64,000 nt of DNA. Origin: Chryseobacterium sp. YIM B08800. GTDB taxonomy: Bacteria > Bacteroidota > Bacteroidia > Flavobacteriales > Weeksellaceae. Below the pieces are notes generated by a model. The model saw only the letters and a list, made by a program, of their open reading frames with translations. It made no database searches and was not told the origin of the DNA. Location of the stretch: contig NZ_JAPDKN010000019.1 of assembly GCF_026163565.1 (NCBI RefSeq), positions 1 to 64,000 of the forward strand. Direction: 5' to 3'. The first letter of the stretch is position 1. Every line of letters begins with the position of its first letter. Shown one piece after another: positions 1 to 64,000 of the stretch. A program made the position numbers and the translations under genes.

Positions 1-15
1 GCGGGCTTTGCCCGC
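1..15 (-). terminator. GC-rich hairpin downstream of the hydrolase
   Basis: Perfect 6-bp stem (GCGGGC/GCCCGC) with a 3-nt loop at the window edge, just past the stop codon of the minus-strand hydrolase. Any U-tract would lie outside the window, so terminator function is inferred. Confidence 0.4.
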
Positions 16-44
16 GCCGAAACTTTATAATTTTTTATCTGAAA

Positions 45-866
45 TTAGTTTTTCTTTAGATTTTCAATTCTTTTAATCTCATTTAAAAGCAACTGAAAAG
101 CAGGATGAGCCATTCCACCATGATCAAAACCGTCCAATTCGTACAATGTTGTATCAGGATGACCTTTCAACTTCATCATTCTCCACATGTAAGCGTTTTC
201 TTCGTATCTGCCGAAAAGTTCTTTTTCACGGTCGCCTGTAATTAAAAGCAATGGCGGGGCGTCTTTTCTAATAAAATGTAAAGGCGCCATTTCATCAATT
301 CTTGCATCAAGCTCATCAATTCCTTTTTCTTTTCTTGTTGTGAAATGAGAAATCATTTGTCCGCTGAAAGGAATAATTCCAGCCAATTTGTTAGCATCAA
401 TATGATATTTATTTAAATAAGACTTATCTAAACCAACCATAATGGCAAGATATCCTCCTGCAGAATGTCCTGAAATAAAAATTTTCTCATTATTTCCACC
501 GTAATTTTTAATATTTTCAAAAACCCATGCTGTTGCAGCAGCTGCATCTTCAATATATTTAGGAGCTTTTACTTTGGGAGAAAGTCTGTAATTTACTCCA
601 ACTACAGCAACTCCTTTATTTTTTAATTCTTCGGGAATTTCTTTTTGCCCGCCTGTAATTCCGCCGCCATGAAACCAAATGATCGTTGAAAAATTTTTAA
701 TATTTGTAGGAATATAAACATCTAAAACACATCTTTCATTGATATAAACATCAGATTTATTTGTTTTCTCATCATAGTAATGAATATTACTGATTGTATT
801 ATAGTCTTGTGAAAAAATCTGAATTGAAATAGTAGTAAGAAAGAATATTAAAAGAAGCTTTTTCAT
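45..866 (-). CDS. secreted alpha/beta hydrolase (BD-FAE/carboxylesterase-like)
   Basis: A 273-residue protein with an N-terminal signal peptide (about residues 1-20, ending IFSQ), so it is probably periplasmic or exported. The hydrolase fold shows the oxyanion motif HGGG at residues 66-69, the nucleophile elbow GHSAGG (Ser135), a probable acid at D212 in GDREKE and His249 in DHGG. This arrangement is typical of BD-FAE/carboxylesterase-type enzymes that cleave small esters. The substrate cannot be read from sequence. It stands alone, separated from the next gene by repeat DNA. Confidence 0.85.
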   Translation of the reverse strand: MKKLLLIFFLTTISIQIFSQDYNTISNIHYYDEKTNKSDVYINERCVLDVYIPTNIKNFSTIIWFHGGGITGGQKEIPEELKNKGVAVVGVNYRLSPKVKAPKYIEDAAAATAWVFENIKNYGGNNEKIFISGHSAGGYLAIMVGLDKSYLNKYHIDANKLAGIIPFSGQMISHFTTRKEKGIDELDARIDEMAPLHFIRKDAPPLLLITGDREKELFGRYEENAYMWRMMKLKGHPDTTLYELDGFDHGGMAHPAFQLLLNEIKRIENLKKN

Positions 867-954
867 TTTTAAATATTTTGAAGTTTAAATAGGAATTGAT
901 GCTTTAAAGTCCCACAGAATACACAGATTTTCACGGATAATTACGTATAGAATC

Positions 955-1012
955 GCCACGAATTCACGAATAAACATAATTTTATTAAACATAAAATTCG
1001 TGTATTCGTGGC
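955..1012. repeat. interrupted inverted repeat (17-bp arms)
   Basis: The arms read GCCACGAATTCACGAAT and ATTCGTGTATTCGTGGC, with one mismatch, separated by about 24 bp of A/T-rich DNA. Non-coding and REP-like. It lies between the hydrolase and the helicase gene. Confidence 0.6.
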
Positions 1013-1028
1013 TAACGGAAATATTTTT

Positions 1029-1062
1029 GAGATTGCTTCGTCGCTTCGCTCCTCGCAATGAC
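1029..1062. repeat. GAGATTG...CAATGAC intergenic repeat, copy 1
   Basis: A short imperfect palindrome beginning GAGATTG, containing TCGCTTCGCTC and ending CAATGAC. It abuts the helicase stop codon. A second copy lies at 60023-60056, which shows it is a dispersed element. Confidence 0.6.
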
Positions 1063-3396
1063 TTAAATCTTCGTCAATTTAGCATATTTCAAAATCAGAT
1101 TCTTCTCGCCTTCGTGCAAGAAGACTACTTTCGCTTTGATATTTTGCGGATCGGTTCCATCTAGGAAAGCAACTTCTCCGATTCCGAAACGGTCGTGTCT
1201 CACTTTATCGCCAACCTCAATATCTTGGGAAGAAGCTCCGCTTGGGTTGATAATTCTTGCTGTTGCTACAGGTTTTAGTTTTCTCGGTTCAGCAATCGGT
1301 TTATCATTTTCAGTTTTAGAGATGGTTTTCTTTTCTATCTTTTTAAAGCTCTTCATTTCAGAAGGATGCTCATCAAAAATATTAGAAGTAATTCCAGAAT
1401 TGTTGATGAATCTCTTCTCAATCGCAGGGTTTAAAAATTCAATATATTCTTCATCAACTTCACTTAAAAATCGTGAAGGTTCGGCATCGGTAATTTTCCC
1501 CCATTGAAAACGGGAAACTGCGTAGGAGAAAAATGCCTGTTTTTCTGCTCTTGTTAAAGCGACGTAAAACAAACGTCTTTCTTCTTCCAAATCTTCACGG
1601 GTTGCCGAACTCATAAAACTTGGGAAAAGATTTTCTTCCAATCCGACTAAATGCACCACCGGAAATTCAAGACCTTTTGAAAGGTGAATCGTCATTAAAG
1701 AAACCATATCTTCTTCATCATCTTTTCTTTGTGTATCAGCAGAAAGCGCAATATTTTCAAGAAAATTTGGCAAACTAGGATCACCATCTTCTATCTGCAT
1801 TTGTTCTTCAATGAAACCTTGCATCGAGTTCATTAATTCCTGAACGTTTTCTACACGCGAAATTCCTTCCGGAGTTTGATCGTCTTTTAAAAATTTAATC
1901 AAACCACTTCGTTTTGCCACTTCCATTGCAACGCTGTAGGCTGTTTCTGTTTTAAGTAAAACCTGAAACGCTTTAATCATCGACCAAAAATCGCTTAGTT
2001 TGGTTAAAACACCATTATTAAATTTCAATTGCGGAGCATAAATCGCCAGATTATCTAAAACTTTAGACACCGGAAGATTTTGCGAATCTGCAAAAACAAT
2101 TAATTTATTTTGAGTGGTTTCACCAATTCCTCTTGTTGGGTAATTGATAATTCTCATTAAGGCTTCAGAGTCATTTTCGTTCACCAAAAGACGAAGGTAA
2201 CCAATCAAATCTTTTACCTCTTTTCTTTGGTAGAAAGACAAACCTCCATACACTTTATATGGAATATTTTTACGTCTCAAAGAGTCTTCAAAAGCTCTTG
2301 TTTGAGAATTGGTACGATATAAAATTGCAAAATCGCTGAACTTTCTCTGTTCTCTGTTTCTAAGCTCCCAAATATTTCCGGCAACGAAATTGGCTTCATC
2401 AGCATCGGAAAGCGAACGGTACACTTTAATTTTTTCTCCTTCTTCATTTTCACTGAAAACATTTTTCTTGAACTGCTGAAGGTTTTTCGCAATCACAACA
2501 TTTGCTGCATTAACGATATTTTGTGTCGAACGGTAATTCTGTTCCAAAGAAACAGTTACCGCATCAGGATAATCTTTTTTGAAATTTAAAATATTATAAA
2601 TATTCGCACCACGGAAAGAGTAAATTGACTGTGCGTCGTCTCCTACCACACAAATATTTTCAAATTTTGAAGCTAAAGCTTTTACAATCAAATACTGAGA
2701 ATGATTTGTATCTTGGTACTCATCTACCAAAATATATCTGAATCTGTCCTGATATTTTGCTAAAACTTCGGGAAACCTCGTCAACAACTCATTGGTCTTC
2801 AACAATAAATCATCAAAATCCATCGAACCATTTTTGAAACAAGCTTCTACATATTTTTCATAAATTTTTCCGATGAATTTCATGTTGGCTTTTTCGTCAG
2901 CTTCCATTAATTCAGGATTATTATAATATGCTTTTACGGTAATCAGATTATTTTTATAATTTGAAATTCTAGCCTGAACTTTTTTAGGTTTATACAAATC
3001 AGCATCAATATTCATGTCTTTCAGAACTTTCCTGATCACATTCAAAGAGTCTTGCTGATCGTAAATTGTGAAATTGGAAGGATAGCCCAAATAATGCGCT
3101 TCACTTCTCAGAATTCTTGCAAAAACAGAGTGAAAAGTTCCCATCCAAAGACTTCTCGCATTGCTTTGTCCTACAACTTTCGCAATACGCTCTTTCATTT
3201 CTTTAGCGGCTTTATTGGTAAATGTTAAAGACAAAATATTGAAAGGGTCTACTCCATTGGTAATCAAATGCGCAATACGCATTGTGAGTACACGGGTTTT
3301 TCCGGAACCGGCTCCTGCAAGTACCATCAAAGGTCCCTGTAAAGTGGTAACGGCTTCAAATTGTGATTCATTCAGTCCTTTCAAATAATCCTCCAT
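1063..3396 (-). CDS. pcrA: ATP-dependent DNA helicase, UvrD/PcrA/Rep family
   Basis: A 777-residue SF1A 3'-5' DNA helicase of cytosolic repair and replication restart. Motifs in order: Q-motif LNESQFEAV, Walker A GAGSGKT near residue 30, motif Ia SLTFTNKAA, Walker B VDEYQDTN, motif III GDDAQSIYSFRGA, motif IV EQNYRST, motif V TIHLSKGLEF and motif VI VALTRAEK. The C-terminal region ends in a small beta-rich tail (VGDKVRHDRFGIGEV) typical of PcrA, which can contact RNA polymerase. Length is normal. It is monocistronic, with a canonical promoter just upstream. PcrA or UvrD as a name is a matter of convention. Confidence 0.95.
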   Translation of the reverse strand: MEDYLKGLNESQFEAVTTLQGPLMVLAGAGSGKTRVLTMRIAHLITNGVDPFNILSLTFTNKAAKEMKERIAKVVGQSNARSLWMGTFHSVFARILRSEAHYLGYPSNFTIYDQQDSLNVIRKVLKDMNIDADLYKPKKVQARISNYKNNLITVKAYYNNPELMEADEKANMKFIGKIYEKYVEACFKNGSMDFDDLLLKTNELLTRFPEVLAKYQDRFRYILVDEYQDTNHSQYLIVKALASKFENICVVGDDAQSIYSFRGANIYNILNFKKDYPDAVTVSLEQNYRSTQNIVNAANVVIAKNLQQFKKNVFSENEEGEKIKVYRSLSDADEANFVAGNIWELRNREQRKFSDFAILYRTNSQTRAFEDSLRRKNIPYKVYGGLSFYQRKEVKDLIGYLRLLVNENDSEALMRIINYPTRGIGETTQNKLIVFADSQNLPVSKVLDNLAIYAPQLKFNNGVLTKLSDFWSMIKAFQVLLKTETAYSVAMEVAKRSGLIKFLKDDQTPEGISRVENVQELMNSMQGFIEEQMQIEDGDPSLPNFLENIALSADTQRKDDEEDMVSLMTIHLSKGLEFPVVHLVGLEENLFPSFMSSATREDLEEERRLFYVALTRAEKQAFFSYAVSRFQWGKITDAEPSRFLSEVDEEYIEFLNPAIEKRFINNSGITSNIFDEHPSEMKSFKKIEKKTISKTENDKPIAEPRKLKPVATARIINPSGASSQDIEVGDKVRHDRFGIGEVAFLDGTDPQNIKAKVVFLHEGEKNLILKYAKLTKI

Positions 3397-3418
3397 GCTG
3401 CAAAAAAATTTTGGATGA

Positions 3419-3449
3419 CAAAATTAGTGTATTATGAGGACAATTCAAA
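3419..3449 (-). promoter_or_regulatory. Bacteroidota -33/-7 promoter of the helicase gene
   Basis: On the minus strand TTTG is followed after exactly 19 bp by TAATTTTG, matching the Bacteroidota consensus. The expected start site lies about 20 nt upstream of the ATG. Confidence 0.75.
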
Positions 3450-3611
3450 TTTGTATTTAATTTCCATTACCGAAGCAAAACTGAATAAGGTTTTAGAACG
3501 AAAATCAAACGTTATAAATTCAGTCGTCATTTAAAATTCTTAAAAAAATATTAAAAATTTTGTAACAATAAGTCTAATTTTACAACTCATTGACAAAACA
3601 ATTTCTATTTT

Positions 3612-4925
3612 ATGAAAAAACGACTTCTTAGTGTTGCAGCTGCTGCCTTTTTCGGAGCAATGCTAAATGCGCAACAAATCAAATTTGAAGAGTATGATTT
3701 ACCAAACGGTCTACACGTAATCTTACACCAAGATAATTCTGCACCGGTAGTAACTACAGGTGTAATGTACCATGTAGGAGCAAAAGATGAAGTAGTTGGA
3801 AGAACAGGTTTTGCACACTTTTTTGAGCACCTTTTATTTGAAGGTACTCCAAACATTAAAAGAGGAGAATGGTTTAAAATCGTTTCTTCAAATGGTGGAC
3901 AAAACAACGCAAACACTACAAACGACAGAACATATTACTACGAAACTTTCCCTTCAAACAACGAACAATTGGGACTTTGGATGGAATCTGAAAGACTTCG
4001 TCACGCAGTAATCAACCAGGTTGGTGTAGATACTCAAAGAGAAGTTGTAAAAGAAGAAAAGAGATTGAGAATGGATAACCAGCCTTATGGAAATCTTTTC
4101 ACAAATGTACAGAAAAACCTTTTCACAAAGCACCCTTATCATTGGTCTACAATTGGATCTATGGATGATTTGAATTCAGCTAAATTAGATGAGTTCCAGG
4201 CTTTCTATAAAAAATATTACGTTCCAAACAACGCAACTTTGGTTGTAGCGGGAGATATTAAACCTGAACAAACTAAAAAATGGATTCAGGAATATTACGG
4301 AGCAATTCCTAAAGGAACGGTTTATCCTAAAAACTTCCCGAAAGATGAGCCAATCACAAAAGAAAAAGAAGTTACAGCATACGACCCGAACATCCAGCTT
4401 CCTGCTTATGTTTTTGCATACAGAACGCCGGGTAACAAAGAAAAAGACGCTTACATCTTAGACATGCTTTCTTCTTATTTAAGCAACGGAAAGTCTTCAG
4501 TTTTATATAAAAAATTGGTAGATCAGGAGAAAAAAGCGCTTCAGGTAGCAGCTTTCAACCAAGGTCTTGAAGATTACGGTATTTTCGCATTCTTTGCAAT
4601 TCCGATGGGATCAACATCAAAGCAAACTTTACAGTCAGACATCGATGCTGAGATTAAAAAACTTCAGACGACTTTAATTTCTGACGAAGATTATCAAAAA
4701 CTTCAAAATCAGTATGAAAATCAGTTTGTAAATGCAAACTCAAGCATTCAGGGAATTGCAGCTTCATTGGCTACAAACCACGTATTGATGGGAGATACAA
4801 ACTTAATCAACAAGGAAATCGACATCTATAAATCTATCACAAAGCAGGATTTACAGAATGCGGCTAAAAAGTATTTAAATTCTAACCAAAGAATCATCCT
4901 TAACTACTTACCTGAAAAAAAGTAA
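3612..4925 (+). CDS. M16 family zinc peptidase, catalytic member
   Basis: A 437-residue secreted peptidase of the pitrilysin/insulinase family. A signal peptide covers about residues 1-20 (ends LNAQ). The inverted zinc motif HFFEH lies at residues 69-73, with the third ligand in the REVVKEEKR helix near E149, 76 residues later as expected. One M16 N/C pair (about 420 residues) accounts for the length. A second M16 gene follows after 55 bp and lacks the zinc motif. The two probably form a heterodimeric protease in the periplasm, as known for paired bacterial M16B proteins. Confidence 0.92.
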   Translation: MKKRLLSVAAAAFFGAMLNAQQIKFEEYDLPNGLHVILHQDNSAPVVTTGVMYHVGAKDEVVGRTGFAHFFEHLLFEGTPNIKRGEWFKIVSSNGGQNNANTTNDRTYYYETFPSNNEQLGLWMESERLRHAVINQVGVDTQREVVKEEKRLRMDNQPYGNLFTNVQKNLFTKHPYHWSTIGSMDDLNSAKLDEFQAFYKKYYVPNNATLVVAGDIKPEQTKKWIQEYYGAIPKGTVYPKNFPKDEPITKEKEVTAYDPNIQLPAYVFAYRTPGNKEKDAYILDMLSSYLSNGKSSVLYKKLVDQEKKALQVAAFNQGLEDYGIFAFFAIPMGSTSKQTLQSDIDAEIKKLQTTLISDEDYQKLQNQYENQFVNANSSIQGIAASLATNHVLMGDTNLINKEIDIYKSITKQDLQNAAKKYLNSNQRIILNYLPEKK

Positions 4926-4980
4926 TCGTATAAAAAACTTCAAGTTTTAAATATGATTATAAATTTTTAAATTTTTTACA

Positions 4981-7026
4981 ATGAAAAAACAATTTACCTA
5001 TATAGCCGTAGCATTTTTATTCTCAGGAATGCTTTCTGCACAAAAAATTGATATTAACGCAATGCCGAAACCAGGACCAACTCCTGCGATTAACATTGCA
5101 AAACCAAAAACTTTTCAACTTAAAAACGGGATGACCGTAATGGTAGTTGAAAACAATAAATTACCAAGAGTAAACGTAAGTCTTTCTATGGACAGACAGC
5201 CTTATTTTGAAGGTGATGTAACCGGAGTAAGCGAAATCATGGCAGATCAGCTTGGTAACGGAACGACTACTTTAAGCAAGGATGCTTTCAACAAAAAAGT
5301 AGACTTTTTAGGAGCTAACTTAAACTTCTCTACCGGAGGAGCTTCTTCAAACTCTCTTTCAAAATATTTCCCTGAAGTTTTAAATTTAATGGCTGATGCA
5401 ATCATCAATCCTAAATTTTCTGCTGAAGAAATCACAAAATCTAAAGAAAGAGCTATTGAAGGTTTAAAATCTTCAGAAAAGAGTGCAGATGCAATCGCTT
5501 CTAGAGTTTCTAACGCATTAGCTTACGGAAAAAACACTTCAAGAGGAGAATTTGAAACAGAAGAATCTATCAACAAAATTCAATTAGCTGACGTTCAGAA
5601 TGTATATAAAAAATATTACGCTCCAGACAATGCTTATTTGGTAATCGTTGGTGATGTAAAATTTGACAAGGTAAAACCAATGGTTGAAAAAGCTTTCAAC
5701 AATTGGAAAAAAGCTGATACAAAATTCCCAGCTTTAGAGCCTGCTTCAAATGTAGCTAAAACTGAAATCAATGTAGTAGATGTTCCTTCTGCAGTACAAT
5801 CTGTAGTTTCTGTAGGGAACCTGAACACATTGAAAATGAAAGATCCTAATTACTTCCCTGCAACAATTGCCAACTACATTCTTGGTGGCGGTGGAGAAGC
5901 TAGACTTTTCATGAATCTTCGTGAGAAAAACGGGTTCACTTATGGAGCTTATTCAGATATGAGCGCAAGCAAATATTCTCCTTCTTTCTCTGCTGAAGCT
6001 AGTGTAAGAAACGAGGTTACTGATAAAGCAGTAAAAGAATTCATGAACGAAATCAACGGAATTTCTACTGTAAAAGCTGACGAACTTGCCAATGCTAAAG
6101 CTAAATTGAAAGGAAGCTTCATCATGGCATTAGAGCAGCCTGCAACTATTGCAAGATTTGCAGTTAACCAAAAAGTTCAGGATCTTCCGGATGATTTTTA
6201 TACTAATTACTTAAAATCGATTGATAAAGTAACTGCTGCTGACGTTTCTAACGCAGTAAAAGCAACTATTTTGCCAAACCAAAGCAGAATTTTTATCGCT
6301 GGTAAAGCGTCTGATATTTCTGAAGGATTAGAAAAATTAGGATACCCTGTAAAATATTATGATGCGTATGCAAATCCTGTTGCAAAACCAACAGTTCAGA
6401 AAGTTGATGCAAGCGTAACAGTAGCTTCTGTTGTTGATAAATACATTAATGCAATTGGTGGAAAAGCTAATCTGGCAAAAGTGAATTCATATACAACGAA
6501 TGCATCAATGTCTATGCAAGGACAAAACCTTGATTTCAAAATTGTTAAAGCTCAAGGTGGAAAAGAACTTCAAACAGTTTCTGCTGGTGGAATGACAGTT
6601 CAAAAACAAGTTTTTGATGGAAAAACAGGTTATTCTGAGCAAATGGGACAAAAAGTTCAGATGACTAAGGAAGAAATCGCTGACAACTTAAAAAATACTG
6701 AGCTTTTCGAAGAACTAGGTTTTGCTAAATCTGCAGATTACAAATTGACAGGAATTGAAAAAATCAACGGTGAAGATTCTTATGCAATCAAAGCAGGTGA
6801 TAAAGCTTATTACTATAGCGTAAAAACTGGTCTTAAAACAGGTGAGACTGAAACAGTATCTGCACAAGGACAGACATTCACAGTTCCTACTACTTTTGCT
6901 GATTACAAAGATGTTGCTGGTGTGAAAATGCCTTATACAATCACAGTTAATCAAATGGGAATGGATATGGTGATGAAAGTAAAATCATACGAATTAAACC
7001 AAGCTAAAGATTCTGACTTCAAATAA
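4981..7026 (+). CDS. M16 family peptidase-like protein, non-catalytic partner, with C-terminal extra domain
   Basis: A 681-residue protein with a signal peptide (about residues 1-20, ends LSAQ). It has an M16 fold, but the segment corresponding to HxxEH reads as a QLGNGTTTL-type sequence, so zinc ligands are absent. The second M16 half keeps the substrate-side R/Y motif (LREKNGFTYGAYS). After about residue 475 comes an additional domain of about 200 residues (YINAIGGKANLAKV onward). It resembles the beta-rich outer-membrane lipoprotein-carrier-like domains attached to such proteins in Bacteroidota. It is co-transcribed with the catalytic M16 gene and is likely its subunit. Confidence 0.88.
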   Translation: MKKQFTYIAVAFLFSGMLSAQKIDINAMPKPGPTPAINIAKPKTFQLKNGMTVMVVENNKLPRVNVSLSMDRQPYFEGDVTGVSEIMADQLGNGTTTLSKDAFNKKVDFLGANLNFSTGGASSNSLSKYFPEVLNLMADAIINPKFSAEEITKSKERAIEGLKSSEKSADAIASRVSNALAYGKNTSRGEFETEESINKIQLADVQNVYKKYYAPDNAYLVIVGDVKFDKVKPMVEKAFNNWKKADTKFPALEPASNVAKTEINVVDVPSAVQSVVSVGNLNTLKMKDPNYFPATIANYILGGGGEARLFMNLREKNGFTYGAYSDMSASKYSPSFSAEASVRNEVTDKAVKEFMNEINGISTVKADELANAKAKLKGSFIMALEQPATIARFAVNQKVQDLPDDFYTNYLKSIDKVTAADVSNAVKATILPNQSRIFIAGKASDISEGLEKLGYPVKYYDAYANPVAKPTVQKVDASVTVASVVDKYINAIGGKANLAKVNSYTTNASMSMQGQNLDFKIVKAQGGKELQTVSAGGMTVQKQVFDGKTGYSEQMGQKVQMTKEEIADNLKNTELFEELGFAKSADYKLTGIEKINGEDSYAIKAGDKAYYYSVKTGLKTGETETVSAQGQTFTVPTTFADYKDVAGVKMPYTITVNQMGMDMVMKVKSYELNQAKDSDFK

Positions 7027-7046
7027 GAATTAATATATTTTTAATG

Positions 7047-7074
7047 AAAACGGTAGCAATTGCTGCCGTTTTCT
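7047..7074 (+). terminator. rho-independent terminator after the M16 pair
   Basis: A 12-bp stem (AAAACGGTAGCA with TGCTGCCGTTTT, one wobble), a 2-nt loop and a T-rich tail. Confidence 0.8.
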
Positions 7075-7094
7075 ATTTTTAGCGCAAATCTTAT

Positions 7095-7125
7095 TTTGTG
7101 GTTCGGTAAAAAAACATTAAATTTG
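7095..7125 (+). promoter_or_regulatory. canonical -33/-7 promoter of secG
   Basis: TTTG at 7095-7098, a 19-bp spacer, then TAAATTTG at 7118-7125. The start codon is 25 bp further on. Confidence 0.8.
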
Positions 7126-7150
7126 CCCATTCAAAAAGATATTAAAATTA

Positions 7151-7495
7151 ATGGATACTATATTTACACTATTAATGATTCTTATTATGATTGCCAGCGT
7201 TTTATTGGTAATCGTTGTTATGGCTCAAAACCCAAAAGGTGGCGGTCTTTCTAGTACATTCGGAGGGGCATCTTCTGCACAGTTTGGAGTACAAAGAACT
7301 AATGATTTTATGGAAAAATCAACCTGGACTTTAGGAGCAGTAATCATCGTTCTTATCTTGATAAGCGTTGTTGTGACTGGTAAACCTAAACAAGCAGCAC
7401 CGGTAATTCCTCAAGCCCCAACTAAAGAAGCTCCTGCAGGAAAAGCTCCAGTTTCTCAGTCTTCGGCTCCGGTAAGTGTTCCGGCAAATAAATAA
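7151..7495 (+). CDS. secG: preprotein translocase subunit SecG
   Basis: A 114-residue inner-membrane protein with two transmembrane helices (about residues 3-23 and 56-76). Between them is the conserved cytosolic loop NPKGGGLSSTFGG, diagnostic of SecG, the accessory subunit of the SecYEG export channel. The C-terminal 35 residues are Pro/Ala-rich and probably disordered. The ATG at 7151 fits the promoter and the first helix. An upstream in-frame extension would read through the promoter. Confidence 0.95.
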   Translation: MDTIFTLLMILIMIASVLLVIVVMAQNPKGGGLSSTFGGASSAQFGVQRTNDFMEKSTWTLGAVIIVLILISVVVTGKPKQAAPVIPQAPTKEAPAGKAPVSQSSAPVSVPANK

Positions 7496-7521
7496 GAAAT
7501 ACTTTATTTAAGATAAAATGA

Positions 7522-7547
7522 AAGCAACTCGATGGAGTTGCTTTTTT
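7522..7547 (+). terminator. terminator after secG
   Basis: Stem AAGCAACTC/GAGTTGCTT with a GATG loop and a run of T. It sits between convergent genes. Confidence 0.8.
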
Positions 7548-8385
7548 ATTTGAGTTTAATTTTTTCTATTTTATGCCTTAGCTTCAAACCTGCTTTCATA
7601 AATGAGTATTGCAAAGGCTTACTTTCTCTGTAATACTTATCTATAAAAATCTGCATCGCTCCGTAAAATCTTTCGAGGTACACTTCATCTTTCACCGTAC
7701 TTTCGCCCTTATGATGAAGGATAGAAGCTTTTCCGTAATAGTAATTTTGATAACCGTTATTCAATAATGTGTAGCACAAATCGATATCTTCGCCGTACAT
7801 AAAATAACTCTCGTCTAAACCTCCAACTTTTTCGTAAACATCCTTTTTAACCAGGAAAAATGCTCCGGTAATCACTTCCACTTCTGCGACTCCATATTCA
7901 TCTACATCATTTCGGTAATATGATTTTGAGTTTTTCTTTTTAAAGTTGGTAAATAATTTTTCGAAAGAATTGATCATATCAGGAACCGAACGTTTGCTTT
8001 CTGGAAGAAAATTTCCGTTAGCATCATGCATTCTTACCCCAAGACAACCAAAATTAGGTTTAGAATCAGCGAAATCTAAAATTTCATTTAAATAAAATCC
8101 TTCCAATTCCGTATCCGGATTTAAAATCAAAAGATACTCTCCGGTTGCTGTTTCTATCGCCTTGTTATTAGCTTTAGCAAAACCTCCATTTATTTCAGAA
8201 GCAATAAAATGTACTTTTGGAAATTCCGGAATAAGGTCTCCCCACGAACTGTCTGTAGATTTGTTATCGATCACAATAACTTCATAATCGACTTCATCAC
8301 TATATTTCTGAATAGAATTCAGACAGTTTCTCAAAAGTTGGGTCACATTGTAATTAACGATAATGATTGAAAGTTTTTTACTCAT
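7546..8385 (-). CDS. glycosyltransferase family 2 protein
   Basis: A 279-residue GT-A-fold enzyme that transfers a sugar from a nucleotide donor, probably in cell-surface polysaccharide synthesis. Visible motifs are the N-terminal SIIIVNYNV strand, the first acidic motif around IDNKSTDSS, the DxD-like element LILNPDTELE and the acceptor-side ED motif MYGEDIDLCYTLLN. It resembles rhamnosyltransferase-type GT2 enzymes. It starts 3 bp after the recR stop codon, so it forms an operon with recR. The sugar and acceptor are not predictable. Confidence 0.9.
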   Translation of the reverse strand: MSKKLSIIIVNYNVTQLLRNCLNSIQKYSDEVDYEVIVIDNKSTDSSWGDLIPEFPKVHFIASEINGGFAKANNKAIETATGEYLLILNPDTELEGFYLNEILDFADSKPNFGCLGVRMHDANGNFLPESKRSVPDMINSFEKLFTNFKKKNSKSYYRNDVDEYGVAEVEVITGAFFLVKKDVYEKVGGLDESYFMYGEDIDLCYTLLNNGYQNYYYGKASILHHKGESTVKDEVYLERFYGAMQIFIDKYYRESKPLQYSFMKAGLKLRHKIEKIKLK

Positions 8386-8387
8386 TT

Positions 8388-8999
8388 TTAATCCTTTTCG
8401 TTATATGGAAGTCTGTTGGTAATCGATCTGCCTAAAGAAATTTCGTCTGCATATTCTAGTTCATCACCTACGGAAATTCCTCTTGCAATCGTTGAAAACT
8501 GAACACCTGAATTTTTAAACTTTTTGTAAATATAATAAGCTGTAGTATCGCCTTCCATGGTTGCACTCAGAGCAAAAATAAATTCTTTTGCCAAACCTTG
8601 CTGTAACTTCTTTTCAATACTTGGAATATTCAGTTGATGAGGACCAACTCCTTCCATTGGAGAAATTTTTCCACCTAAAATAAGATATTTCCCTCTGTAT
8701 TTCCCGGTATTTTCAATGGCGATAACATCTCGTACATCTTCCACAATACAAATAAGCTCATTGCTGCGTTTATCGTTGCTGCAGATTTCACAAATATCAA
8801 AATCAGAAAAATTGTGGCATTCTTTGCAGTATTTAATTTCATTCACCAGATTGATGATTGAAGTCCCCAAACTTGTCGCCCTAGAATTAGGCTGTTTAAG
8901 TAAATGAAGTGCAAGACGCAAAGCGGTTTTCTTACCGATACCCGGAAGTCCGGAAATCTCTTCAACTGCTTTTGCCAATACTTTACTTGGGTAATCCAT
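8388..8999 (-). CDS. recR: recombination mediator protein RecR
   Basis: A 203-residue RecFOR-pathway protein that helps load RecA on gapped DNA. The N-terminal helix-hairpin-helix ([17 protein letters not shown]) is followed by the four-Cys zinc finger (CKEC..CEIC, about residues 57-72) and a Toprim domain with IVEDVRD and the GVGP region. Length is normal. A TATTTTTG -7 box at 9004-9011 ends only 4 nt before the ATG, suggesting a leaderless mRNA. Confidence 0.96.
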
Positions 9000-9003
9000 A
9001 GTA

Positions 9004-9011
9004 CAAAAATA
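9004..9011 (-). promoter_or_regulatory. -7 element (TATTTTTG) of recR
   Basis: A TAnnTTTG match with its last base 4 nt from the ATG, giving a leaderless or nearly leaderless transcript. No clear -33 TTTG at the ideal distance. Confidence 0.55.
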
Positions 9012-9127
9012 AGAATTATAGATGTAAAATGTGATTAGTTAATGCTTATTTACACAATAACTTTGAAGGGTAAAATTTCATTAGCAATCTCGCCTTGTAG
9101 AATTATTCATAAATCTGAAAAAACCAC

Positions 9128-9135
9128 TATCTTTG
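9128..9135 (+). promoter_or_regulatory. -7 element (TATCTTTG) of the LURP-one-like gene
   Basis: A perfect TAnnTTTG match 31 bp before the ATG. The -33 region is weak. Confidence 0.5.
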
Positions 9136-9166
9136 ATCATCAAAATATTAAACAGAAATAAACTAA

Positions 9167-9769
9167 ATGGTACTTAACAACCTCAACTATCCGCTGGATT
9201 TTAAATTTAAAATCACAACTTTGGCCAGCGATTTCAACATTACAGACCGACACGGAAACTATGTAGCTTATGTTCGTCAGAAAATGTTTAAACTAAAAGA
9301 AGACGTTATCGTTTTCAACGACGAAAGCAAAACCAAAGAATTGTTCAGAATTCAGGCTAATCAATGGATTGATTTTAATGCATCTTACTCCATTAAAGAC
9401 ACTCTTGGAAAAAGCTTCGGAAGATTAGCCAGAAAGGGAATGCGTTCTATCTGGAAATCTACATATAATGTTTTGGATGAAGCTGATCAGCAAAAATTTA
9501 CCATTACAGAAGATAATGCATGGGTTAAGTTTTTCGACGGAATAGTTGGCGAAATTCCAATAATAGGAGCTTTTACCGGATATTTCCTAAATCCATCTTA
9601 CACCGTAAAAGGAATGGATGGAAAAGAATATTTTAAGCTAAAAAAAATGCCTTCATTCTTTGGAAGAAGATTTCAATTAGACCGATTAATCGATATTGAT
9701 GATGAAGATGAAAGTCTTGTTGTTTTATCATTTTTGATGATGGTTTTACTTGAAAGAGCAAGAGGGTAA
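9167..9769 (+). CDS. LURP-one-related/phospholipid scramblase-like protein
   Basis: A 200-residue protein with no signal peptide. The pattern of short beta-strands around ITDRHGNYVAYVRQK, FRIQANQWIDFNASYSIKD and PSYTVKGMDGKEYFKLKK fits the tubby-like LURP-one/scramblase superfamily. The hydrophobic segment IVGEIPIIGAFTGYFL (about residues 125-140) could insert in or contact a membrane. Bacterial members have no firmly established role, so function is unknown. It is probably monocistronic, since the following lipoprotein is separated by a heptamer-repeat spacer. Confidence 0.75.
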   Translation: MVLNNLNYPLDFKFKITTLASDFNITDRHGNYVAYVRQKMFKLKEDVIVFNDESKTKELFRIQANQWIDFNASYSIKDTLGKSFGRLARKGMRSIWKSTYNVLDEADQQKFTITEDNAWVKFFDGIVGEIPIIGAFTGYFLNPSYTVKGMDGKEYFKLKKMPSFFGRRFQLDRLIDIDDEDESLVVLSFLMMVLLERARG

Positions 9770-9776
9770 TTTGATT

Positions 9777-9804
9777 TTAGCAACTAGCTTTTAGCTTTTG
9801 GCAT
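9777..9804. repeat. heptamer-period repeat tract
   Basis: Four degenerate 7-mers in phase (TTAGCAA, CTAGCTT, TTAGCTT, TTGGCAT). It belongs to the same 7-bp-period family seen elsewhere in the window. Confidence 0.5.
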
Positions 9805-9837
9805 AAAACTCGAAGCTATAATTTAAAAAAATAAAAA

Positions 9838-10329
9838 ATGAAATATTTTATCATTCTCTTTTCAGCCTTAACTTTGGTTGCCTGTAAAAAGGAAAAAGAA
9901 ACTGTTACAGATTCAAAGCCAGCAGATTCTCTGAATATTGTTCAGGATTCTGCAAAAACAAATCCTGCACCTGAGAAAGTTTTAGTTGATGTATTTCCTT
10001 TTCCAAAAGAGATCAAAGAATGCTCTTGCTATTTTGCAAAAAACAAAGCAGATTTTGAAAACGAACAATACATTTATGCTGATGATGCAGGAAAAACTGC
10101 TTACATGAAACTCGACGGAAAAAGAATTGCGATGAATTTGATTTCCTCAAGCGATATGGAGGCAGATGAAGAACTAACTAAAGAAATTGAAAATGAGAAT
10201 TATAAAATCTCTGTAAAAGGTAAAAAAATAAAACATGAAGAAGCTTTGCTTTTTGAAGGCACTTTAACCATTGAAAAACCAGACGGAAGCAAAACGACCA
10301 TTCCTATTTATGGTGAATGTGGATGTTAA
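9838..10329 (+). CDS. lipoprotein of unknown function
   Basis: A 163-residue protein with a lipoprotein signal (lipobox LVAC, Cys at residue 16) followed by a charged, disordered linker (about residues 17-50). The folded part has several Cys residues: ECSCYFAKNK near residue 60 and the C-terminal ECGC. These may form disulfides or bind metal in the periplasm. I do not recognise the family. No operon partner is close enough to suggest a role. Confidence 0.7.
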   Translation: MKYFIILFSALTLVACKKEKETVTDSKPADSLNIVQDSAKTNPAPEKVLVDVFPFPKEIKECSCYFAKNKADFENEQYIYADDAGKTAYMKLDGKRIAMNLISSSDMEADEELTKEIENENYKISVKGKKIKHEEALLFEGTLTIEKPDGSKTTIPIYGECGC

Positions 10330-10330
10330 A

Positions 10331-10377
10331 AGCAATTAGCAATTAGCAATTAGCAATTAGCAATTAGCAATTAGCAA
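10331..10377. repeat. tandem heptamer array (AGCAATT)x6
   Basis: Six perfect copies of AGCAATT plus a partial copy directly after the lipoprotein stop codon. A simple-sequence tract of 7-bp period. Confidence 0.9.
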
Positions 10378-10382
10378 AAATA

Positions 10383-10411
10383 TTGCTCCTGAATTTCGGG
10401 AGCATTTTTTA
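10383..10411 (+). terminator. terminator upstream of pepD
   Basis: Stem TGCTCC/GGAGCA with a TGAATTTCG-type loop followed by a T tract. It ends the lipoprotein transcript. Confidence 0.65.
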
Positions 10412-10416
10412 TTTCG

Positions 10417-10424
10417 TAATTTTG
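10417..10424 (+). promoter_or_regulatory. -7 element (TAATTTTG) of pepD
   Basis: A TAnnTTTG match 16 bp before the pepD ATG. Confidence 0.55.
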
Positions 10425-10440
10425 ATAAAAATAAATTTTT

Positions 10441-11886
10441 ATGGAACTATCCAATATAGAACCGCAAATTATCTGGAAAAATTTCTCCAAATTAAATGCA
10501 GTTCCAAGACCGTCAAAAAAAGAAGAAAAAGTAATTGCTTTCATCAAAGAATTTGGTGAAAATTTAGGACTGGAAACTACAGTAGATGAAGTAGGAAATG
10601 TGATCATTAAAAAACCGGCTACTCCGGGAATGGAAAACCGTAAATCGATTGTTATGCAGTCGCACTTAGACATGGTTTGCCAGAAAAATAACGATGTAAA
10701 TTTCGATTTTGAAACTCAAGGAATCCAGATGGAAGTTGACGGAGACTGGGTAAAAGCAAAAGGTACCACTTTAGGAGCAGATAACGGATTAGGAGTTGCC
10801 ACTATTATGTCGATTCTTGAAAGTTCAGACATTCCACATCCTGATTTAGAGGCTCTTTTCACTATTGATGAAGAAACAGGAATGACCGGAGCTTTAGGTT
10901 TAAAACCGGGGCAATTAACCGGACAAATCCTTTTAAATTTAGATACAGAAGAAGATGACGAAATCGACATAGGATGTGCAGGTGGAATTGATGTTACCGT
11001 AACCCAAAACTATGCAACAGAAGCTTCTAACGGACAAATTGTAAGAATAGAAGTAAAAGGTTTACAAGGCGGACATTCAGGAATGGATATCCACAAAGGT
11101 TTTGGAAATGCCAATATCATCATGGGCAGAATTCTTTACAAAGCTTTGGAAAATCAAAACGTACAATTAATTTCAATTGATGGTGGAAGTTTGAGAAATG
11201 CGATCCCAAGAGAATCTGTAGCTTTAATTTCTGTGAGAAACGCTGGTGAATTTATTGAAAATGTAACCAACGGAATTAAAAAAGAAATTTTAGAAGAATT
11301 TGCTTCTGTTGAAGCTCATCTTCAAATTAATATTGAAAATTCTACAAGCGCAGATAAAGCGCTTTCTGTAGAAGATTCAAAGAAAATTATTCTGGTTTTA
11401 AAATCTCTTCACAACGGGGTTTACAGAATGAGCCCGGATGTACAGGATTTAGTAGAATCATCAAACAATGTGGCAAGAGTAGAATTAAAAGAAGGTGGTC
11501 TGAAAATTTTAAACCTTTCAAGATCATCTGTTGATTCGTCTAAAGATTCTGTTGCTGAACAATTGAAATCGGTATCAGAATTAGCCGGAATGAATGTAGA
11601 ATTTAGCGGTTCTTACCCAGGATGGAAACCAAAACCAGGTTCTGAAATTGTACAAGTTTTAGAAAAGATTTACACAGAAAAATTTGCAGAAAAGCCTCAC
11701 GTTGTAGCTTGTCATGCAGGTTTAGAATGTGGAATTATCGGTGCTAATTACCCAGAAATGGAAATGGTAAGTTACGGGCCAACCATCAGAGGAGCTCATT
11801 CTCCAGATGAAAAGGCAAATATTTCTTCAACCCAGAAATTCTGGAGTTTCACAAAAGATATTTTAGCGAATATTCCATTGAAATAA
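10441..11886 (+). CDS. pepD: aminoacyl-histidine dipeptidase (Xaa-His dipeptidase, M20C)
   Basis: A 481-residue cytosolic metallopeptidase that cleaves Xaa-His dipeptides such as carnosine. M20 landmarks: SHLDMVC (H75, D77), LGADNGLG (bridging D114), IDEETGMTGA (general base E144, E145) and the later histidine in HAGLECG. The lid/dimerisation domain contains GGHSGMDI. Length matches the PepD family. The gene has its own promoter and is followed by a terminator. Confidence 0.95.
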   Translation: MELSNIEPQIIWKNFSKLNAVPRPSKKEEKVIAFIKEFGENLGLETTVDEVGNVIIKKPATPGMENRKSIVMQSHLDMVCQKNNDVNFDFETQGIQMEVDGDWVKAKGTTLGADNGLGVATIMSILESSDIPHPDLEALFTIDEETGMTGALGLKPGQLTGQILLNLDTEEDDEIDIGCAGGIDVTVTQNYATEASNGQIVRIEVKGLQGGHSGMDIHKGFGNANIIMGRILYKALENQNVQLISIDGGSLRNAIPRESVALISVRNAGEFIENVTNGIKKEILEEFASVEAHLQINIENSTSADKALSVEDSKKIILVLKSLHNGVYRMSPDVQDLVESSNNVARVELKEGGLKILNLSRSSVDSSKDSVAEQLKSVSELAGMNVEFSGSYPGWKPKPGSEIVQVLEKIYTEKFAEKPHVVACHAGLECGIIGANYPEMEMVSYGPTIRGAHSPDEKANISSTQKFWSFTKDILANIPLK

Positions 11887-11905
11887 GAATGTAATTTTTA
11901 TTTTG

Positions 11906-11940
11906 AAAATATCCAAAGTCTTTTGATTTTGGATATTTTT
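11906..11940 (+). terminator. terminator after pepD
   Basis: A 12-bp A/T-rich stem (AAAATATCCAAA with a matching right arm) plus a T tail. Confidence 0.6.
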
Positions 11941-11995
11941 GTTTCTTTTCTTCACGGATTTGAAGTTTTAGAATTAAAATTTAATTTAAAAATCA

Positions 11996-12003
11996 TAAAT
12001 TTG
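11996..12003 (+). promoter_or_regulatory. -7 element (TAAATTTG) of toxin-antitoxin module 1
   Basis: A perfect TAnnTTTG match 17 bp before the antitoxin start. Confidence 0.55.
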
Positions 12004-12020
12004 AATAAGAAATAGGAATT

Positions 12021-12254
12021 ATGAACTCACAGATTCTCAACGAAAAGCTTGAACTAATTCAATGGTTATCAACCTTGGAAGATACTTCTATTATCAAAAA
12101 GCTAGTTGAGTTCAGAAAAGAAGAGACAAAAGACTGGTGGAATTCTATTTCAGATGAAGAGAAAAAATCAATTGAAAAAGGAATAGCAGAAGCTGATGAA
12201 AATGATGTAAAACCGCATTCTGAAGCAAGAAAGCTCTATGAAAAGTGGCTATAA
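12021..12254 (+). CDS. antitoxin of a RelE/ParE-type module (module 1)
   Basis: A 77-residue, helix-rich acidic protein containing EETKDWWNSISDEEKKSIEKGIAEAD, as seen in Bacteroidota addiction-module antitoxins. Its last 17 bp overlap the start of the toxin gene, an arrangement that couples their translation. It is expected to neutralise the toxin by direct binding and to repress the shared promoter. DNA-binding mode is not evident from the sequence. Confidence 0.75.
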   Translation: MNSQILNEKLELIQWLSTLEDTSIIKKLVEFRKEETKDWWNSISDEEKKSIEKGIAEADENDVKPHSEARKLYEKWL

Positions 12255-12537
12255 TATTTCGTGGACTCCAAATGCATTGAGCGAGTTGGAGAAAACAATT
12301 GAATATCTTCAAAAAAACTTTTCAGATAAAGAAATCACAAAACTTGCCCGTAAAATCGAAAGTTTCTCGGAAATCATTTCTCAGAATCCATATATTTTTC
12401 CAAAGTCTGAACAGACAAACATTCACAAGGCGATTATCCTTACTTTTAACACTGCATATTATCGTATTAAGGACAACAATGTAGAAATCTTATCATTTTT
12501 CTCAAATCGACAATCTCCTGTTAAAAGAAAACTCTAA
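12238..12537 (+). CDS. RelE/ParE family toxin (module 1)
   Basis: A 99-residue protein with the RelE/ParE fold pattern: N-terminal ISWTPNALSELEKTIEYL helix, a central PYIFPKSE turn and a beta-sheet with HKAIILTFNTAYYRIKDNNVEILSFFSNRQSP. The C-terminal arginine of FSNRQSP is the family-typical position. Targets are either ribosome-bound mRNA (RelE) or gyrase (ParE), and the sequence alone does not decide. It is translationally coupled to the upstream antitoxin. Confidence 0.82.
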   Translation: MKSGYNISWTPNALSELEKTIEYLQKNFSDKEITKLARKIESFSEIISQNPYIFPKSEQTNIHKAIILTFNTAYYRIKDNNVEILSFFSNRQSPVKRKL

Positions 12538-12616
12538 ACTCAAAATTTATTGATTATAATAGTTTTCACTTTATTTATCAATAGTTTTCCTGCATAATAA
12601 AATTTAAAATACACCA

Positions 12617-13081
12617 ATGAAAATCACAAACACCCATCAAGTCAGCCAAGAACAAAAAGAACAGATCCTGCAATTGTGGAATAATGAATATCCTGAAAAA
12701 TTGGCTTATAAAAGTATCGATGGATTTGAAAACTATCTTGAAAAACTCAATGAAGTCAATCATTTTCTTTTATTGAATGATGATGAAAAAATTCAGGGTT
12801 GGGCAATAACATTTGAAAGAGAAAATGAAACTTGGTTTGCGATCATTCTTTCTGAAAACCTTCATGGTAAAGGTTGGGGAACGAAAGTTTTGAATAAACT
12901 GAAACAGTCTAAAAATGAGTTAAACGGTTGGGTTATCGACAATAACAATGACAAAAAGCTTAATGGTAATTTTTATAAATCTCCGTTAGAATTTTATTTA
13001 AAAAATGAATTTGAAGTTTTATCCGAAATCAGACTTGAATTAGAAATCATGTCTGCTGTAAAAATAAAATGGAAAAAATAA
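12617..13081 (+). CDS. GNAT family N-acetyltransferase
   Basis: A 154-residue protein with the GNAT acetyl-CoA-binding motif SENLHGKGWGTKVLNKL (about residues 83-99), preceded by the beta-strand IQGWAITFERENETWFAIIL. The substrate is unknown. It starts 80 bp after toxin module 1 and ends 14 bp before the LOG-family gene, with which it is probably co-transcribed. Confidence 0.8.
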   Translation: MKITNTHQVSQEQKEQILQLWNNEYPEKLAYKSIDGFENYLEKLNEVNHFLLLNDDEKIQGWAITFERENETWFAIILSENLHGKGWGTKVLNKLKQSKNELNGWVIDNNNDKKLNGNFYKSPLEFYLKNEFEVLSEIRLELEIMSAVKIKWKK

Positions 13082-13095
13082 TTGAAAAATAAATT

Positions 13096-13677
13096 ATGAA
13101 AAGTATCACCGTATTTTGCGGATCAAGTTTTGGTTCGGACGAAATATATAAAGAACAGGCAACTTTATTAGGACAAACTTTAGCGAAGCAAAACATCCAA
13201 CTTATTTATGGAGGCGCCAATGTAGGATTGATGGGAGCTGTAGCAGACGGAGTTTTACAGGAAGGTGGAAAAGCAATTGGAGTTCTCCCCCATTTTTTAC
13301 AGTCAAAAGAAATCGCGCATCAAAATCTTACCGAACTTATTTTGGTAGAAACCATGCACGAAAGAAAAACCAAAATGAATGAACTTTGCGACGGTGTGAT
13401 TGTTCTTCCCGGAGGTTACGGAACTTTGGAAGAGTTTTTCGAAATGATTACCTGGGCTCAACTTGGGCTTCATAAAAAACCAATTGCTATTCTGAATATC
13501 GACGGATTTTATGATGATTTAATTAAACTGGTTCAGACAATGGTTGATAAAGGATTTTTAAAACAAATCAATCAGGAAATGCTTTCGGTTAGTGATTCTA
13601 TTGATGAACTTTTGGAAAAAATGAGAAATTATAAGGCTCCAACCGTTGGAAAATGGATTTCAAAGGAGGAAGTTTAG
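13096..13677 (+). CDS. LOG family protein (TIGR00730-type nucleotide phosphoribohydrolase)
   Basis: A 193-residue Rossmann-fold enzyme with the signature PGGYGTLEEFFE (about residues 103-114) and an N-terminal FCGSSFGS nucleotide-binding turn. LOG proteins release the base from nucleoside 5'-monophosphates. Plant and some bacterial members make free cytokinin, while most bacterial ones act as general nucleotide phosphoribohydrolases. Length is normal. The following peptidase promoter overlaps its stop codon. Confidence 0.9.
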   Translation: MKSITVFCGSSFGSDEIYKEQATLLGQTLAKQNIQLIYGGANVGLMGAVADGVLQEGGKAIGVLPHFLQSKEIAHQNLTELILVETMHERKTKMNELCDGVIVLPGGYGTLEEFFEMITWAQLGLHKKPIAILNIDGFYDDLIKLVQTMVDKGFLKQINQEMLSVSDSIDELLEKMRNYKAPTVGKWISKEEV

Positions 13678-13685
13678 TACATTTG
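13678..13685 (+). promoter_or_regulatory. -7 element (TACATTTG) that sets the prolyl oligopeptidase start
   Basis: A perfect TAnnTTTG directly after the LOG stop codon. It lies downstream of a longer in-frame start at 13646, so the ATG at 13721 is the real one. Confidence 0.65.
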
Positions 13686-13720
13686 CAAATATCATTTTCA
13701 CACCAATAAGAAATACAATT

Positions 13721-15874
13721 ATGAAAAACATAATTCTATCTGCAAGTTTATTTGCGAGTCATTTATTTTTAGCACAATATAATTATCCGAAAACTCCTGA
13801 AATTCCTGTTGTTGACGATTATTTTGGAACTAAAATCACAGATAATTACAGATGGCTGGAAGATAGCAAAAGCCCCGAAGTAGAAAAATGGTTCAAATCT
13901 CAATCAGACTTTAGCCATAGCGTGATTAATAAAATTCCGCATCGTGAAGATCTTTATAAGCGTATGAAAGAGGTACAGGGAATGAACGGTGATTCTTTTG
14001 GCGGGATATTGGAAAGACAAAACACATACTTTTATACCAAAACAAAAAAGAGTGAAAATCTTTCGAAACTTTATTCTAGAAACCTTTCAACAGGAAAAGA
14101 AACATTGATTTTTGATCCCGAAACTCTTGGAAAAAACACACAAATCACCAATTTCATGGTTGATTCTAAAGCTAAGAAAATAGCTATTTTATTATCAAAA
14201 TCAGGAGGTGAAATTTGTGATTTAAGAATTTTAGATCTTACGACCAAGAAATTTCTAAAGGATGAAATTGGTCCTATCTGGAGCGAATTTGCATTTGAAT
14301 TTACACCAGATGACAAAGCTATCATTTATACTAAAATGAGTACTGCAGATCCGAAAAGCAATATGCTTTTAAAAGACATGAAAGCAATGTTGCATGTCAT
14401 TGGAACTGATACAAAAACCGATAAAATATTAGCCTCAAGAGAAAATTATCCAGAATTAAATGCTTTAACGGAGCAATTTACAAGCATTTATTTTACTGAT
14501 GATTATAAATATCTTGTTTTAAGATTAAGCTCTACAAAATCAGAAAACCCCATTTTTGTTGCACCTTATTCCGAATTAAAAAATAAAAAAATTAAGTGGA
14601 GACAGATTGTAAAGTCTTCGGATGATATTACTGATGTATTTATTTCAGGTGACAAGCTTTTTCTTCTCACTCATAAAGATGCTCCTAATTACAAAATTAC
14701 CTTAACGAGCTTATCAAATCCTGATTTTACTAATGCAAAAGTGGTTGTTCTTGAAAGTAAAGACAGCGTAATTAGCGGCATCCACAATTCTAAAAATTAT
14801 CTTTATTATTCATTAGGAAATGGGATCATCAGAGATAAATATCAAATAAATATTAATACTCTTAATGGTGAAAAAATTAATTTTCCAACGGGAATAAATG
14901 GTTCGTTATCACTTAACCAACGTGAAAATGATAACATTTTCTGTAGCAATGTCAATTGGCTTACTCCATTAACGTCTTATGAATACAATCCGGAAAAAGG
15001 AAATCCAGTAAAAAGTAAATTTATTAATTCCGAAAGCAATTATCCTGATTATAATCAACTTTATACTGTAAAAGAAGTTGAAGTAAAAAGCCACGATGGT
15101 GTAATGGTTCCACTCTCTATTATTTACCCTAAAAATATGAAAATGGATGGTAGCAATCCAGCTTATATAACAGGTTACGGTGGTTACGGAATTTCTTATG
15201 AGCCTCGTTTCTCAACGAGACTTTCCGTTTTATTAGAACAAGGAGTTGTTATTGCCATTGCTCACGTAAGAGGTGGTGGCGAAAAAGGCGAAAAATGGCA
15301 TGAAGAAGGCATGAAAGCTACAAAACCCAATACCTGGAAAGATTTTATTGCTTGCTCGGAATATTTGGTTGATCAAAAATATACTTCTCCTTCAAAACTA
15401 ATCGGAAACGGTGTAAGTGCAGGTGGAATTCTTATTGGAAGAGCGATTACTGAAAGACCTGATCTTTATGCCGTAGCCATTGCAGAAGTTGGCATGACCA
15501 ATACATTACGATCTGAAACGACTGCAAACGGTCCCAACCAAATTCCAGAAATTGGATCTATTAAAAATGAAGAAGACACCAAACATTTAATTGAAATGGA
15601 TGCTCAAAGCAAGGTAAAAAAAGGTGAAAAATATCCTGCCGTAATTGTACGTGTCGGTATGAATGATTCCAGAGTTGTTCCTTGGATGCCTGGAAAATTT
15701 GCGGGAATTTTACAAAATAATTCAGCTTCAGGAAAACCTACCTTATTGTATGCAAACTATGATAACGGGCATTTTACAAGCGATTTTGATGTTGTTTTTA
15801 AAGAATATGCAGATATTTATTCATTTGCATTGTGGCAAGTGGGGCATCCGAATTTTCAACCTTCTAAAAATTAA
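13721..15874 (+). CDS. prolyl oligopeptidase family serine peptidase (S9A)
   Basis: A 717-residue exported enzyme that cleaves after proline in short peptides. The chosen start gives a signal peptide ending LFLAQ. A longer in-frame start at 13646 would overlap the LOG gene and the promoter. An N-terminal seven-bladed propeller (about residues 70-420) is followed by the alpha/beta hydrolase domain. Catalytic residues are Ser566 in GVSAGG, Asp649 in GMNDSRV and His684 in DNGHF. The first residues PKTPEIPVVDDYFGTKITDNYRWLE are typical of S9A. Confidence 0.93.
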   Translation: MKNIILSASLFASHLFLAQYNYPKTPEIPVVDDYFGTKITDNYRWLEDSKSPEVEKWFKSQSDFSHSVINKIPHREDLYKRMKEVQGMNGDSFGGILERQNTYFYTKTKKSENLSKLYSRNLSTGKETLIFDPETLGKNTQITNFMVDSKAKKIAILLSKSGGEICDLRILDLTTKKFLKDEIGPIWSEFAFEFTPDDKAIIYTKMSTADPKSNMLLKDMKAMLHVIGTDTKTDKILASRENYPELNALTEQFTSIYFTDDYKYLVLRLSSTKSENPIFVAPYSELKNKKIKWRQIVKSSDDITDVFISGDKLFLLTHKDAPNYKITLTSLSNPDFTNAKVVVLESKDSVISGIHNSKNYLYYSLGNGIIRDKYQININTLNGEKINFPTGINGSLSLNQRENDNIFCSNVNWLTPLTSYEYNPEKGNPVKSKFINSESNYPDYNQLYTVKEVEVKSHDGVMVPLSIIYPKNMKMDGSNPAYITGYGGYGISYEPRFSTRLSVLLEQGVVIAIAHVRGGGEKGEKWHEEGMKATKPNTWKDFIACSEYLVDQKYTSPSKLIGNGVSAGGILIGRAITERPDLYAVAIAEVGMTNTLRSETTANGPNQIPEIGSIKNEEDTKHLIEMDAQSKVKKGEKYPAVIVRVGMNDSRVVPWMPGKFAGILQNNSASGKPTLLYANYDNGHFTSDFDVVFKEYADIYSFALWQVGHPNFQPSKN

Positions 15875-15933
15875 AATAAAGTTTCCTTAAAAAATTATCA
15901 CTGTTAATATTCATTTTAATAATCAAAAAAAGC

Positions 15934-15941
15934 TAAATTTG
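15934..15941 (+). promoter_or_regulatory. -7 element (TAAATTTG) of toxin-antitoxin module 2
   Basis: A TAnnTTTG match 19 bp before the second antitoxin gene. Confidence 0.55.
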
Positions 15942-15960
15942 ATTTAAAATATTAAAAATT

Positions 15961-16203
15961 ATGAATTTAGAAGCTCGTAAAATATTGCTTGTTCAAGAAT
16001 TTTTAAGGATTGATAATGAAAAAATGATCAGTACTCTGGAAAATCTACTTCATAAAATTAAATCTGAAAATTTTGACAAAAATTTAAAGCCAATGTCTTT
16101 AGAGCAATTTAATAATGAAATTGATAATGCAATTAACGATGAAGCTAATGAAAGAATAACTAATGCAAAAGATTTAAAAAGTAAAATCCAAAAATGGGAT
16201 TAG
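15961..16203 (+). CDS. antitoxin of a RelE/ParE-type module (module 2)
   Basis: An 80-residue helical protein with the C-terminal half MSLEQFNNEIDNAINDEANERITNAKDL, resembling short Bacteroidota antitoxins that wrap RelE-type toxins. It overlaps the downstream toxin gene by 10 bp. It is distinct in sequence from the module 1 antitoxin, so this is not a recent tandem duplication. Confidence 0.72.
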   Translation: MNLEARKILLVQEFLRIDNEKMISTLENLLHKIKSENFDKNLKPMSLEQFNNEIDNAINDEANERITNAKDLKSKIQKWD

Positions 16204-16511
16204 AAATTTTTTGGACGCAATTTGCAGAAGATAAATTGTATGATATTTTTCAATATTATAAATTCAAGGCAGGAATTAAAATTGCAAAGAAAATTATTAA
16301 TGAAATTGTTGATAAAACTTTAATTTTAGAACAGAATAACAAGGCTGGACAAATAGAAGAATTATTAATCGAAAGAAAACAAGAATTTAGATATCTTGTT
16401 TCTGGAAATTATAAAATTATTTATTACATCAACGTAAAAACAAATAAAGTTATTATCGCAAATGTCTTTGATTCAAGACAAAATCCGTTAAAATTAAAGG
16501 AAACAAAATAA
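16194..16511 (+). CDS. RelE/ParE family toxin (module 2)
   Basis: A 105-residue RelE/ParE-superfamily protein. FWTQFAEDKLYDIFQYYKFKAG opens the helix pair, followed by the strand/turn elements ERKQEFRYLVSGNYKIIYYINVKTNKVIIANVFDSRQNP. The terminal DSRQNP contains the conserved Arg of this family. It is lysine-rich, as expected for an RNA- or gyrase-binding toxin. Co-expressed with the overlapping antitoxin. Confidence 0.82.
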   Translation: MGLEIFWTQFAEDKLYDIFQYYKFKAGIKIAKKIINEIVDKTLILEQNNKAGQIEELLIERKQEFRYLVSGNYKIIYYINVKTNKVIIANVFDSRQNPLKLKETK

Positions 16512-16530
16512 CTTTAGTTAAAAACCAAAA

Positions 16531-16563
16531 AACTCCTGAAGAAAAATCTTCAGGAGTTTTTTT
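16531..16563 (+). terminator. terminator after toxin-antitoxin module 2
   Basis: Stem AACTCCTGAAG/CTTCAGGAGTT with a strong T tract. It may act bidirectionally between convergent genes. Confidence 0.85.
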
Positions 16564-16581
16564 ATGTTGTTTAAAATTTCT

Positions 16582-16911
16582 TTAAGGATAAGGAGCAATT
16601 GCTACAGCAAGACCTTCCATTGAAGGAACCATGTGTAATTGACAACCCAATCGGCTATTGCTTTCCACATGAAAAGCTTCGCCCAACATTGCATCTTCTT
16701 CATCACCCATTGGCTCAAGTCCCGGATCTTCCAGTACATAAACCTGACATGAAGCGCACATTGCCATTCCGCCACAAACTCCGATGGTACCTTCTTCTGC
16801 CAATTCATAAGAACGGATGATTTCCATTAAATTCATTGACATATCTGTTGGAGCAACCACTTCGTGAGTAACACCTTCTCTATCGGTGATTTTTATATTT
16901 ATATCGCTCAT
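16582..16911 (-). CDS. 2Fe-2S ferredoxin, adrenodoxin type
   Basis: A 109-residue soluble electron carrier. Cluster ligands are C46, C52, C55 and C90 in CGGMAMCASC and LGCQLHM, the Cx5Cx2C...C spacing of the adrenodoxin/ISC-type 2Fe-2S ferredoxins. The acidic stretch EPMGDEEDAML is the usual partner-docking region. The ferredoxin reductase gene lies upstream on the same strand, so it is the likely electron donor. Confidence 0.92.
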   Translation of the reverse strand: MSDINIKITDREGVTHEVVAPTDMSMNLMEIIRSYELAEEGTIGVCGGMAMCASCQVYVLEDPGLEPMGDEEDAMLGEAFHVESNSRLGCQLHMVPSMEGLAVAIAPYP

Positions 16912-16917
16912 CTTTCG

Positions 16918-16985
16918 TTGATGGTTAATGGTTGATAGTTGATGGTTTTTGTTTTTCTAACAACTAATAACCAACAACTAACAAC
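16918..16985. repeat. paired heptamer tracts between reductase and ferredoxin genes
   Basis: Four 7-mers of TTGATGG type (16918-16945) and four of CTAACAA type (16957-16984) around an 11-bp T-rich spacer. The architecture matches the pair at 26753-26888. Confidence 0.75.
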
Positions 16986-16989
16986 AAGA

Positions 16990-18045
16990 TTAGTCTATTT
17001 TCTTTACAACTGCTTTTTCAGCTTCTTTACGGCTTCCGTCGAAACCATCTACTCCACTTACGGTTGTATATTTTAAAACGAATTTTTTACCCGGATTTAG
17101 TCTGTTATAAACACTCTGACACATCAAAGTCGCCTCGTGGAAACCACAAAGAATTAACTTTAATTTTCCAGGATAGGTATTGATGTCTCCAATTGCGTAA
17201 ATTCCGTCAATATTGGTTTGATAGTCTAAAGCATTGTTTACTACAATTGCATTTTTCTCGATATTCAATCCCCAGTTTCCGATTTCACCCAATTTTGGCG
17301 TCAATCCGAATAATGGAATAAAATAATCAGTTTCAATATCGTAAGGATCTTGTCCGTCAACAGCAACTGTGATTGCTTCTACTTTTCCGTCACCTTTAAT
17401 TGCGGTAACTTCAGCAGGAGTAATCAATTTAATTTTACCTTGGTTTTTCAAATCCTGAACTTTTTCTACAGAATCTAAAGCACCTCTGAACTCATTTCTT
17501 CTGTGGATCAAAGTTACTTCACTCGCCACATTAGATAAGAAAACGCTCCAGTCTAAGGCAGAATCTCCACCTCCGGCAATAACTACTTTTTTATTTCTGA
17601 AATGTTCTGGCTCTTTTACAAAATATTCAAGACCTTTTTCTTCATAATCTGCAACGTTATCCATTGTAGGTTTTCTAGGCTCAAAAGTTCCCAAACCTCC
17701 TGCAATAGCAATAGCTTTACATCTGTGAACGGTACCTTTATTAGTTACAACTTCAAACCACTCATCATCAACTTTTGTGTAAGAAACTGCAGTTTCTCCC
17801 AAAGTGAATCCTGGCTGAAATTGTTTGATTTGTTCCATTAGATTATCTACCAATTCACCTGCATTTACAGACGGGTAACCCGGAATATCAAAAATCGGTT
17901 TTTTAGGATATAATTCTGCCAACTGACCTCCCGGTTGTGGAAGTGCATCGATAATGTGACATTTCATTTTTAAAAGACCTGCTTCAAACACGGCAAAAAG
18001 TCCCGTAGGTCCTGCTCCGATAATCAATATATCTGTAGTGATCAT
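16990..18045 (-). CDS. ferredoxin--NADP(+) reductase, thioredoxin-reductase-like type
   Basis: A 351-residue FAD flavoenzyme with the FAD-binding motif GAGPTGLFA at residues 8-16 and the NADPH-binding motif VIAGGGDSALDW. A C-terminal FAD/ribose motif YAIGDINTYPG is also present. There is no CxxC redox pair between the domains, which separates it from thioredoxin reductase and fits the FNR2 (YumC-like) group. It transfers electrons between NADPH and the 2Fe-2S ferredoxin encoded next to it. A -7 box (TAAATTTG) lies at 18077-18084. Confidence 0.92.
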   Translation of the reverse strand: MITTDILIIGAGPTGLFAVFEAGLLKMKCHIIDALPQPGGQLAELYPKKPIFDIPGYPSVNAGELVDNLMEQIKQFQPGFTLGETAVSYTKVDDEWFEVVTNKGTVHRCKAIAIAGGLGTFEPRKPTMDNVADYEEKGLEYFVKEPEHFRNKKVVIAGGGDSALDWSVFLSNVASEVTLIHRRNEFRGALDSVEKVQDLKNQGKIKLITPAEVTAIKGDGKVEAITVAVDGQDPYDIETDYFIPLFGLTPKLGEIGNWGLNIEKNAIVVNNALDYQTNIDGIYAIGDINTYPGKLKLILCGFHEATLMCQSVYNRLNPGKKFVLKYTTVSGVDGFDGSRKEAEKAVVKKID

Positions 18046-18076
18046 AATATGATGATAATTTAATATTTAATAGCAG

Positions 18077-18084
18077 CAAATTTA
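18077..18084 (-). promoter_or_regulatory. -7 element (TAAATTTG) of the ferredoxin reductase gene
   Basis: A TAnnTTTG match on the minus strand, 31 bp before the ATG. Confidence 0.55.
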
Positions 18085-18199
18085 CTAATTTTAATGCGAA
18101 GCATATTTAATTATACTCAAATAAAAAACTGAGATTTATCAAAAAGACGCAAAAAGCTGATAATGAAAAATTTGGCAGTGTTTTTGCAAAATTTATATT

Positions 18200-18970
18200 A
18201 TGAAGAAGATACTCCACATTATTACCATATTTACTTTCTTTTTAGGCTATTCTCAATTGACCAATGTAGCCGATGGCGAATCGATCTCTTTAAGAATACA
18301 TTATGGGTTTCTAAATGCCGGAATCGCAAATCTCACTACCAAAAAAGTTAATTACAAAGGCACTCCTCATTTATATGTAAAAGGAACCGGGCAAACAACA
18401 GGTGCTGTGAAAGCTTTTTTTAAAGTGGAAGATTTATACGAAAGCTATATTAATATCGATACAGAATTACCAAGCTTTTATGTAAGAAATGTAAAAGAAG
18501 GTAGTTACAGACAACATTTGCAAACCGTTTTTAATCACGATAATCAGACATTGATTTTAACAGATAAGAAAACTCCGGCAAATGGTTCAAAAACAATAAA
18601 ATCGGTAAAAGGTGTGCAAGACATGCTTTCATGCTTTTATTATCTGAGAAGTAAAACGCCTGCAGAATTGAAAGTAGGAACGATTATTAATATGAATGTA
18701 TGGATTGATGACGAAATGTTTCCTTTCCAGCTTAAAGTGATTGGAACCGAGAATTTAAAGACAAAGTTCGGTACTATTAATGCTTTAAAAATCATTCCTT
18801 CGGTAAAAAGCGGCAGAGTTTTTAAAGAAAAAGAAGGTGTTACGATGTGGGTAAGCAACGACTATAATCACATTCCTTTGTTACTGAAAGCAGAATTGGC
18901 GGTTGGCTCTTTAAAAGCAAGTATTGATGATTACAAGAATGTAAAATTTCCGTTAAAGTTTACAAAATAA
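18200..18970 (+). CDS. DUF3108 domain-containing secreted protein
   Basis: A 256-residue protein with a signal peptide (about residues 1-19, ends GYSQ). The body matches the DUF3108 pattern: GESISLRIHYGFLNAGIANL near the start, YLRSKTPAELKVGTI in the middle and VTMWVSNDYNHIPLLLKAELAVGSLKASI at the end. This is a beta-rich fold related to lipoprotein-carrier-like barrels, probably periplasmic. No enzymatic residues are obvious. It converges on the minus-strand RNA unit that ends immediately downstream. Confidence 0.85.
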   Translation: MKKILHIITIFTFFLGYSQLTNVADGESISLRIHYGFLNAGIANLTTKKVNYKGTPHLYVKGTGQTTGAVKAFFKVEDLYESYINIDTELPSFYVRNVKEGSYRQHLQTVFNHDNQTLILTDKKTPANGSKTIKSVKGVQDMLSCFYYLRSKTPAELKVGTIINMNVWIDDEMFPFQLKVIGTENLKTKFGTINALKIIPSVKSGRVFKEKEGVTMWVSNDYNHIPLLLKAELAVGSLKASIDDYKNVKFPLKFTK

Positions 18971-18972
18971 AA

Positions 18973-19001
18973 AAGCCTCTGAAAAAGAATTCCGGAGGCT
19001 T
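18973..19001 (-). terminator. terminator of RNA unit A
   Basis: Stem AAGCCTC/GAGGCTT plus additional pairs. The T tract lies on the minus strand. Confidence 0.75.
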
Positions 19002-19167
19002 ACCAACCTAAATTAACATACTTGTGGGATTATTTCCCAAGTATTACTATGAAAAAACTTTCCCTGTTCATATTATACAAAACTCAACTTTGTAAATAAT
19101 ACTTAGGGTTCATCATTTGTGCCTTAAAAAATCAATTTGTGTTTATACTACTTTTTAGTATCTTTTT

Positions 19168-19187
19168 GCAGAGCTTTTCAGCTCCGC
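19168..19187 (-). other. GAAA-tetraloop hairpin in RNA unit A
   Basis: On the minus strand GCGGAGCT-GAAA-AGCTCTGC gives 8 base pairs (one G-U). Homologous hairpins at 20098-20117 and 20010-20029 keep pairing despite base changes. Confidence 0.55.
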
Positions 19188-19405
19188 AATCAGACACTTT
19201 TTCTTTTTTCATCATCTATGTTTTCAAAATCAGATTCAAAATTCATTCTTATTTTAATATTAAAAAAATCCTGAACTTAATTTTAGATTAATGACTCAAA
19301 AAAATGATCTGTAAAGAAACTCTTTTTGTTCATCTTTCATAGTGTAAAAATAGTAAGATATAGAGCTATCTTCCCAATATTAATTGTAGATGTATCTCGT
19401 TAGGC

Positions 19406-19425
19406 TTGTAGATGTTTATCTACGA
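19406..19425. promoter_or_regulatory. degenerate palindrome upstream of RNA unit A
   Basis: TTGTAGAT and ATCTACGA around a 4-bp centre, one mismatch. It is a weaker copy of the perfect palindrome upstream of unit B. Confidence 0.4.
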
Positions 19426-19429
19426 AAAC

Positions 19430-19820
19430 ATTTGCTATATAGTAGAATAATTAATTCTCAAAAGAAGAAAAAAATCAAAGATCTTTAAAGATTTTTGTGG
19501 TTAAATAAGAAGTTTAAGAGCGTGTTTAAATTTTTATTAAATATTTTTCTATTGCCTTTATCTTAATTTTGACTACGTCGAAATAGCATTCATCGACTGA
19601 AAGGAGATAATCTTCAATTTCTAAATTAAAATAAACTTTGTTTATTCTTATTTTAACATTGAGGTATTTAGTCAATTAAGCAGGAAATGATTAAGAACTC
19701 AACACGTTGATTTTGTATTAAGTTTTTTAAGACGATGATCTTAATTTTTTAATGTTAAAAATAAATATCAAATTTAAACAGTCTCTAAACGAATTTAAAA
19801 TATTCAATTAAAGCTAAATA
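19430..19820. other. gene-free spacer between RNA units
   Basis: About 390 bp of A/T-rich DNA with no supported ORF. It holds only a short palindrome (AAAGATCTTT near 19477) and short repeats. No promoter matching the full consensus was seen. Confidence 0.5.
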
Positions 19821-19821
19821 A

Positions 19822-19850
19822 AAAAAACCTCCGGAAAAATCCGAAGGTTT
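19822..19850 (-). terminator. terminator of RNA unit B
   Basis: A 10-bp stem on the minus strand (AAACCTTCGG/CCGGAGGTTT with one wobble) followed by eight or more T. Confidence 0.8.
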
Positions 19851-20009
19851 ACCAACCTAAATTAACATGCTTTTGAAATCATTTTCTAGGGATTAATATG
19901 GAAAAAAATTCCCCAGTGCACATTACTTTTTTTTCAATTCCGTAACTAGTTACGTTTTTTTCATTTGTGTTTTATAAATATCTTAAGTGATCTTTTTAAG
20001 GCATCTTTT

Positions 20010-20029
20010 ACAGAGCTTTTCAGCTCTGC
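20010..20029 (-). other. second GAAA-tetraloop hairpin in RNA unit B
   Basis: GCAGAGCT-GAAA-AGCTCTGT on the minus strand, 8 pairs. An internal duplicate of the hairpin at 20098-20117. Confidence 0.5.
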
Positions 20030-20097
20030 AATGATGACACTTAGGTTAATCAATTGTGTTTATAAAAATAATTTTATTTTATTTTTAGTATCTTTTT

Positions 20098-20117
20098 ACA
20101 GAGCCTTTCAGCTCTGC
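20098..20117 (-). other. first GAAA-tetraloop hairpin in RNA unit B
   Basis: GCAGAGCT-GAAA-GGCTCTGT on the minus strand, 8 pairs including G-U wobbles that replace pairs in unit A. Confidence 0.55.
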
Positions 20118-20315
20118 AATCAGACACTTATTCTTTTCTCATCATCTATGTTTTCAAATCAAGTTCAAAATTTTAAAAAGCCTGAACTTACATTTAGATT
20201 AACAACTCAAAAAAGATCCCTGTAAAGAACTTCTTTTTTCGTTCATCTTTCATGATGTAAAAATAGAAAGATATAGAGCTATCTTCCCAATATTTATTGT
20301 CGATGTTTTTCGATG

Positions 20316-20341
20316 TTTTTGTAGATAAATATCTACAAAAA
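20316..20341. promoter_or_regulatory. perfect 12-bp-arm palindrome, candidate operator
   Basis: Arms TTTTTGTAGATA and TATCTACAAAAA around a 2-bp centre. It sits about 75 bp upstream of the predicted start of RNA unit B and 28 bp after the response-regulator stop codon. The two-fold symmetry suits a dimeric LuxR-type regulator. Confidence 0.5.
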
Positions 20342-20368
20342 TTATTTTGAATTGAAATAAGGAAAAAA

Positions 20369-21013
20369 CTAATGTTGATTTTTGATTAAATCTGCTAAGT
20401 CAACAATGTTTTCGATGTGTAGTTTATCAAAAATCCTTTTTTTAATTGTACTAATGGTATTCTGCTTTACGTTGAGATTGTTTGCAATTTCGAGATTACC
20501 ATAGCCTTTTGCGTACATCTCGGCAATCTCTAATTCTCTCTCTGTAAGCCTTTGCAAAGGATTAATAATATTTCGATTCTGTAAAGAATCGATGAGCAAA
20601 CCTTGAGTAATTGAAGAAATATATTTTCCCGTTTGATGAATTTTGAGAATTGCCTCTTTTATATCATTTTCTTCACTCAATTTACTTAAGAAACCGTTTG
20701 CTCCGGCATTGATATACTTAATAGACTGTGTACTCTCGTCAACTCCGGAAAAAACAAGAATCTTAATTTCTGGTTTGAGGTTTTTAATTTGTGAAATAAT
20801 GTTCGCACTGTTTCCGTCTGGAAAAAGAGCGTCTATTATTACAATTTCTATTTGCTGCGTCTCGACAGTTTCTAAAACTTTCTGAAGAGTAGATGCGTGA
20901 AAAACTTCACCATCAAAACCAATCTCTTCTATAAGAAATTCTATCCCTTGTCTTATGAGACTGTGATCATCGGCAAGTAAAAAATTAATGGTTTTAGTAT
21001 CTAGATTATTCAT
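20369..21013 (-). CDS. LuxR/NarL-family response regulator
   Basis: A 214-residue two-component regulator. The receiver domain (about residues 8-125) has the acidic pocket ADDHS, the phospho-acceptor Asp in VIIDALFPDG, and Lys in NGFLSKLSEEND. The LuxR-type HTH (about residues 148-210) shows LTERELEIAEMYAKGYGNLEIANNLNVKQNTISTIKKRIFDKL. It overlaps the kinase gene by 4 bp (ATGA), so the two are translationally coupled partners. The gene-free RNA units lie directly downstream on the same strand and are its nearest candidate targets. Confidence 0.93.
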   Translation of the reverse strand: MNNLDTKTINFLLADDHSLIRQGIEFLIEEIGFDGEVFHASTLQKVLETVETQQIEIVIIDALFPDGNSANIISQIKNLKPEIKILVFSGVDESTQSIKYINAGANGFLSKLSEENDIKEAILKIHQTGKYISSITQGLLIDSLQNRNIINPLQRLTERELEIAEMYAKGYGNLEIANNLNVKQNTISTIKKRIFDKLHIENIVDLADLIKNQH

Positions 21014-22755
21014 TTATTGACATTCAAATTAATTGTGAAACGTACTGTTGTTCCTACATTTTGCTCACTGTCTACCGAGATATTCCCAGAATACAGCTCT
21101 ACAATTTCTTTACATAAGCTCAAACCTAAACCGGCACCCAAATTTTCTACATCTTCGGAAAGAACACCTTGATAATAAGGCTCAAATATTTTTTCGAGAT
21201 CAGATTTTGAAATTCCAACTCCGGTATCTTTTATTGTCGTGGTTAAAGAAACTGTATTTTCATCAACAGATTCGGCTTTAGTTGTAACACTTATTTCTCC
21301 GTTTTCTGTAAATTTATTGGCATTGGCAAGTATATTCATAAAAACCTGATTAATCTTGGTATTATCAGAATACACCTCAATTTCCGGATTAATATTTTTT
21401 TCTACAACAAATTTATTATTTCTTGTTTCAATATATGGTTCTATTGAATTTAAAATAGACGTAATTTCATTTTTAAGATTAAAAACCACCGGAACCAAAT
21501 GATTTTCTACATGTTGATTTTTTGTATATTCTAAAATCTGATTAGCCTGCATCAATAAAGTATTATTAGTAAAACTAATCGACTTTAAATATTCTTTAAT
21601 ACTGTCATCGTTTGTTTTTTTACTGATTTTCCTGATAAAAATACCAATAATCTTTAATGGAGAACGCAATTCGTGACTCAGCATTCCCAAAATTCTATTT
21701 TTAAAACTCAGGTTTTCTTTAATCTGCTTATTCGCAGCATTCAATCGATTTTCATATATAAATGCAATTCTGGTAAAATACATAATCAGTATAGACACGA
21801 TAAACATGAGTACCATCGCTCCAAAAATCAGATACATTCTAATTTTATCATTTTCCGAATTTCGTTTGGCATATTCTTTTTCAAGATCTGCTTTAGAATC
21901 TTTAATGGCAAAATCATAAATATTCATCACGCCATTACTATAAATCAGAAGTTTATTAAATATGGTATAAAACTTTGCATTATCACTCTGTTTTCCAACT
22001 ACTTTTACCTGTATTTTTTTTATTTCTCCGGTGTAATAGTTTTGAACAAGATTCATAACACTGTCTACATCTGCTTTTATAGAAGCTGCTTCCGGAGTTT
22101 TCCCTTGTTTTACGGTAATGATTGTGCTTTCTTTACGCACATTTTCTTTCCCGGAGATGGCATCGCCCAAACGTCCGAAAAGACCTTTTTTCTTAACAGT
22201 ATCAGTTACGGTCTTTGTTTCTACATCAAAATTATATTTATCTAAGTTATAATTACTTACATATTTTTTAAGCGAAGGCATAGAAACCGGCTCTCTAAAA
22301 TTGGATTTGGTGGAATATTGATATGTGGAATCAACCAACAGTTTCAGTTTTTTGCTTCCTAAAGAATCTGTTTTTTGAACAGTTAGTATATTTTTAAGTC
22401 TTGGATATTTAGATTCATAGCTGTTAATGTTATCTAAATTTGCACCTAATTTATCTAAAGAAGCAAAATAAGAATCCAAATACTTTTTGTCAGCCTTTAC
22501 AAGATATTGCTGAAGTGAGTTTTGAGCGTTTAAAAGTTCTTTTCTGGAGTTATCTGTTAATTTTTCAAGAGAATTAACTTCTTTTAATTGATTTTCAATA
22601 AATGCTAAATTCTTTCTACTGATAAATTCGTTATAAAAAAAGCCTGCAATGATAAGCTGTATCAATAAAATACAAAAGATAAGAGAGTAATGAACGATTT
22701 TTCTATATCTAAAATTTAACGATTTCGGTTGGTTATCTTTTGACTTCATATACAT
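21010..22755 (-). CDS. membrane sensor histidine kinase
   Basis: About 580 residues. An N-terminal transmembrane helix (HYSLIFCILLIQLIIAGFFY) is followed by a largely helical periplasmic sensor region of about 270 residues without a recognised domain. A second transmembrane helix (IFGAMVLMFIVSILIMYF) leads to a HisKA domain with the phospho-acceptor in LSHELRSPLK and a HATPase domain (NILANANKF, DTGVGIS, GAGLGLSL). The -7 box at 22811-22818 and a non-ATG longer start favour the ATG at 22755 or 22749. Signal unknown. It partners the overlapping response regulator. Confidence 0.9.
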   Translation of the reverse strand: MYMKSKDNQPKSLNFRYRKIVHYSLIFCILLIQLIIAGFFYNEFISRKNLAFIENQLKEVNSLEKLTDNSRKELLNAQNSLQQYLVKADKKYLDSYFASLDKLGANLDNINSYESKYPRLKNILTVQKTDSLGSKKLKLLVDSTYQYSTKSNFREPVSMPSLKKYVSNYNLDKYNFDVETKTVTDTVKKKGLFGRLGDAISGKENVRKESTIITVKQGKTPEAASIKADVDSVMNLVQNYYTGEIKKIQVKVVGKQSDNAKFYTIFNKLLIYSNGVMNIYDFAIKDSKADLEKEYAKRNSENDKIRMYLIFGAMVLMFIVSILIMYFTRIAFIYENRLNAANKQIKENLSFKNRILGMLSHELRSPLKIIGIFIRKISKKTNDDSIKEYLKSISFTNNTLLMQANQILEYTKNQHVENHLVPVVFNLKNEITSILNSIEPYIETRNNKFVVEKNINPEIEVYSDNTKINQVFMNILANANKFTENGEISVTTKAESVDENTVSLTTTIKDTGVGISKSDLEKIFEPYYQGVLSEDVENLGAGLGLSLCKEIVELYSGNISVDSEQNVGTTVRFTINLNVNK

Positions 22756-22810
22756 GTATTTAAAGCTTTTTTTACAATCAGTATCAGATTTAACTCTCAA
22801 CTACAGACTG

Positions 22811-22818
22811 CAAAAATA
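22811..22818 (-). promoter_or_regulatory. -7 element (TATTTTTG) of the kinase-regulator operon
   Basis: A TAnnTTTG match on the minus strand. It lies too close to the TTG start at 22800 for that start to be favoured. Confidence 0.55.
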
Positions 22819-22964
22819 TTCTATAATATTATCATTTGTTTAGAACGATATATTTTGTGAATTGGAAACTCTTATTATAACACTTATATTTTTCTCTAAA
22901 TTCTTTAAAAGAACGTATTTTTTCCTAAAAAAAGATTCGTCTTTAAGTGATTTATAAAGTTAAT

Positions 22965-22992
22965 AAAAAATCCCGTGAAATTTCACAGGATT
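22965..22992 (-). terminator. terminator after pheS
   Basis: Stem AATCCTGTGAAA/TTTCACGGGATT (minus strand) followed by six T. Confidence 0.8.
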
Positions 22993-23015
22993 AAAAATTA
23001 TTTATGTTAAATTAA

Positions 23016-24026
23016 TTACAATGTTTTAAACTGTTCTAAAGTTCTTATATCATTCTCAAAAAACATTCTAATATCGCTCATTTGGTAAAGAAGCATTGTA
23101 ATTCTTTCAATACCCATCCCGAAAGCATATCCTGAATATTTTTCTGAATCAATATTTACATTTTTCAAAACCGCAGGATCTACCATTCCACAACCCATAA
23201 TTTCCAGCCAGCCTGTTCCTTTGGTAATTCTATAATCGGTTTCAGAATTTAATCCCCAATATACATCAATCTCAGCACTTGGCTCTGTGAATGGGAAAAA
23301 TGAAGGTCTCATTCTGATTTTAGATTTTCCAAAAAGCTCAGTCGTAAAAAACTGAATCGTTTGTTTTAAATCGGCAAAACTTACATTTTCATCAATATAC
23401 AAACCTTCAATCTGATGGAAAATACAATGTGAACGTGAAGAAATTGCCTCATTTCTGAAAACTCTTCCCGGAGACAAAATTCTGATAGGCGGCTCATTTT
23501 CTTCCATATAACGGATCTGAACCGAAGAAGTATGCGTTCTCAATAAAATATCAGGATTCTGCTCGATGAAGAAAGTATCTTGCATATCTCTTGCAGGGTG
23601 ATATTCCGGAAGATTAAGCGCAGTAAAATTGTGCCAGTCATCTTCAATTTCCGGTCCGTCTGCAACAGCAAAACCAATAGATTTGAAAATCTCAATAATT
23701 CTGTTTTTCACTAAATTAATGGGATGTCTGGATCCTAAATCTAAAGGAAAAGCAGGTTTTGTAAGATCTTCTTTTTCTAAAATAATAGAAGAAGCAGAAG
23801 CATTTTTCAAATCTTCCAGCTTTACATTAACCGCTTGCTTCAGAGTATTGATTTTCTGTCCGAATTCTTTCTTCTGGTCGTTTGGAACTTCTTTTAATGT
23901 TTCATAAAAATCATTCAGAACTCCTTTTTTCCCATTATACTTGATTCGGAAGTTTTCTATTTCCTCTTTACTTGTCGTATTGAAGCCATTGACCTCAACA
24001 AGCAATTCTTCTATCTTTTCAATCAT
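23016..24026 (-). CDS. pheS: phenylalanine--tRNA ligase alpha subunit
   Basis: A 336-residue class II aminoacyl-tRNA synthetase subunit. An N-terminal coiled coil for tRNA binding (about residues 1-90) precedes the catalytic domain. That domain has motif 1 ([19 protein letters not shown]), motif 2 ([23 protein letters not shown]) and motif 3 ([16 protein letters not shown]). Length is normal. The beta subunit gene is not adjacent. A -7 box (TATTTTTG) lies at 24056-24063. No leader-peptide attenuator was seen here, unlike tyrS. Confidence 0.97.
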
Positions 24027-24055
24027 TGTTTTACCCTTTCAAAAAAATGTATTTG

Positions 24056-24063
24056 CAAAAATA
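24056..24063 (-). promoter_or_regulatory. -7 element (TATTTTTG) of pheS
   Basis: A TAnnTTTG match 29 bp before the pheS ATG on the minus strand. Confidence 0.55.
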
Positions 24064-24157
24064 CGATTTTCAGTTTAAAAAACCTTTTCAATTTATCATA
24101 AAAAAATCTGTCTCGCGAGAAACAGATCATATAATTGTTATTTAAAGCTGATTTGAT

Positions 24158-24418
24158 TTAATCTAAAACAGTAGCAACGATGCTTATTAAAATTGTAAAA
24201 ATATTAATTCCAAAAACCAGATAATACTCTTTCTTTTTCCTCATAATATTGATTAAACTGAAGAAAAATGCAAAAACCACAAACAACATCGCCGGAATGG
24301 TAAATAGTTCTCCAAAAATCTGAATGATTTGATTGCTGTAAGAAATATAATAGAGAATCTGAAGACTCAATAAAAACATCAGACAAGCAATACTAATTAT
24401 TAAAATGGTCTTACTCAT
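24158..24418 (-). CDS. small membrane protein of unknown function
   Basis: An 86-residue protein made almost entirely of three predicted transmembrane helices (about residues 3-25, 34-57 and 66-84), with a short basic loop MRKKKE between helices 2 and 3. I do not recognise a family. It begins 16 bp after the YceI-like lipoprotein gene on the same strand and is probably its operon partner. Confidence 0.6.
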   Translation of the reverse strand: MSKTILIISIACLMFLLSLQILYYISYSNQIIQIFGELFTIPAMLFVVFAFFFSLINIMRKKKEYYLVFGINIFTILISIVATVLD

Positions 24419-24434
24419 CTTTGTTTTGTTTAAA

Positions 24435-25085
24435 TTATTTCTTTTCTAAAGCTTTCACTCTAATCTGAAGCGTCACTTCATTTTTAATCACTCCATTTGC
24501 AGCAGGAGATTGGAATTTCACACCAAATTCTTCTCTCATAATATCTTTAGGTTCTGTTGCAATACTTACTTCTGTTCCATTTACAGCAACATTTGCTTTA
24601 AACTGAGTCGGTTTGGTAATTCCTTTTATCGTTAAATTCCCATCTAAAATCGTATTATAATCACCTTCTGCAGAAGGACTTACTTTGGTAATTTCATAAG
24701 ATGCAGTCGGAAATTTTTCAACTTCAAAAAAATCAGCACTTTTCAGATGACCGTTTAGTTTTTCAAGCTCATCTTTTTTGTTTTTTAAATCTTCTGAAGT
24801 TAACGAAGCCATATCTGCAACAAATTTTCCGCTTTCAAGTTTCCCATCTTTTATCGTTACATCGCCACTTTCAAATTTGATTGTTCCGAAATGACTTGTG
24901 TTTTCAGATTTAAAAACCTTATACCCTTTCCATTCTACATTACTGTTTAAAGTATCCAAAACAAATCGGCTTCCGTCTTTCGTTGTCGTTACTTCATTAG
25001 CATCGCTCGTTACCGGTTTTTCTTTAGAACAAGAAACCACAGTGAACAAAGCTGGAATTGCGAGAGAAAATAATATTCTTTTCAT
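24435..25085 (-). CDS. YceI family lipoprotein
   Basis: A 216-residue protein with a lipoprotein signal (lipobox VVSC, Cys at residue 19) and a YceI lipocalin-like barrel. Landmarks are FVLDTLNSNVEWKGYKV at the start, HFGTIKFESGDV, the alternating LKSADFFEVEKFPTASYEIT and the closing MREEFGVKFQSPAANGVIKNEVTL. YceI barrels bind isoprenoid-type or other amphiphilic ligands, and the ligand here is unknown. Probably anchored in the outer or inner membrane facing the periplasm. Confidence 0.9.
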   Translation of the reverse strand: MKRILFSLAIPALFTVVSCSKEKPVTSDANEVTTTKDGSRFVLDTLNSNVEWKGYKVFKSENTSHFGTIKFESGDVTIKDGKLESGKFVADMASLTSEDLKNKKDELEKLNGHLKSADFFEVEKFPTASYEITKVSPSAEGDYNTILDGNLTIKGITKPTQFKANVAVNGTEVSIATEPKDIMREEFGVKFQSPAANGVIKNEVTLQIRVKALEKK

Positions 25086-25146
25086 TTTGATATAATTTAT
25101 GCATGGCTAAATTACTAAAAATATGCCAGTCTTCCCCAAAAACCCT

Positions 25147-25154
25147 TATTTTTG
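25147..25154 (+). promoter_or_regulatory. -7 element (TATTTTTG) that sets the ABC ATPase start
   Basis: A perfect TAnnTTTG lying inside a longer in-frame ORF and ending 4 nt before the ATG at 25159. The shorter start and a leaderless mRNA follow. Confidence 0.65.
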
Positions 25155-25158
25155 CAGT

Positions 25159-26094
25159 ATGCTATTAGAGATAAACAACTTATATTTTTCTCATTCTCAG
25201 GAAAAACCGCTTTTTCAAAACTTTAATCTGAAACTGGATGAAGGTAAAATTATTGCATTGGCAGGCGAAAGCGGTTGCGGAAAATCTACGTTACTAAGCC
25301 TTATTTACGGATTACACGACTGGAATCAGGGTGAAATTGTATTTGAAGGCAGAAAACTGATGGGCCCGAAAGGAAATCTGGTTCCTGGTGAAGCTGAAAT
25401 GAAATTTGTTGCGCAAAACTTTGATTTGATGCCTTATGCAACCGTTGCAGATAACGTTGGTAAATTTATTTCTAATATCAATTTAGCTAAGAAAAAAGAA
25501 AAAGTTTTAGAGCTTTTAGATGTGGTTGGTCTGGTTGAATTTGCAGATGTTTTACCAAAAAATTTAAGTGGCGGACAACAGCAAAGAGTTGCCATTGCAA
25601 GAGCGCTTTCTGTACTTCCAAAATTACTTTTACTTGATGAACCGTTCAGCAATCTTGATTTTGCAAGAAAAATTGAGCTTCGTGAAAAATTGTTCAGATA
25701 TGTAAAGGAAAATAATATTTCTTTGGTCATTTCTACTCACGAATTGCAGGATATTATTGCATGGACAGACCAAATTATCGTTTTACAAAACGGAAGACTG
25801 ATTCAAAATAATAGCGCAGAAGAAACCTATAAAGACCCTTACAATCCTTATGTTGCAAAACTTTTTGGAGAAGTAAATATCTTCAGTGAAGATGAAATTT
25901 CAGAATTACAGATTTCCAGATTTTTTTATTATCCGCATCAGATCAGAATTTCTGAAAATGGTATTGAAGCAGAGGTCTTAGAAAGCAGATTTGCAGGAAA
26001 TCATTACTGGAATAAAATCAGAGTCAAAAACAGAGAAATGGTGATGTTTAGTAATCATCAGCTTGGAAACTCTATTAAAATTACTTTCGATTAG
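25159..26094 (+). CDS. ABC transporter ATP-binding protein (PotA/FbpC-like)
   Basis: A 311-residue ATPase with Walker A GESGCGKST, Q-loop VAQNFDLMPY, signature LSGGQQQRVAIARAL, Walker B LLLLDEPFSNLD and H-loop STHELQD. The C-terminal region of about 70 residues after EVNIFSEDEI resembles the regulatory TOBE-like extension of spermidine, iron and sulfate importer ATPases. No permease or binding protein is adjacent, so the substrate is open. The start was chosen from the promoter position, and the 12 upstream codons overlap the -7 box. Confidence 0.88.
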   Translation: MLLEINNLYFSHSQEKPLFQNFNLKLDEGKIIALAGESGCGKSTLLSLIYGLHDWNQGEIVFEGRKLMGPKGNLVPGEAEMKFVAQNFDLMPYATVADNVGKFISNINLAKKKEKVLELLDVVGLVEFADVLPKNLSGGQQQRVAIARALSVLPKLLLLDEPFSNLDFARKIELREKLFRYVKENNISLVISTHELQDIIAWTDQIIVLQNGRLIQNNSAEETYKDPYNPYVAKLFGEVNIFSEDEISELQISRFFYYPHQIRISENGIEAEVLESRFAGNHYWNKIRVKNREMVMFSNHQLGNSIKITFD

Positions 26095-26195
26095 TATCCT
26101 CTTTAAAACTTATTATTAAGATAATATTAAGCTACTTATTGTTAGTATGTGGATAATTTTCAATGAATTAGGCTATTTCTTACAAAATATTTCTA

Positions 26196-26320
26196 TAAAT
26201 TTGTAAGACAACAACTTAAGGAAATTTTTGGTTAATTCTCTTTCTGCCTTCCAGACCTAAATTAGCATTATTGCAATCACGTCTTTGAAAGATTACTCTG
26301 TCCAATTCTTTCCTTTTTTT
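26196..26320 (+). ncRNA. candidate small RNA in a gene-free gap
   Basis: A 290-bp gap holds a perfect -7 box (TAAATTTG, 26196-26203) with no downstream plus-strand gene before 26933. About 85-110 nt later an imperfect hairpin (GAAAGATT ... AATTCTTTC) is followed by CTTTTTTT at about 26317. A short transcript is possible. There is no sequence homology support. Confidence 0.25.
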
Positions 26321-26386
26321 TATTGATTTTTGGCAATTAGTTTTAAAATATCATCCTAATTACCAAAAACCAACATTGCTTATCTA

Positions 26387-26719
26387 TTAAGCTTTCTTTA
26401 CAAATTCAGATTTCAAAGCCATCGCACCAAAACCATCAATTTTACAGTCAATATTATGATCACTGTCTGGTCTTAAACGAATATTTTTCACTTTAGTTCC
26501 TGCTTTTACAGGTTTCGGAGCACCTTTTACCGGAAGATCTTTCATTACGATTACTGAATCTCCATTTTGAAGTTCATTTCCATTGATGTCTAAAATTTGA
26601 TCTTCATTTCCCGCTTCCTTAGGATCCCATTCGTGGAAACATTGTGAACAAACCATTAAATTATCTTGCTCATAAGTAAATTCAGAACTACATTTCGGAC
26701 AAATTACTACATCACTCAT
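26387..26719 (-). CDS. PhnA/YjdM family zinc-ribbon protein
   Basis: A 110-residue protein. An N-terminal zinc ribbon CPKCSSEF ... CSQCFHEW (about residues 6-32) is followed by a small beta barrel with [21 protein letters not shown] and the conserved end [10 protein letters not shown]. This is the family historically called PhnA (alkylphosphonate uptake), now usually regarded as of uncertain function. The longer start at 26737 is a TTG inside the -7 box TACCTTTG (26735-26742), so the ATG at 26719 is used. Confidence 0.9.
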
Positions 26720-26734
26720 ATTATATTTTTTTTG

Positions 26735-26742
26735 CAAAGGTA
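26735..26742 (-). promoter_or_regulatory. -7 element (TACCTTTG) of the PhnA-like gene
   Basis: A perfect TAnnTTTG on the minus strand that excludes the upstream TTG start. Confidence 0.6.
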
Positions 26743-26752
26743 GTATTTTGAG

Positions 26753-26794
26753 TTAGAAGTTAGAAGTTAGAAGTTAGAAGTTAGAAGTTAGAAG
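26753..26794. repeat. tandem heptamer array (TTAGAAG)x6
   Basis: Six perfect consecutive copies, then a truncated one. Paired with the (CTAATAA) array 50 bp away. Confidence 0.95.
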
Positions 26795-26846
26795 TTAGAC
26801 AAAAGTACTACCTTAAACTTTCTCCAAATTAATTAACTTATAAAAA

Positions 26847-26888
26847 CCAATAACTAATAACTAATAACTAATAACTAATAACTAATAA
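26847..26888. repeat. tandem heptamer array (CTAATAA)x6
   Basis: CCAATAA followed by five perfect CTAATAA copies, directly upstream of the methyltransferase promoter. Confidence 0.95.
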
Positions 26889-26898
26889 CTAAAATTCG

Positions 26899-26906
26899 TA
26901 TTTTTG
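26899..26906 (+). promoter_or_regulatory. -7 element (TATTTTTG) of the methyltransferase gene
   Basis: A TAnnTTTG match 26 bp before the ATG. The region where a -33 box should lie is occupied by the heptamer array. Confidence 0.55.
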
Positions 26907-26932
26907 CAGATTCAAACAGCTTACAGCAATTT

Positions 26933-28138
26933 ATGGAATTAATTCACAGAAACCTGGCAATCGGTATTCACGATGCTTTACAGGAAACATTTTTCGAAAA
27001 AAACAAATATGCCGACAAAGTAATCGAAAGACTTTTGAAAGCTAACAGAAAATGGGGAAGCCAGGATAGAGCCGTTGTTTCTGAGATTTTCTATAACATT
27101 ATCCGTTGGAAAAAACGTCTAGAATATTACATGGGTGAAGGTGTAAAACCCAACAACATCTACAAACTAATCATCGCTTATCTTCTTTGGAGCAAGACCA
27201 ATTACAAAAGATTTGAAGAATTTGAAGGTATAAAAATCGCCGACATTACTACAAAACTTAAAAAAGGTACGGTTCCTACCAAAGCTATTGAGCATTCTAT
27301 TCCGGAATGGCTTGTTGAAACTCTTGAAAGAGAATTAGGCGAAAAATGGGAAAAAGAAATGCATGCGCTTAATGAAAAAGCACCCACTGTTTTAAGAGCA
27401 AATTCTTTGAGAACAACTCCTAAAGAACTCATTTCTGATCTTGCACACGAAAACGTAGTTTCTTATCCTATTAAAAACTATCCTGATGCGGTACAGCTTG
27501 AGGAAAAGAAAAATGTATTTCTTACCACAGCTTTTAAAGAAGGTTTGTTTGAAGTACAAGATGCTTCTTCACAAAAAATCGGTTATTTCCTTGATGTAAA
27601 AGAAGGGCAAAGAGTGGTTGACGCTTGTGCAGGTGCAGGTGGAAAAACACTTCACATAGCTGCTTTAATGAAAAACAAAGGTCAGATTATCGCATTAGAT
27701 ATTTTTGAATGGAAATTGGCTGAGCTAAAACGTCGTGCAAAAAGAGCCGGAGCTCACAACATCGAAACAAGGGTAATTACTGATACCAAAGTAATTAAGC
27801 GTCTTCACGATAAAGTAGACCGACTTTTGATTGATGCGCCTTGTTCTGGTTTAGGAGTTTTAAAAAGAAATCCGGACAGCAAATGGAAAATCGATCAGGA
27901 TTTTATCGACAGAATTAAAAAAGAACAACAGCAAATTATTCAGGATTATTCTAAAATGCTGAAGGTTGGCGGTAAAATGGTATATGCAACATGCTCTATT
28001 CTACCTTCTGAAAACAACAAACAAGTAGAAGAGTTTATTAAAAACAATCCTAACTATAAAATGATTAAAGACGAAAAAGTAATGCCAAGCGAAGGCTACG
28101 ACGGATTTTACATGGCTTTGATCGAAAGACTTTCTTAA
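26933..28138 (+). CDS. RsmB/NOP family 16S rRNA (cytosine-C5) methyltransferase
   Basis: A 401-residue SAM-dependent RNA m5C methyltransferase. An N-terminal NusB-like helical domain (about residues 1-140) precedes the Rossmann domain. That domain has the SAM motif VDACAGAGGKTLH, motif IV DAPCSGLGVLKRNPD (release cysteine) and motif VI ATCSILPSENNKQVEEF (catalytic nucleophile Cys). The last motif block EGYDGFYMALIER is complete. The likely target is C967 of 16S rRNA, as for RsmB, but paralogues with other targets exist. Confidence 0.92.
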   Translation: MELIHRNLAIGIHDALQETFFEKNKYADKVIERLLKANRKWGSQDRAVVSEIFYNIIRWKKRLEYYMGEGVKPNNIYKLIIAYLLWSKTNYKRFEEFEGIKIADITTKLKKGTVPTKAIEHSIPEWLVETLERELGEKWEKEMHALNEKAPTVLRANSLRTTPKELISDLAHENVVSYPIKNYPDAVQLEEKKNVFLTTAFKEGLFEVQDASSQKIGYFLDVKEGQRVVDACAGAGGKTLHIAALMKNKGQIIALDIFEWKLAELKRRAKRAGAHNIETRVITDTKVIKRLHDKVDRLLIDAPCSGLGVLKRNPDSKWKIDQDFIDRIKKEQQQIIQDYSKMLKVGGKMVYATCSILPSENNKQVEEFIKNNPNYKMIKDEKVMPSEGYDGFYMALIERLS

Positions 28139-28162
28139 AAGTTTTAAACAATAAATTATACT

Positions 28163-28194
28163 AAAACTACTCTATTTTTTGGAGTAGTTTTTTT
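28163..28194 (+). terminator. terminator after the methyltransferase gene
   Basis: Stem AAAACTACTC/GAGTAGTTTT followed by a run of T. Confidence 0.85.
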
Positions 28195-28203
28195 ATTAAG
28201 CTC

Positions 28204-28236
28204 AAACCTAACAGGTTTTAAAAACCTGTTAGGTTT
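28204..28236. repeat. palindromic repeat AAACCTAACAGG...CCTGTTAGGTTT
   Basis: Near-perfect palindrome of two arms around a TTTTAAAAA centre. Such AACAGGTT palindromes are common dispersed elements in flavobacterial intergenic DNA. Only one copy is seen here. Confidence 0.7.
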
Positions 28237-28292
28237 ATTCAAAAATAATTTTCAAGGATTTTCTCAGAGTTTTTATTATCTAAATCAAACAT

Positions 28293-28300
28293 TATCTTTG
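28293..28300 (+). promoter_or_regulatory. -7 element (TATCTTTG) of the PNGase F-like gene
   Basis: A TAnnTTTG match 19 bp before the ATG. Confidence 0.6.
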
Positions 28301-28319
28301 TAAAAACCATCAATACATT

Positions 28320-29984
28320 ATGTTTAAATCTATTTTAGCAAGTTTCTTCATTTTAATATCTGTTTTAAGTTTTTCTCAGACATATGAAATTCAATATAAA
28401 AGTTCGTACAACGGAAAAGCGCAGCCCAATCAGAACCAGGCAATTGTTTGGGTCAATGAGAATGAAAACTTTATTTTAAATACAAAAATCAAAGAGCTAA
28501 AAAGCGATTATCCTTTTGAGATTAGCAAAATTGAAAAACCTTCGAACACGATTGTTTCTTATGCATTTTTAAAACCAAATGAAGCTATTTCAACTTCAGA
28601 TAAAGAATCGATCGCTAAACAGGAATTTGAATTAACAGCACAGACTAAAAAGATTCTAGGTTACAACTGTAAAAAAGCGGTAACAAAGATCAACTCGAAT
28701 ACCATTGAAATTTGGTATACTAATGATCTGAAAATAAAAGGCGGACCATCAAGTTTGGGGCAAAATTTAGGTTTGGTCTTGCAGGTTGAAAGAAACGGAA
28801 ATTCTGCAACAACTGCAGTTTCTTTAAAAAAAATTAAAACAACAGGAATTGACAAAATCATCAATAAAACAATTCCTACAACAGATTTATTGAGCTACAA
28901 AGATTTACTTTGGAAAAGTAGATTTACGACGTTAAAAGTTTTTGAAAATGAAATTATCAATTTCTCAGATCAGTCAAAATCTGATGAAAAAATAAAAAGA
29001 TTTGCCAACGGAACGATTATTTTAAAGAAGGTAAAGTTTCCAAAAATTGCTCAGGGCGATAATATTTTTGTAGAATTAAAGCAACAATCTAACGGCGACG
29101 CTTACGACAGAACCGGAACTGTATTTTTTATTCCTGAAGAAAAATCGCAGACATTTTTTGATGGTTTAGAAAAAGGAGCAAAAACACTTCCTGTATACGA
29201 AAATGGCAACGGAAAACAATATTACGGAGTTGTTTCCAATCAAAATTATCAACCGACGGTTGAATTGATGAGATTTTTTACAGCTTTCGGAATCAACAAG
29301 TTCAATCATATTGAATTAAAAGATAAAACTTGGCAAACGGTAAGTCCGTTTCGTCAGGATATTACCGAATTAAAACCTTCCCTTTCAGAAAAAGAACTTT
29401 GGATCGGAACTTTCATTGGAAATTATGACAAAGGCGGTCACAAGGTAAGTTTAGATATTACGATTCACAACAGCGAACAAATTGTTAATAAAAACAATAA
29501 AGTAATTCCGCTTTTCAACACGACTAATATTATGGAAATGGCGGGTCAGGATTATGCAACAATGTTTAATAATGACAAAGGACTTTTTGTAGAATTTAAT
29601 TTAGAAAAAGATCTTAAAAATGCACAGTTAAGATACATTACAACCGGGCATGGAGGCTGGGAAAACGGTGATGAATTTATCCCGAAAGCCAACTCAATTT
29701 ATTTGGATGGAAAAATGGCATTTTCATTTACACCTTGGAGAACAGAATGCGGATCTTACCGATTATTTAATCCTGCTTCAGGAAATTTCGCAGACGGACT
29801 TTCTTCTTCAGATTTAAGCAGATCAAATTGGTGTCCCGGAACAGTAACCAATCCTAATTTTATTTCACTTGGTGATTTAAAAGCCGGAAAACATACAATT
29901 CAGGTGAAAATTCCGCAGGGAGAACCCGAAGGAACGAGCTTCAGCGCATGGAATATTTCAGGTGTTTTATTAGGAAATGACTAA
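28320..29984 (+). CDS. secreted GLPGLI-like / PNGase F-like fusion protein
   Basis: A 554-residue exported protein with a signal peptide at residues 1-20 (ends SFSQ). Residues about 21-180 resemble the GLPGLI family, including IWYTNDLKIKGGP (131-143) and the GLVL turn. Residues about 205-552 match both jelly-roll domains of peptide-N-glycosidase F. DAYDR (260-264) corresponds to the catalytic Asp region (WDR in PNGase F), E476 in PWRTECGSYR to the second acidic residue, and WCPG (504-507) is shared. It probably removes N-glycans from glycoproteins. The N-terminal fusion is unusual. Confidence 0.8.
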   Translation: MFKSILASFFILISVLSFSQTYEIQYKSSYNGKAQPNQNQAIVWVNENENFILNTKIKELKSDYPFEISKIEKPSNTIVSYAFLKPNEAISTSDKESIAKQEFELTAQTKKILGYNCKKAVTKINSNTIEIWYTNDLKIKGGPSSLGQNLGLVLQVERNGNSATTAVSLKKIKTTGIDKIINKTIPTTDLLSYKDLLWKSRFTTLKVFENEIINFSDQSKSDEKIKRFANGTIILKKVKFPKIAQGDNIFVELKQQSNGDAYDRTGTVFFIPEEKSQTFFDGLEKGAKTLPVYENGNGKQYYGVVSNQNYQPTVELMRFFTAFGINKFNHIELKDKTWQTVSPFRQDITELKPSLSEKELWIGTFIGNYDKGGHKVSLDITIHNSEQIVNKNNKVIPLFNTTNIMEMAGQDYATMFNNDKGLFVEFNLEKDLKNAQLRYITTGHGGWENGDEFIPKANSIYLDGKMAFSFTPWRTECGSYRLFNPASGNFADGLSSSDLSRSNWCPGTVTNPNFISLGDLKAGKHTIQVKIPQGEPEGTSFSAWNISGVLLGND

Positions 29985-30302
29985 AAACAAAACCTCCTTG
30001 CAATATTATTACAAGGAGGTAAAAACACAAATGATGAAAAAAAATTATTTCGAGCAACAAAGGTGAGAAAAATATTTGAATTACAAATAATAAATTAAAA
30101 AATATTTTTCAAAATTATTGTTTCTTTATGAATCATAGATATATTTCCGTTGTGAAAAAAATTCTGATTATTACTACATTTTAAACAAGATAGTTAATAT
30201 TTTCAACCAAATAATTTAAATAAATTAAAAATATTAATTAATTATAAATTTTTATTTTATTTTTTAAACTATATATTTAGCTTTGCTTTAAATAAATATA
30301 AC
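29985..30302. other. gene-free gap upstream of asnB
   Basis: 318 bp, very A/T-rich. It contains a hairpin (CCTCCTTG/CAAGGAGG, 29991-30020). Its T-tract lies on the minus strand, so it may end a minus-strand RNA rather than the PNGase gene. It also holds the asnB -7 box. Very short ORFs are present but none is rich in Asn codons, so no attenuator is indicated. Confidence 0.5.
30288..30295 (+). promoter_or_regulatory. -7 element (TAGCTTTG) of asnB
   Basis: A TAnnTTTG match ending 7 nt before the ATG, so the mRNA has almost no 5' leader. Confidence 0.6.
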
Positions 30303-31970
30303 ATGTGTGGAATCGTTTGCTTATTTGACGCAAAACAGTCAACCGAAATACTAAGACCTCAGGTTCTTGAAATGTCTAAAAAAATCCGTCACCGCGGTCC
30401 CGATTGGAGTGGAGTTTTTCAAAGTGAAAAAGTTGTTTTTTCTCATGAAAGACTTGCAATTGTAGATCCGGCTTCAGGAAAACAACCCTTGTTTTCAAAA
30501 GATGGAAAAATTGTACTTGCCGTAAACGGCGAAATTTACAATCACAGAGAACTAAAAAAAGAATTCCCTGATTATGAATTTCAAACCGAGTCTGACTGCG
30601 AAGTCATTATTGCTCTTTACCAGAAATACAGAAAAGACTTTATCGAAAAACTCAACGGTATTTTTGCTTTTGCATTATACGATATTGAAAATAATACTTA
30701 TCTCATTTCAAGAGATCACATGGGAATTTGCCCGCTTTATCAAGGTTGGGACAGAGAAGGAAATTATTACGTTGCTTCAGAATTGAAAGCTTTGGAAGGA
30801 ATCTGCAAAAAAATTGAAACTTTTTTACCGGGACATTATTTATATAGTATTGAAGGACACGAACTTCAGCAATGGTACAAAAGAGACTGGGAAAACTTCG
30901 ATGCTGTAAAAGATAACGTTACAGATATTCAGGCTATCAGAAAAGGACTGGAAGACGCCGCTCACAGACAATTGATGAGTGATGTTCCTTATGGAGTTCT
31001 GCTTTCGGGAGGTTTAGATTCATCTATTATTTCTGCCGTTACCGCAAAATTTGCAAGACAGAGAATAGAAAGTGGCGATACTCAGGAAGCTTGGTACCCA
31101 AGATTGCACAGTTTTGCCGTTGGATTGGTTGGTTCTCCGGATTTGGCAGCAGCAAAAAAAGCGGCGGAACATATCGGTTCTATTCATCATGAAGTCAATT
31201 TTACGGTTCAGGAAGGTTTAGATGCGATTCGTGATGTGATTTATCACTTGGAAACTTATGATGTAACCACAATTCGAGCTTCCACTCCGATGTATCTTTT
31301 GGCAAGAGTCATCAAATCTATGGGAATCAAAATGGTACTTTCCGGAGAAGGTTCCGATGAGTTATTCGGCGGTTATTTATACTTTCATAAAGCTCCGAAT
31401 GCAAAAGAATTCCATGATGAAACCGTAAGAAAATTGAGCAAACTTCATTTATATGATTGTTTAAGAGCCAACAAAGCATTGATGAGTTGGGGAATAGAAG
31501 GTAGAGTTCCGTTTTTGGATAAAGAATTTATGGATATTGCGATGAATGTAAACCCTGAAGATAAAATGATTCGTAAAGAAGAAGGAAAAGTTGAAAAATG
31601 GGTTTTAAGAAAAGCTTTTGAAGATCTTTTACCCGAATCTATTGCATGGAGACAGAAAGAACAGTTTTCTGACGGCGTGGGTTACTCATGGATAGACACT
31701 TTAAAAGATATTGCCGAGAAATATGTTTCTGATGAAATGATGACCAATGCGAAATTCAGATTTCCTTTAAACACACCACAAAATAAAGAAGAATACCGCT
31801 ACAGAACAATTTTTGAAGAGCATTTCCCAAGCGAAACTGCAGCAGCAACAGTTCCGTCTGTTCCTTCAGTTGCATGCTCCACTCCTATTGCGTTAGAATG
31901 GGACGAAGCATTTAAGAAGATGAACGACCCAAGCGGAAGAGCCGTAAAAGTACACGAAACTTCTTATTAA
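30303..31970 (+). CDS. asnB: asparagine synthase (glutamine-hydrolysing), class B
   Basis: A 555-residue cytosolic enzyme that makes asparagine from aspartate, glutamine and ATP. It starts with MCGI, so Cys2 becomes the N-terminal nucleophile of the glutaminase domain (about residues 2-190, with RHRGPDWSG and NGEIYNH). The synthetase domain has the ATP PP-loop LLSGGLDSSI and SGEGSDELFGGY. Length and motifs match E. coli-type AsnB. Monocistronic, with its own terminator. Confidence 0.97.
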   Translation: MCGIVCLFDAKQSTEILRPQVLEMSKKIRHRGPDWSGVFQSEKVVFSHERLAIVDPASGKQPLFSKDGKIVLAVNGEIYNHRELKKEFPDYEFQTESDCEVIIALYQKYRKDFIEKLNGIFAFALYDIENNTYLISRDHMGICPLYQGWDREGNYYVASELKALEGICKKIETFLPGHYLYSIEGHELQQWYKRDWENFDAVKDNVTDIQAIRKGLEDAAHRQLMSDVPYGVLLSGGLDSSIISAVTAKFARQRIESGDTQEAWYPRLHSFAVGLVGSPDLAAAKKAAEHIGSIHHEVNFTVQEGLDAIRDVIYHLETYDVTTIRASTPMYLLARVIKSMGIKMVLSGEGSDELFGGYLYFHKAPNAKEFHDETVRKLSKLHLYDCLRANKALMSWGIEGRVPFLDKEFMDIAMNVNPEDKMIRKEEGKVEKWVLRKAFEDLLPESIAWRQKEQFSDGVGYSWIDTLKDIAEKYVSDEMMTNAKFRFPLNTPQNKEEYRYRTIFEEHFPSETAAATVPSVPSVACSTPIALEWDEAFKKMNDPSGRAVKVHETSY

Positions 31971-31987
31971 AATCAATAATATTTATC

Positions 31988-32013
31988 AATCCTGTATTCG
32001 TACAGGATTTTTT
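31988..32013 (+). terminator. terminator after asnB (TTCG tetraloop)
   Basis: Stem ATCCTGTA/TACAGGAT capped by TTCG, then a T tract. Confidence 0.85.
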
Positions 32014-32079
32014 ATTCAATAAAATCAATAATATTTGCATAATTTAACTAAGTATTAAACTTATTATCTAATAAATAAT

Positions 32080-32087
32080 TATATTTG
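32080..32087 (+). promoter_or_regulatory. -7 element (TATATTTG) that sets the next start
   Basis: TAnnTTTG overlaps the non-ATG start at 32085, so the ATG at 32115 is used. Confidence 0.6.
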
Positions 32088-32114
32088 GAAAATAAAAATA
32101 ATCTCTGTTGTAAA

Positions 32115-32930
32115 ATGAAAAGAAACATTACTATTTTTTTTGCTTTACTGTGTACAAGCTTAGCTTTCGGACAAGGTAAATACGGAAAAGTTCTCAATTC
32201 TAAAAAACTAGCTCTTTCTTATAAAACTGTAAAACCTGTTGACAAAGATGATTACTATCAACAATATTATTGGTTGGTAAAAGCGGAACAGCTTAAAACA
32301 TATCCTCACCTTGCTGATGTAAAGCCTGTTGTTTTGTACAACTTTGTAAAGAAAGTAAACCCTCAAAATCCTACAAAAAAATTAGATGAAAGAGGAAAAG
32401 AGCTTAGAAGAACAGCAGAATTATCTTTAGACCAATACTTCAAAAACAAAAATTTCCAGAATAATGATGTTTTGCTTTATAATCTGGAAACGTATGTAGA
32501 TCCTTCACAAGGAGAATACTTTACAAAAGTAGATGCTGAAAGAATCAAGCAACTGGTTCCTAAAGAATTTTTCGGGTTTGCGTCTTTAAACAAAAAAACT
32601 AAAGAAGAGACCAATTATTATCTTTGGGTTGACAAGAAAAATGATAAATTTAAAATCGTTGACATTGTTCCAAATGAAAAAGACAATGCTAAATTTTACG
32701 CTTCTGTAAAGCAGTATCTTCCGAAGTATAAGTTTGAAAGAAAATATATGCCTACGGTAAAAAAAGGAAGCAAAGCTGACAAAACAGACAAAGATTTCTT
32801 TTACATTATGCCTTTTGAGCAAAATAAAGATAATATCGAATACAAAACAGAAGATTTTGAAACATTCATCCTAAGCCAGGTAAAAAGAGAAGGTGAAGCA
32901 TGGATTGGAGTAGAAAAACCGAGAAAATAA
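32115..32930 (+). CDS. secreted protein of unknown function
   Basis: A 271-residue protein with a clear signal peptide (about residues 1-20, ending LAFGQ) from the start chosen here. The mature part is lysine-rich (for example KKLDERGKELRRTAELSLDQYFKNK) with no motif I recognise. The C-terminal half has alternating hydrophobic strands such as ETNYYLWVDKKNDKFKIVDIV. No operon partner: it has its own promoter and a strong terminator. Probably a lineage-specific periplasmic or secreted protein. Confidence 0.7.
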   Translation: MKRNITIFFALLCTSLAFGQGKYGKVLNSKKLALSYKTVKPVDKDDYYQQYYWLVKAEQLKTYPHLADVKPVVLYNFVKKVNPQNPTKKLDERGKELRRTAELSLDQYFKNKNFQNNDVLLYNLETYVDPSQGEYFTKVDAERIKQLVPKEFFGFASLNKKTKEETNYYLWVDKKNDKFKIVDIVPNEKDNAKFYASVKQYLPKYKFERKYMPTVKKGSKADKTDKDFFYIMPFEQNKDNIEYKTEDFETFILSQVKREGEAWIGVEKPRK

Positions 32931-32950
32931 AAAAGTTAATCTTTTAATAA

Positions 32951-32984
32951 AAAGCCCCGAAATAATATTTTTCGGGGCTTTTTC
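32951..32984 (+). terminator. terminator after the secreted protein gene
   Basis: Stem AAAGCCCCGAA/TTCGGGGCTTT with a T tail. Confidence 0.85.
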
Positions 32985-33017
32985 ATTTATATTAGCGACA
33001 ATAAAATTCACCTAAAT

Positions 33018-33884
33018 ATGAAAATAAAATCATGCTTTTTCTTGTTATTTTTATTCGGAATTTTCTCAGCTCAATCTTACAAAGCCGTTTATGATTTTAA
33101 ATGGAAACCTCAGAAAAACGCAACTGAATATTTGCATGAAGATTTTGCATTGTTAATCAATGAAAATAAAACATCAGATTTTCTTTCTTACATTAAATTT
33201 AAAAATGATTCTACAAAAACTAAAACCGTAAAAGACTTCAAAAAAATCGGACAAGGGAGTATGTCTTTCAATTACAAATATGGCGAATCAAAATTCAATG
33301 AAATTGTTACTAAAAATTACAATGACAAAGAAATTCAATTTGAAAAACAGCTTCACGACAAGCTTTTTGTTGTTAAAAACAATTGTAAAATAAACTGGAA
33401 AATAGATTCTGCAAAAGATAAATTCTTAGGATATTCCGTTCAAAAAGCAACGACAGAATTCGGCGGCAGAAAATGGACTGCATGGTTTTCTACAGAAATC
33501 CCTATTCAGGATGGACCTTATAAATTCTCTGGTTTGCCTGGTTTAATTTTAAAAATAACAGATTCAGAAAATGAATTTATCTATGAAATGAAATCAATTA
33601 CCAAAGAAGCCAATGACATTTCAGAACGAAATTTCGGAGTGCTTAATATTATTAAACTGAGTTCAGAAAAATATCAGAAAATCTGGGAAGACTATAAAAA
33701 GCAACCTTCTTCTATTTTTAATTATAAGACTAATTCTGATAGTAATGATGGCTGGATGGCAACCTACACCATTGGTGGTGGTGACCCTAATGATAAAAAA
33801 TACCGCGACAATTATGATAAAAAGACGAAGGAGTTTTTAAAAAACGTTGAAAATCCGATTGAGTTGAAAAATGATTGTTTATGA
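33018..33884 (+). CDS. GLPGLI family protein
   Basis: A 288-residue secreted protein with a signal peptide (about residues 1-19, ends IFSAQ). It carries the family-naming motif in WTAWFSTEIPIQDGPYKFSGLPGLILKI (about residues 155-182). GLPGLI proteins are common in Bacteroidota and often accompany TonB-dependent receptors. Their function is undefined. It lies directly upstream of the tyrS leader but has no evident link to it. Confidence 0.9.
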   Translation: MKIKSCFFLLFLFGIFSAQSYKAVYDFKWKPQKNATEYLHEDFALLINENKTSDFLSYIKFKNDSTKTKTVKDFKKIGQGSMSFNYKYGESKFNEIVTKNYNDKEIQFEKQLHDKLFVVKNNCKINWKIDSAKDKFLGYSVQKATTEFGGRKWTAWFSTEIPIQDGPYKFSGLPGLILKITDSENEFIYEMKSITKEANDISERNFGVLNIIKLSSEKYQKIWEDYKKQPSSIFNYKTNSDSNDGWMATYTIGGGDPNDKKYRDNYDKKTKEFLKNVENPIELKNDCL

Positions 33885-33913
33885 TAAACAGCTGCAATTA
33901 AATCTAAACTTAT

Positions 33914-33921
33914 TATCTTTG
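33914..33921 (+). promoter_or_regulatory. -7 element (TATCTTTG) of the tyrS leader transcript
   Basis: A perfect TAnnTTTG ending 7 nt before the leader-peptide ATG. The leader ORF therefore begins almost at the 5' end of the mRNA. No strong -33. Confidence 0.6.
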
Positions 33922-33928
33922 CAAAACA

Positions 33929-34027
33929 ATGAAACACTTAAACAGCATTTTACGTTTACCGTTTTTCAGTACTTATTATTACCCGTTCTATCGTTCGGGA
34001 AGTATTTCTATATCTAAAATTCAATAA
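33929..34027 (+). CDS. tyrS leader peptide (Tyr-rich, 32 codons)
   Basis: A 32-codon ORF between a promoter and the tyrS terminator hairpin. Codons 16-21 read Y-Y-Y-P-F-Y, four tyrosines in six codons (33974-33991), within the aromatic run FFSTYYYPFY. Immediately after them lies GTTCGGG (33993-33999), which is complementary to the left arm of the terminator. This is the layout of a leader peptide whose translation senses charged tRNA-Tyr, placed upstream of the enzyme that charges tRNA-Tyr. Too short for normal gene calling. Confidence 0.7.
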   Translation: MKHLNSILRLPFFSTYYYPFYRSGSISISKIQ

Positions 34028-34080
34028 AATTTAAATTAAAAATATTGAAGAGCCCGAACAGATCTGTTCGGGCTTTTTTT
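33982..34080 (+). promoter_or_regulatory. ribosome-mediated attenuator of tyrS
   Basis: Four segments can pair exclusively: 1 = CCCG (33982-33985), 2 = GTTCGGG (33993-33999), 3 = CCCGAAC (34053-34059), 4 = GTTCGGG (34066-34072). The 3:4 stem plus T tract is the terminator. The 2:3 stem is an antiterminator that would form when a ribosome stalls at the Tyr codons and covers segment 1. Confidence 0.65.
34051..34080 (+). terminator. attenuator terminator upstream of tyrS
   Basis: Perfect 12-bp stem (AGCCCGAACAGA and its complement), essentially loopless as written, followed by seven T. It precedes the tyrS ATG by about 20 bp. Confidence 0.8.
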
Positions 34081-34100
34081 ATGCTTAAAATTCAAAAAAA

Positions 34101-35300
34101 ATGATACACACTTTAAAAGAAAATGTAGAAATTATTCTGCCAGAAAACGGTTTGGAGCAAAAATTACAACAAGCCAAAGAAGAAAACAGAAAACTCATCA
34201 TCAAGCTTGGTTTTGATCCCACTGCTCCTGACTTGCATTTGGGACATGCCGTTGTTTTGAAAAAACTCAAACAGTTTCAGGATCTGGGACATCAGATTGT
34301 CATTATTGTCGGAAGTTTCACCGCAAGAATCGGTGATCCAACTGGGAAAAACAAAGCCAGAAAACCATTGAGCGCTGAAGAAGTTCAACATAATGCAGAA
34401 ACATATATTAATCAGCTTTCAAAAGTAATTGATGTAGAAAAAACGAAAATTGTTTTTAATTCTGATTGGTTAGATTCTCTGAATTTTTCAGAGGTCATTC
34501 AGTTGATGTCAAAAGTTACTGTGGCTCAACTGATGCACAGAAATGATTTCAGCAAAAGATTTTCAGAAAACTCACCGATTGCAATGCATGAATTGGTGTA
34601 CCCAATTTTGCAGGGATTTGATTCCGTAAAAATAGAATGTGATATTGAAATGGGCGGAACCGATCAGCTTTTCAATTGCACGATGGGAAGACAATTGCAG
34701 GAAACACATCAAATATCACCACAAATTGTAATGTGCATGCCTTTATTAAAAGGACTTGATGGAAAAGAAAAAATGAGCAAATCTTTAAATAATACCATCG
34801 GTTTAACAGACGAACCCAATGAAATGTTTGGAAAAACAATGTCGATTCCTGATTCTCTGATTCATGAATTTATTGATTTGACCACAGATTTTTCAAATGC
34901 AGAAAAGCAAAATTTAAAATTGAGAATTTCTGATGGTGAAAACCCAATGAACATCAAAAAAGTCATTGCCAAAAATATTATTTCTCAATACCATAATGAA
35001 GAATCTGCTGAAATTGCCGAACAGTTTTTCATCAATCAGTTTCAAAACAAAAATTTCACAGAGAAAGTATTTGAACCAGTTTCTATTGAATCTTTATTTC
35101 CAAATCAATCAAAAATCAACCTGATAGAGCTTTGTCATCATTTGAAAAACAACGAAAGCAAATCTTTTATCAGAAGATTAATTGAAAGCGGCGGAGTTCA
35201 AATTAACAATGTAAAAATTACAGATTCTAATGCAGAAATTGAGATTTTAAAAAAGACGAAAATTAAGATCGGGAAAAGAGATTTTTTTGAATTGATATAA
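34101..35300 (+). CDS. tyrS: tyrosine--tRNA ligase
   Basis: A 399-residue class I synthetase. The HIGH-like motif HLGH lies in PDLHLGHAVVL and the KMSKS loop in GKEKMSKSLNN. Between them the tyrosine-binding GGTDQLFN segment is present. The C-terminal S4-like RNA-binding domain (about residues 335-399) contains SFIRRLIESGGVQINN. This is the longer TyrRS type (TyrZ-like, about 400 residues). Expression is probably controlled by the upstream Tyr-rich leader peptide and terminator. It is followed by an inverted-repeat element. Confidence 0.96.
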   Translation: MIHTLKENVEIILPENGLEQKLQQAKEENRKLIIKLGFDPTAPDLHLGHAVVLKKLKQFQDLGHQIVIIVGSFTARIGDPTGKNKARKPLSAEEVQHNAETYINQLSKVIDVEKTKIVFNSDWLDSLNFSEVIQLMSKVTVAQLMHRNDFSKRFSENSPIAMHELVYPILQGFDSVKIECDIEMGGTDQLFNCTMGRQLQETHQISPQIVMCMPLLKGLDGKEKMSKSLNNTIGLTDEPNEMFGKTMSIPDSLIHEFIDLTTDFSNAEKQNLKLRISDGENPMNIKKVIAKNIISQYHNEESAEIAEQFFINQFQNKNFTEKVFEPVSIESLFPNQSKINLIELCHHLKNNESKSFIRRLIESGGVQINNVKITDSNAEIEILKKTKIKIGKRDFFELI

Positions 35301-35302
35301 AA

Positions 35303-35442
35303 TTTAACCATTAAGAAATTTAAGTGATTAAGATGAATTAAGAAATTATCAAAGATATTTTTAAGCGTTACGCTTAACATTTGACAATGTTAAATTCTTA
35401 ACAATTCTTTTTTACAAGCTTTTACATTTCTTAATGGTTAAA
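35303..35442. mobile_element. MITE-like inverted-repeat element, copy 1 (140 bp)
   Basis: Perfect 17-bp terminal inverted repeats (TTTAACCATTAAGAAAT and its complement) enclose non-coding DNA. The interior carries smaller palindromes (TTAAGCG-TTA-CGCTTAA and AACATT/AATGTT) and repeated TTAAG words. It has no ORF. It lies between tyrS and the kinase gene. A related copy is at 40345-40460. Confidence 0.6.
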
Positions 35443-35469
35443 AATATGATTTTAGTTAAACATATTTTT

Positions 35470-36981
35470 TTACTGATTTGCCATCGTCACATAAATAATT
35501 CTTCCGCCTTCTTCATTGGAAAGCAATATTTTTTTGCCTTCAGACAATTCAACCATTGAATTGGGCGGAATCTCTTTTTGTTCGGTTAAATCTTTCATAG
35601 AAGTCAAAGTCTGATTCACCAAAACCCATTTATCCTGATAAAAAGTAAAATATCCAACCGGTTTTTTATCTTCGAAAGTCAGACTTTCATTGCGGATTAT
35701 TTTTCTTGAAACATGCCATTTAAATAAATACTGATTATGATAAACCATTAATCGATGATTTTCAGGCTTCCAAACCTCATCATCATATTTAAAATACAAA
35801 TCGAGAACAGGCAAACTTCCTTTGTGAGAAGTTCCACAAAACGGACATCTCGGAGTTTGGGTATTATCGAAAACATACCATTTTTCATTACACTCAGGAT
35901 TATGACAAGGTTGAATGAGGTCTACCGTTTTCAGTAAAGCCGTTTCCCATTCATTTGCCAAAGGTCTTTTTATTGGATCATGAAGCCCATCAATAAAAGC
36001 TTTTCTAAATAATTCAGACAAATAAGGTCCGGTAACGGTGTAAGGAATTTTATTTGGATCACCCCAAAAAGCATCCCATTTTTTCAGATATTCAGTTCGT
36101 ACTTTGTTGGAAGAATCTGTTGGATGTTCTACAAAAAGTGCTTTTTCACCCATTGAAATAATTTCGTCTTTTTCAGAATCCAGATCCCAGATTTTACCGC
36201 CTCTTAAAGGATGACGGCGAAGAAGATACATATAAATAAGAACCGCCAAAGCATGAAGGTCGGTCTTCTGATTCGGAAGCTGTCTTCCTGGATCATGCAG
36301 GTGCAAATGTTTTGTTTTTAAAACTTCCGGAGCAATAAAATCAGCAGTTCCGATGACTTCGGGCGGAAACAGTTTGGGAACTACCAATCCGTCGATATCA
36401 ATAATACAAGCCGATTTCGTCACCGGATCAACCAAAATATTATTATAAGAAAGATCTGAATGCGCCAAACCCATCTGATGCAGTTTTTTTATTCCTCGGG
36501 TGATGTTGATCGCAATCTGGAAATAACTCAGCCAATCGCCGAGTTCAGATTTATCTAAACGAAGCGGATAATGCTGGTTTCTGAACATTGGAGCCGTAAA
36601 CCACTTCCCTACTTTATCGCCACCAGCAATATTATCTGAACCAAAATACCCTTTCGCAAAAAAGAATTTCTGGCTGTAGATTGGAACAACAATTCCTGTC
36701 AGATTATTTTTCTGAACAATATCATAAGGCCATCTGAAAACCTCATCTAAATAATAATCTGAAGCATTTCCGTTTTGGATATTTACCAAATAGGTAGAAA
36801 CAATTCTTTTGATCCTTTCTTTTTGTTCGTTTTCCAAAGGTGTTCTGTAAAAAGCCACCACATATTTTCTGTCAGGCGAAAAATAAACATCTTTCACACC
36901 GCCTTTTACAGGGTTTTCATCTACATATTCATAAGATTTTGCAGTGTCTAAAATTGAGGAAACGGTGGTTGTTTTTTTCAT
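35470..36981 (-). CDS. protein kinase with zinc ribbon (TerY-P system kinase)
   Basis: A 503-residue cytosolic protein. The kinase-like domain (about residues 25-350) has the catalytic loop HSDLSYNN (174-181), IDIDG at 194-198 in the DFG position and IAPEV at 216-220. The usual VAIK lysine is not obvious (VVAFYR, 41-46). A four-Cys zinc ribbon follows (C359, C364, C379, C382), then a C-terminal beta-rich region ending SEGKKILLSNEEGGRIIYV, possibly FHA-like. Last gene of the Ter operon. It is the kinase that pairs with the PP2C and VWA genes in the TerY-P triad described for bacterial Ter systems. Confidence 0.85.
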   Translation of the reverse strand: MKKTTTVSSILDTAKSYEYVDENPVKGGVKDVYFSPDRKYVVAFYRTPLENEQKERIKRIVSTYLVNIQNGNASDYYLDEVFRWPYDIVQKNNLTGIVVPIYSQKFFFAKGYFGSDNIAGGDKVGKWFTAPMFRNQHYPLRLDKSELGDWLSYFQIAINITRGIKKLHQMGLAHSDLSYNNILVDPVTKSACIIDIDGLVVPKLFPPEVIGTADFIAPEVLKTKHLHLHDPGRQLPNQKTDLHALAVLIYMYLLRRHPLRGGKIWDLDSEKDEIISMGEKALFVEHPTDSSNKVRTEYLKKWDAFWGDPNKIPYTVTGPYLSELFRKAFIDGLHDPIKRPLANEWETALLKTVDLIQPCHNPECNEKWYVFDNTQTPRCPFCGTSHKGSLPVLDLYFKYDDEVWKPENHRLMVYHNQYLFKWHVSRKIIRNESLTFEDKKPVGYFTFYQDKWVLVNQTLTSMKDLTEQKEIPPNSMVELSEGKKILLSNEEGGRIIYVTMANQ

Positions 36982-37008
36982 TATAGCTAATTAAACTTAA
37001 AAAATATA

Positions 37009-37821
37009 TTATGTAGTTTTAAAGATGTACCATCCATTACCTATTTCTCTAATCATAATTACACGACTAGGATTCATTTCAGGAATTTCTGATTTTTCTA
37101 TATTATAAAAATATCCTACAGTATTATCAATCATTCCACCAATTGTTAATGTAAAGCAACTATCACAAGGAAAATAAAAATTTCCATAATTTCCAATCAA
37201 TAAACTTTTCAATTCTTTTTCAAAATGTTTACTAATTTCCTTATTAGACAATTTTGGATTTTCCTTACTAAATTTTTCTATTTTCTCTTTTAAATCTGCG
37301 AACCTCGTTTTATTATCATTAAAATACTTTATAATATTATCATCTGATTCTAATGTAAGTTTTGTATTTCCAATTGTATTGTCTAAATCTATTTGGTTTT
37401 TGATTCCTAATTCATCGATTTTGAATAAATTTTGTTTATCTTTTTCAGACATTTTTTCAAATTCATGAAGCATTTGTTGCAAAATCCCAGTTTGTGCAAG
37501 AGCTCGGTAAGCAATTATCATCCATGTTTTATCTTTTTCAAAATGTAAATACGTATCAAATCCTTTTCCTAAGCTATCAGTTACAGTAATATTTACAACT
37601 GCTGTTTTATCATTTTGACTTAGTGTTTTAAAATCTAATTTTACATTACTGCCTAAGTCATTTTTATTTGGACGTCCCTCAAATTCATCTTTTGAATATT
37701 TTTTCACATCCGGAAAATCAGTTAAAAAAAGTTTTTGGGCAAGATCTAAAGGCTCATAGTTTTGGCCAAAAATAGTTAGAGAGTTAAGTATTAAAACTAA
37801 AATTATAAATTTCAACTTCAT
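37009..37821 (-). CDS. secreted protein of unknown function inside the Ter operon
   Basis: A 270-residue protein with a signal peptide (about residues 1-20, ends TIFGQ). The first part (residues 21-110) resembles small NTF2/DUF4878-like lipid-facing folds only vaguely (VNITVTDSLGKGFDTYLHFEKDKTWMIIAYRAL). The second part is helical and charged, and ends with a CDSC pair and GGMIDNTVGYFYN. I do not recognise a family. It is spaced 17 bp from the phosphatase gene and 27 bp from the kinase gene, so it is a true operon member, although the other products are cytosolic. Confidence 0.75.
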   Translation of the reverse strand: MKLKFIILVLILNSLTIFGQNYEPLDLAQKLFLTDFPDVKKYSKDEFEGRPNKNDLGSNVKLDFKTLSQNDKTAVVNITVTDSLGKGFDTYLHFEKDKTWMIIAYRALAQTGILQQMLHEFEKMSEKDKQNLFKIDELGIKNQIDLDNTIGNTKLTLESDDNIIKYFNDNKTRFADLKEKIEKFSKENPKLSNKEISKHFEKELKSLLIGNYGNFYFPCDSCFTLTIGGMIDNTVGYFYNIEKSEIPEMNPSRVIMIREIGNGWYIFKTT

Positions 37822-37838
37822 TTCATTTATTTTTTTAT

Positions 37839-39197
37839 TTAATAAATCACCGCCAAAGTCCGATCATCATGATTTCCTTTGCTCCAGAAATCCAGCCAGG
37901 AAAGCAATTGTTTGTCGATTGTTTCGTCATTCTGAAAATCAACTTTTGCTTCATCATCATTTTTACCGTTTAAATCTTCAAAAAAAGTTCTCCAACTTTC
38001 GATATCTTCCAACTTATTTTCGGTGATAAATTTCGGATCGTAAATTCCGTCAGTCATTAAAACCAATTTAGAAAAGTCTTTGGCATGCGTAATTTTGAAA
38101 CGTGAAGAAATAGTATCATCAAAAATTTCATTCATTGTGATAAAACGGGTTCCGCCTCCAAATTCGCCAACGTCCATTGTGTTCAGTAATTTAACATCAG
38201 AAAAATCTTCATTAATTAGATTAATCGGGCAATCACCTACTCCAAAACTTAAAATAATATATCCAAAATCAAACTTTTTAACCAAAACAAAAATCAAAGT
38301 AGAATGTAAATCCTTTAGCGTGACAAAATGTTCTTCTGCTTTATCTTTTAATGTTTTAAAAGTATCAGAAACTCCTTCATAAAGAATTTTTATAATGTTT
38401 TGTTTCGCTTCTGAATTCTCATTTTCTAAATTGAAAATTTCATTGAGATGAATATCTAGCTTGGTTAAAACTTCTGTATTTTTAAAATAATTGTTGATTG
38501 ATTGAGTTGCCAATTCAGAGCCATATCTCGCTAATTGCGCCGAACCAGCCCCATCGGAAACCGAAATAATATTCCAGGAATTGGGTAATTCATTTACCGC
38601 AAAATCATCATCTCTGAATTTTCCTTCATGCGCGTGAGAGCGACCTCTTTGCGAAGCGACCACAATCTTTTTATCTGAAAAACTTCCTTTAAACATGGCT
38701 TCATCTGTTTTGTGAAAAGGCGCTTCTTTATCTGAAGGAATGTTTTTCCACAAATCTTTTGGATCTGCGTTGACGAAAAGCTGTGCTTTTTTAAATTCAA
38801 AATTTTTTTCGTCTTGAATATGAAAAAATTCGATCTTCAAATCGTAAGTATCGCTTTCAAAAGGTATTCCTTTAATCGTGTTTTCTTCAAAGCTTAAACC
38901 CGCCAAATCCAATCCTATAATATCTTTAATTCTGATATTCGGAAACTGCTCCATCGGAAAAACAAATTCATATTTCTTCTTGGAATGAGCGTTGGTAATC
39001 GGAAAAAATGCGTCGGCAAATTCTTCTCTTTCTTTATAAATCATTGCTTCCTGCATAATTTTGTTCTGAGCTTCGATAATAAGCTGTAGATTATTCTGAA
39101 TTTCCTTTTGAGTTAACAGTTTTAAAACTACTTTATCCAATATTTTACGATCATGGATATCGTGATTCTTCAAAATCTGTCTGATTGTATTTTCCAT
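37839..39197 (-). CDS. PP2C-family serine/threonine phosphatase (TerY-P system)
   Basis: A 452-residue protein. Residues 1-170 form an N-terminal extension with a helix-rich start. The PP2C domain (about residues 178-452) has the metal-binding motifs RDDDF (195-199) and VSDGAG (213-218), the later MTDGIYD and the terminal NHDDRTLAVIY. It dephosphorylates Ser/Thr and is expected to oppose the kinase of the same operon. Its ATG lies immediately after the stop codon of the VWA/zinc-ribbon gene, with no gap. Confidence 0.9.
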   Translation of the reverse strand: MENTIRQILKNHDIHDRKILDKVVLKLLTQKEIQNNLQLIIEAQNKIMQEAMIYKEREEFADAFFPITNAHSKKKYEFVFPMEQFPNIRIKDIIGLDLAGLSFEENTIKGIPFESDTYDLKIEFFHIQDEKNFEFKKAQLFVNADPKDLWKNIPSDKEAPFHKTDEAMFKGSFSDKKIVVASQRGRSHAHEGKFRDDDFAVNELPNSWNIISVSDGAGSAQLARYGSELATQSINNYFKNTEVLTKLDIHLNEIFNLENENSEAKQNIIKILYEGVSDTFKTLKDKAEEHFVTLKDLHSTLIFVLVKKFDFGYIILSFGVGDCPINLINEDFSDVKLLNTMDVGEFGGGTRFITMNEIFDDTISSRFKITHAKDFSKLVLMTDGIYDPKFITENKLEDIESWRTFFEDLNGKNDDEAKVDFQNDETIDKQLLSWLDFWSKGNHDDRTLAVIY

Positions 39198-40241
39198 TTA
39201 GCCTAAAGTTCGGTTGATGTCAAAACCTTCACTGCTAAATCCGTAATAATCTCCGGTTCCACACCAAGGACATTCATTGTAGCCTTCGCCTTTCAAGCAG
39301 TGAATTCCACCACACGAACAGGTTGCCAATGCAATAGGATTGGCGCAATGCGGACAAGATGGAGTGCCATGAAGCTCTTCCACAGAAATTTTCTGACTGC
39401 TTTTCTGCGCCGAAGAAAGTCGGTAATACGAAGCATCGTCTATTCTGTACGTTCCTTCCAATCGGTAATATCGGGTTTGCATTCCAGCAATTCCGGAGTC
39501 GGTAAATGCTTTTTTATATTTAATTAAATACGATTTTTTTGAGTCTGAACATTTTCCATTCAACACCACAAAATTATTATCGGGAAATCTTTGTTGAGCT
39601 TCGGGATCAACTTTTTCTAAAATACTGTGATCGATTTTAGATAAATTAATTCCTTCTTTATTGGCTTCCGTTACACTCTGACTGGTTGTTTTAATAGAAT
39701 CAGTCACCCATTTGAAAAATTCTTTATAAGAATTTTCAGAATTGTTATTAAACAATAAAACATTGTCTGAAAGCGAGCCCAATAATTTATGATTGGTATT
39801 ATCACCAATGGATATTGCGATCGTATTTGATTTTCCGTGATAATTTTTATTCCATTTTTCGATGGCAATTTGTGCATCATCAGTAGGAACTCCGTCTGTG
39901 AAAAGGAAAACAAGAGGTTTCCAGTCTCCTTTTCTGTCGTAAGTAGTTTTTACAATATCTTTGTCGATACAATCCATTACTTTGAAGAGACCCTTTGCCA
40001 AAGAAGTTCCGCTTCCTACCGGGATTTTTGGCGGATAAAAAGAAATAATATCCTGCAACGGCGTAATTACTTCTGCTTCTCCTGCAAAACCAATGACGGA
40101 AATCCAGACAGTTTCTAATGAATACGGATCTTTTTTTAGTTCTCTTACAATGGTTGAAATACCTTCCTGAACCTGATCAATCGGTTCACCAATCATCGAT
40201 TCGGAAATATCTACCAAAAAATAAATGGGAAGTCTTCTCAT
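39198..40241 (-). CDS. TerY-type VWA protein with C-terminal zinc ribbon
   Basis: A 347-residue protein starting MRRLPIYFLVDISESM, the characteristic TerY start. An upstream in-frame start at 40283 is less likely. The VWA domain (about residues 5-200) has the MIDAS motif DISES (11-15) and FTDGVPTDD. After a linker comes a beta segment and a Cys/His-rich zinc-binding C terminus (CPHCANPIALATCSCGG ... CPWCGTG). In the TerY-P triad this protein is the likely scaffold or target of the kinase and phosphatase encoded just downstream. Confidence 0.9.
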   Translation of the reverse strand: MRRLPIYFLVDISESMIGEPIDQVQEGISTIVRELKKDPYSLETVWISVIGFAGEAEVITPLQDIISFYPPKIPVGSGTSLAKGLFKVMDCIDKDIVKTTYDRKGDWKPLVFLFTDGVPTDDAQIAIEKWNKNYHGKSNTIAISIGDNTNHKLLGSLSDNVLLFNNNSENSYKEFFKWVTDSIKTTSQSVTEANKEGINLSKIDHSILEKVDPEAQQRFPDNNFVVLNGKCSDSKKSYLIKYKKAFTDSGIAGMQTRYYRLEGTYRIDDASYYRLSSAQKSSQKISVEELHGTPSCPHCANPIALATCSCGGIHCLKGEGYNECPWCGTGDYYGFSSEGFDINRTLG

Positions 40242-40344
40242 ATTTTTTATTGCGTTTTTATTTGTTTCTCGCTGATTGAGCAAATTTTTCAGATTTTTTT
40301 GATCTGCTTAATCAGAATAATCTACGAGAAAGTTTTTTAAATTA

Positions 40345-40460
40345 AACCATTAAGATTTTAATTAAGGAGTTAAGAATATTAAGTTGAGCTTCGCTTTTTT
40401 TCTAAAAATCTATTTGATTTTTCTTAATGAAAGTTGACTTCTTAAATCATCTTAATGGTT
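40345..40460. mobile_element. MITE-like inverted-repeat element, copy 2 (116 bp)
   Basis: Perfect 12-bp terminal repeats AACCATTAAGAT/ATCTTAATGGTT, sharing the AACCATTAAGA end with copy 1. It is non-coding and sits in the spacer between two VWA genes. Confidence 0.55.
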
Positions 40461-40488
40461 CAATTATTAATAATTTTTTAAACAGATT

Positions 40489-41127
40489 TTAAATAATAAT
40501 ATTCAGTTCTGATGGTGGTGGTGGAAGACTGATACTTTCGCCTGTTCCCTGAGATTTCCCGCCCATTGTGATGGATGAACTTACCCATTTGAAAAATGAA
40601 GATAATGTTGCAGCATCGGTTGTATCGAGTTTTACGACATTATCTGTTAATTCTTTCAGGAAACTTTCATCAGCTTTTGGACCAGCAGCACAACCTACAA
40701 TCACCCCAAAATCCATATTTTTGATTACCGGAATCATCTGTCTGTATTTTTGAATATCGGAAGGTTTTCCGTCTGTAAAAATAAAAAGAAGAGGTTTCCA
40801 GTCGCCTTTTACTTCTGACGAACCTTTTATTAAATCAACCTGAAGCAGTGCAGAAACCAGTTCCAAAGCAGCTCCTGTATGAGTAGGACCACTATCGGGA
40901 CACGTAATTTCCATCGGATGAAAACTCGCCAAATCAACCATCGGAATAATATTTTTCACTTCACGGTCAAAAGTGGTGACACTTAAATGCAGTGTATCCA
41001 TCGCTTGCGGATCTGAACGAAGCGCACTAATCAATCCGTTGAAACCATTATTCAGTGCATGAATTGGTTCTCCATTCATTGAGCCGGAAGTATCCAGCAG
41101 AAAATACGCTAATAATCTTCTGTTCAT
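40489..41127 (-). CDS. TerY-type VWA domain protein
   Basis: A 212-residue, single-domain VWA protein. The MIDAS motif DTSGS lies at residues 12-16, the Thr of THTGAAL and FTDGKPSD complete the metal site, and the FFKWVSSSI helix ends the domain. The C-terminal tail is short and Pro-rich. TerY proteins in tellurite/stress (Ter) systems act in metal-dependent complexes with TerD. It is transcribed with the surrounding ter genes, separated from the next VWA gene by a MITE-like element. Confidence 0.9.
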   Translation of the reverse strand: MNRRLLAYFLLDTSGSMNGEPIHALNNGFNGLISALRSDPQAMDTLHLSVTTFDREVKNIIPMVDLASFHPMEITCPDSGPTHTGAALELVSALLQVDLIKGSSEVKGDWKPLLFIFTDGKPSDIQKYRQMIPVIKNMDFGVIVGCAAGPKADESFLKELTDNVVKLDTTDAATLSSFFKWVSSSITMGGKSQGTGESISLPPPPSELNIII

Positions 41128-41192
41128 TTTGCTAAACTTTAAAATTTCATTAAAAGAAAATTACTTTTAATGAAACTTATTGATAATTCTAT

Positions 41193-41273
41193 TTTTAACG
41201 CAAAGCGCGCAAAGTTTTTAAAAAAAAATTGCTGAATATTTTTAAGTAAGCAAAGGCGTTCTACTCAGCAAAG
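41193..41273. repeat. spacer repeat in the Ter operon, copy 1
   Basis: Starts TTTTAACGCAAAG and ends with GGCGTTCTACTCAGCAAAG. About 81 bp, shared with 42043-42119. Both copies lie downstream of terD genes. Confidence 0.7.
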
Positions 41274-41315
41274 TCCGCAAATAAAATACGTTAAAATAGA
41301 ATTGTTTAAATTTGA

Positions 41316-41981
41316 TTAATAAGAATAGTTTTTAAGAATATCTACAAAACTATCGGTATGATTTGGCTCTCCTAATGCACGGAATTTCCAGTCGCCATTA
41401 TGTCTGTAAGCTTCTGCAAAAACCATAGAACACATTCCGTTCATACTTGCATCACCGGAAAGACTGTATTTTGTAATTTCTTTTCCTCTTGCATCAACCG
41501 CGCGGATAAATGCATTATCAATCATCCCGAAATGCTGATTGTTTTTTCTACCCATGTAAATTGTCACCAAAAAAACAATTTTCTGATAACGCTCATCAAG
41601 CTGATCTAATTTCACAATAATTTGCTCATCATCTCCGTCTCCAGCTCCTGTTCTGTTATCTCCTGTTAACCAGATTTTACCGCTTGGATGCTGCATCGAG
41701 TTGAAATAGATAACATCTCCCTGGTAAAGTCCCATTTGTCTTCCGTCATTCGTTTGAACGGTTCTTCCTAAATTGGCAACTTTTCCGTTTCCATCAAGAA
41801 GAAATGCAACTGCATCTAAATCATACTCTGCTTCTTTGCTGAACATTTTCCCGAAAAAACCACCTTGTTTACGAACATCCCATCCTAAACCGATGGTTAC
41901 CTGAGACAGATCATAAACACTTTCTCCACGGTCGTTTTTTCTTAAATCAATAGTTTGACCTTTCTGTAAATTAATTGCCAT
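41316..41981 (-). CDS. TerD family protein (second in operon)
   Basis: A 221-residue TerD-fold protein. It begins MAINLQKGQTIDLRK and has the calcium-binding core TIGLGWD ... YDLDAVAFLLDGNGK. The GDNRTGAGDGDDEQIIVKLDQL loop and the end FAEAYRHNGDWKFRALGEP are family hallmarks. An insertion of about 15 residues (RKQGGFFGKMFSKEAE) separates the two halves of the metal site. TerD proteins bind Ca2+ and participate in stress, tellurite and phage-inhibition phenotypes. Confidence 0.93.
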   Translation of the reverse strand: MAINLQKGQTIDLRKNDRGESVYDLSQVTIGLGWDVRKQGGFFGKMFSKEAEYDLDAVAFLLDGNGKVANLGRTVQTNDGRQMGLYQGDVIYFNSMQHPSGKIWLTGDNRTGAGDGDDEQIIVKLDQLDERYQKIVFLVTIYMGRKNNQHFGMIDNAFIRAVDARGKEITKYSLSGDASMNGMCSMVFAEAYRHNGDWKFRALGEPNHTDSFVDILKNYSY

Positions 41982-42042
41982 TTTTAATATCGTTTTTGTG
42001 TTGTTTTAAAGTTTATTGTGGTTTCTTTTTTTGTAGTATTTA

Positions 42043-42119
42043 TTTTAACGCAAAGTTTGCAAAGATTTTTTTCACTACTAACTGTTTTTAAGTACGCAAA
42101 GGCGTTCTACTCAGCAAAG
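42043..42119. repeat. spacer repeat in the Ter operon, copy 2
   Basis: The same 5' TTTTAACGCAAAG and 3' GGCGTTCTACTCAGCAAAG ends as copy 1, with the middle diverged. It lies between the two terD genes. Confidence 0.7.
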
Positions 42120-42157
42120 ATCAAAAGTCTTTGATTACGCTATTAAATTATGTTTTT

Positions 42158-42733
42158 TTATTTGATGATTTGACCTTTATAGTATTTCTCTAAAAAGAAC
42201 CCAAGATCTGCTCTGTAACCAATCCCTGAAGCTTCAAATTTCCAGCTTCCGTTTCTTTTGTAAAGACGCCCGAATTCTACCCCTGTTTCAATAGAAAAAT
42301 CTTCATCAAGTTCATATTTTGCAATTTCCTGATGACTATTGTTATCTACAATTCTAATGTAAGAGTTTCTTACCATTCCAAAGTTTTGCTTTCTTCTCTC
42401 GAAATCTTCAATCGTTACCACAAACAGAATTTCTTCTACTCTTGAATCTACTTTTTCAAGATCAATGATAATCGCTTCGTCATCATCTCCGTCACTGCTT
42501 TTTCCATCGGGATCATCTCCTGTATGTTGTAAAGCTCCGTCTGGAGAATTTAAGTTGTTATAAAAAACAAAATACTCATCACCGACCAATTTTCTGTCGG
42601 CATCAATCATAATTGCTGAAGCATCTAAATCGAATGCATGACCTGTTCCTTCATTTGGATCCCAACCTAAACCGATTGTCATTTTCGTAAGCCCTAATTC
42701 TATTTTTTGTCCTTTCTGTAAATTAATAGCCAT
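42158..42733 (-). CDS. terD: TerD family protein (first in operon)
   Basis: A 191-residue TerD protein and the first gene of the Ter operon. The start MAINLQKGQK matches its paralogue. The longer start (42787) adds 18 residues without family support. The Ca2+ site is TIGLGWDPNEG ... FDLDASAIM, with the acidic loop GDDPDGKSSDGDDDEAIIIDL and the family-typical NFGMVRNSYIRIVD. A weak promoter-like arrangement (AATTTGG, 20 bp, TATCTTAA) lies upstream. Confidence 0.93.
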   Translation of the reverse strand: MAINLQKGQKIELGLTKMTIGLGWDPNEGTGHAFDLDASAIMIDADRKLVGDEYFVFYNNLNSPDGALQHTGDDPDGKSSDGDDDEAIIIDLEKVDSRVEEILFVVTIEDFERRKQNFGMVRNSYIRIVDNNSHQEIAKYELDEDFSIETGVEFGRLYKRNGSWKFEASGIGYRADLGFFLEKYYKGQIIK

Positions 42734-42850
42734 AATATCTAAATATAATTTTTCCCTTAAGATAGATTTGATTTTTGAATTAACCAAATTAATGATAAAA
42801 AGTCATACAGTTTTAAAGTTTTTTTAATATTTGAAAAAAAAATTAAGCAA

Positions 42851-42881
42851 AAAAAATCCTGCTTCAAATGAAACAGGATTT
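42851..42881 (-). terminator. terminator after the flippase-like gene
   Basis: Stem AAATCCTG/CAGGATTT with flanking pairs and a T tract on the minus strand. Confidence 0.75.
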
Positions 42882-42906
42882 CTATATTTTAAAATTAAAT
42901 TTAAAA

Positions 42907-43920
42907 TTATTCTTCTATTATATTATTACGTGCTTTTGCCAACATCGGAATAGAAATCAATCCCATCACCAACATAACGACAATCTGTAACGGAAGCGAA
43001 ATAAATGAATACGTCAAGCCCATTTCACCACCCAACTCAGCACTTTTGCCCATTGCAAGGAATAAAGCCATAAAGCCGTATTTCATTGCTAAATTAAAAG
43101 CTCCAATTCCACCACTTGCAGGAATTATCATTCCTAAAGTTCCTACAACAATGATGAAAAATCCGTCAGCAAAAGTAAAATCTGAGGTTTCGGGCAATGC
43201 AAAACATACCAAATACGCTGCAAAGTAATAAGAAACCCAAATTCCTATTGTATATATAATGAACTTTCCTTTTTCTTTCAGTTTGAAAATTGAGGTAAGA
43301 CCTTGAATAATACCATCAATAAAACCAATAATTTTACCCAGAACAGGAACATTAACAAATTTATTTTTAAAAACAAAAAATAAAACGCCTGCAACAGCTA
43401 ATCCTCCAACAACTAAAAGTATTTTATTTGGATTAATATTGATCCCCGAATTTTTATAAAAAGCCAGTATTGCTTCATATTTAAAGATTAGGGTCAATCC
43501 TAAAAATCCTAACATACAAATCAAATCGACTACTCTTTCCAGAATAATTGTTCCAAAAGATTTATCTACAGGAACTTTTTCCACACCATATAAAGCAGTT
43601 GCTCTTGCCACTTCCCCACTTCTAGGAATAGTCAAATTCATTAAATAACCAAAAGATAAAGACCAAAGCGCATTTGAACTTGAGATTTTATGTCCCATCG
43701 GTTCCAACAATAAATTCCAACGAATAGCTCTGAACCAATACGCTAAAAGTGCAAATACGGCAGCAAAAGCTACCCAAAGGTAATTGGCTTTCGCTAAAGA
43801 TTTCTGAATTACTTTAAAGTCTAATCCTCTGAGCGCTAACCACAAAAAAAAGCCTGCAAAAGCAAGCGAAATTACTATGGTTAAAAAAGATTTTAAAGTT
43901 TTATTAGATTTTTTCTCCAT
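42907..43920 (-). CDS. lysylphosphatidylglycerol synthase-type membrane protein (YbhN/AglD-like)
   Basis: A 337-residue integral membrane protein with about eight transmembrane helices. It belongs to the LPG-synthase transmembrane family, the flippase-like part of MprF without the aminoacyl-transfer domain. Typical segments are ANYLWVAFAAVFALLAYWFRAIRWNLLL, PRSGEVARATALY and PASGGIGAFNLAMKYGF. It probably moves a lipid across the inner membrane, substrate unknown. It starts 3 bp after panD ends and is co-transcribed with it. Confidence 0.88.
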   Translation of the reverse strand: MEKKSNKTLKSFLTIVISLAFAGFFLWLALRGLDFKVIQKSLAKANYLWVAFAAVFALLAYWFRAIRWNLLLEPMGHKISSSNALWSLSFGYLMNLTIPRSGEVARATALYGVEKVPVDKSFGTIILERVVDLICMLGFLGLTLIFKYEAILAFYKNSGININPNKILLVVGGLAVAGVLFFVFKNKFVNVPVLGKIIGFIDGIIQGLTSIFKLKEKGKFIIYTIGIWVSYYFAAYLVCFALPETSDFTFADGFFIIVVGTLGMIIPASGGIGAFNLAMKYGFMALFLAMGKSAELGGEMGLTYSFISLPLQIVVMLVMGLISIPMLAKARNNIIEE

Positions 43921-43923
43921 ATT

Positions 43924-44274
43924 TTAGGTAAGAAGATTGGTCTTTTCGTCCGGGAAAACAATTTTCGGCTGAAACTCCTGAGCTTCTTCCGGCGTCATCT
44001 GCGCATAAGCAATGATAATAATAATGTCATCACGCTGCACCTTTCTTGCAGCAGGGCCGTTTAAGCAAACTTCTCCTGATTTTCTTTTTCCTTTGATCAC
44101 ATAGGTATCAAAACGTTCTCCGTTGTTGACATTGACGATATAAACCCTTTCTCCCACTACCAAACCTGCAGCTTCGATAAGATCTTCGTCAATGGTAATA
44201 CTTCCAATATAATTAAGGTCTGAAGCCGTAACTCTTACCCTGTGAATTTTAGATTTGAATACTTCTATTAACAT
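43924..44274 (-). CDS. panD: aspartate 1-decarboxylase
   Basis: A 116-residue pyruvoyl-dependent enzyme that makes beta-alanine for pantothenate and CoA. The self-cleavage site is Gly24-Ser25 in NYIGSITID, giving the pyruvoyl group at Ser25. The [29 protein letters not shown] core is standard. A -7 box (TAAATTTG, 44279-44286) ends 4 nt before the ATG, so the transcript is probably leaderless. Confidence 0.96.
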
Positions 44275-44278
44275 GGTG

Positions 44279-44286
44279 CAAATTTA
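44279..44286 (-). promoter_or_regulatory. -7 element (TAAATTTG) of panD
   Basis: TAnnTTTG on the minus strand, 4 nt from the start codon. Confidence 0.6.
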
Positions 44287-44600
44287 TTAATAATATTTAA
44301 TAAAATCAGTTTAAAATGAAAATTACAACTACCATATATTGAGACAATTATTTTAATCAAAACCAAAATATCAACAATTATATTACAAACTTAACAAGTA
44401 TATCAATAAAAAAATCAATACTTGATACCAAATTAGGAATTTAATAAATCAAAAACCAAATAACATAAATGTAGCAAAGTCAATATACATAAGTAGTTGG
44501 CACGATTTTAGTACCACGAAACGTAGATTTTTCGTAAAAACCTAAATTATCAAATTTTAATTGATTTTAATAAATTGTAAAAAAAATCAATAAGTTTTTA
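44287..44600. other. gene-free region upstream of the HU gene
   Basis: No supported ORF. It contains a CAAGTAT/ATACTTG inverted repeat (about 44398-44433), a sigma-54-like TTGGCACG element (44497-44504) and a small ACGAAA/TTTCGT hairpin (about 44515-44540). The strong housekeeping promoter of the HU gene follows. Confidence 0.5.
44497..44513 (+). promoter_or_regulatory. possible sigma-54 promoter upstream of the HU gene
   Basis: TTGGCACG matches the -24 element. The -12 position reads TTAGT rather than TTGC, so this is only a partial match. Confidence 0.25.
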
Positions 44601-44607
44601 CAAAAAA

Positions 44608-44638
44608 TTTGCACAATTTGAAAATTGTTTTAAATTTG
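44608..44638 (+). promoter_or_regulatory. canonical -33/-7 promoter of the HU gene
   Basis: TTTG (44608-44611), a 19-bp spacer, TAAATTTG (44631-44638). It lies 35 bp before the ATG in strongly A/T-rich DNA. Confidence 0.85.
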
Positions 44639-44673
44639 CTTTTATAACTAACTAACTTTTAATATTAAAAATT

Positions 44674-44982
44674 ATGAACAAGTCTGAATTAATCGACGCA
44701 ATCGCAAAAGACGCAGGTATCACTAAAGTTGCTGCAAAAGCTGCATTAGAATCATTTATTTCTAATGTAACTACTACACTAAAGACAAAAGAAGGAAAAG
44801 TGTCTTTAGTAGGTTTCGGTACTTTCTCAGTATCTGAAAGAGCTGCACGACAAGGTATCAACCCTGCAACTAAAAAACCAATTAACATTGAAGCAAAAAC
44901 AGTTGCTAAATTTAAAGCGGGTGCAGATTTATCTGCTGCTGTTGCTACAGCAAACACTCCTGCTGGTAAAAAGAAAAAATAA
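44674..44982 (+). CDS. HU family DNA-binding protein
   Basis: A 102-residue nucleoid protein. The helical dimerisation part (MNKSELIDAIAKDAGITKVAAKAALESF) is followed by the beta-arm region with VSLVGFGTFSVSERAARQGINPATKKPINIEAKTVAKFKAG, in which RQGINP is the DNA-inserting tip. The C terminus is lysine-rich (AGKKKK). The strong promoter and terminator fit an abundant protein. Confidence 0.96.
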   Translation: MNKSELIDAIAKDAGITKVAAKAALESFISNVTTTLKTKEGKVSLVGFGTFSVSERAARQGINPATKKPINIEAKTVAKFKAGADLSAAVATANTPAGKKKK

Positions 44983-45003
44983 TCTTCTGATTATAAAAAA
45001 GAA

Positions 45004-45031
45004 AACCTCATCATCTGATGGGGTTTTTTTT
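45004..45031 (+). terminator. terminator after the HU gene
   Basis: Stem AACCTCATCA/TGATGGGGTT (one wobble) with an eight-T tract. Confidence 0.85.
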
Positions 45032-45060
45032 ATTGCTAAATAAACTTGTTATATTAAAAA

Positions 45061-45702
45061 CTAAGGCGCCAATCGAGAAATCTTCCAATCGAGATCTTCT
45101 AATGTATAGATAATTCTGTCATGCAATCTATTGGGTCTTCCCTGCCAAAATTCTATTTCGTAAGGTTTTGCCAAATAACCACCCCAGTTTTCAGGTCTTG
45201 GGATTTCTTTATTTTCATATTCCTGCTCTAAGACTTTTAATTTTTCTTCTAAAAACATTCTGCTGGGAATTTCCTGACTTTGAGGCGAAACCGCTGCACC
45301 AAGCTGGCTTCCTTTCGGTCTTGAGTGAAAATAACCATCACTTAAATTCGGTGCAATTTTTTCAAGATCTGTTTTGATGATAATTTGTCTTTCTAAGCCC
45401 GGCCAAAAAAAATGAAGACAGGCTTTATGCGTTTTTTCGATAGCCTTTCCTTTGCGGCTGTCGTAGTTGGTATAAAAAACAAAACCTTCGTAAGTGTATT
45501 CTTTCAGTAAAACCATTCTCGTACGCGGACAACCATCTTCTTCCAGCGTAGAAACCGCCATTGCATTGGCCTCAGAAACGGTAGGATTTTCAGAAGCATC
45601 TAAGAACCAATCTCTGAATTGCTCAATAGGATTCTCTTTAATCTCAGTTTCAATAAGTTGAGATTTTTCGTAGATTTTTCTTTTATCGTGGAGGTTTTCC
45701 AT
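45061..45702 (-). CDS. pdxH: pyridoxamine 5'-phosphate oxidase
   Basis: A 213-residue FMN enzyme producing pyridoxal 5'-phosphate. Landmarks are EANAMAVSTLEEDGCPRTRMVLLKEYTYEGFVFYTNYDSRKG, the FMN/substrate segment SRPKGSQLGAAVSPQSQ and the C-terminal WGGYLAKPYEIEFWQGRPNRLHDR, which closes the active site. Full length. It is divergent from the YqgE gene with only 24 bp between the start codons. Confidence 0.96.
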   Translation of the reverse strand: MENLHDKRKIYEKSQLIETEIKENPIEQFRDWFLDASENPTVSEANAMAVSTLEEDGCPRTRMVLLKEYTYEGFVFYTNYDSRKGKAIEKTHKACLHFFWPGLERQIIIKTDLEKIAPNLSDGYFHSRPKGSQLGAAVSPQSQEIPSRMFLEEKLKVLEQEYENKEIPRPENWGGYLAKPYEIEFWQGRPNRLHDRIIYTLEDLDWKISRLAP

Positions 45703-45715
45703 AAATAATTTTTAT

Positions 45716-45723
45716 TAAATTTG
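45716..45723 (+). promoter_or_regulatory. -7 element (TAAATTTG) of the YqgE gene
   Basis: TAnnTTTG ending 3 nt before the ATG at 45727. It overlaps the alternative TTG start, which is therefore rejected. Confidence 0.6.
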
Positions 45724-45726
45724 AGT

Positions 45727-46275
45727 ATGAATTACTCATACAAAGGTAAAATATTAATTTCCACACCCGATATTTCCGGCGATATTTTTTCAAGATCGGT
45801 CGTGCTGATTATAGACCACTCCGAAAGTGGAGCATTCGGTTTGATACTGAATAAGAAAAATAGTAAAATGAGTAATCGCTTCAAAAACTTCTTTGATTTT
45901 GAGATTGAAGTTTACGATGGCGGTCCGGTAGAAAATGACAAAGTCTTCTTTATTATTAAAGGAAAAAAAGTAACTGAGAATTTTACAGAAATTAATGATG
46001 AGTATTATCTTACAGAAGATATTGAACTTATCATCAATGCCGTTTTGCAGAATGAAATCAGTATTCAGGATGTAAAAATCTTTTCAGGATATTCAGGATG
46101 GTCTCCATCACAGCTTGAAAATGAAGTTTTGCAGAAAGTCTGGACCGTTGTAGATGTTTATAATCTTGATTATACCCTTCCCAATGACAATACTTTGTGG
46201 AAATCTATTATGCAGAATCTTGGTGGTGAATACCTTTTGTGGGCAAACGCACCGGAAGACATTTCGTTAAACTAA
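45727..46275 (+). CDS. YqgE/AlgH family protein
   Basis: A 182-residue protein with the UPF0301/AlgH pattern: GKILISTPDISGDIFSRSVVLIIDHSESGAFGLILNKK at the start, YDGGPVENDKVFFI in the middle and FSGYSGWSPSQLENE near residue 120. The family fold is known but its biochemical function is not. AlgH in Pseudomonas influences alginate regulation. The ATG used here is two codons inside the longest frame, because the -7 box covers the upstream TTG. Confidence 0.92.
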   Translation: MNYSYKGKILISTPDISGDIFSRSVVLIIDHSESGAFGLILNKKNSKMSNRFKNFFDFEIEVYDGGPVENDKVFFIIKGKKVTENFTEINDEYYLTEDIELIINAVLQNEISIQDVKIFSGYSGWSPSQLENEVLQKVWTVVDVYNLDYTLPNDNTLWKSIMQNLGGEYLLWANAPEDISLN

Positions 46276-46380
46276 TCATTACTTCACATGGAAGCGATAA
46301 ATTTTAACAATTTTTTAAGCTTTTATTGTATAATTTTTAGAATACTTTTCACGTTCTTTGATAACATAAAAACAAGTACT

Positions 46381-46431
46381 ATGAAAGCGGTAAAACATGT
46401 TTGTTTACTAATTGAAGCTTTACCAGAATAA
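46381..46431 (+). CDS. possible 16-codon ORF before a hairpin
   Basis: ATG-initiated short ORF (MKAVKHVCLLIEALPE) between the YqgE gene and a strong hairpin. No homologue is recognised and no downstream plus-strand gene would be regulated. It may be chance. Confidence 0.15.
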   Translation: MKAVKHVCLLIEALPE

Positions 46432-46460
46432 AATACAGTTTCTGATCTCAATCAGAATAA

Positions 46461-46496
46461 AACCCGGTAAAGGACTTTAATGTTGTTTACCGGGTT
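46461..46496. terminator. hairpin between convergent genes
   Basis: Stem AACCCGGTAAA/TTTACCGGGTT with a 14-nt loop. It can terminate transcription from either side. Confidence 0.65.
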
Positions 46497-46504
46497 TGTC
46501 AATT

Positions 46505-47314
46505 TTAGAAACTATTTCTCCAGCTTTCTACCAATTCGGTAAAACGAGTGCTTTCAAAAGTTTTATTTCTAATTTTCTTTACAGAAAAGATTCCTTTTTC
46601 ATCAGAAATCAATAAAATTTCTTCCGCTTTCTGAGATTCAAAAGCAATAATTTCATGCTCCTGAGTATCGGCAAGATTATTTTTATGCAAAAAGGTCACA
46701 AAGTTCTCCAATAAAGGCGAAATATAAGCTCCTTCCGACTGTTTTGGTATCTTGATAACATCTCCTTCCAAGAAAAGAAGATTTCCTGTTGTAGCGCGGG
46801 CAATTCGTTTGTTTGGATTTAATAAGATCACATCATCTAAGTCATTTTCCTGGGCGTAAATTCCGCCATAAATATTTTCAGGGCAATGAACTCTGATGTT
46901 ACTTAAAAGATTATTATTTACATTGATTTCTTTAATTAAATCTAATTCTAAAGGTCTTTGATGAATAGAAAGTACATCATCCATTTCATCAACTTCAAAA
47001 TAATAAGAAACCGTTGATTTAGATAAAATAGCTCCGTCTGAATTTCTGAATACCAAGAAATTGATAATTCCGTTTTGAACACCCTCTCCTTCAATCACTT
47101 CCGTATTAAAAAGATTCTGAAAAAACTCCAGCGTATAAGTAAGAGGAATATTCATTCTCATTTTTCTCATGGAAGCCATTAAAAAGAAATAGCATTCTTC
47201 ATCCATGATTAATTTTGAATTTCTAATAAAAAAAGAAACTTTCACAGCATCTCCCGAAAGAAATGCACGGTTTTTCAATTCAAGTTCTTCAGATGTAAAA
47301 TAGGTATTTTTCAA
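46505..47314 (-). CDS. aminotransferase class IV-like protein, possibly inactive
   Basis: A 269-residue protein with the class IV PLP fold pattern (FLSGDAVKVSFFIRNSKLIM start, ARATTGNLLFLEGDVIKIPKQSEGAYISPLLENFV end). In active members the catalytic Lys sits in a KTxNY-type segment and a Glu in EGSxSN. Here these positions appear to read NNLLSNIRV and RATTGN, so both residues may be missing. It could be a degenerate relative with another role. It lies 81 bp downstream of the START-like gene on the same strand, the usual pairing in this genus. Confidence 0.65.
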   Translation of the reverse strand: MKNTYFTSEELELKNRAFLSGDAVKVSFFIRNSKLIMDEECYFFLMASMRKMRMNIPLTYTLEFFQNLFNTEVIEGEGVQNGIINFLVFRNSDGAILSKSTVSYYFEVDEMDDVLSIHQRPLELDLIKEINVNNNLLSNIRVHCPENIYGGIYAQENDLDDVILLNPNKRIARATTGNLLFLEGDVIKIPKQSEGAYISPLLENFVTFLHKNNLADTQEHEIIAFESQKAEEILLISDEKGIFSVKKIRNKTFESTRFTELVESWRNSF

Positions 47315-47395
47315 AATTTAATTCTTTTATAAAAAAAATAATGAACGATAAATCGTTCATCAGTTTTGTTCATTTAAAACAGTCCTACTTAAAAA

Positions 47396-47782
47396 TTAAG
47401 CAGCACCTAATTTTATTCTAAGGTTTTCGATAAGGTTTTCCCAATACATTGCGTTTTCCTCTTCATCACCTTCCTCACAAAAATCTGTAATATTTAAAGC
47501 TAGATCTTCTGTAATATCATCAATTGTAATGGTCATTTCGAAGAAATTTTTCGTTCCTTCGTCTTCTTCCCATCTGTAACGTACGAAACCTTCAGGCTTA
47601 TATCTGATTAAAGTCGCCTTTTCAGCAGGACCTCCACCCCAACTGAAAAAGAAATCATCACCTTTCTCTACTACCTCATCTGCAAACCATTCAGACAATC
47701 CCTCAGCAGTTGCCAAATATTCATACAAAATCTCTGAAAGACAGTGCATTGGGAATTCGTAATGGACTTTATGTTTCGCCAT
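47396..47782 (-). CDS. START-like (AHSA1-type) domain protein
   Basis: A 128-residue single-domain protein of the SRPBCC/START superfamily. Elements include CLSEILYEYLATAEGLSEWFADEV (helix-grip start), DFFFSWGGGPAEKATLIRY and FVRYRWEEDEGTKNFFEMTITI, with a strongly acidic C-terminal helix. It probably binds a hydrophobic ligand. No catalytic residues are seen. The ATG at 47782 (MAKHKVHYEFP) is chosen over the upstream start at 47803. Confidence 0.85.
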   Translation of the reverse strand: MAKHKVHYEFPMHCLSEILYEYLATAEGLSEWFADEVVEKGDDFFFSWGGGPAEKATLIRYKPEGFVRYRWEEDEGTKNFFEMTITIDDITEDLALNITDFCEEGDEEENAMYWENLIENLRIKLGAA

Positions 47783-47973
47783 ATAACTTATTTTTAACGT
47801 CACGCAATATATAAATTAATTTTTTCATTACGCAAAATTATATTTAAATTTTTATGATTTTTGTCAGAAATATTCTTATTGCTTCAAAACGAAGTTTAAT
47901 AGTCTATATCGAAATAAAACTGCACTAAGAAAACTTATGGAAAAGTAACCTTCTGCGCACAGCTTTATATTCG

Positions 47974-49155
47974 TTATTCTTCATTTAAAACATCAAGAAT
48001 AATCTTACATCCTTCTGTAATTTCTTCTTTAGAAATTGTTAAAGGTGGAGAAATTCTGAGGTATTCATTTCGGTATAACTGCCAGAAAACAATAAGACCT
48101 TTTTCCATACATTTTTTAGCAACATTGAGTGTAAATTCCGGAGTTCCAAGATTTACCGCAAGCATCAAGCCTTTGCCGTTTATATTTTTTATTTTAGGAT
48201 GAACCAAAAGTTCTCTGTACAGTTTTTCTTTTTCATCCACTTCATTCATTAAACCACTTTCTAAAACTTCTTTTAAAGTAGCGTGAGAAGCTGCAGCAAT
48301 TAAAGGATTTCCACCAAAAGTTGTGATGTGTCCTAATTTCGGAGAGTGAGAAAGTGTTTCCATAATCTTTTTAGAACTCATAAAAGCTCCTACAGGAACT
48401 CCACCTCCCATTCCTTTTCCCATGACCAAAATATCAGGAACAATACCGAAATGCTCAAAAGAAAAGAGTTTTCCTGTTCTACCAAAACCCGGTTGGATTT
48501 CATCAAGAATCAATAAAGCTCCGACTTCTTCACATCTCTTTTTTAGTTTAATTAAATAATCATTATTTGGAACTAAAAATCCAGCTGCTCCCTGAATGGT
48601 TTCTAGAATTACGCAAGCTGTTTTTTCTGTAATCTTATCAAAATCATTTTCATTATTAAACTCAATAAAAGAAACCATCGGTAACAAAGGACGGAATTCT
48701 CTTTTGTGTCCTTCATGCCCTGAAACACTTAATGCACCATGTGTATTGCCGTGATAAGAGTTTTTGAAAGAAACAATTTCTTCTCTTCCGGTATATCTCT
48801 TTGCCAGTTTTAAGCTTCCGTCAATTGCTTCTGCACCGCTGTTGACCAAATAAGTAATTTCCAAAGGATCTGGAGTGGCTTCGGCCAATAATCGACATAA
48901 TTCGACAGGTTTTTCCTGAGCATATTCGCCATACACCATCACATGAAGATATTTGTCAGCCTGTTCTTTAATCGCATTAACTACTTTTGGATGCGAATGC
49001 CCCAAAGTATTGGCAGAAACTCCCGCTACGAAATCGAGATATTTTCTTCCGTCTTTTCCAAAAATATAGCTTCCTTCTGCTTTTTCCACTTCAAAACCCG
49101 CTGCAAATTGCGTCGTTTGAGCCTGATATTTAAAAAAATCGTTTTGCATTTCCAT
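47974..49155 (-). CDS. class III aminotransferase (acetylornithine/ornithine-type)
   Basis: A 393-residue PLP enzyme of the class III omega-aminotransferase family. Motifs: GRKYLDFVAGVSANTLGHSHP, NSGAEAIDGSLKLAKRYTGR, the YHGNTHGALSVSG helix, LILDEIQPGFGRTGKLFS (PLP-binding Asp) and VMGKGMGGGVPVGAF (Schiff-base Lys). The substrate could be acetylornithine, ornithine or another omega-amino acid. It is not next to arginine genes. The TTG start at 49176 lies inside the -7 box, so the ATG at 49155 is preferred. Confidence 0.88.
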   Translation of the reverse strand: MEMQNDFFKYQAQTTQFAAGFEVEKAEGSYIFGKDGRKYLDFVAGVSANTLGHSHPKVVNAIKEQADKYLHVMVYGEYAQEKPVELCRLLAEATPDPLEITYLVNSGAEAIDGSLKLAKRYTGREEIVSFKNSYHGNTHGALSVSGHEGHKREFRPLLPMVSFIEFNNENDFDKITEKTACVILETIQGAAGFLVPNNDYLIKLKKRCEEVGALLILDEIQPGFGRTGKLFSFEHFGIVPDILVMGKGMGGGVPVGAFMSSKKIMETLSHSPKLGHITTFGGNPLIAAASHATLKEVLESGLMNEVDEKEKLYRELLVHPKIKNINGKGLMLAVNLGTPEFTLNVAKKCMEKGLIVFWQLYRNEYLRISPPLTISKEEITEGCKIILDVLNEE

Positions 49156-49173
49156 TATATGAAAAATTTTAGG

Positions 49174-49181
49174 CAAAGCTA
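49174..49181 (-). promoter_or_regulatory. -7 element (TAGCTTTG) of the aminotransferase gene
   Basis: A perfect TAnnTTTG on the minus strand, 18 bp before the chosen ATG. Confidence 0.65.
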
Positions 49182-49302
49182 AAAAACATTCATTAAAAGG
49201 AGAAATTTAAAATCCAATAATAAAGCTAAACAGAAATAAAACTTTGGGAAATATAAAAAACACGGACGTTTTGAAGATACATGTATTAGTCGGTTTTGAT
49301 TT

Positions 49303-49390
49303 ATGCGCATGAGTTTGGCAAATGATGCGCATGAATTGGATAAATCATGCGCATCATTTTATAAGTTAATGCGTATGAATTAAAATCTTG
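49303..49390. repeat. 22-bp-period array of ATGCGCAT palindromes
   Basis: ATGCGCAT at 49303, 49325 and 49347 and ATGCGTAT at 49369, each exactly 22 bp apart. The bases between palindromes are only partly conserved (GAATTGG-like). It lies between the ostA-like terminator and the aminotransferase promoter. Confidence 0.75.
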
Positions 49391-49425
49391 ACAAGGCTCT
49401 ACAAATCAAGCAAATATTTACAAAG

Positions 49426-49455
49426 AAAAAAGACCAGCTATACAACTGGTCTTTC
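49426..49455 (-). terminator. terminator after the OstA-like gene
   Basis: Stem AAGACCAG/CTGGTCTT with a T tract on the minus strand. Confidence 0.85.
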
Positions 49456-49460
49456 ATTTA

Positions 49461-51206
49461 TTATTTTCTTACCCTTTTAGGTTTTTTAGCTTCTTCTTTA
49501 GCTCTTTCTTTTTCCGCTGCTTCCTGTACTTTATTGTAAAGAGCATCGTTGGGTTCGTATTTTATCTCTTCATAATTTGGTGAGTCGACGAGAATATCCT
49601 GCCATTTCCGTATTCGGTCTTTGGTATTCCAATTGAAATCTTCAAATTTTTTCTGCTCCGGAGAAATCTGGCTCATCGGATACGTTTTTGCTGCAGCTCC
49701 GATACTGCATGAAATAATCTGTACTTGTCGTTGCTCAAACAAGGCACTGATAATTCCGCATATTGACACGGTAACCCCAATCCTATCATTAACCTTTGTT
49801 TTCTTATTAAATTCATCGGCATACGTAATTGCTTCTGCATTTCCAATTACTTTAATTTCTTTGATATCCGGACCTTCGTAGTACACCGTCATCAACTTTC
49901 CTTTCACCTGATGAAATTCATCTAACAGATTTAATGAATCTACTTTAGCAATCGCAAAACCGTTTCCTATCACTTTTAAAGAGTCGATATTTTCAGTTTT
50001 AGTATTAAAATAAGCTTCTACTTTATCACCGGTTACCTGTTTTTCACCGCTCCATAAAATAGGATTGGTGTACATGTGCATAATTCCATCTGTTTCGTTG
50101 AAAGCGATAGAATCTGCTCTTCCCTGTGCGTTTGATTTATAAATTCTTGCTTTTCTGAAAGCTCTCAAGTAACTTTTCTTTTTGGTAATGTCTGCAGTAT
50201 CCGGTTTTTGATAAGACAGGATTTTTTCGGACGAAAAGTAAAGCGAATCTTTTTCAAAAATCTTTACAGCATAAGGCTCTTTGGTCATCATCGACGAATC
50301 TTTCTTTTCGTAAATTTCACCATAGCCACCTTTAATGTATCTTTTCTCTAAAGGATCATCAAGCGTAACATTTCCTGTAGCCTTCCCGAAACCAGTGAGC
50401 TGATTATAATACATTTCGTCTCCGGTAAGAATCTTGTCATTATAGTAAATCCTCGAGTTTTTCGTAAGAAAAGACTCTTTGGTATTCATATTATGCGTTC
50501 CTTTATCGGTAATAATCCTGTTCTTCGGGTTTTTATTATTGGTAATTACGGTATAACCGTTGATGGTAACGATATTGGTATTCTGATTCTGAACTACATT
50601 ATCACCTTCCAAAGTATAATCTTTATCTACAATTTTCACTCTTCCTGTAAGATCAATTGTACGGGTCGACAGAAAATAAGTAGCCGTTTTTGCATACGTT
50701 GTACTTTTCCCGTCATTGATGGTTCCACCTGTATTAAAATAAGCCTGATTAGAAACCCTGTCATAATACATGGTTTCAGTTTTAATAATCGTTCCTTTAG
50801 GATCAGTTAAGACCACGTTTTTTCGGGCAACACCTTTTTGAGTGTTTCCGTCGTACTCCATTTCACTGGAAGTAATAACAGAACCATCGCTATTCTGAAG
50901 TTTTACATTACCAATAGCTTTGATAAAATTTTCCTCTTCATACCTAATTACTTCATCTGCTGAAAGAATCGAACCTTGATGTTCGATGACAACATTTCCT
51001 TTTAAATATTGATTCCCATCATACTTAGCAGGATCTTTAATAATTTCATCAGCATGAATAATTTTCACCTTTTGTGTAGGCTTACTTTTCTGTGGCTGAT
51101 TTTTTACAGGATTTTGTAAATAAGGATCTCGCTGCGCAGGTTTCGGTGTAACCTGAGCCAAAGTAAACGAGGAAATAAATAGGAATAGAAAAAGAACCAG
51201 TCTCAT
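49461..51206 (-). CDS. OstA-like protein (LPS transport/LptA-LptD N-terminal type)
   Basis: A 581-residue exported protein with a signal peptide (about residues 1-18, ends TLAQ). The mature protein is a series of OstA beta-jellyroll strands: DGNQYLKGNVVIEHQGSILSADEVIRYEEENFIKAIGNVKLQ and later GDEMYYNQLTGFGKATGNVTL. It probably forms an LptA-like bridge or barrel plug for lipopolysaccharide export. The C-terminal 40 residues are Lys/Glu-rich. It starts 3 bp after the Fur-family gene. Confidence 0.88.
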   Translation of the reverse strand: MRLVLFLFLFISSFTLAQVTPKPAQRDPYLQNPVKNQPQKSKPTQKVKIIHADEIIKDPAKYDGNQYLKGNVVIEHQGSILSADEVIRYEEENFIKAIGNVKLQNSDGSVITSSEMEYDGNTQKGVARKNVVLTDPKGTIIKTETMYYDRVSNQAYFNTGGTINDGKSTTYAKTATYFLSTRTIDLTGRVKIVDKDYTLEGDNVVQNQNTNIVTINGYTVITNNKNPKNRIITDKGTHNMNTKESFLTKNSRIYYNDKILTGDEMYYNQLTGFGKATGNVTLDDPLEKRYIKGGYGEIYEKKDSSMMTKEPYAVKIFEKDSLYFSSEKILSYQKPDTADITKKKSYLRAFRKARIYKSNAQGRADSIAFNETDGIMHMYTNPILWSGEKQVTGDKVEAYFNTKTENIDSLKVIGNGFAIAKVDSLNLLDEFHQVKGKLMTVYYEGPDIKEIKVIGNAEAITYADEFNKKTKVNDRIGVTVSICGIISALFEQRQVQIISCSIGAAAKTYPMSQISPEQKKFEDFNWNTKDRIRKWQDILVDSPNYEEIKYEPNDALYNKVQEAAEKERAKEEAKKPKRVRK

Positions 51207-51209
51207 TGA

Positions 51210-51683
51210 TTAATCATTCTTAGTGCCATAAAAATACAGCGAATGAGAATCAATTTTTACGCCAAAAGCTCCTTCTATTGCTTCTTTAATCCCTTGAATT
51301 CTAGGATCACAGAACTCGATGATTTCTTCAATCTCTTTGTCTGAATCTTTTTTGTAAATCACCAAATGATCGTGCTGTTTATCAAAATAAGATTTCTCGT
51401 AAGAAGATGAAGTTAATGTTTTTTCACCAAACTGGTGCTTACGAATTAAGCCTGCATCAAGGAAAATCTCGATGGTGTTATAAATCGTAGCTTTAGAAAC
51501 ATGATATTTTTTCTGCATCATCAGAAGATACAGATCATCTACATTAAAGTGATGATCCATATTATAGATCTCTTCTAAGATCGTGTATCGTTCAGGCGTG
51601 TTACGAAAACCTTTTTCAAGTAAATAATTTCGTAAAACGTCTTTTATTAAAGCTATATTTTTTTCTTTTTGTAAAGTATCCAT
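51210..51683 (-). CDS. Fur family transcriptional regulator
   Basis: A 157-residue metal- or peroxide-responsive repressor. The N-terminal winged helix contains HHFNVDDLYLLMMQKKYHVSKATIYNTIEIFLDAGLIRK. The dimerisation domain has the ligand motif DKQHDHLVIYKKDSDKEIEEIIEFCDPRI. The paired CxxC structural zinc motifs of many Fur proteins are absent. Which metal it senses is unclear. Promoter box TAAATTTG at 51700-51707. Co-transcribed with the OstA-like gene. Confidence 0.92.
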   Translation of the reverse strand: MDTLQKEKNIALIKDVLRNYLLEKGFRNTPERYTILEEIYNMDHHFNVDDLYLLMMQKKYHVSKATIYNTIEIFLDAGLIRKHQFGEKTLTSSSYEKSYFDKQHDHLVIYKKDSDKEIEEIIEFCDPRIQGIKEAIEGAFGVKIDSHSLYFYGTKND

Positions 51684-51699
51684 TAAAAAATTTATCTTA

Positions 51700-51707
51700 C
51701 AAATTTA
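51700..51707 (-). promoter_or_regulatory. -7 element (TAAATTTG) of the fur-ostA-like operon
   Basis: TAnnTTTG on the minus strand, 16 bp before the Fur-family ATG. Confidence 0.6.
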
Positions 51708-51758
51708 TTGATTTTTATTTAAATCAATATCATGTATTTAAGCTCTGTAATGCAAGTA

Positions 51759-53750
51759 TTAAAAATTAGATCTTCTAAATTCTGCCTGTTGAATCTTACT
51801 GCTTGAGATCGTTTCTTCCGTTAATGGTGCCGATTCTACAACAACATTGTGTGAAGTAACGCCCCAAGATTTGAAGTCATCACTACCGATATATTTAACA
51901 AAATTATAAATATTTAACGTTATTTTTTGTTTTACCGTTAAAAGAATATCGTTGATATAGGTGTTATCTATGATTACATACTTCAAATCTGGCGGAACAT
52001 TGTGCGCTCTCAAAGAAGGATGGCTGCTTCGTGAAGGAATCGTTCCGTCTGCCATTAAATCCTTTAAAACCATATTGAAATAGTCATTGATTCTGCGATC
52101 TACTTTAAATCCTAAAAGGAAATTGATTTTATAGATTGTTCCAGGCAAAATCTCATCCACACTGTATTTAAAAGTATAAGGATCTTCCTGATTGACAATG
52201 CTCAGAATAAAATAATGATCAGCTCTTTTCGGTTGTTTTTTAATGATAGAATAAATAATTTTCGATTCTATTTCATCATTTCGTTTTGCACGACTCAGAT
52301 ACGCAAGATTGGTACAATATTTTGGAATTGTTTCATCCAATTTCATGTCTTTGATGATAGAAACATATTTGTCGATCTTCACATAGCTTGTGAAATTGGC
52401 TTTTAATAATCTTCCGTTATACCAAGCGTACATACAAACCGCAATGAAACCTCCAAGAACCATCGTTAACCAACCGCCATCGAAGAACTTAATCACATTC
52501 GCATAGAAGAATCCAGATTCGAGGAAAAGATAAATAGCTACAAAACCAAAAAGAAATACTTTATTAAGTCTTGTACGGCTCAGCCAATATGTCAATAAGA
52601 TTGTGGTCATCAACATTGTGATGGTAATTGTTAAACCATACGCTGCTTCCATGTGTTCTGATTTCTGGAAGAAAACAACGACGATGAAACAGAAAAACAT
52701 CAATCCCCAATTGATTCTTGGGATATACATCTGTCCTTTTACTCCCGAAGGATATTCGATATGCTGATTCGGCCAGAATGAAATTGACATTGCCTCAGAA
52801 AACATCGTAAACGAACCTGTAATTACCGCCTGACTTGCAATAATTGCCGCTAAAGTTGCCAAAATTACTCCCGGTAAAACAGCCCATTCCGGCATAATTC
52901 CGAAGAAAGGATTGACTCCCGTGAAAACTTTTTCATAGTTATCTAACAACCAAGCTCCTTGTCCTAAATAATTCAAAATCAACATTAATTTAACAAAAAA
53001 CCAGCTTACACGGATGTTTTTTGCTCCACAATGTCCTAAATCTGAATATAAAGCTTCAGCTCCAGTTGTACATAAAAACACAGCACCCATAATTACAATT
53101 GCGCTTGGTGAATGGGTAATCAGGTTATAGGCATACATCGGATTGAATGCTTTTAAAATTTCAATATGATCAGAAATATGCATTAATCCAAAACCTCCTA
53201 AAACTAAAAACCAGGTTACCATAATAGGCCCGAAGAATTTTCCGATAGAAGCAGTTCCGAATTGCTGTACGACAAAAACAATGAAGAGAATAAATAAGGT
53301 AATGAAAACAACAGGTGTTTCGGGATTGTAAATTTTAAGCCCTTCAATTGCAGACATTACAGTAAGAGAAGGGGTAATCACGCTATCTGCAACCAAGGTT
53401 GATGCTCCGATGATGGCGACGACGTAAAGCCATTTCTTTTTTAGCTTTTTAACTAAAGAATATAATGCTAAAATTCCACCTTCACCGCGGTTATCAGCTT
53501 TTAGAGCGATAATTACATATTTAAGGGTTGTCTGAAGTGTTAAAGTCCAGATAATACAAGAAAGTGCACCTTCAATGTAAGCATCGAAAGGCATTGTAGA
53601 GCCATCTTTCCTTGCATTGACAATTGCTTTCATTACGTAAAGTGGTGATGTACCGATATCTCCGAAAACAATTCCGAGAGAAACAATTACTCCCACAAAT
53701 GAAAGCTTCTTAAGGTCGAAATGATGACCTCCTTCTGTAACTTCTGCCAT
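51759..53750 (-). CDS. kup: KUP/HAK/KT family potassium transporter
   Basis: A 663-residue inner-membrane K+ importer (proton-coupled) with about 12 transmembrane helices. Family hallmarks are SLGIVFGDIGTSPLYVMKAI at the start, GEGGILALYSLV, the TGAEALYSDLGHCG segment and GSFTMFSEAMSISFWPNQ. A cytosolic C-terminal domain of about 200 residues (after NGRLLKANF) is present. Length is normal. Promoter box TAAATTTG at 53775-53782. Confidence 0.96.
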   Translation of the reverse strand: MAEVTEGGHHFDLKKLSFVGVIVSLGIVFGDIGTSPLYVMKAIVNARKDGSTMPFDAYIEGALSCIIWTLTLQTTLKYVIIALKADNRGEGGILALYSLVKKLKKKWLYVVAIIGASTLVADSVITPSLTVMSAIEGLKIYNPETPVVFITLFILFIVFVVQQFGTASIGKFFGPIMVTWFLVLGGFGLMHISDHIEILKAFNPMYAYNLITHSPSAIVIMGAVFLCTTGAEALYSDLGHCGAKNIRVSWFFVKLMLILNYLGQGAWLLDNYEKVFTGVNPFFGIMPEWAVLPGVILATLAAIIASQAVITGSFTMFSEAMSISFWPNQHIEYPSGVKGQMYIPRINWGLMFFCFIVVVFFQKSEHMEAAYGLTITITMLMTTILLTYWLSRTRLNKVFLFGFVAIYLFLESGFFYANVIKFFDGGWLTMVLGGFIAVCMYAWYNGRLLKANFTSYVKIDKYVSIIKDMKLDETIPKYCTNLAYLSRAKRNDEIESKIIYSIIKKQPKRADHYFILSIVNQEDPYTFKYSVDEILPGTIYKINFLLGFKVDRRINDYFNMVLKDLMADGTIPSRSSHPSLRAHNVPPDLKYVIIDNTYINDILLTVKQKITLNIYNFVKYIGSDDFKSWGVTSHNVVVESAPLTEETISSSKIQQAEFRRSNF

Positions 53751-53774
53751 GTCAGCTTATTATTTTTAAAAGCG

Positions 53775-53782
53775 CAAATTTA
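53775..53782 (-). promoter_or_regulatory. -7 element (TAAATTTG) of kup
   Basis: TAnnTTTG on the minus strand, 24 bp before the ATG. Confidence 0.55.
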
Positions 53783-53831
53783 TATTAAATTTATCAGCCA
53801 CCGTCACATTAGTCATGCATTGTATAAATGA

Positions 53832-53857
53832 AAAAACTTCCTTTCGGAAGTTTTTTT
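53832..53857 (-). terminator. terminator after pdhB
   Basis: Stem AAAACTTCC/GGAAGTTTT with a TTTC loop. A/T tracts on both sides, and it is placed just after the pdhB stop codon. Confidence 0.8.
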
Positions 53858-53873
53858 CTATAATCGCATAATA

Positions 53874-54854
53874 TTATTTCACGTACATCGCTTTTTTGAT
53901 TTCCTCTTTCACTTTTTCAAGTTTAGGGAACCATTCTGCAAATAAAGCAGACGAATAAGGAGCAGGTGCATCAGGAGTAGTAATTCTCTTGATTGGTGCA
54001 TCCAAATAATCAAATGCTTTTTGCTGTACCATATAAGTAATCTCTGAAGATACAGAACCAAATGGCCAAGCTTCTTCTAAAATTACCAATCTGTTTGTTT
54101 TCTTTACTGAAGCTAAAACAGTATCGAAATCTAAAGGACGAACTGTTCTTAAATCGATAACTTCTACAGAAATACCTTCTTTAGCCATATCTTCAGCTGC
54201 CTGAAGAGCCAATTTCATGATTTTTCCGAAAGAAACTAAAGTAACATCAGTACCTTCTCTCTTGATATCAGCTTTTCCTATTGGTAAGTAATATTCTTCT
54301 TCAGGAATTTCCATTTTGTCTCCGTACATCTGTTCAGATTCCATGAAAATTACCGGATCGTTATCCTGAATTGCAGTTTTTAATAATCCTTTCGCATCAT
54401 AAGGGTTTGAAGGAACTACTACTTTAAGACCCGGAACGTTTGCGAACCAGTTTTCAAAAGCCTGAGAGTGCGTTGCTCCCAACTGACCTGCAGAAGCTGT
54501 AGGACCACGGAAAACAATCGGACAGTTCCACTGACCACCACTCATCTGACGGATTTTTGCTGCGTTGTTGATGATCTGATCGATCCCAACAAGAGCAAAA
54601 TTGAATGTCATATATTCTACAATTGGTCTGTTACCATTCATTGCAGCGCCCACAGCGATTCCTGTGAAACCAAGTTCTGCGATAGGTGTATCGATTACGC
54701 GCTTAGCACCAAACTCATCCAACATTCCTTTAGAAGCTTTGTATGCACCGTTATATTCTGCAACCTCTTCTCCCATTAGAAAAATGGATTCGTCTTTACG
54801 CATTTCCTCACTCATTGCCTGCGCAATCACTTCACGAAAAGTATGTTCTGCCAT
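53874..54854 (-). CDS. pdhB: pyruvate dehydrogenase E1 component, beta subunit
   Basis: A 326-residue subunit of the thiamine-diphosphate E1 enzyme that feeds acetyl-CoA to central metabolism. Motifs: FLMGEEVAEYNGAYKASKGMLDEFG, RVIDTPIAELGFTGIAVGAAMNG (TPP activation Glu), FRGPTASAGQLGATHSQAFENWFA, DLRTVRPLD and the end ITTPDAPAPYS. The alpha subunit gene is not adjacent, which is common in Bacteroidota. A TATTTTTG box lies at 54878-54885. Confidence 0.95.
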   Translation of the reverse strand: MAEHTFREVIAQAMSEEMRKDESIFLMGEEVAEYNGAYKASKGMLDEFGAKRVIDTPIAELGFTGIAVGAAMNGNRPIVEYMTFNFALVGIDQIINNAAKIRQMSGGQWNCPIVFRGPTASAGQLGATHSQAFENWFANVPGLKVVVPSNPYDAKGLLKTAIQDNDPVIFMESEQMYGDKMEIPEEEYYLPIGKADIKREGTDVTLVSFGKIMKLALQAAEDMAKEGISVEVIDLRTVRPLDFDTVLASVKKTNRLVILEEAWPFGSVSSEITYMVQQKAFDYLDAPIKRITTPDAPAPYSSALFAEWFPKLEKVKEEIKKAMYVK

Positions 54855-54877
54855 ATTTATTTGAAAAATTTAGAGTA

Positions 54878-54885
54878 CAAAAATA
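54878..54885 (-). promoter_or_regulatory. -7 element (TATTTTTG) of pdhB
   Basis: TAnnTTTG on the minus strand, 23 bp before the ATG. Confidence 0.6.
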
Positions 54886-54910
54886 GTGTTTTTTTATTAT
54901 TTATATAACA

Positions 54911-54938
54911 AAAAAGACAACTCATTGCTGAGTTGCCT
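54911..54938 (-). terminator. terminator after the DUF2147 gene
   Basis: Stem GGCAACTCA/TGAGTTGTC (one wobble) with a six-T tract on the minus strand. Confidence 0.8.
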
Positions 54939-54964
54939 TAATATTTAATATTATTTTAAACTGA

Positions 54965-55384
54965 TTAGTTTACTTTCTGCCAAACCTGTGTTCTGCCTAA
55001 AATAGAAACTCCCATATATCCTCTTACATTTAGCTTATCTCCGCTTTTTGTAATGGTACATTTGTAAGTTTTACCTGTTTTAGGATCTGTAATGGTACCT
55101 CCTGTAAATTCATCGCCATCTTTTGCCAAGCCTCTGATGATTTCCATGCCCAAGATTGGTTTCCCTTTTCTGTCATCTTTACAGCCTGTACAGTTAGGAT
55201 CAGCAGGTTTTATCAATAACTGAGATACTTTTCCGTAATATTTACCATCAGATTTTTTGTAGATTTCAACAATAGATTTCGCCTGTTTAGTTTCATCATC
55301 TATGGTTTTCCATTTTCCTTCGATTTGTGCAAAAGACATCACACTGAATAGTGAAAGTACAAATGTTGCTAATAATTTTTTCAT
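54965..55384 (-). CDS. DUF2147 domain-containing secreted protein
   Basis: A 139-residue protein with a signal peptide (about residues 1-19, ends SFAQ). The DUF2147 body starts IEGKWKTIDDETKQAKSIVEIYKK, has the paired cysteines PNCTGCKDDRKGKP and ends LNVRGYMGVSILGRTQVWQK. This is a small beta-barrel of unknown function, probably periplasmic and possibly ligand-binding. It has its own terminator and no operon partner. Confidence 0.9.
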   Translation of the reverse strand: MKKLLATFVLSLFSVMSFAQIEGKWKTIDDETKQAKSIVEIYKKSDGKYYGKVSQLLIKPADPNCTGCKDDRKGKPILGMEIIRGLAKDGDEFTGGTITDPKTGKTYKCTITKSGDKLNVRGYMGVSILGRTQVWQKVN

Positions 55385-55528
55385 ATTATAGAGTTTAATT
55401 TAAATTATAGATTCTTAAATTCTTAATTAGTTAAAAATAGACATAAATTTTAAACACACAAACATTTTTATTATCCTTTGCATATATAACAGCCGAAAAA
55501 ACTATTTCAAAAATTAAACAATTAAAAA

Positions 55529-57457
55529 TCAGTTCAACTTTCTATTGATCACACGGTTCATATAATCCTGATACCACGCTTTTGCCACTTGTTTTCCTTT
55601 TTCGGTTTCGGGAGATTTTATTTTATCATTCAGGTTATTTTCAAAACCTAAATCATTTTTATCATAAATTCCGATAATGTTTTTACCATCAAATCTATAA
55701 ATATAGTTTCCGTAAATAAACTGTTCCGAAGTTCCGTCTGAGTTGACGATCAAAGGCTGGTATTTTTTTTCGCTCACCAGACTTCTGCCCCAGCTTCTTA
55801 TTTTTTTATTGTATCCGATCAAATCTGCCAACGTAGGATAAATATCAATTTGCTGTGCCAATTCATCATTTACTCCTTTCAACTGATATTCAGGATTTGG
55901 AGAATAAAAAATCAACGGCACCGCAAAACGGTTCATCGCTTTCTCATATTCAGAATAATAAACCTGATTGGTATGATCTCCTGTAAACACAAAAATGGTA
56001 TTTTTAAACCAAGGTTGTTTTTTGGCAGTTTCAAAATATTCCTTGATTGCATAATCGGTGTATTGTATTGGTTCATGCATTTCAATGTTACCTTTTTTAA
56101 ATTTCCCGTTATATTTTGCAGGAATTTTAAACGGATGGTGTGAAGATGCTGTAAAAACGGTTGCCATAAAAGGTTGCGATTTTCCTACATTCTTAGCAAA
56201 ATACTGTAAAAACGGTTCATCCCAGATTGCCCACATTCCATCAAAATCTTCATTATGATTGTATTCGTCTTTTCCGAAATAATGTTTAAATCCAAGAATA
56301 TTTCCAAAACCTAAAAATCCCATCGAACCATTCGGAGCACCATGATAAAATGAAGTATCATAACCCATATCATTACAAACCGAAACAATCGACTGAATTT
56401 TCTGATTAGAATAAGGCGAACTCGTAAAAGCATCCATCAAGCTCGGAATTCCCGCCAAAATACTGCTCATCCCATGAATAGACTGTCTTCCGTTGGCAAA
56501 AGTATTTGGGAAAATCAAACTTTCGTTTGCCAAACTATCAATAAATGGCGTGTAAGAAACGTAATCTTTAATATTTTTATCTTTATTAAAAGCACCCGAA
56601 TATTCTCTTCCGAAAGATTCTACAATAAAAATCACAATGTTTGGTTTATTCTGAATCTGTCTTTCGTAAGTTTTGTAGGGATTAATATTTTCATCAATAA
56701 ATTTTTCATCAACAAAATGAACTTCTTTAAAATTATTGGTTCGCATGGTTCTGAAAAACGAAAAAGTAGAATTCAGAACGATATTTCCCTGAAGTGGAGT
56801 CTTTACAAATTTATTGGCATCCACTAAGTTAATCGGTCTTGTACTGTGTTTAAAATCACCTCTGATTCCGCCAACAATTAATACCGCAGAAATACACAAA
56901 GTCACCACAGACCAAATAAAATAAGGAATGAGTTTTACAGGCTTTTTATAATTAATTTTAAATCTTTTATACAGAAAAACCCATGTAGCCATTAAAAATA
57001 CAAACCAAATAATCACAAAAGGATGCTCTGTGACAGAAGCTGTGAATACTTTGAAAATATTCGTCTCGTGTTTTGCCACCTGAAAAGCTGCAGAAGTAAG
57101 CCTTGCCTGAGAAAATTTATAATAAATAAAATCCCCAAAATTCATCGCATACGCAATTCCGTTGGTGATAAAATACAGCCAGATCATAAATTTCTGATAT
57201 CCGCTTTTTGTATTGATTACAATCGGAATTAAACTCAACAAAATAAATAGAGCATTAACGTACAATATCGCAGTTGTATCAAATGCAATCCCGTGGTAAG
57301 CCAAGCTCAGATAATCTGAAACACTGTCAACTTTTATCAGATCTTTATTGAAAAACCAAAACAAAAGTCTCGCGATTTGATAAAAAACGAAAGCCAAAAA
57401 AAGCCTGTAACACAAAACAAGGATCTCTTCTTTTCTGAATTCTTTGAAAAATTTCAT
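55529..57457 (-). CDS. LTA synthase family sulfatase (phosphoglycerol transferase-like)
   Basis: A 642-residue inner-membrane protein with five N-terminal transmembrane helices (residues about 10-190) and a periplasmic sulfatase-fold domain (about 265-590). Metal-site motifs are IVFIVESFGREY and FTGDHTNQVYY. The nucleophile position lies in NGRQSIHGMSSILAGIPSL, a Ser where LtaS uses Thr, as in other Gram-negative members. Such enzymes transfer phosphoglycerol or phosphoethanolamine to glycans or lipids. The acceptor is unknown. Promoter box TAATTTTG at 57501-57508. Confidence 0.9.
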   Translation of the reverse strand: MKFFKEFRKEEILVLCYRLFLAFVFYQIARLLFWFFNKDLIKVDSVSDYLSLAYHGIAFDTTAILYVNALFILLSLIPIVINTKSGYQKFMIWLYFITNGIAYAMNFGDFIYYKFSQARLTSAAFQVAKHETNIFKVFTASVTEHPFVIIWFVFLMATWVFLYKRFKINYKKPVKLIPYFIWSVVTLCISAVLIVGGIRGDFKHSTRPINLVDANKFVKTPLQGNIVLNSTFSFFRTMRTNNFKEVHFVDEKFIDENINPYKTYERQIQNKPNIVIFIVESFGREYSGAFNKDKNIKDYVSYTPFIDSLANESLIFPNTFANGRQSIHGMSSILAGIPSLMDAFTSSPYSNQKIQSIVSVCNDMGYDTSFYHGAPNGSMGFLGFGNILGFKHYFGKDEYNHNEDFDGMWAIWDEPFLQYFAKNVGKSQPFMATVFTASSHHPFKIPAKYNGKFKKGNIEMHEPIQYTDYAIKEYFETAKKQPWFKNTIFVFTGDHTNQVYYSEYEKAMNRFAVPLIFYSPNPEYQLKGVNDELAQQIDIYPTLADLIGYNKKIRSWGRSLVSEKKYQPLIVNSDGTSEQFIYGNYIYRFDGKNIIGIYDKNDLGFENNLNDKIKSPETEKGKQVAKAWYQDYMNRVINRKLN

Positions 57458-57500
57458 TTTTAAATAGTATTGTTTTTAAAAGTCGATTATTTATCGGTTG

Positions 57501-57508
57501 CAAAATTA
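57501..57508 (-). promoter_or_regulatory. -7 element (TAATTTTG) of the sulfatase gene
   Basis: TAnnTTTG on the minus strand, 43 bp before the ATG. Confidence 0.55.
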
Positions 57509-57657
57509 CATTAAATTCATATGTAGATATTTATTTTTTTAAAGGTCGTATGCAATCGCCAATCTATATTGACCTATCTTTCACTGTCAGTTATAGTGAT
57601 TTCATAGGATTCTAATTTTTAGTTGATATTAATTAAGGTTAAAATTTTTAAAAAATG

Positions 57658-57665
57658 TAATTTTG
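57658..57665 (+). promoter_or_regulatory. -7 element (TAATTTTG) that sets the pssA start
   Basis: TAnnTTTG ending 5 nt before the ATG at 57671. It lies inside the longer frame that starts at 57623. Confidence 0.65.
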
Positions 57666-57670
57666 CTTCT

Positions 57671-58384
57671 ATGAATTTCATTAAGAACAATCTGGCAAAC
57701 GCCATTACGCTGGGCAACCTCTTTTCGGGTTGCGTTGGTGCTGTACATTTGATTTTAGGTGATTACCAAACGACTGCGATCTGCATTATTTTATCTTTGG
57801 TCTTAGATTTTTTCGATGGTTTTGTGGCAAGAGCCTTAAAAGCCAATTCCAATTTGGGAACCCAGCTCGATTCTTTGGCAGACATGGTAAGTTTCGGATT
57901 TATTCCGGGATTGGCGATGTTTAAAATGCTGGAACCGTTCGGAAATGAACTTTTCGGATTACAGCTTCCTTTTGAAATTAAATATTTGGGGTTTTTAATA
58001 ACGCTTTTCTCTTGTTTGAGACTGGCTATTTTCAATCTGGATGAAGAGCAGAAATATTATTTTAAAGGCTTGAATACTCCTTCAAATACAATTTTGGTTT
58101 TTGGATTATTTTATGCTTTCAAAGAAACCCAAAGCTTTAGTTTCCTTCTTGAAAATGCATTATTTTTATTGATCTTCACTGTAATTTCTTCTTGGATTCT
58201 TATCAGTCCGATTAAAATGATTGCTATGAAATTCAAATCGATGAAACTACAGGACAATTATCCGAAATTAGCTTTATTAATTGGATCAATTCTTATTTTA
58301 GCGATATTTAAAATTGTCGGGATCTCGATGGTTATTCTTTATTATATTTTTATTTCAATTATATTTCAAAAACAACTGAAGTAA
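57671..58384 (+). CDS. pssA: CDP-diacylglycerol--serine O-phosphatidyltransferase
   Basis: A 237-residue integral membrane enzyme making phosphatidylserine, the precursor of phosphatidylethanolamine. The CDP-alcohol phosphatidyltransferase motif DFFDGFVARALKANSNLGTQLDSLADMVSFG (about residues 44-74) holds the four catalytic Asp. About seven transmembrane helices follow. The start was set by the promoter: the 16 extra upstream codons contain the -7 box. The N-terminal MNFIKNNLANAITLGNLFSG is the usual start. Confidence 0.94.
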   Translation: MNFIKNNLANAITLGNLFSGCVGAVHLILGDYQTTAICIILSLVLDFFDGFVARALKANSNLGTQLDSLADMVSFGFIPGLAMFKMLEPFGNELFGLQLPFEIKYLGFLITLFSCLRLAIFNLDEEQKYYFKGLNTPSNTILVFGLFYAFKETQSFSFLLENALFLLIFTVISSWILISPIKMIAMKFKSMKLQDNYPKLALLIGSILILAIFKIVGISMVILYYIFISIIFQKQLK

Positions 58385-58385
58385 G

Positions 58386-58406
58386 AAGCTGGATGGTGGA
58401 AGCTGG
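58386..58406. repeat. short heptamer tract (AAGCTGG type)
   Basis: AAGCTGG, ATGGTGG, AAGCTGG in 7-bp phase right after pssA. Same repeat family as at 59694. Confidence 0.5.
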
Positions 58407-58466
58407 AAGTTTTATTCTGATTCCATTTTCAAATTAATACATTCTCAAATTTTCAAATTATAAAAA

Positions 58467-59231
58467 ATGAACTTAAAACTGCATAAACCTCTTTGCGTAT
58501 TTGATCTTGAAACAACTGGAACAAACGTTGGAAAAGACAGAATTGTTGAAATCTGTATTTTAAAAGTAAACCCTGACTCATCAAGAGAAAGCAAAACATG
58601 GAGAGTAAATCCTGAAATGCCGATTCCTGTTTCTTCGAGTGAGATCCACGGAATTTATGATGAAGATATCAAAGACGCGCCAACTTTCAAAGAAATTGCT
58701 CCAAAAATTGTTGAGATGATCTCCGGATCTGATTTAGGAGGTTTTAATTCAAACCGTTTCGATGTGCCTTTGTTGGCTGAAGAATTACTTCGTGCAGAAT
58801 TTGATTTTGACTTAAACAAATTCAAATTAGTGGATGCACAAACAATTTTCCATAAAAAAGAACCAAGAAATCTTGGAGCTGCTTATCAGTTTTACTGTGG
58901 AAAAACTTTAGAAAATGCCCATTCTGCAGAAGCTGATGTTTTGGCTACGTTTGAAGTTTTGGATGCCCAAGTTGGAAAATATGATGATATTTCTAATGAA
59001 ATTGCCGAGTTAAGTGAATTTTCTACTCAGAATAAATTTGCAGATTTGGCCGGAATGATTCATTACAATTCAAAAAATCAGGAAATTTTTGCTTTCGGAA
59101 AATACAAAGGTCAGGTTGTAAAAGAAGTTTTCCAAAAAGATTTGGGTTATTTCGGATGGCTGCAAAATGCTGATTTCCCTTTGTACACCAAGAAAGTTTT
59201 TACTAAAATTCAGCTTTCAAGTAAATTTTAA
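58467..59231 (+). CDS. 3'-5' exonuclease, DEDDh family (DnaQ-like)
   Basis: A 254-residue nuclease. ExoI VFDLETTGTNVGKDRIVEI (D13, E15), ExoII GGFNSNRFDVPLLAEEL and ExoIII HSAEADVLAT carry the acidic metal ligands and the catalytic His. A C-terminal region of about 75 residues with AFGKYKGQVVKEVFQKDLGYFGWLQNADFP resembles DUF3820-type extensions. It could proofread or degrade DNA ends. It is not the pol III epsilon subunit with certainty. Confidence 0.9.
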   Translation: MNLKLHKPLCVFDLETTGTNVGKDRIVEICILKVNPDSSRESKTWRVNPEMPIPVSSSEIHGIYDEDIKDAPTFKEIAPKIVEMISGSDLGGFNSNRFDVPLLAEELLRAEFDFDLNKFKLVDAQTIFHKKEPRNLGAAYQFYCGKTLENAHSAEADVLATFEVLDAQVGKYDDISNEIAELSEFSTQNKFADLAGMIHYNSKNQEIFAFGKYKGQVVKEVFQKDLGYFGWLQNADFPLYTKKVFTKIQLSSKF

Positions 59232-59293
59232 GTTTAATAGTCTTTTAATTTTCTATAAGGTATGAAAATTGAGTTATAAAAAATTAAAAAAAA

Positions 59294-59692
59294 ATGAGCG
59301 ATTTAGTTAAGTTTAAATTTTACGAAACTGCACTTGAAGCCAATCGCGACAAGCAGATTCTTGCCGAAAACGGCATCAACAGTTTTATCGCAAACGAACA
59401 GCTGATTCAGTCGGATTGGTTGCTTTCACAAGCTGTTGGCGGAATTCAGCTACAGGTTTTTGAGGATGATTTTGAAAATGCCGAAAAAGTCTTAGCTGAT
59501 TATAAAGAAAATGAAAAGTTTGCTCTTGAAGTAGAACACACAATTGAAGATCCAAAATTTGATTTTGTCTGTCCGAAATGTGGCTCAAATCACATCTATA
59601 AAGATGACAGATCAACAAGTTTTTTTGGAATTTCCTTACTTTCGAGCGACAGATATGTGTGCTACTATTGTGAGAATGAATTTACGCATTGA
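59294..59692 (+). CDS. DUF2007 domain protein with C-terminal zinc ribbon
   Basis: A 132-residue protein. Residues 1-75 fit DUF2007 (putative signal-transducing domain, YETALEANRDKQILAENGINSFIANEQ ... GGIQLQVFEDDFENAEKVL). The C terminus has a four-Cys zinc ribbon CPKCGS ... CYYCEN (about residues 94-127). Role unknown; related proteins may bind PII-like partners. It stands alone, 62 bp after the exonuclease gene. Confidence 0.8.
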   Translation: MSDLVKFKFYETALEANRDKQILAENGINSFIANEQLIQSDWLLSQAVGGIQLQVFEDDFENAEKVLADYKENEKFALEVEHTIEDPKFDFVCPKCGSNHIYKDDRSTSFFGISLLSSDRYVCYYCENEFTH

Positions 59693-59693
59693 G

Positions 59694-59735
59694 AAGATGG
59701 AAGATGGAAGTTTGATGTTGGGTGATGGAAGTTGA
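59694..59735. repeat. degenerate heptamer tract (AAGATGG type)
   Basis: Six 7-mers in phase: AAGATGG twice, AAGTTTG, ATGTTGG, GTGATGG, AAGTTGA. It starts at the gene's 3' end. Confidence 0.6.
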
Positions 59736-60065
59736 CATGATTGAGGATAAATTTAAGATTGATTTACTTCGATAAGCTCAGCACAGGCTAATTCCACTTT
59801 TTTGCAATAATACATTTGAAATGACATGCGGAATTCCCCTCCTTTGGAGGGGTGGCGAAAATTTCAAAGAAATTTTTGACGGGGTGGTCTTAAACGCAAA
59901 AATTTTAATTAGCCCCGATTGCAGCGACATCCTTTTGTGTAGCGAAGCGGAACAAAAGATACAGCGGAAAGCGGGAAAAAGCTCTTAAAAAATACTACTA
60001 ATAAATAACAATGAGTGATTCTGAGATTGTTTTTTCGCTTCGCTCATCACAATGACAAATAAATT
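59736..60065. repeat. composite repeat region, no gene
   Basis: About 330 bp without an ORF. It holds an element with CCCCTCC...GGAGGGG pairing followed by GACGGGGTGGTC (about 59836-59888). Next is a block AGCCCCGAT...GAAAGCGGGAAAAAGCTC (about 59911-59987), and last the GAGATTG...CAATGAC element (60023-60056). From general knowledge such blocks are dispersed in flavobacterial genomes. Only the last has a second copy in this window. Confidence 0.6.
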
Positions 60066-60671
60066 ATGAAAATAATCTGCATAGGAAGAAATTACAGCGA
60101 ACACGCAAAAGAATTGGGAAATGCTATTCCCGATCAACCTGTGATTTTTATGAAACCCGACACCGCGGTTTTAAAAGGAAACGATTTTTACATCCCTGAA
60201 TTCTCCAATGATGTACATTACGAATTGGAAGTGGTGGTAAAAATTTCAAAAGGTGGAAAATACATCCAAAAAGAATCTGCTAACAAACATTATGAAGAAA
60301 TCGGTTTGGGAATCGATTTTACAGCAAGAGATTTACAAAGCGACCTGAAATCTAAGGGTCTTCCGTGGGAACTGGCAAAAGGTTTTGATGGTTCTGCAGT
60401 GGTAAGCAGTTTTTTTAAAAAAGAAAATTATAATCTTGAATCTTTGAATTTTTCACTTCTAAAAAACAAAGAAAAAGTACAAAACGGAAATTCAAAAGAT
60501 ATGATCTTCAGTATTGATGATATTATTGCTTTCGTTTCGCAGTATTTTACATTAAGAGTTGGTGATCTGATCTTCACAGGAACTCCGGAGGGTGTAGGAA
60601 AAGTATCTGAAAATGACGTATTGGAAGCCTATCTTGAGGAAGAAAAAATCTTAGATATAAGAATTATGTAA
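60066..60671 (+). CDS. fumarylacetoacetate hydrolase (FAH) family protein
   Basis: A 201-residue member of the FAH superfamily, single-domain type. Motifs: IICIGRNYSEHAKELG at the start, FMKPDTAVL, the metal-binding HYELEVVVKI (Glu pair), GIDFTARDLQSDLKSKGLPWELAKGFDGSA and the end GDLIFTGTPEGVGKV. The family includes acylpyruvase-type hydrolases and decarboxylases. Exact substrate not predictable. Confidence 0.92.
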   Translation: MKIICIGRNYSEHAKELGNAIPDQPVIFMKPDTAVLKGNDFYIPEFSNDVHYELEVVVKISKGGKYIQKESANKHYEEIGLGIDFTARDLQSDLKSKGLPWELAKGFDGSAVVSSFFKKENYNLESLNFSLLKNKEKVQNGNSKDMIFSIDDIIAFVSQYFTLRVGDLIFTGTPEGVGKVSENDVLEAYLEEEKILDIRIM

Positions 60672-60740
60672 CATTATCATTTAAGATTGGTCTGTTTTTT
60701 TCATATCTTTAAGAAGACTTAAATTACAAATTCAAAGCTT

Positions 60741-61178
60741 ATGATAAACATTATTTTACCTGTAGATTTTGGGGAGAAAACAGACCAGCTTGTTGATGGC
60801 GCAGTAAAATTTGCCAAAGAAGTAAACGGAAAAATTTGCCTTATTCATGTTGCGCCAACAGATATTGGTTTTGCAATCGGAGATATGGGATATCAGTACT
60901 TTCCGGAAGTGGAAGAAAATGAAATAAGAGAAGAACTGGTTCTTTTAAATAAAATCAACCAAAGAGTTCTCGCTCAGGATGTAGAATGCGAACATATTCT
61001 GAAACAAGGTATCGCAAAAGATATTATTCTGGAATATTCTGATCTTAAAAATGCCAGTTACATTGTAATGGGCTCTCATGGAAGAAGTGGCATTTACGAT
61101 GTATTTGTAGGAAGTTTAACCAAAGGATTAACGAAAAGCTCGAAAATTCCGGTATTGGTTCTTCCAATTCACGAATAA
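60741..61178 (+). CDS. universal stress protein family
   Basis: A 145-residue UspA-fold protein. ILPVDFGEKTDQLVDGAVKFAKEVNGKICLIHV opens the domain, and the ATP-binding loop GSHGRSGIYDVFVGSLTKGLTKSSKIPVLVLPI closes it (G-2x-G-9x-G(S/T) pattern). Likely a stress-responsive ATP-binding protein in the cytosol. Monocistronic. Confidence 0.9.
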   Translation: MINIILPVDFGEKTDQLVDGAVKFAKEVNGKICLIHVAPTDIGFAIGDMGYQYFPEVEENEIREELVLLNKINQRVLAQDVECEHILKQGIAKDIILEYSDLKNASYIVMGSHGRSGIYDVFVGSLTKGLTKSSKIPVLVLPIHE

Positions 61179-61200
61179 AATATATTACTTATCAACGTAA

Positions 61201-61236
61201 AAAAGACCGATCAAAAATTTTGACCGGTCTTTTTCT
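61201..61236. terminator. bidirectional terminator
   Basis: Stem AAAAGACCGATCAAAA with a near-complementary right arm. A and T tracts on both sides suit both the stress-protein gene and the convergent small membrane gene. Confidence 0.8.
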
Positions 61237-61250
61237 ATATAACCAATTAA

Positions 61251-61484
61251 TTAACCTTCTTTTTTATAGATCGCAGGATCGTAGTAAGGGTGCTTCCCTT
61301 CTGTAGGAGAATAATAATCTTTGTCTTTGTCTCCACCAAGAGTTACCACCAAAACGTAGCACCAATACGTGAATAGTACGCAACATACTGCGAACAAAAT
61401 CCAGTTTAAAACGTTTCCAAAAATATCGTAGAAACCAAATGCCCATTTGAATGCATCACTTAAGAATAGAAAGAAAGACGTCAT
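61251..61484 (-). CDS. small membrane protein, probably DUF6341
   Basis: A 77-residue protein with one strong transmembrane helix (VLNWILFAVCCVLFTYWCYVLVVTL, about residues 25-49) and a conserved-looking acidic/aromatic C terminus DYYSPTEGKHPYYDPAIYK. It probably belongs to a small Bacteroidota family annotated DUF6341. Function unknown. Divergent from the membrane-protein gene at 61527, with overlapping promoter boxes between them. Confidence 0.75.
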   Translation of the reverse strand: MTSFFLFLSDAFKWAFGFYDIFGNVLNWILFAVCCVLFTYWCYVLVVTLGGDKDKDYYSPTEGKHPYYDPAIYKKEG

Positions 61485-61502
61485 TATTTTCCTTTTTTAA
61501 AT

Positions 61503-61510
61503 TAACTTTG
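61503..61510 (+). promoter_or_regulatory. -7 element (TAACTTTG) for the 61527 gene
   Basis: TAnnTTTG on the plus strand, 2 bp from a minus-strand -7 box. Confidence 0.6.
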
Positions 61511-61512
61511 CA

Positions 61513-61520
61513 CAAATTTA
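61513..61520 (-). promoter_or_regulatory. -7 element (TAAATTTG) for the small membrane protein gene
   Basis: TAnnTTTG on the minus strand, facing the plus-strand box across 2 bp. Confidence 0.6.
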
Positions 61521-61526
61521 TAAAAA

Positions 61527-62432
61527 ATGTTTAGATTACTTTCAAAAGAAAGCAATATTTTTTCAATTCCTGTGTACATTGGTTTTCTGCTTTTAATAGT
61601 AATACTATTTAACATCCTGAATTTCAATACTTATGAAGGGATTATTGCAGGAATTACTTTTGTAGGAATTGCATTGGGATATTTCTGTTTCAACGCCATT
61701 GATCTTAATTATCACACTCATTTACCATTGTTCCTCTACACATTTTTTATTTTCGGATTGTACGATGGCAATATCGACCTCGGAATTGCAGTTGCCATTC
61801 TTACCAATTCTTTTCTTTTGCTGCTTTTAACGAGTACAAATGAAGATGTAAGAAAGAAATCATACGTTTTGGTAGGCTCTATTGTTGCGCTCAACTTTAT
61901 ATTTTTGCCAACAACCTGGCCGATGATGATTTTCGTATTGATACATTTAATAGTTACTTCAGAAAGAGTTGCTTTAAATATTTTCAGATTTTTGTTGGGA
62001 ATTATCCTGATTGGACTGAGCTATTTTTCGGTGATGTTTTTCTTTCAGTTCAATTCCTGGAATACCGATTACATTCCTTTTGGAAAAATAGAAATGATGA
62101 CGGATTACACAGACTTATTTTCGCTGATTCCTATCGCTTTAATGCTAATTTATGCAATATATGACCACTTTACTCATTATAATAAGAAAAGCCCTGTAAG
62201 CAGATATAAATATACTTTTTTGCTGGTTTTTTCTTTGGCTCAGCTTATAAGCATCGTTCTTTATATGAATAAAAGCTACGAATATTTATTACTTCTGGCT
62301 TTCCCTTCAACGATCATCTTAAGCAGAATGTTTAAGTTTTTACCTAAATACTGGATGCAGGAAACCTGTGTTTGGTTAACGATTGTAAGCTTATTTGCTT
62401 TTAAAGCAGGAACTCACTTTAATTTATTTTAA
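61527..62432 (+). CDS. polytopic membrane protein, probably DUF6427
   Basis: A 301-residue protein with about eight or nine predicted transmembrane helices and almost no soluble part. It starts MFRLLSKESNIFSIPVYIGFLLLIVILFNIL, a pattern I associate with the Bacteroidota family annotated DUF6427. No catalytic motif. It starts 42 bp from the divergent small membrane gene and is followed after 12 bp by the DUF3109 gene, so those two are an operon. Confidence 0.75.
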   Translation: MFRLLSKESNIFSIPVYIGFLLLIVILFNILNFNTYEGIIAGITFVGIALGYFCFNAIDLNYHTHLPLFLYTFFIFGLYDGNIDLGIAVAILTNSFLLLLLTSTNEDVRKKSYVLVGSIVALNFIFLPTTWPMMIFVLIHLIVTSERVALNIFRFLLGIILIGLSYFSVMFFFQFNSWNTDYIPFGKIEMMTDYTDLFSLIPIALMLIYAIYDHFTHYNKKSPVSRYKYTFLLVFSLAQLISIVLYMNKSYEYLLLLAFPSTIILSRMFKFLPKYWMQETCVWLTIVSLFAFKAGTHFNLF

Positions 62433-62444
62433 AAAAAAAAGATT

Positions 62445-63029
62445 ATGATTCAAATAGACGATAAATTAATTTCTGAAGATATTTTTTCTGAAGAATTTGT
62501 TTGTAACCTTACCAAATGTAAAGGTGCATGTTGTGTAGAAGGCGATGTAGGAGCTCCTTTAGACAAAGATGAGCTTGTGATTTTAGATAATATTTATGAT
62601 AAAATAAAGCCTTATCTTACAGAAGCAGGTATTAAAGCACTGGACGAACAAGGAACTTGGACAACCGATCCTTCCGACGGAATGTATGTGACACCAATGG
62701 TGGAAGATGCAGAATGTGCTTATGTAACATTCGACGAAAAAGGAATCACAAAATGCGGAATCGAAAAAGCTTACGAAGATGGCGCTGTAGATTGGCAGAA
62801 ACCAATTTCGTGTCACCTCTACCCGATCAGAGTTACCGACTATTCTACATTCTCAGCTTTAAACTATCATGAGTGGAATGTTTGCAGCGACGCCTGTACT
62901 TTAGGAAAAGAACTTCAGGTTCCGGTGTATAAATTCCTTAAAACTCCGCTTACCAGAAAATATGGTGAAGATTTTTATGCTACTTTGAGTGATGTTGCTG
63001 AAGAGTGGAAGAAAGAATATGGGAAATAG
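62445..63029 (+). CDS. DUF3109 family protein (Cys-rich)
   Basis: A 194-residue cytosolic protein. The N-terminal CNLTKCKGACCVEGDVGAPL contains the Cys cluster characteristic of DUF3109. Further conserved cysteines lie in ECAYVTFDEKGITKCGIEKAY, ISCHLYPIRV and NVCSDACTLGKEL. The pattern suggests metal (zinc or iron) binding, possibly an iron-sulfur cluster. Biochemical role unknown. Operon with the upstream membrane protein. A heptamer array abuts its stop codon. Confidence 0.9.
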   Translation: MIQIDDKLISEDIFSEEFVCNLTKCKGACCVEGDVGAPLDKDELVILDNIYDKIKPYLTEAGIKALDEQGTWTTDPSDGMYVTPMVEDAECAYVTFDEKGITKCGIEKAYEDGAVDWQKPISCHLYPIRVTDYSTFSALNYHEWNVCSDACTLGKELQVPVYKFLKTPLTRKYGEDFYATLSDVAEEWKKEYGK

Positions 63030-63057
63030 TTGATAGTTGATAGTTGATAGTTGATAG
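63030..63057. repeat. tandem heptamer array (TTGATAG)x4
   Basis: Four perfect copies beginning at the base after the DUF3109 stop codon. Confidence 0.9.
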
Positions 63058-63097
63058 TTGAAAAATAAATGATTTCGCTATTATTATATTTCGATGC

Positions 63098-63150
63098 CTT
63101 TAAAGTCCCGAAGGGACGACTTAATAAGGAATAGGATGAAGTCCTGTTAA
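63098..63150. repeat. possible GTCCCGAAGGGAC intergenic element
   Basis: A 13-bp palindrome (GTCCC GAA GGGAC) followed by AGGATGAAGTCCTGTTAATGATG. Likely a dispersed intergenic repeat. No second copy in this window. Confidence 0.35.
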
Positions 63151-63210
63151 TGATGATTTCAATTAAATGCAATTATCACAAAACATTTTAGCATTATTCT
63201 TAAAAAAACA

Positions 63211-63240
63211 AACCACCGCAGAAAAATTTCTTCGGTGGTT
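63211..63240 (-). terminator. terminator after the M16 peptidase at the window edge
   Basis: Stem AACCACCG/CGGTGGTT with a T-rich tail on the minus strand. Confidence 0.8.
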
Positions 63241-63264
63241 CTCATTATATGTAATCGACTAAGA

Positions 63265-64000
63265 TTATTTTGCTGCAGAAGCTTTTACTGCTCCAGAAGC
63301 TTCTTTTTTAGGAGCATTTTCCCAACCGTCTTCTGGCATTAAAGTAGCTATAATTCTGTTTTTTGTCAGGTATTTCTTAGCAACATCCTGTAGATCTTTT
63401 ACAGTCAATGCTTTTACTTTTTCCTGATAATTTAAGATTTCGTACTTATCGCTTCCGTCTAATTGGTTTTTAGAAATAGCATTCATCCAATAATTATTGT
63501 CTTTGATGTCTGTTTTATAATCATTCATCTCCCCTTCTTTGTACTTATCAAGATCTTTTTGTTCCGGACCTTTATCTATTAGTTTTTGAAGTTCTGCAAT
63601 GGCACTTTTCGTCAGTTTATCTGCATTTTCAGGTCCACAAGGGAAGCTTAAGCTAAAACTATAGCTGCTGTAAGGTACTTTCCCCATATAACCTCTTGCT
63701 CCACCGCCGTAAATTCCACTTTCGTCTTCTCTCAGTTTTTCAATAACTTTGATGGTTGCCACTTCACCTAATGCTGAAAGTGCCAAAGCTTCTTTCTCGT
63801 TATAAGGAGCTTCACCCGAATAAACGATCTGAACCATACTCTTCGGATCTTTACCTTTTTTATAGACTTTGGTATAATCTCCGGTGATTCCTCTATATCC
63901 TGTGTCTTTGAAATTGGTAGTTTTTCCTGTAGTTGGTAAACTTGCGATATACTGTAAAACTTCATTTTTAAATTTAGCTTCATCAATATTTCCTACAAAA
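63265..64000 (-). CDS. M16 family peptidase, C-terminal part (runs off the window)
   Basis: The frame is open from the window edge (FVGNIDEAKF) to the stop codon, about 244 residues, so the true start lies beyond 64000. The segment is the second half of an M16 unit: the FVGNIDE strand, RESGIYGGG-like R/Y motif (here REDESGIYGGGARGYMGKVPYSSYSF) and the helix ending VKDLQDVAKKYLTKNRII. The Lys/Ala-rich tail is short. It is probably a large PqqL-type periplasmic protease. The ATG at 63837 is internal, not a start. Confidence 0.85.
   Translation of the reverse strand, partial: FVGNIDEAKFKNEVLQYIASLPTTGKTTNFKDTGYRGITGDYTKVYKKGKDPKSMVQIVYSGEAPYNEKEALALSALGEVATIKVIEKLREDESGIYGGGARGYMGKVPYSSYSFSLSFPCGPENADKLTKSAIAELQKLIDKGPEQKDLDKYKEGEMNDYKTDIKDNNYWMNAISKNQLDGSDKYEILNYQEKVKALTVKDLQDVAKKYLTKNRIIATLMPEDGWENAPKKEASGAVKASAAK

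Follow-up and report, generated by a model that had tools for sequence, protein, structure and literature searches.

In the GacS/GacA system, a LuxR-type regulator with a palindromic upstream site is coupled to several RNAs with repeated motifs that titrate the protein CsrA/RsmA. Post-transcriptional control is poorly known in Bacteroidota, a phylum in which Shine-Dalgarno pairing is little used. RNA sponges acting on families of sibling sRNAs have precedents in the account given in PMC12559287, namely CrfA, the sponge of SisA-D, and QrrX, which antagonises the Qrr sibling sRNAs of Vibrio. As described there, CrfA of Caulobacter is a regulated sponge, induced by carbon starvation, which antagonises SisA-D via their shared single-stranded core, and one pairing region is described for it; SisA-D bear terminators and have unrelated promoters, and their core is an anti-Shine-Dalgarno signature acting at translation initiation (PMC12559287). 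FopS/GibS of Bacteroides thetaiotaomicron are described as multicopy paralogous sRNAs with a common single-stranded seed, a terminator and action near start codons; the protein RbpB works against FopS, and the word “sponge” does not appear in the main text of that report (PMC11697453). Rfp18 of Flavobacterium psychrophilum is described as a structured sRNA predicted to pair via its third stem-loop (PMC9723704).

Analysis of a 64,000-nt stretch of Chryseobacterium sp. YIM B08800 (hereafter the window) leads us to a reading that we regard as likely, namely that polyvalent sponge RNAs, transcribed under the control of a two-component system, act on sibling sRNAs that form a multicopy family. Such an arrangement would resemble CrfA and SisA-D, as they are described, in setting a sponge against siblings with a shared single-stranded core, terminators and unrelated 5′ parts; it differs in belonging to another phylum, in its unrelated sequences, in its tandem copies, in the presence of as many as eight sites in a scanned locus, in an adjoining two-component system, and in a core that matches an A-rich AUG region instead of the anti-Shine-Dalgarno signature of SisA-D. 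As with QrrX and Qrr, likened here by description only and from an unrelated organism, one RNA would face a family of sibling sRNAs. FopS/GibS, also compared by description only, are likewise multicopy sRNAs of the same phylum with a single-stranded core and a terminator, but FopS is countered by the RbpB protein, whereas the antagonist here is a predicted sponge RNA. Rfp18 is likewise a conserved flavobacterial sRNA, although its description, on which the comparison is based, includes no multicopy family or sponge. CrfA/SisA-D and QrrX/Qrr are the nearest of the known systems. The layout also parallels GacS/GacA and RsmY/RsmZ (CsrB/C), including a BarA/GacS-like kinase, a LuxR-type regulator, a palindrome and several repeat-motif RNAs; unlike in Gac/Rsm, the titrated factor is apparently an sRNA family, and the regulator and kinase score far under the GacA and BarA cut-offs. 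Searches of an open-access library listed no description of the core sRNA family or of the sponge, which is not proof of absence.

Direct reading of the window bears out the preliminary description of two tandem minus-strand units, with a common block, hairpin, element and terminator, which adjoin a sensor-kinase/regulator gene pair; that description did not include the upstream palindromes, the ACACAAATGATGA-like repeats or the dispersed repeat discussed below. The sensor histidine kinase gene (21010..22800, minus strand) matches Pfam HATPase_c, with HisKA slightly under the cut-off, and its NCBIfam matches include LuxQ and BarA, both far under the cut-off (136.6 bits against 890 for BarA). 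The LuxR/NarL-type response regulator gene (20369..21013, minus strand) matches Pfam Response_reg and GerE; its best NCBIfam match is UvrY/SirA/GacA at 102.9 bits, below the cut-off of 280 for membership of that equivalog. Unit B RNA (19820..20252, minus strand), with a predicted start at about 20252 and a 3′ end at a T-run, and unit A RNA (18972..19339, minus strand) were both read directly and folded, and a DUF3108 gene (Pfam) at 18200-18970 is convergent with them. The space between the units consists mostly of a dispersed repeat of about 276 bp (19514-19789), of which eight more near-full and several partial copies are present in the same genome (G000). Some of the copies lie near contig ends. 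The unit palindromes are 626 nt apart in locus L091 (genome G073) and 913 nt apart in the window, so that the dispersed repeat resembles a later insertion.

To delimit the promoters, we compared the DNA downstream of the regulator gene in related genomes. Among 148 Chryseobacterium genomes, the regulator search gave a match at E <= 1e-60 in 136 and weaker matches only in 12; of the 135 genomes other than that of the window, 100, most of them standing high in the list of matches, supplied downstream DNA. Together with the window this makes 101 loci, and as these loci are related, counts over them are not independent. A GTAGATNNNNATCTAC-like palindrome follows the LuxR/NarL-type regulator gene in 100 of the 101 loci. 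A search of the roughly 300 nt next to the regulator stop found its core TAGATNNNNATCTA intact in 39 loci, with one mismatch in 53, with two in 8 and with three in a single locus, as compared with 0, 5 and 37 shuffled sequences at 0, 1 and 2 mismatches (one shuffle per locus); hence at one mismatch or fewer there are 92 loci against 5 of 101 shuffles, and at two or fewer 100 loci against 42 shuffles. Of the 100 loci that have two mismatches or fewer, 97 show a -7-like element, T[AT]NNTTT[GA], at a fixed distance from the palindrome core, exactly 56 nt in 87 loci and 55 nt in 10, with one palindrome taken per locus. Such fixed spacing beside the regulator's own gene resembles a regulator-dependent promoter. 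In the window, the sequence scan places the palindrome GTAGATAAATATCTAC, a putative regulator site, upstream of unit B (20321..20336), and the palindrome GTAGATAAACATCTAC upstream of unit A (19408..19423); the -7-like element TATTTTTA of unit B (20258..20265, minus strand; scan and direct reading) lies 56 nt past the palindrome core, and that of unit A, also TATTTTTA (19345..19352, minus strand; direct reading), has the same spacing. The earlier view that tandem non-coding RNAs adjoin the kinase-regulator pair is supported, and to judge by their promoters they are apparently controlled by it.

The exact 20-bp palindrome TTGTAGATNNNNATCTACAA occurs 28 times in 22 of the 148 genomes, 17 times within 0.7 kb downstream of the regulator gene studied here, and its reversed control is absent (0 matches); at one mismatch the reversed control matches as often as the shorter palindrome pattern, so that only exact or RNA-linked sites count. 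Locus L101 contains six palindromes, and tandem units are seen in some genomes. In the genome of the window, a one-mismatch palindrome with repeats is located at the end of contig C53 (L196), and the start of contig C4 (L191) probably continues this repeat RNA. In positions 1-400 of L191 (G000:C4), almost identical units follow one another in tandem, showing a CTCGATGAGCC...GGCTCTCGGGT hairpin as well as ACTCAGTGATGAAAA repeats; this stretch is probably part of the third repeat RNA of this genome. An exact palindrome was also noted at L271 (G000:C91:12059), before a protein gene beginning MSKNQISVDIPENVV..., with ACACAAATTCATG in its leader; this gene is perhaps a further member of the regulon.

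Both units have a common promoter-proximal block, ATATTGGGAAGATAGCTCTATATCTT.CTATTTTTACA, seen by direct reading, and contain a GTTAATTTAGGTTGGTAA element and a 3′ terminator. The GAAA-loop hairpin is single in unit A (19168..19187) and double in unit B (20098..20117 and 20010..20029; all on the minus strand, by fold, hairpin scan and alignment), confirming the duplication noted earlier. The GTTAATTTAGGTTGGT element lies directly 5′ of the terminator in unit B (19851..19866, minus strand), where it is kept in close relatives, and in unit A (19001-19017, minus strand), and its GTTAATTTAGGT part is invariant across 12 units from close relatives. The terminator stems were located by direct reading and folding at 19826..19849 in unit B and 18975..18999 in unit A, both on the minus strand. 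Because it includes one U-G pair, the unit B stem, AACCTTCGGA/TCCGGAGGTT, can be fully paired in minus-strand RNA alone, as had been proposed; in the fold it has 11 bp. Whole-unit folds reach -90.2 kcal/mol for unit A (z -4.85) and -108.4 kcal/mol for unit B (z -5.37), with 0 of 100 shuffles equal or better in either case.

The units might instead encode small peptides beginning with MKDE, as an ATG is present in both window units. Peptide function was, however, rejected because the reading frames of units A and B diverge, with stops in different frames, in keeping with the earlier argument for RNA over peptide function; furthermore, the ATG is missing from the three units of L092, and it would lie only a few bases from the start point implied by the conserved -7-like element, at the predicted start of transcription. 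We consider a coding role scarcely credible. With the ATG at the implied start point, the promoter-proximal block is best read as promoter and not as an RNA domain.

The preliminary description had also proposed that the hairpin covaries and that the two RNAs form an sRNA pair acting in trans. Covariation proved weaker than claimed: among 12 aligned units from close relatives, RNAalifold gave two-sided changes in 2 of 37 consensus pairs and an unfavourable covariation term of +0.47, which comes near to the lack of significant covariation that the preliminary description had named as a refutation. The hairpin table, in which 399 of 408 cells are paired, was selected on pairing and mixes two registers, and is therefore no test. 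Direct regulation of mRNAs by the unit RNAs as sRNA twins, via the GAAA hairpins or the GTTAATTTAGG element and with the repeats in a secondary role, would agree with the conservation of the GTTAATTTAGGT element and the hairpins in close relatives, but GCAGAGC-GAAA-GCTCTG-type hairpins are found in 40 of the 101 loci, by a scan which itself selects on pairing, as against pairing sites in 96 of 101 (see below), many loci appear by eye to be devoid of the GTTAATTTAGG element, and the covariation is weak; we therefore regard this explanation as decidedly improbable. Action in trans is still probable. The hairpins seem to be spacers between the repeats; it is the repeat that is conserved, and since it complements the core of sRNAs that form a distinct multicopy family, the likely partners are other sRNAs. 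The sponge reading is untouched by the weak hairpin covariation, because it rests on the repeats and the promoter. When compared with Rfam, the unit RNAs gave no CsrB/RsmY-type match at E values up to 10, and they do not match RF01705, the Flavo-1 RNA mentioned in the preliminary description. The sole Flavo-1 match in the window is elsewhere, outside the units (59907-59982, plus strand; 65.1 bits).

The unit RNAs carry copies of the motif ACACAAAUGAUGA, often lying between hairpins. The reverse complement of this motif is UUUUCAUCAUUUGUGUUUUU, which forms the unvarying core of sRNAs belonging to a multicopy family. The constant part of the RNA bodies between species is ACACAAATGATGA: in a 790-nt stretch from each of the 101 loci, searched with up to two mismatches, the sense strand contains 178 copies (48 exact, 58 with one mismatch and 72 with two) and the other strand 4, all with two mismatches, while 13 of the 101 stretches contain no copy within two mismatches. 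For a longer form of the motif pattern there are 50 sense copies and 0 antisense copies. With ViennaRNA, we calculated the energy of duplexes formed with the central 17 nt of the core, for which perfect pairing yields -20.2 kcal/mol, over 550 nt per locus. At -14 kcal/mol or below, 186 sites were found in the sense strand, 2 in the antisense strand and 0 in shuffles (one per locus), corresponding to 96, 2 and 0 of the 101 loci, respectively. The scanned 550 nt of L092, L136, L156, L180 and L187 contain no such site; the third unit of L092, outside the scanned stretch, has a AAAACACGAATGATGA copy. Since the motif was first found in the sponges, the sense-strand excess restates the conservation of the motif. 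What is independent of this order of discovery is that a multicopy family of putative sRNAs with terminators has, as its invariant core, the exact complement of the motif.

In the window, pairing sites reach -19.5, -13.8 and -11.4 kcal/mol in unit B and -19.8 and -19.4 kcal/mol in unit A, while the antisense strand and the inserted dispersed repeat have no site at -11 or below; shuffled sequences have on average 0.35 sites at that threshold for unit B (maximum 2) and 0.125 for unit A (maximum 1). All repeats are on the minus strand. In unit B they are B1, ACATAGATGATGA (20139..20151; -19.5 kcal/mol, mean unpaired probability 0.77), the weak B2, ACACAATTGATTA (20047..20059; -11.4, 0.65), and B3, ACACAAATGAAAA (19958..19970; -13.8, 0.86); in unit A they are A1, also ACATAGATGATGA (19209..19221; -19.4, 0.41), the weak A2, ACACAAATTGATT (19130..19142; no site at -11 or below, 0.59), and A3, GCACAAATGATGA (19110..19122; -19.8, 0.71). 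The window repeats are thus imperfect, with two of the six weak. The mean unpaired probability of the whole unit is 0.41 for B and 0.38 for A, and repeat A1 is no more unpaired than the unit A average. Of 202 repeat substitutions, 94 keep pairing (A to G 80, C to T 14) over 9 motif positions and 29 break it (G to A 25, T to C 4) over 4, a modest per-position excess that provides weak support. Judged by sequence alone, the units are non-coding and possess their own promoter and terminator, and they are complementary to the shared core of several sRNAs, as would be expected of a sponge.

Searching the genome of the window with ACACAAATGATGA yielded 11 exact matches. At five of these (L193, L195, L198, L200 and L201), the opposite strand reads TTTTCATCATTTGTGTTTTT, followed directly by a terminator hairpin and a T-run, and L206 is a sixth core-terminator member with one mismatch; the remaining exact matches are L191, L196 (the third repeat RNA), L192 (a gene start), L199 (within a gene), L194 and L197. 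At L194 (G000:C48:43481-46493), a transcript-like stretch at about 1500 contains a TATATTTG element and three ACACAA-type repeats, with no palindrome seen there; it is possibly a further sponge or an mRNA leader. The core sRNA family thus has at least five members in this genome, one of them within the window (29985..30052, minus strand; ends assigned by eye), where the core TTTTTTTTCATCATTTGTGTTTTT at 30044-30021 is followed by an intrinsic terminator. This member sits between two plus-strand genes, and its core is single-stranded in the predicted fold.

The exact core 20-mer is present in all 148 Chryseobacterium genomes, in 2 to 11 copies each, which include sponge repeats and chance copies; the reversed control gave 0. 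Outside the genus, it is found in 93 of 147 genomes of the family, and in 21 of 33 genera counting Chryseobacterium itself, and the core 19-mer in 45 of 49 family genomes versus none of 247 from the remainder of the order, with one match to the reversed control. The 12 of the 148 genus genomes without a close regulator nevertheless keep the core. A core scan of a named collection returned at least 118 stretches, and among 80 listed matches 79 are from Chryseobacterium, Epilithonimonas or a Weeksellaceae bin and one is from Ruminococcus bromii, where the core copy is without a terminator. The stretches so listed, with copies near stretch ends left out, contain 122 distinct copies, and in 112 of them an intrinsic terminator directly follows the core. 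In the opposite direction 4 of the 122 have one, and among control positions terminators follow 125 of 2440 chosen at random and 487 of 10337 other T5 runs. In the listed stretches, TAnnTTTG occurs within 110 nt upstream of the core in 41 of the 122 copies, against 153 of 2440 random places. The sequences 5′ of the core fall into five rough unrelated classes for 105 of 201 distinct copies, the 96 unclassified ones including non-sRNA copies, and the type CCTTGAATGAGG... recurs in 30 of the 201. The unrelated 5′ types and differing terminator stems identify the core as the shared part. Six core sRNA copies compared with Rfam 15 gave no match at the gathering score, only weak unrelated ones. In L228, L232, L237, L240, L243, L247 and L248, two same-strand cores with differing 5′ types lie about 290-1360 nt apart.

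No compensatory change between core and repeat was found in the 13 family genomes searched with two mismatches allowed, because the core hardly varies. Genomes G176, G249 and G258 have the exact 18-mer core, each in an sRNA-like stretch that by eye resembles the common type-1 sRNA. Other two-mismatch core matches are scattered, several at gene starts, and as the reversed control matches in most of the 13 genomes, such matches are partly due to chance.

The core is the complement of an A-rich start region, AAAACACAAAUGAUGAAAA, and the start consensus of 512 ORFs in the genome of the window is A-rich, so the sRNAs probably act at start codons; an A-rich AUG match fits a phylum with little Shine-Dalgarno use. 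The same resemblance lends itself to two other interpretations of the repeats. They could bind an RNA-binding protein of A-rich start regions, with the regulator-controlled RNA titrating it as a CsrB/RsmY-like decoy, which would match both the layout and the logic of GacA-RsmYZ, where the repeated motif likewise lies between hairpins; yet chance would then have to account for the terminator-linked multicopy sRNA core, which is exactly the motif's reverse complement. In addition, proteins seldom need a site as long as 13 nt, and A to G, the most frequent substitution with 80 of 202, keeps pairing with U, even if a general transition excess could explain part of it. We deem such a protein decoy unlikely. 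The repeats could also serve as ribosome decoys, with AUGAUGA mimicking start codons in an A-rich context like that of the ORF consensus and titrating initiation factors or ribosomes, but neither AUG is strictly kept, with changes at positions 6 and 11, and the sRNA core would again be left unexplained, which makes this interpretation very improbable.

The sponge reading, for which the promoter layout, the repeats, the complementarity, the sRNA family and the conservation in the lineage can be read from the DNA, would operate as follows. Upon stimulation of the kinase, the phosphorylated LuxR-type regulator would bind the palindrome, which lies 55-56 nt ahead of the -7-like element, and so switch on units B and A and probably the third repeat RNA as well. 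Each unit RNA would expose copies of the ACACAAAUGAUGA-like motif between its hairpins, and each copy could pair with the core UUUUCAUCAUUUGUGUUUUU just before the terminator of at least five sRNAs encoded in the same genome. Pairing would titrate or co-degrade the core sRNA family, and the target mRNAs would be relieved. The signal, binding by the regulator, expression, duplex formation, titration or co-degradation, the direction of the effect (de-repression) and the targets are all inferred in this scheme. More tentatively, and with somewhat less than even confidence, we propose that the system represents an all-RNA counterpart of Gac/Rsm in Bacteroidota, spread through one family, with an anti-start-codon core and with site and copy numbers expanded repeatedly.

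Two nameless RNA classes would here explain each other, a genus-wide sRNA family (148 of 148 genomes) and its array-like antagonist wired to a kinase. If this is true, a single signal would free an entire sRNA regulon in one step, the design would be convergent with CsrB/RsmY decoys and with alphaproteobacterial anti-Shine-Dalgarno siblings, and the anti-start-codon core would be the analogue of anti-Shine-Dalgarno sRNAs in bacteria using little Shine-Dalgarno pairing. With the core known, targets and signal would then become directly testable. The strongest start-codon site among those seen in the genome of the window belongs to the L192 gene (261 aa, no Pfam family). It is unconserved, being present in that gene and in one of 21 other readable orthologues (30 loci compared, 2 with an internal stop excluded, 22 of 28 with a usable ATG), and several of the ATGs chosen may not be true starts. 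When 1735 ORF starts were ranked by duplex energy, many secreted proteins appeared near the top by eye; as this ranking is uncontrolled, no target is claimed.

Other genera of the family repeat the same layout, with seven sites about 40 nt apart in L311 and eight in L310. In a second genus (g9), sites are found in 10 of 15 loci, two of them with seven sites and one with eight, and the other 5 of the 15 have no strong site. Among 20 more distant loci, 12 have no strong site, and nine of these twelve are of a glycosyltransferase type, in which a palindrome-like stretch is followed by a gene for a 461-aa family-2 glycosyltransferase instead of repeats. There are ten loci of this type among the 20 (L321, L322, L328, L331, L332, L334, L335, L337, L338 and L339), with regulators 45-54% identical; the assignment is based on Pfam for L338 (gene at 237-1619) and on length for L338 and L331, the others and the palindrome-like stretches being identified by eye. 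L337, of this type, has a marginal site of -14.3, and L323 and L327 have neither repeats nor the glycosyltransferase gene. Genome G211 contains two regulators of this kind: the glycosyltransferase gene comes after one of them (L334), and downstream of the other is a sponge-like stretch in which no strong site occurs (L333). It may be that the regulator either gave up or took on the control of exopolysaccharide.
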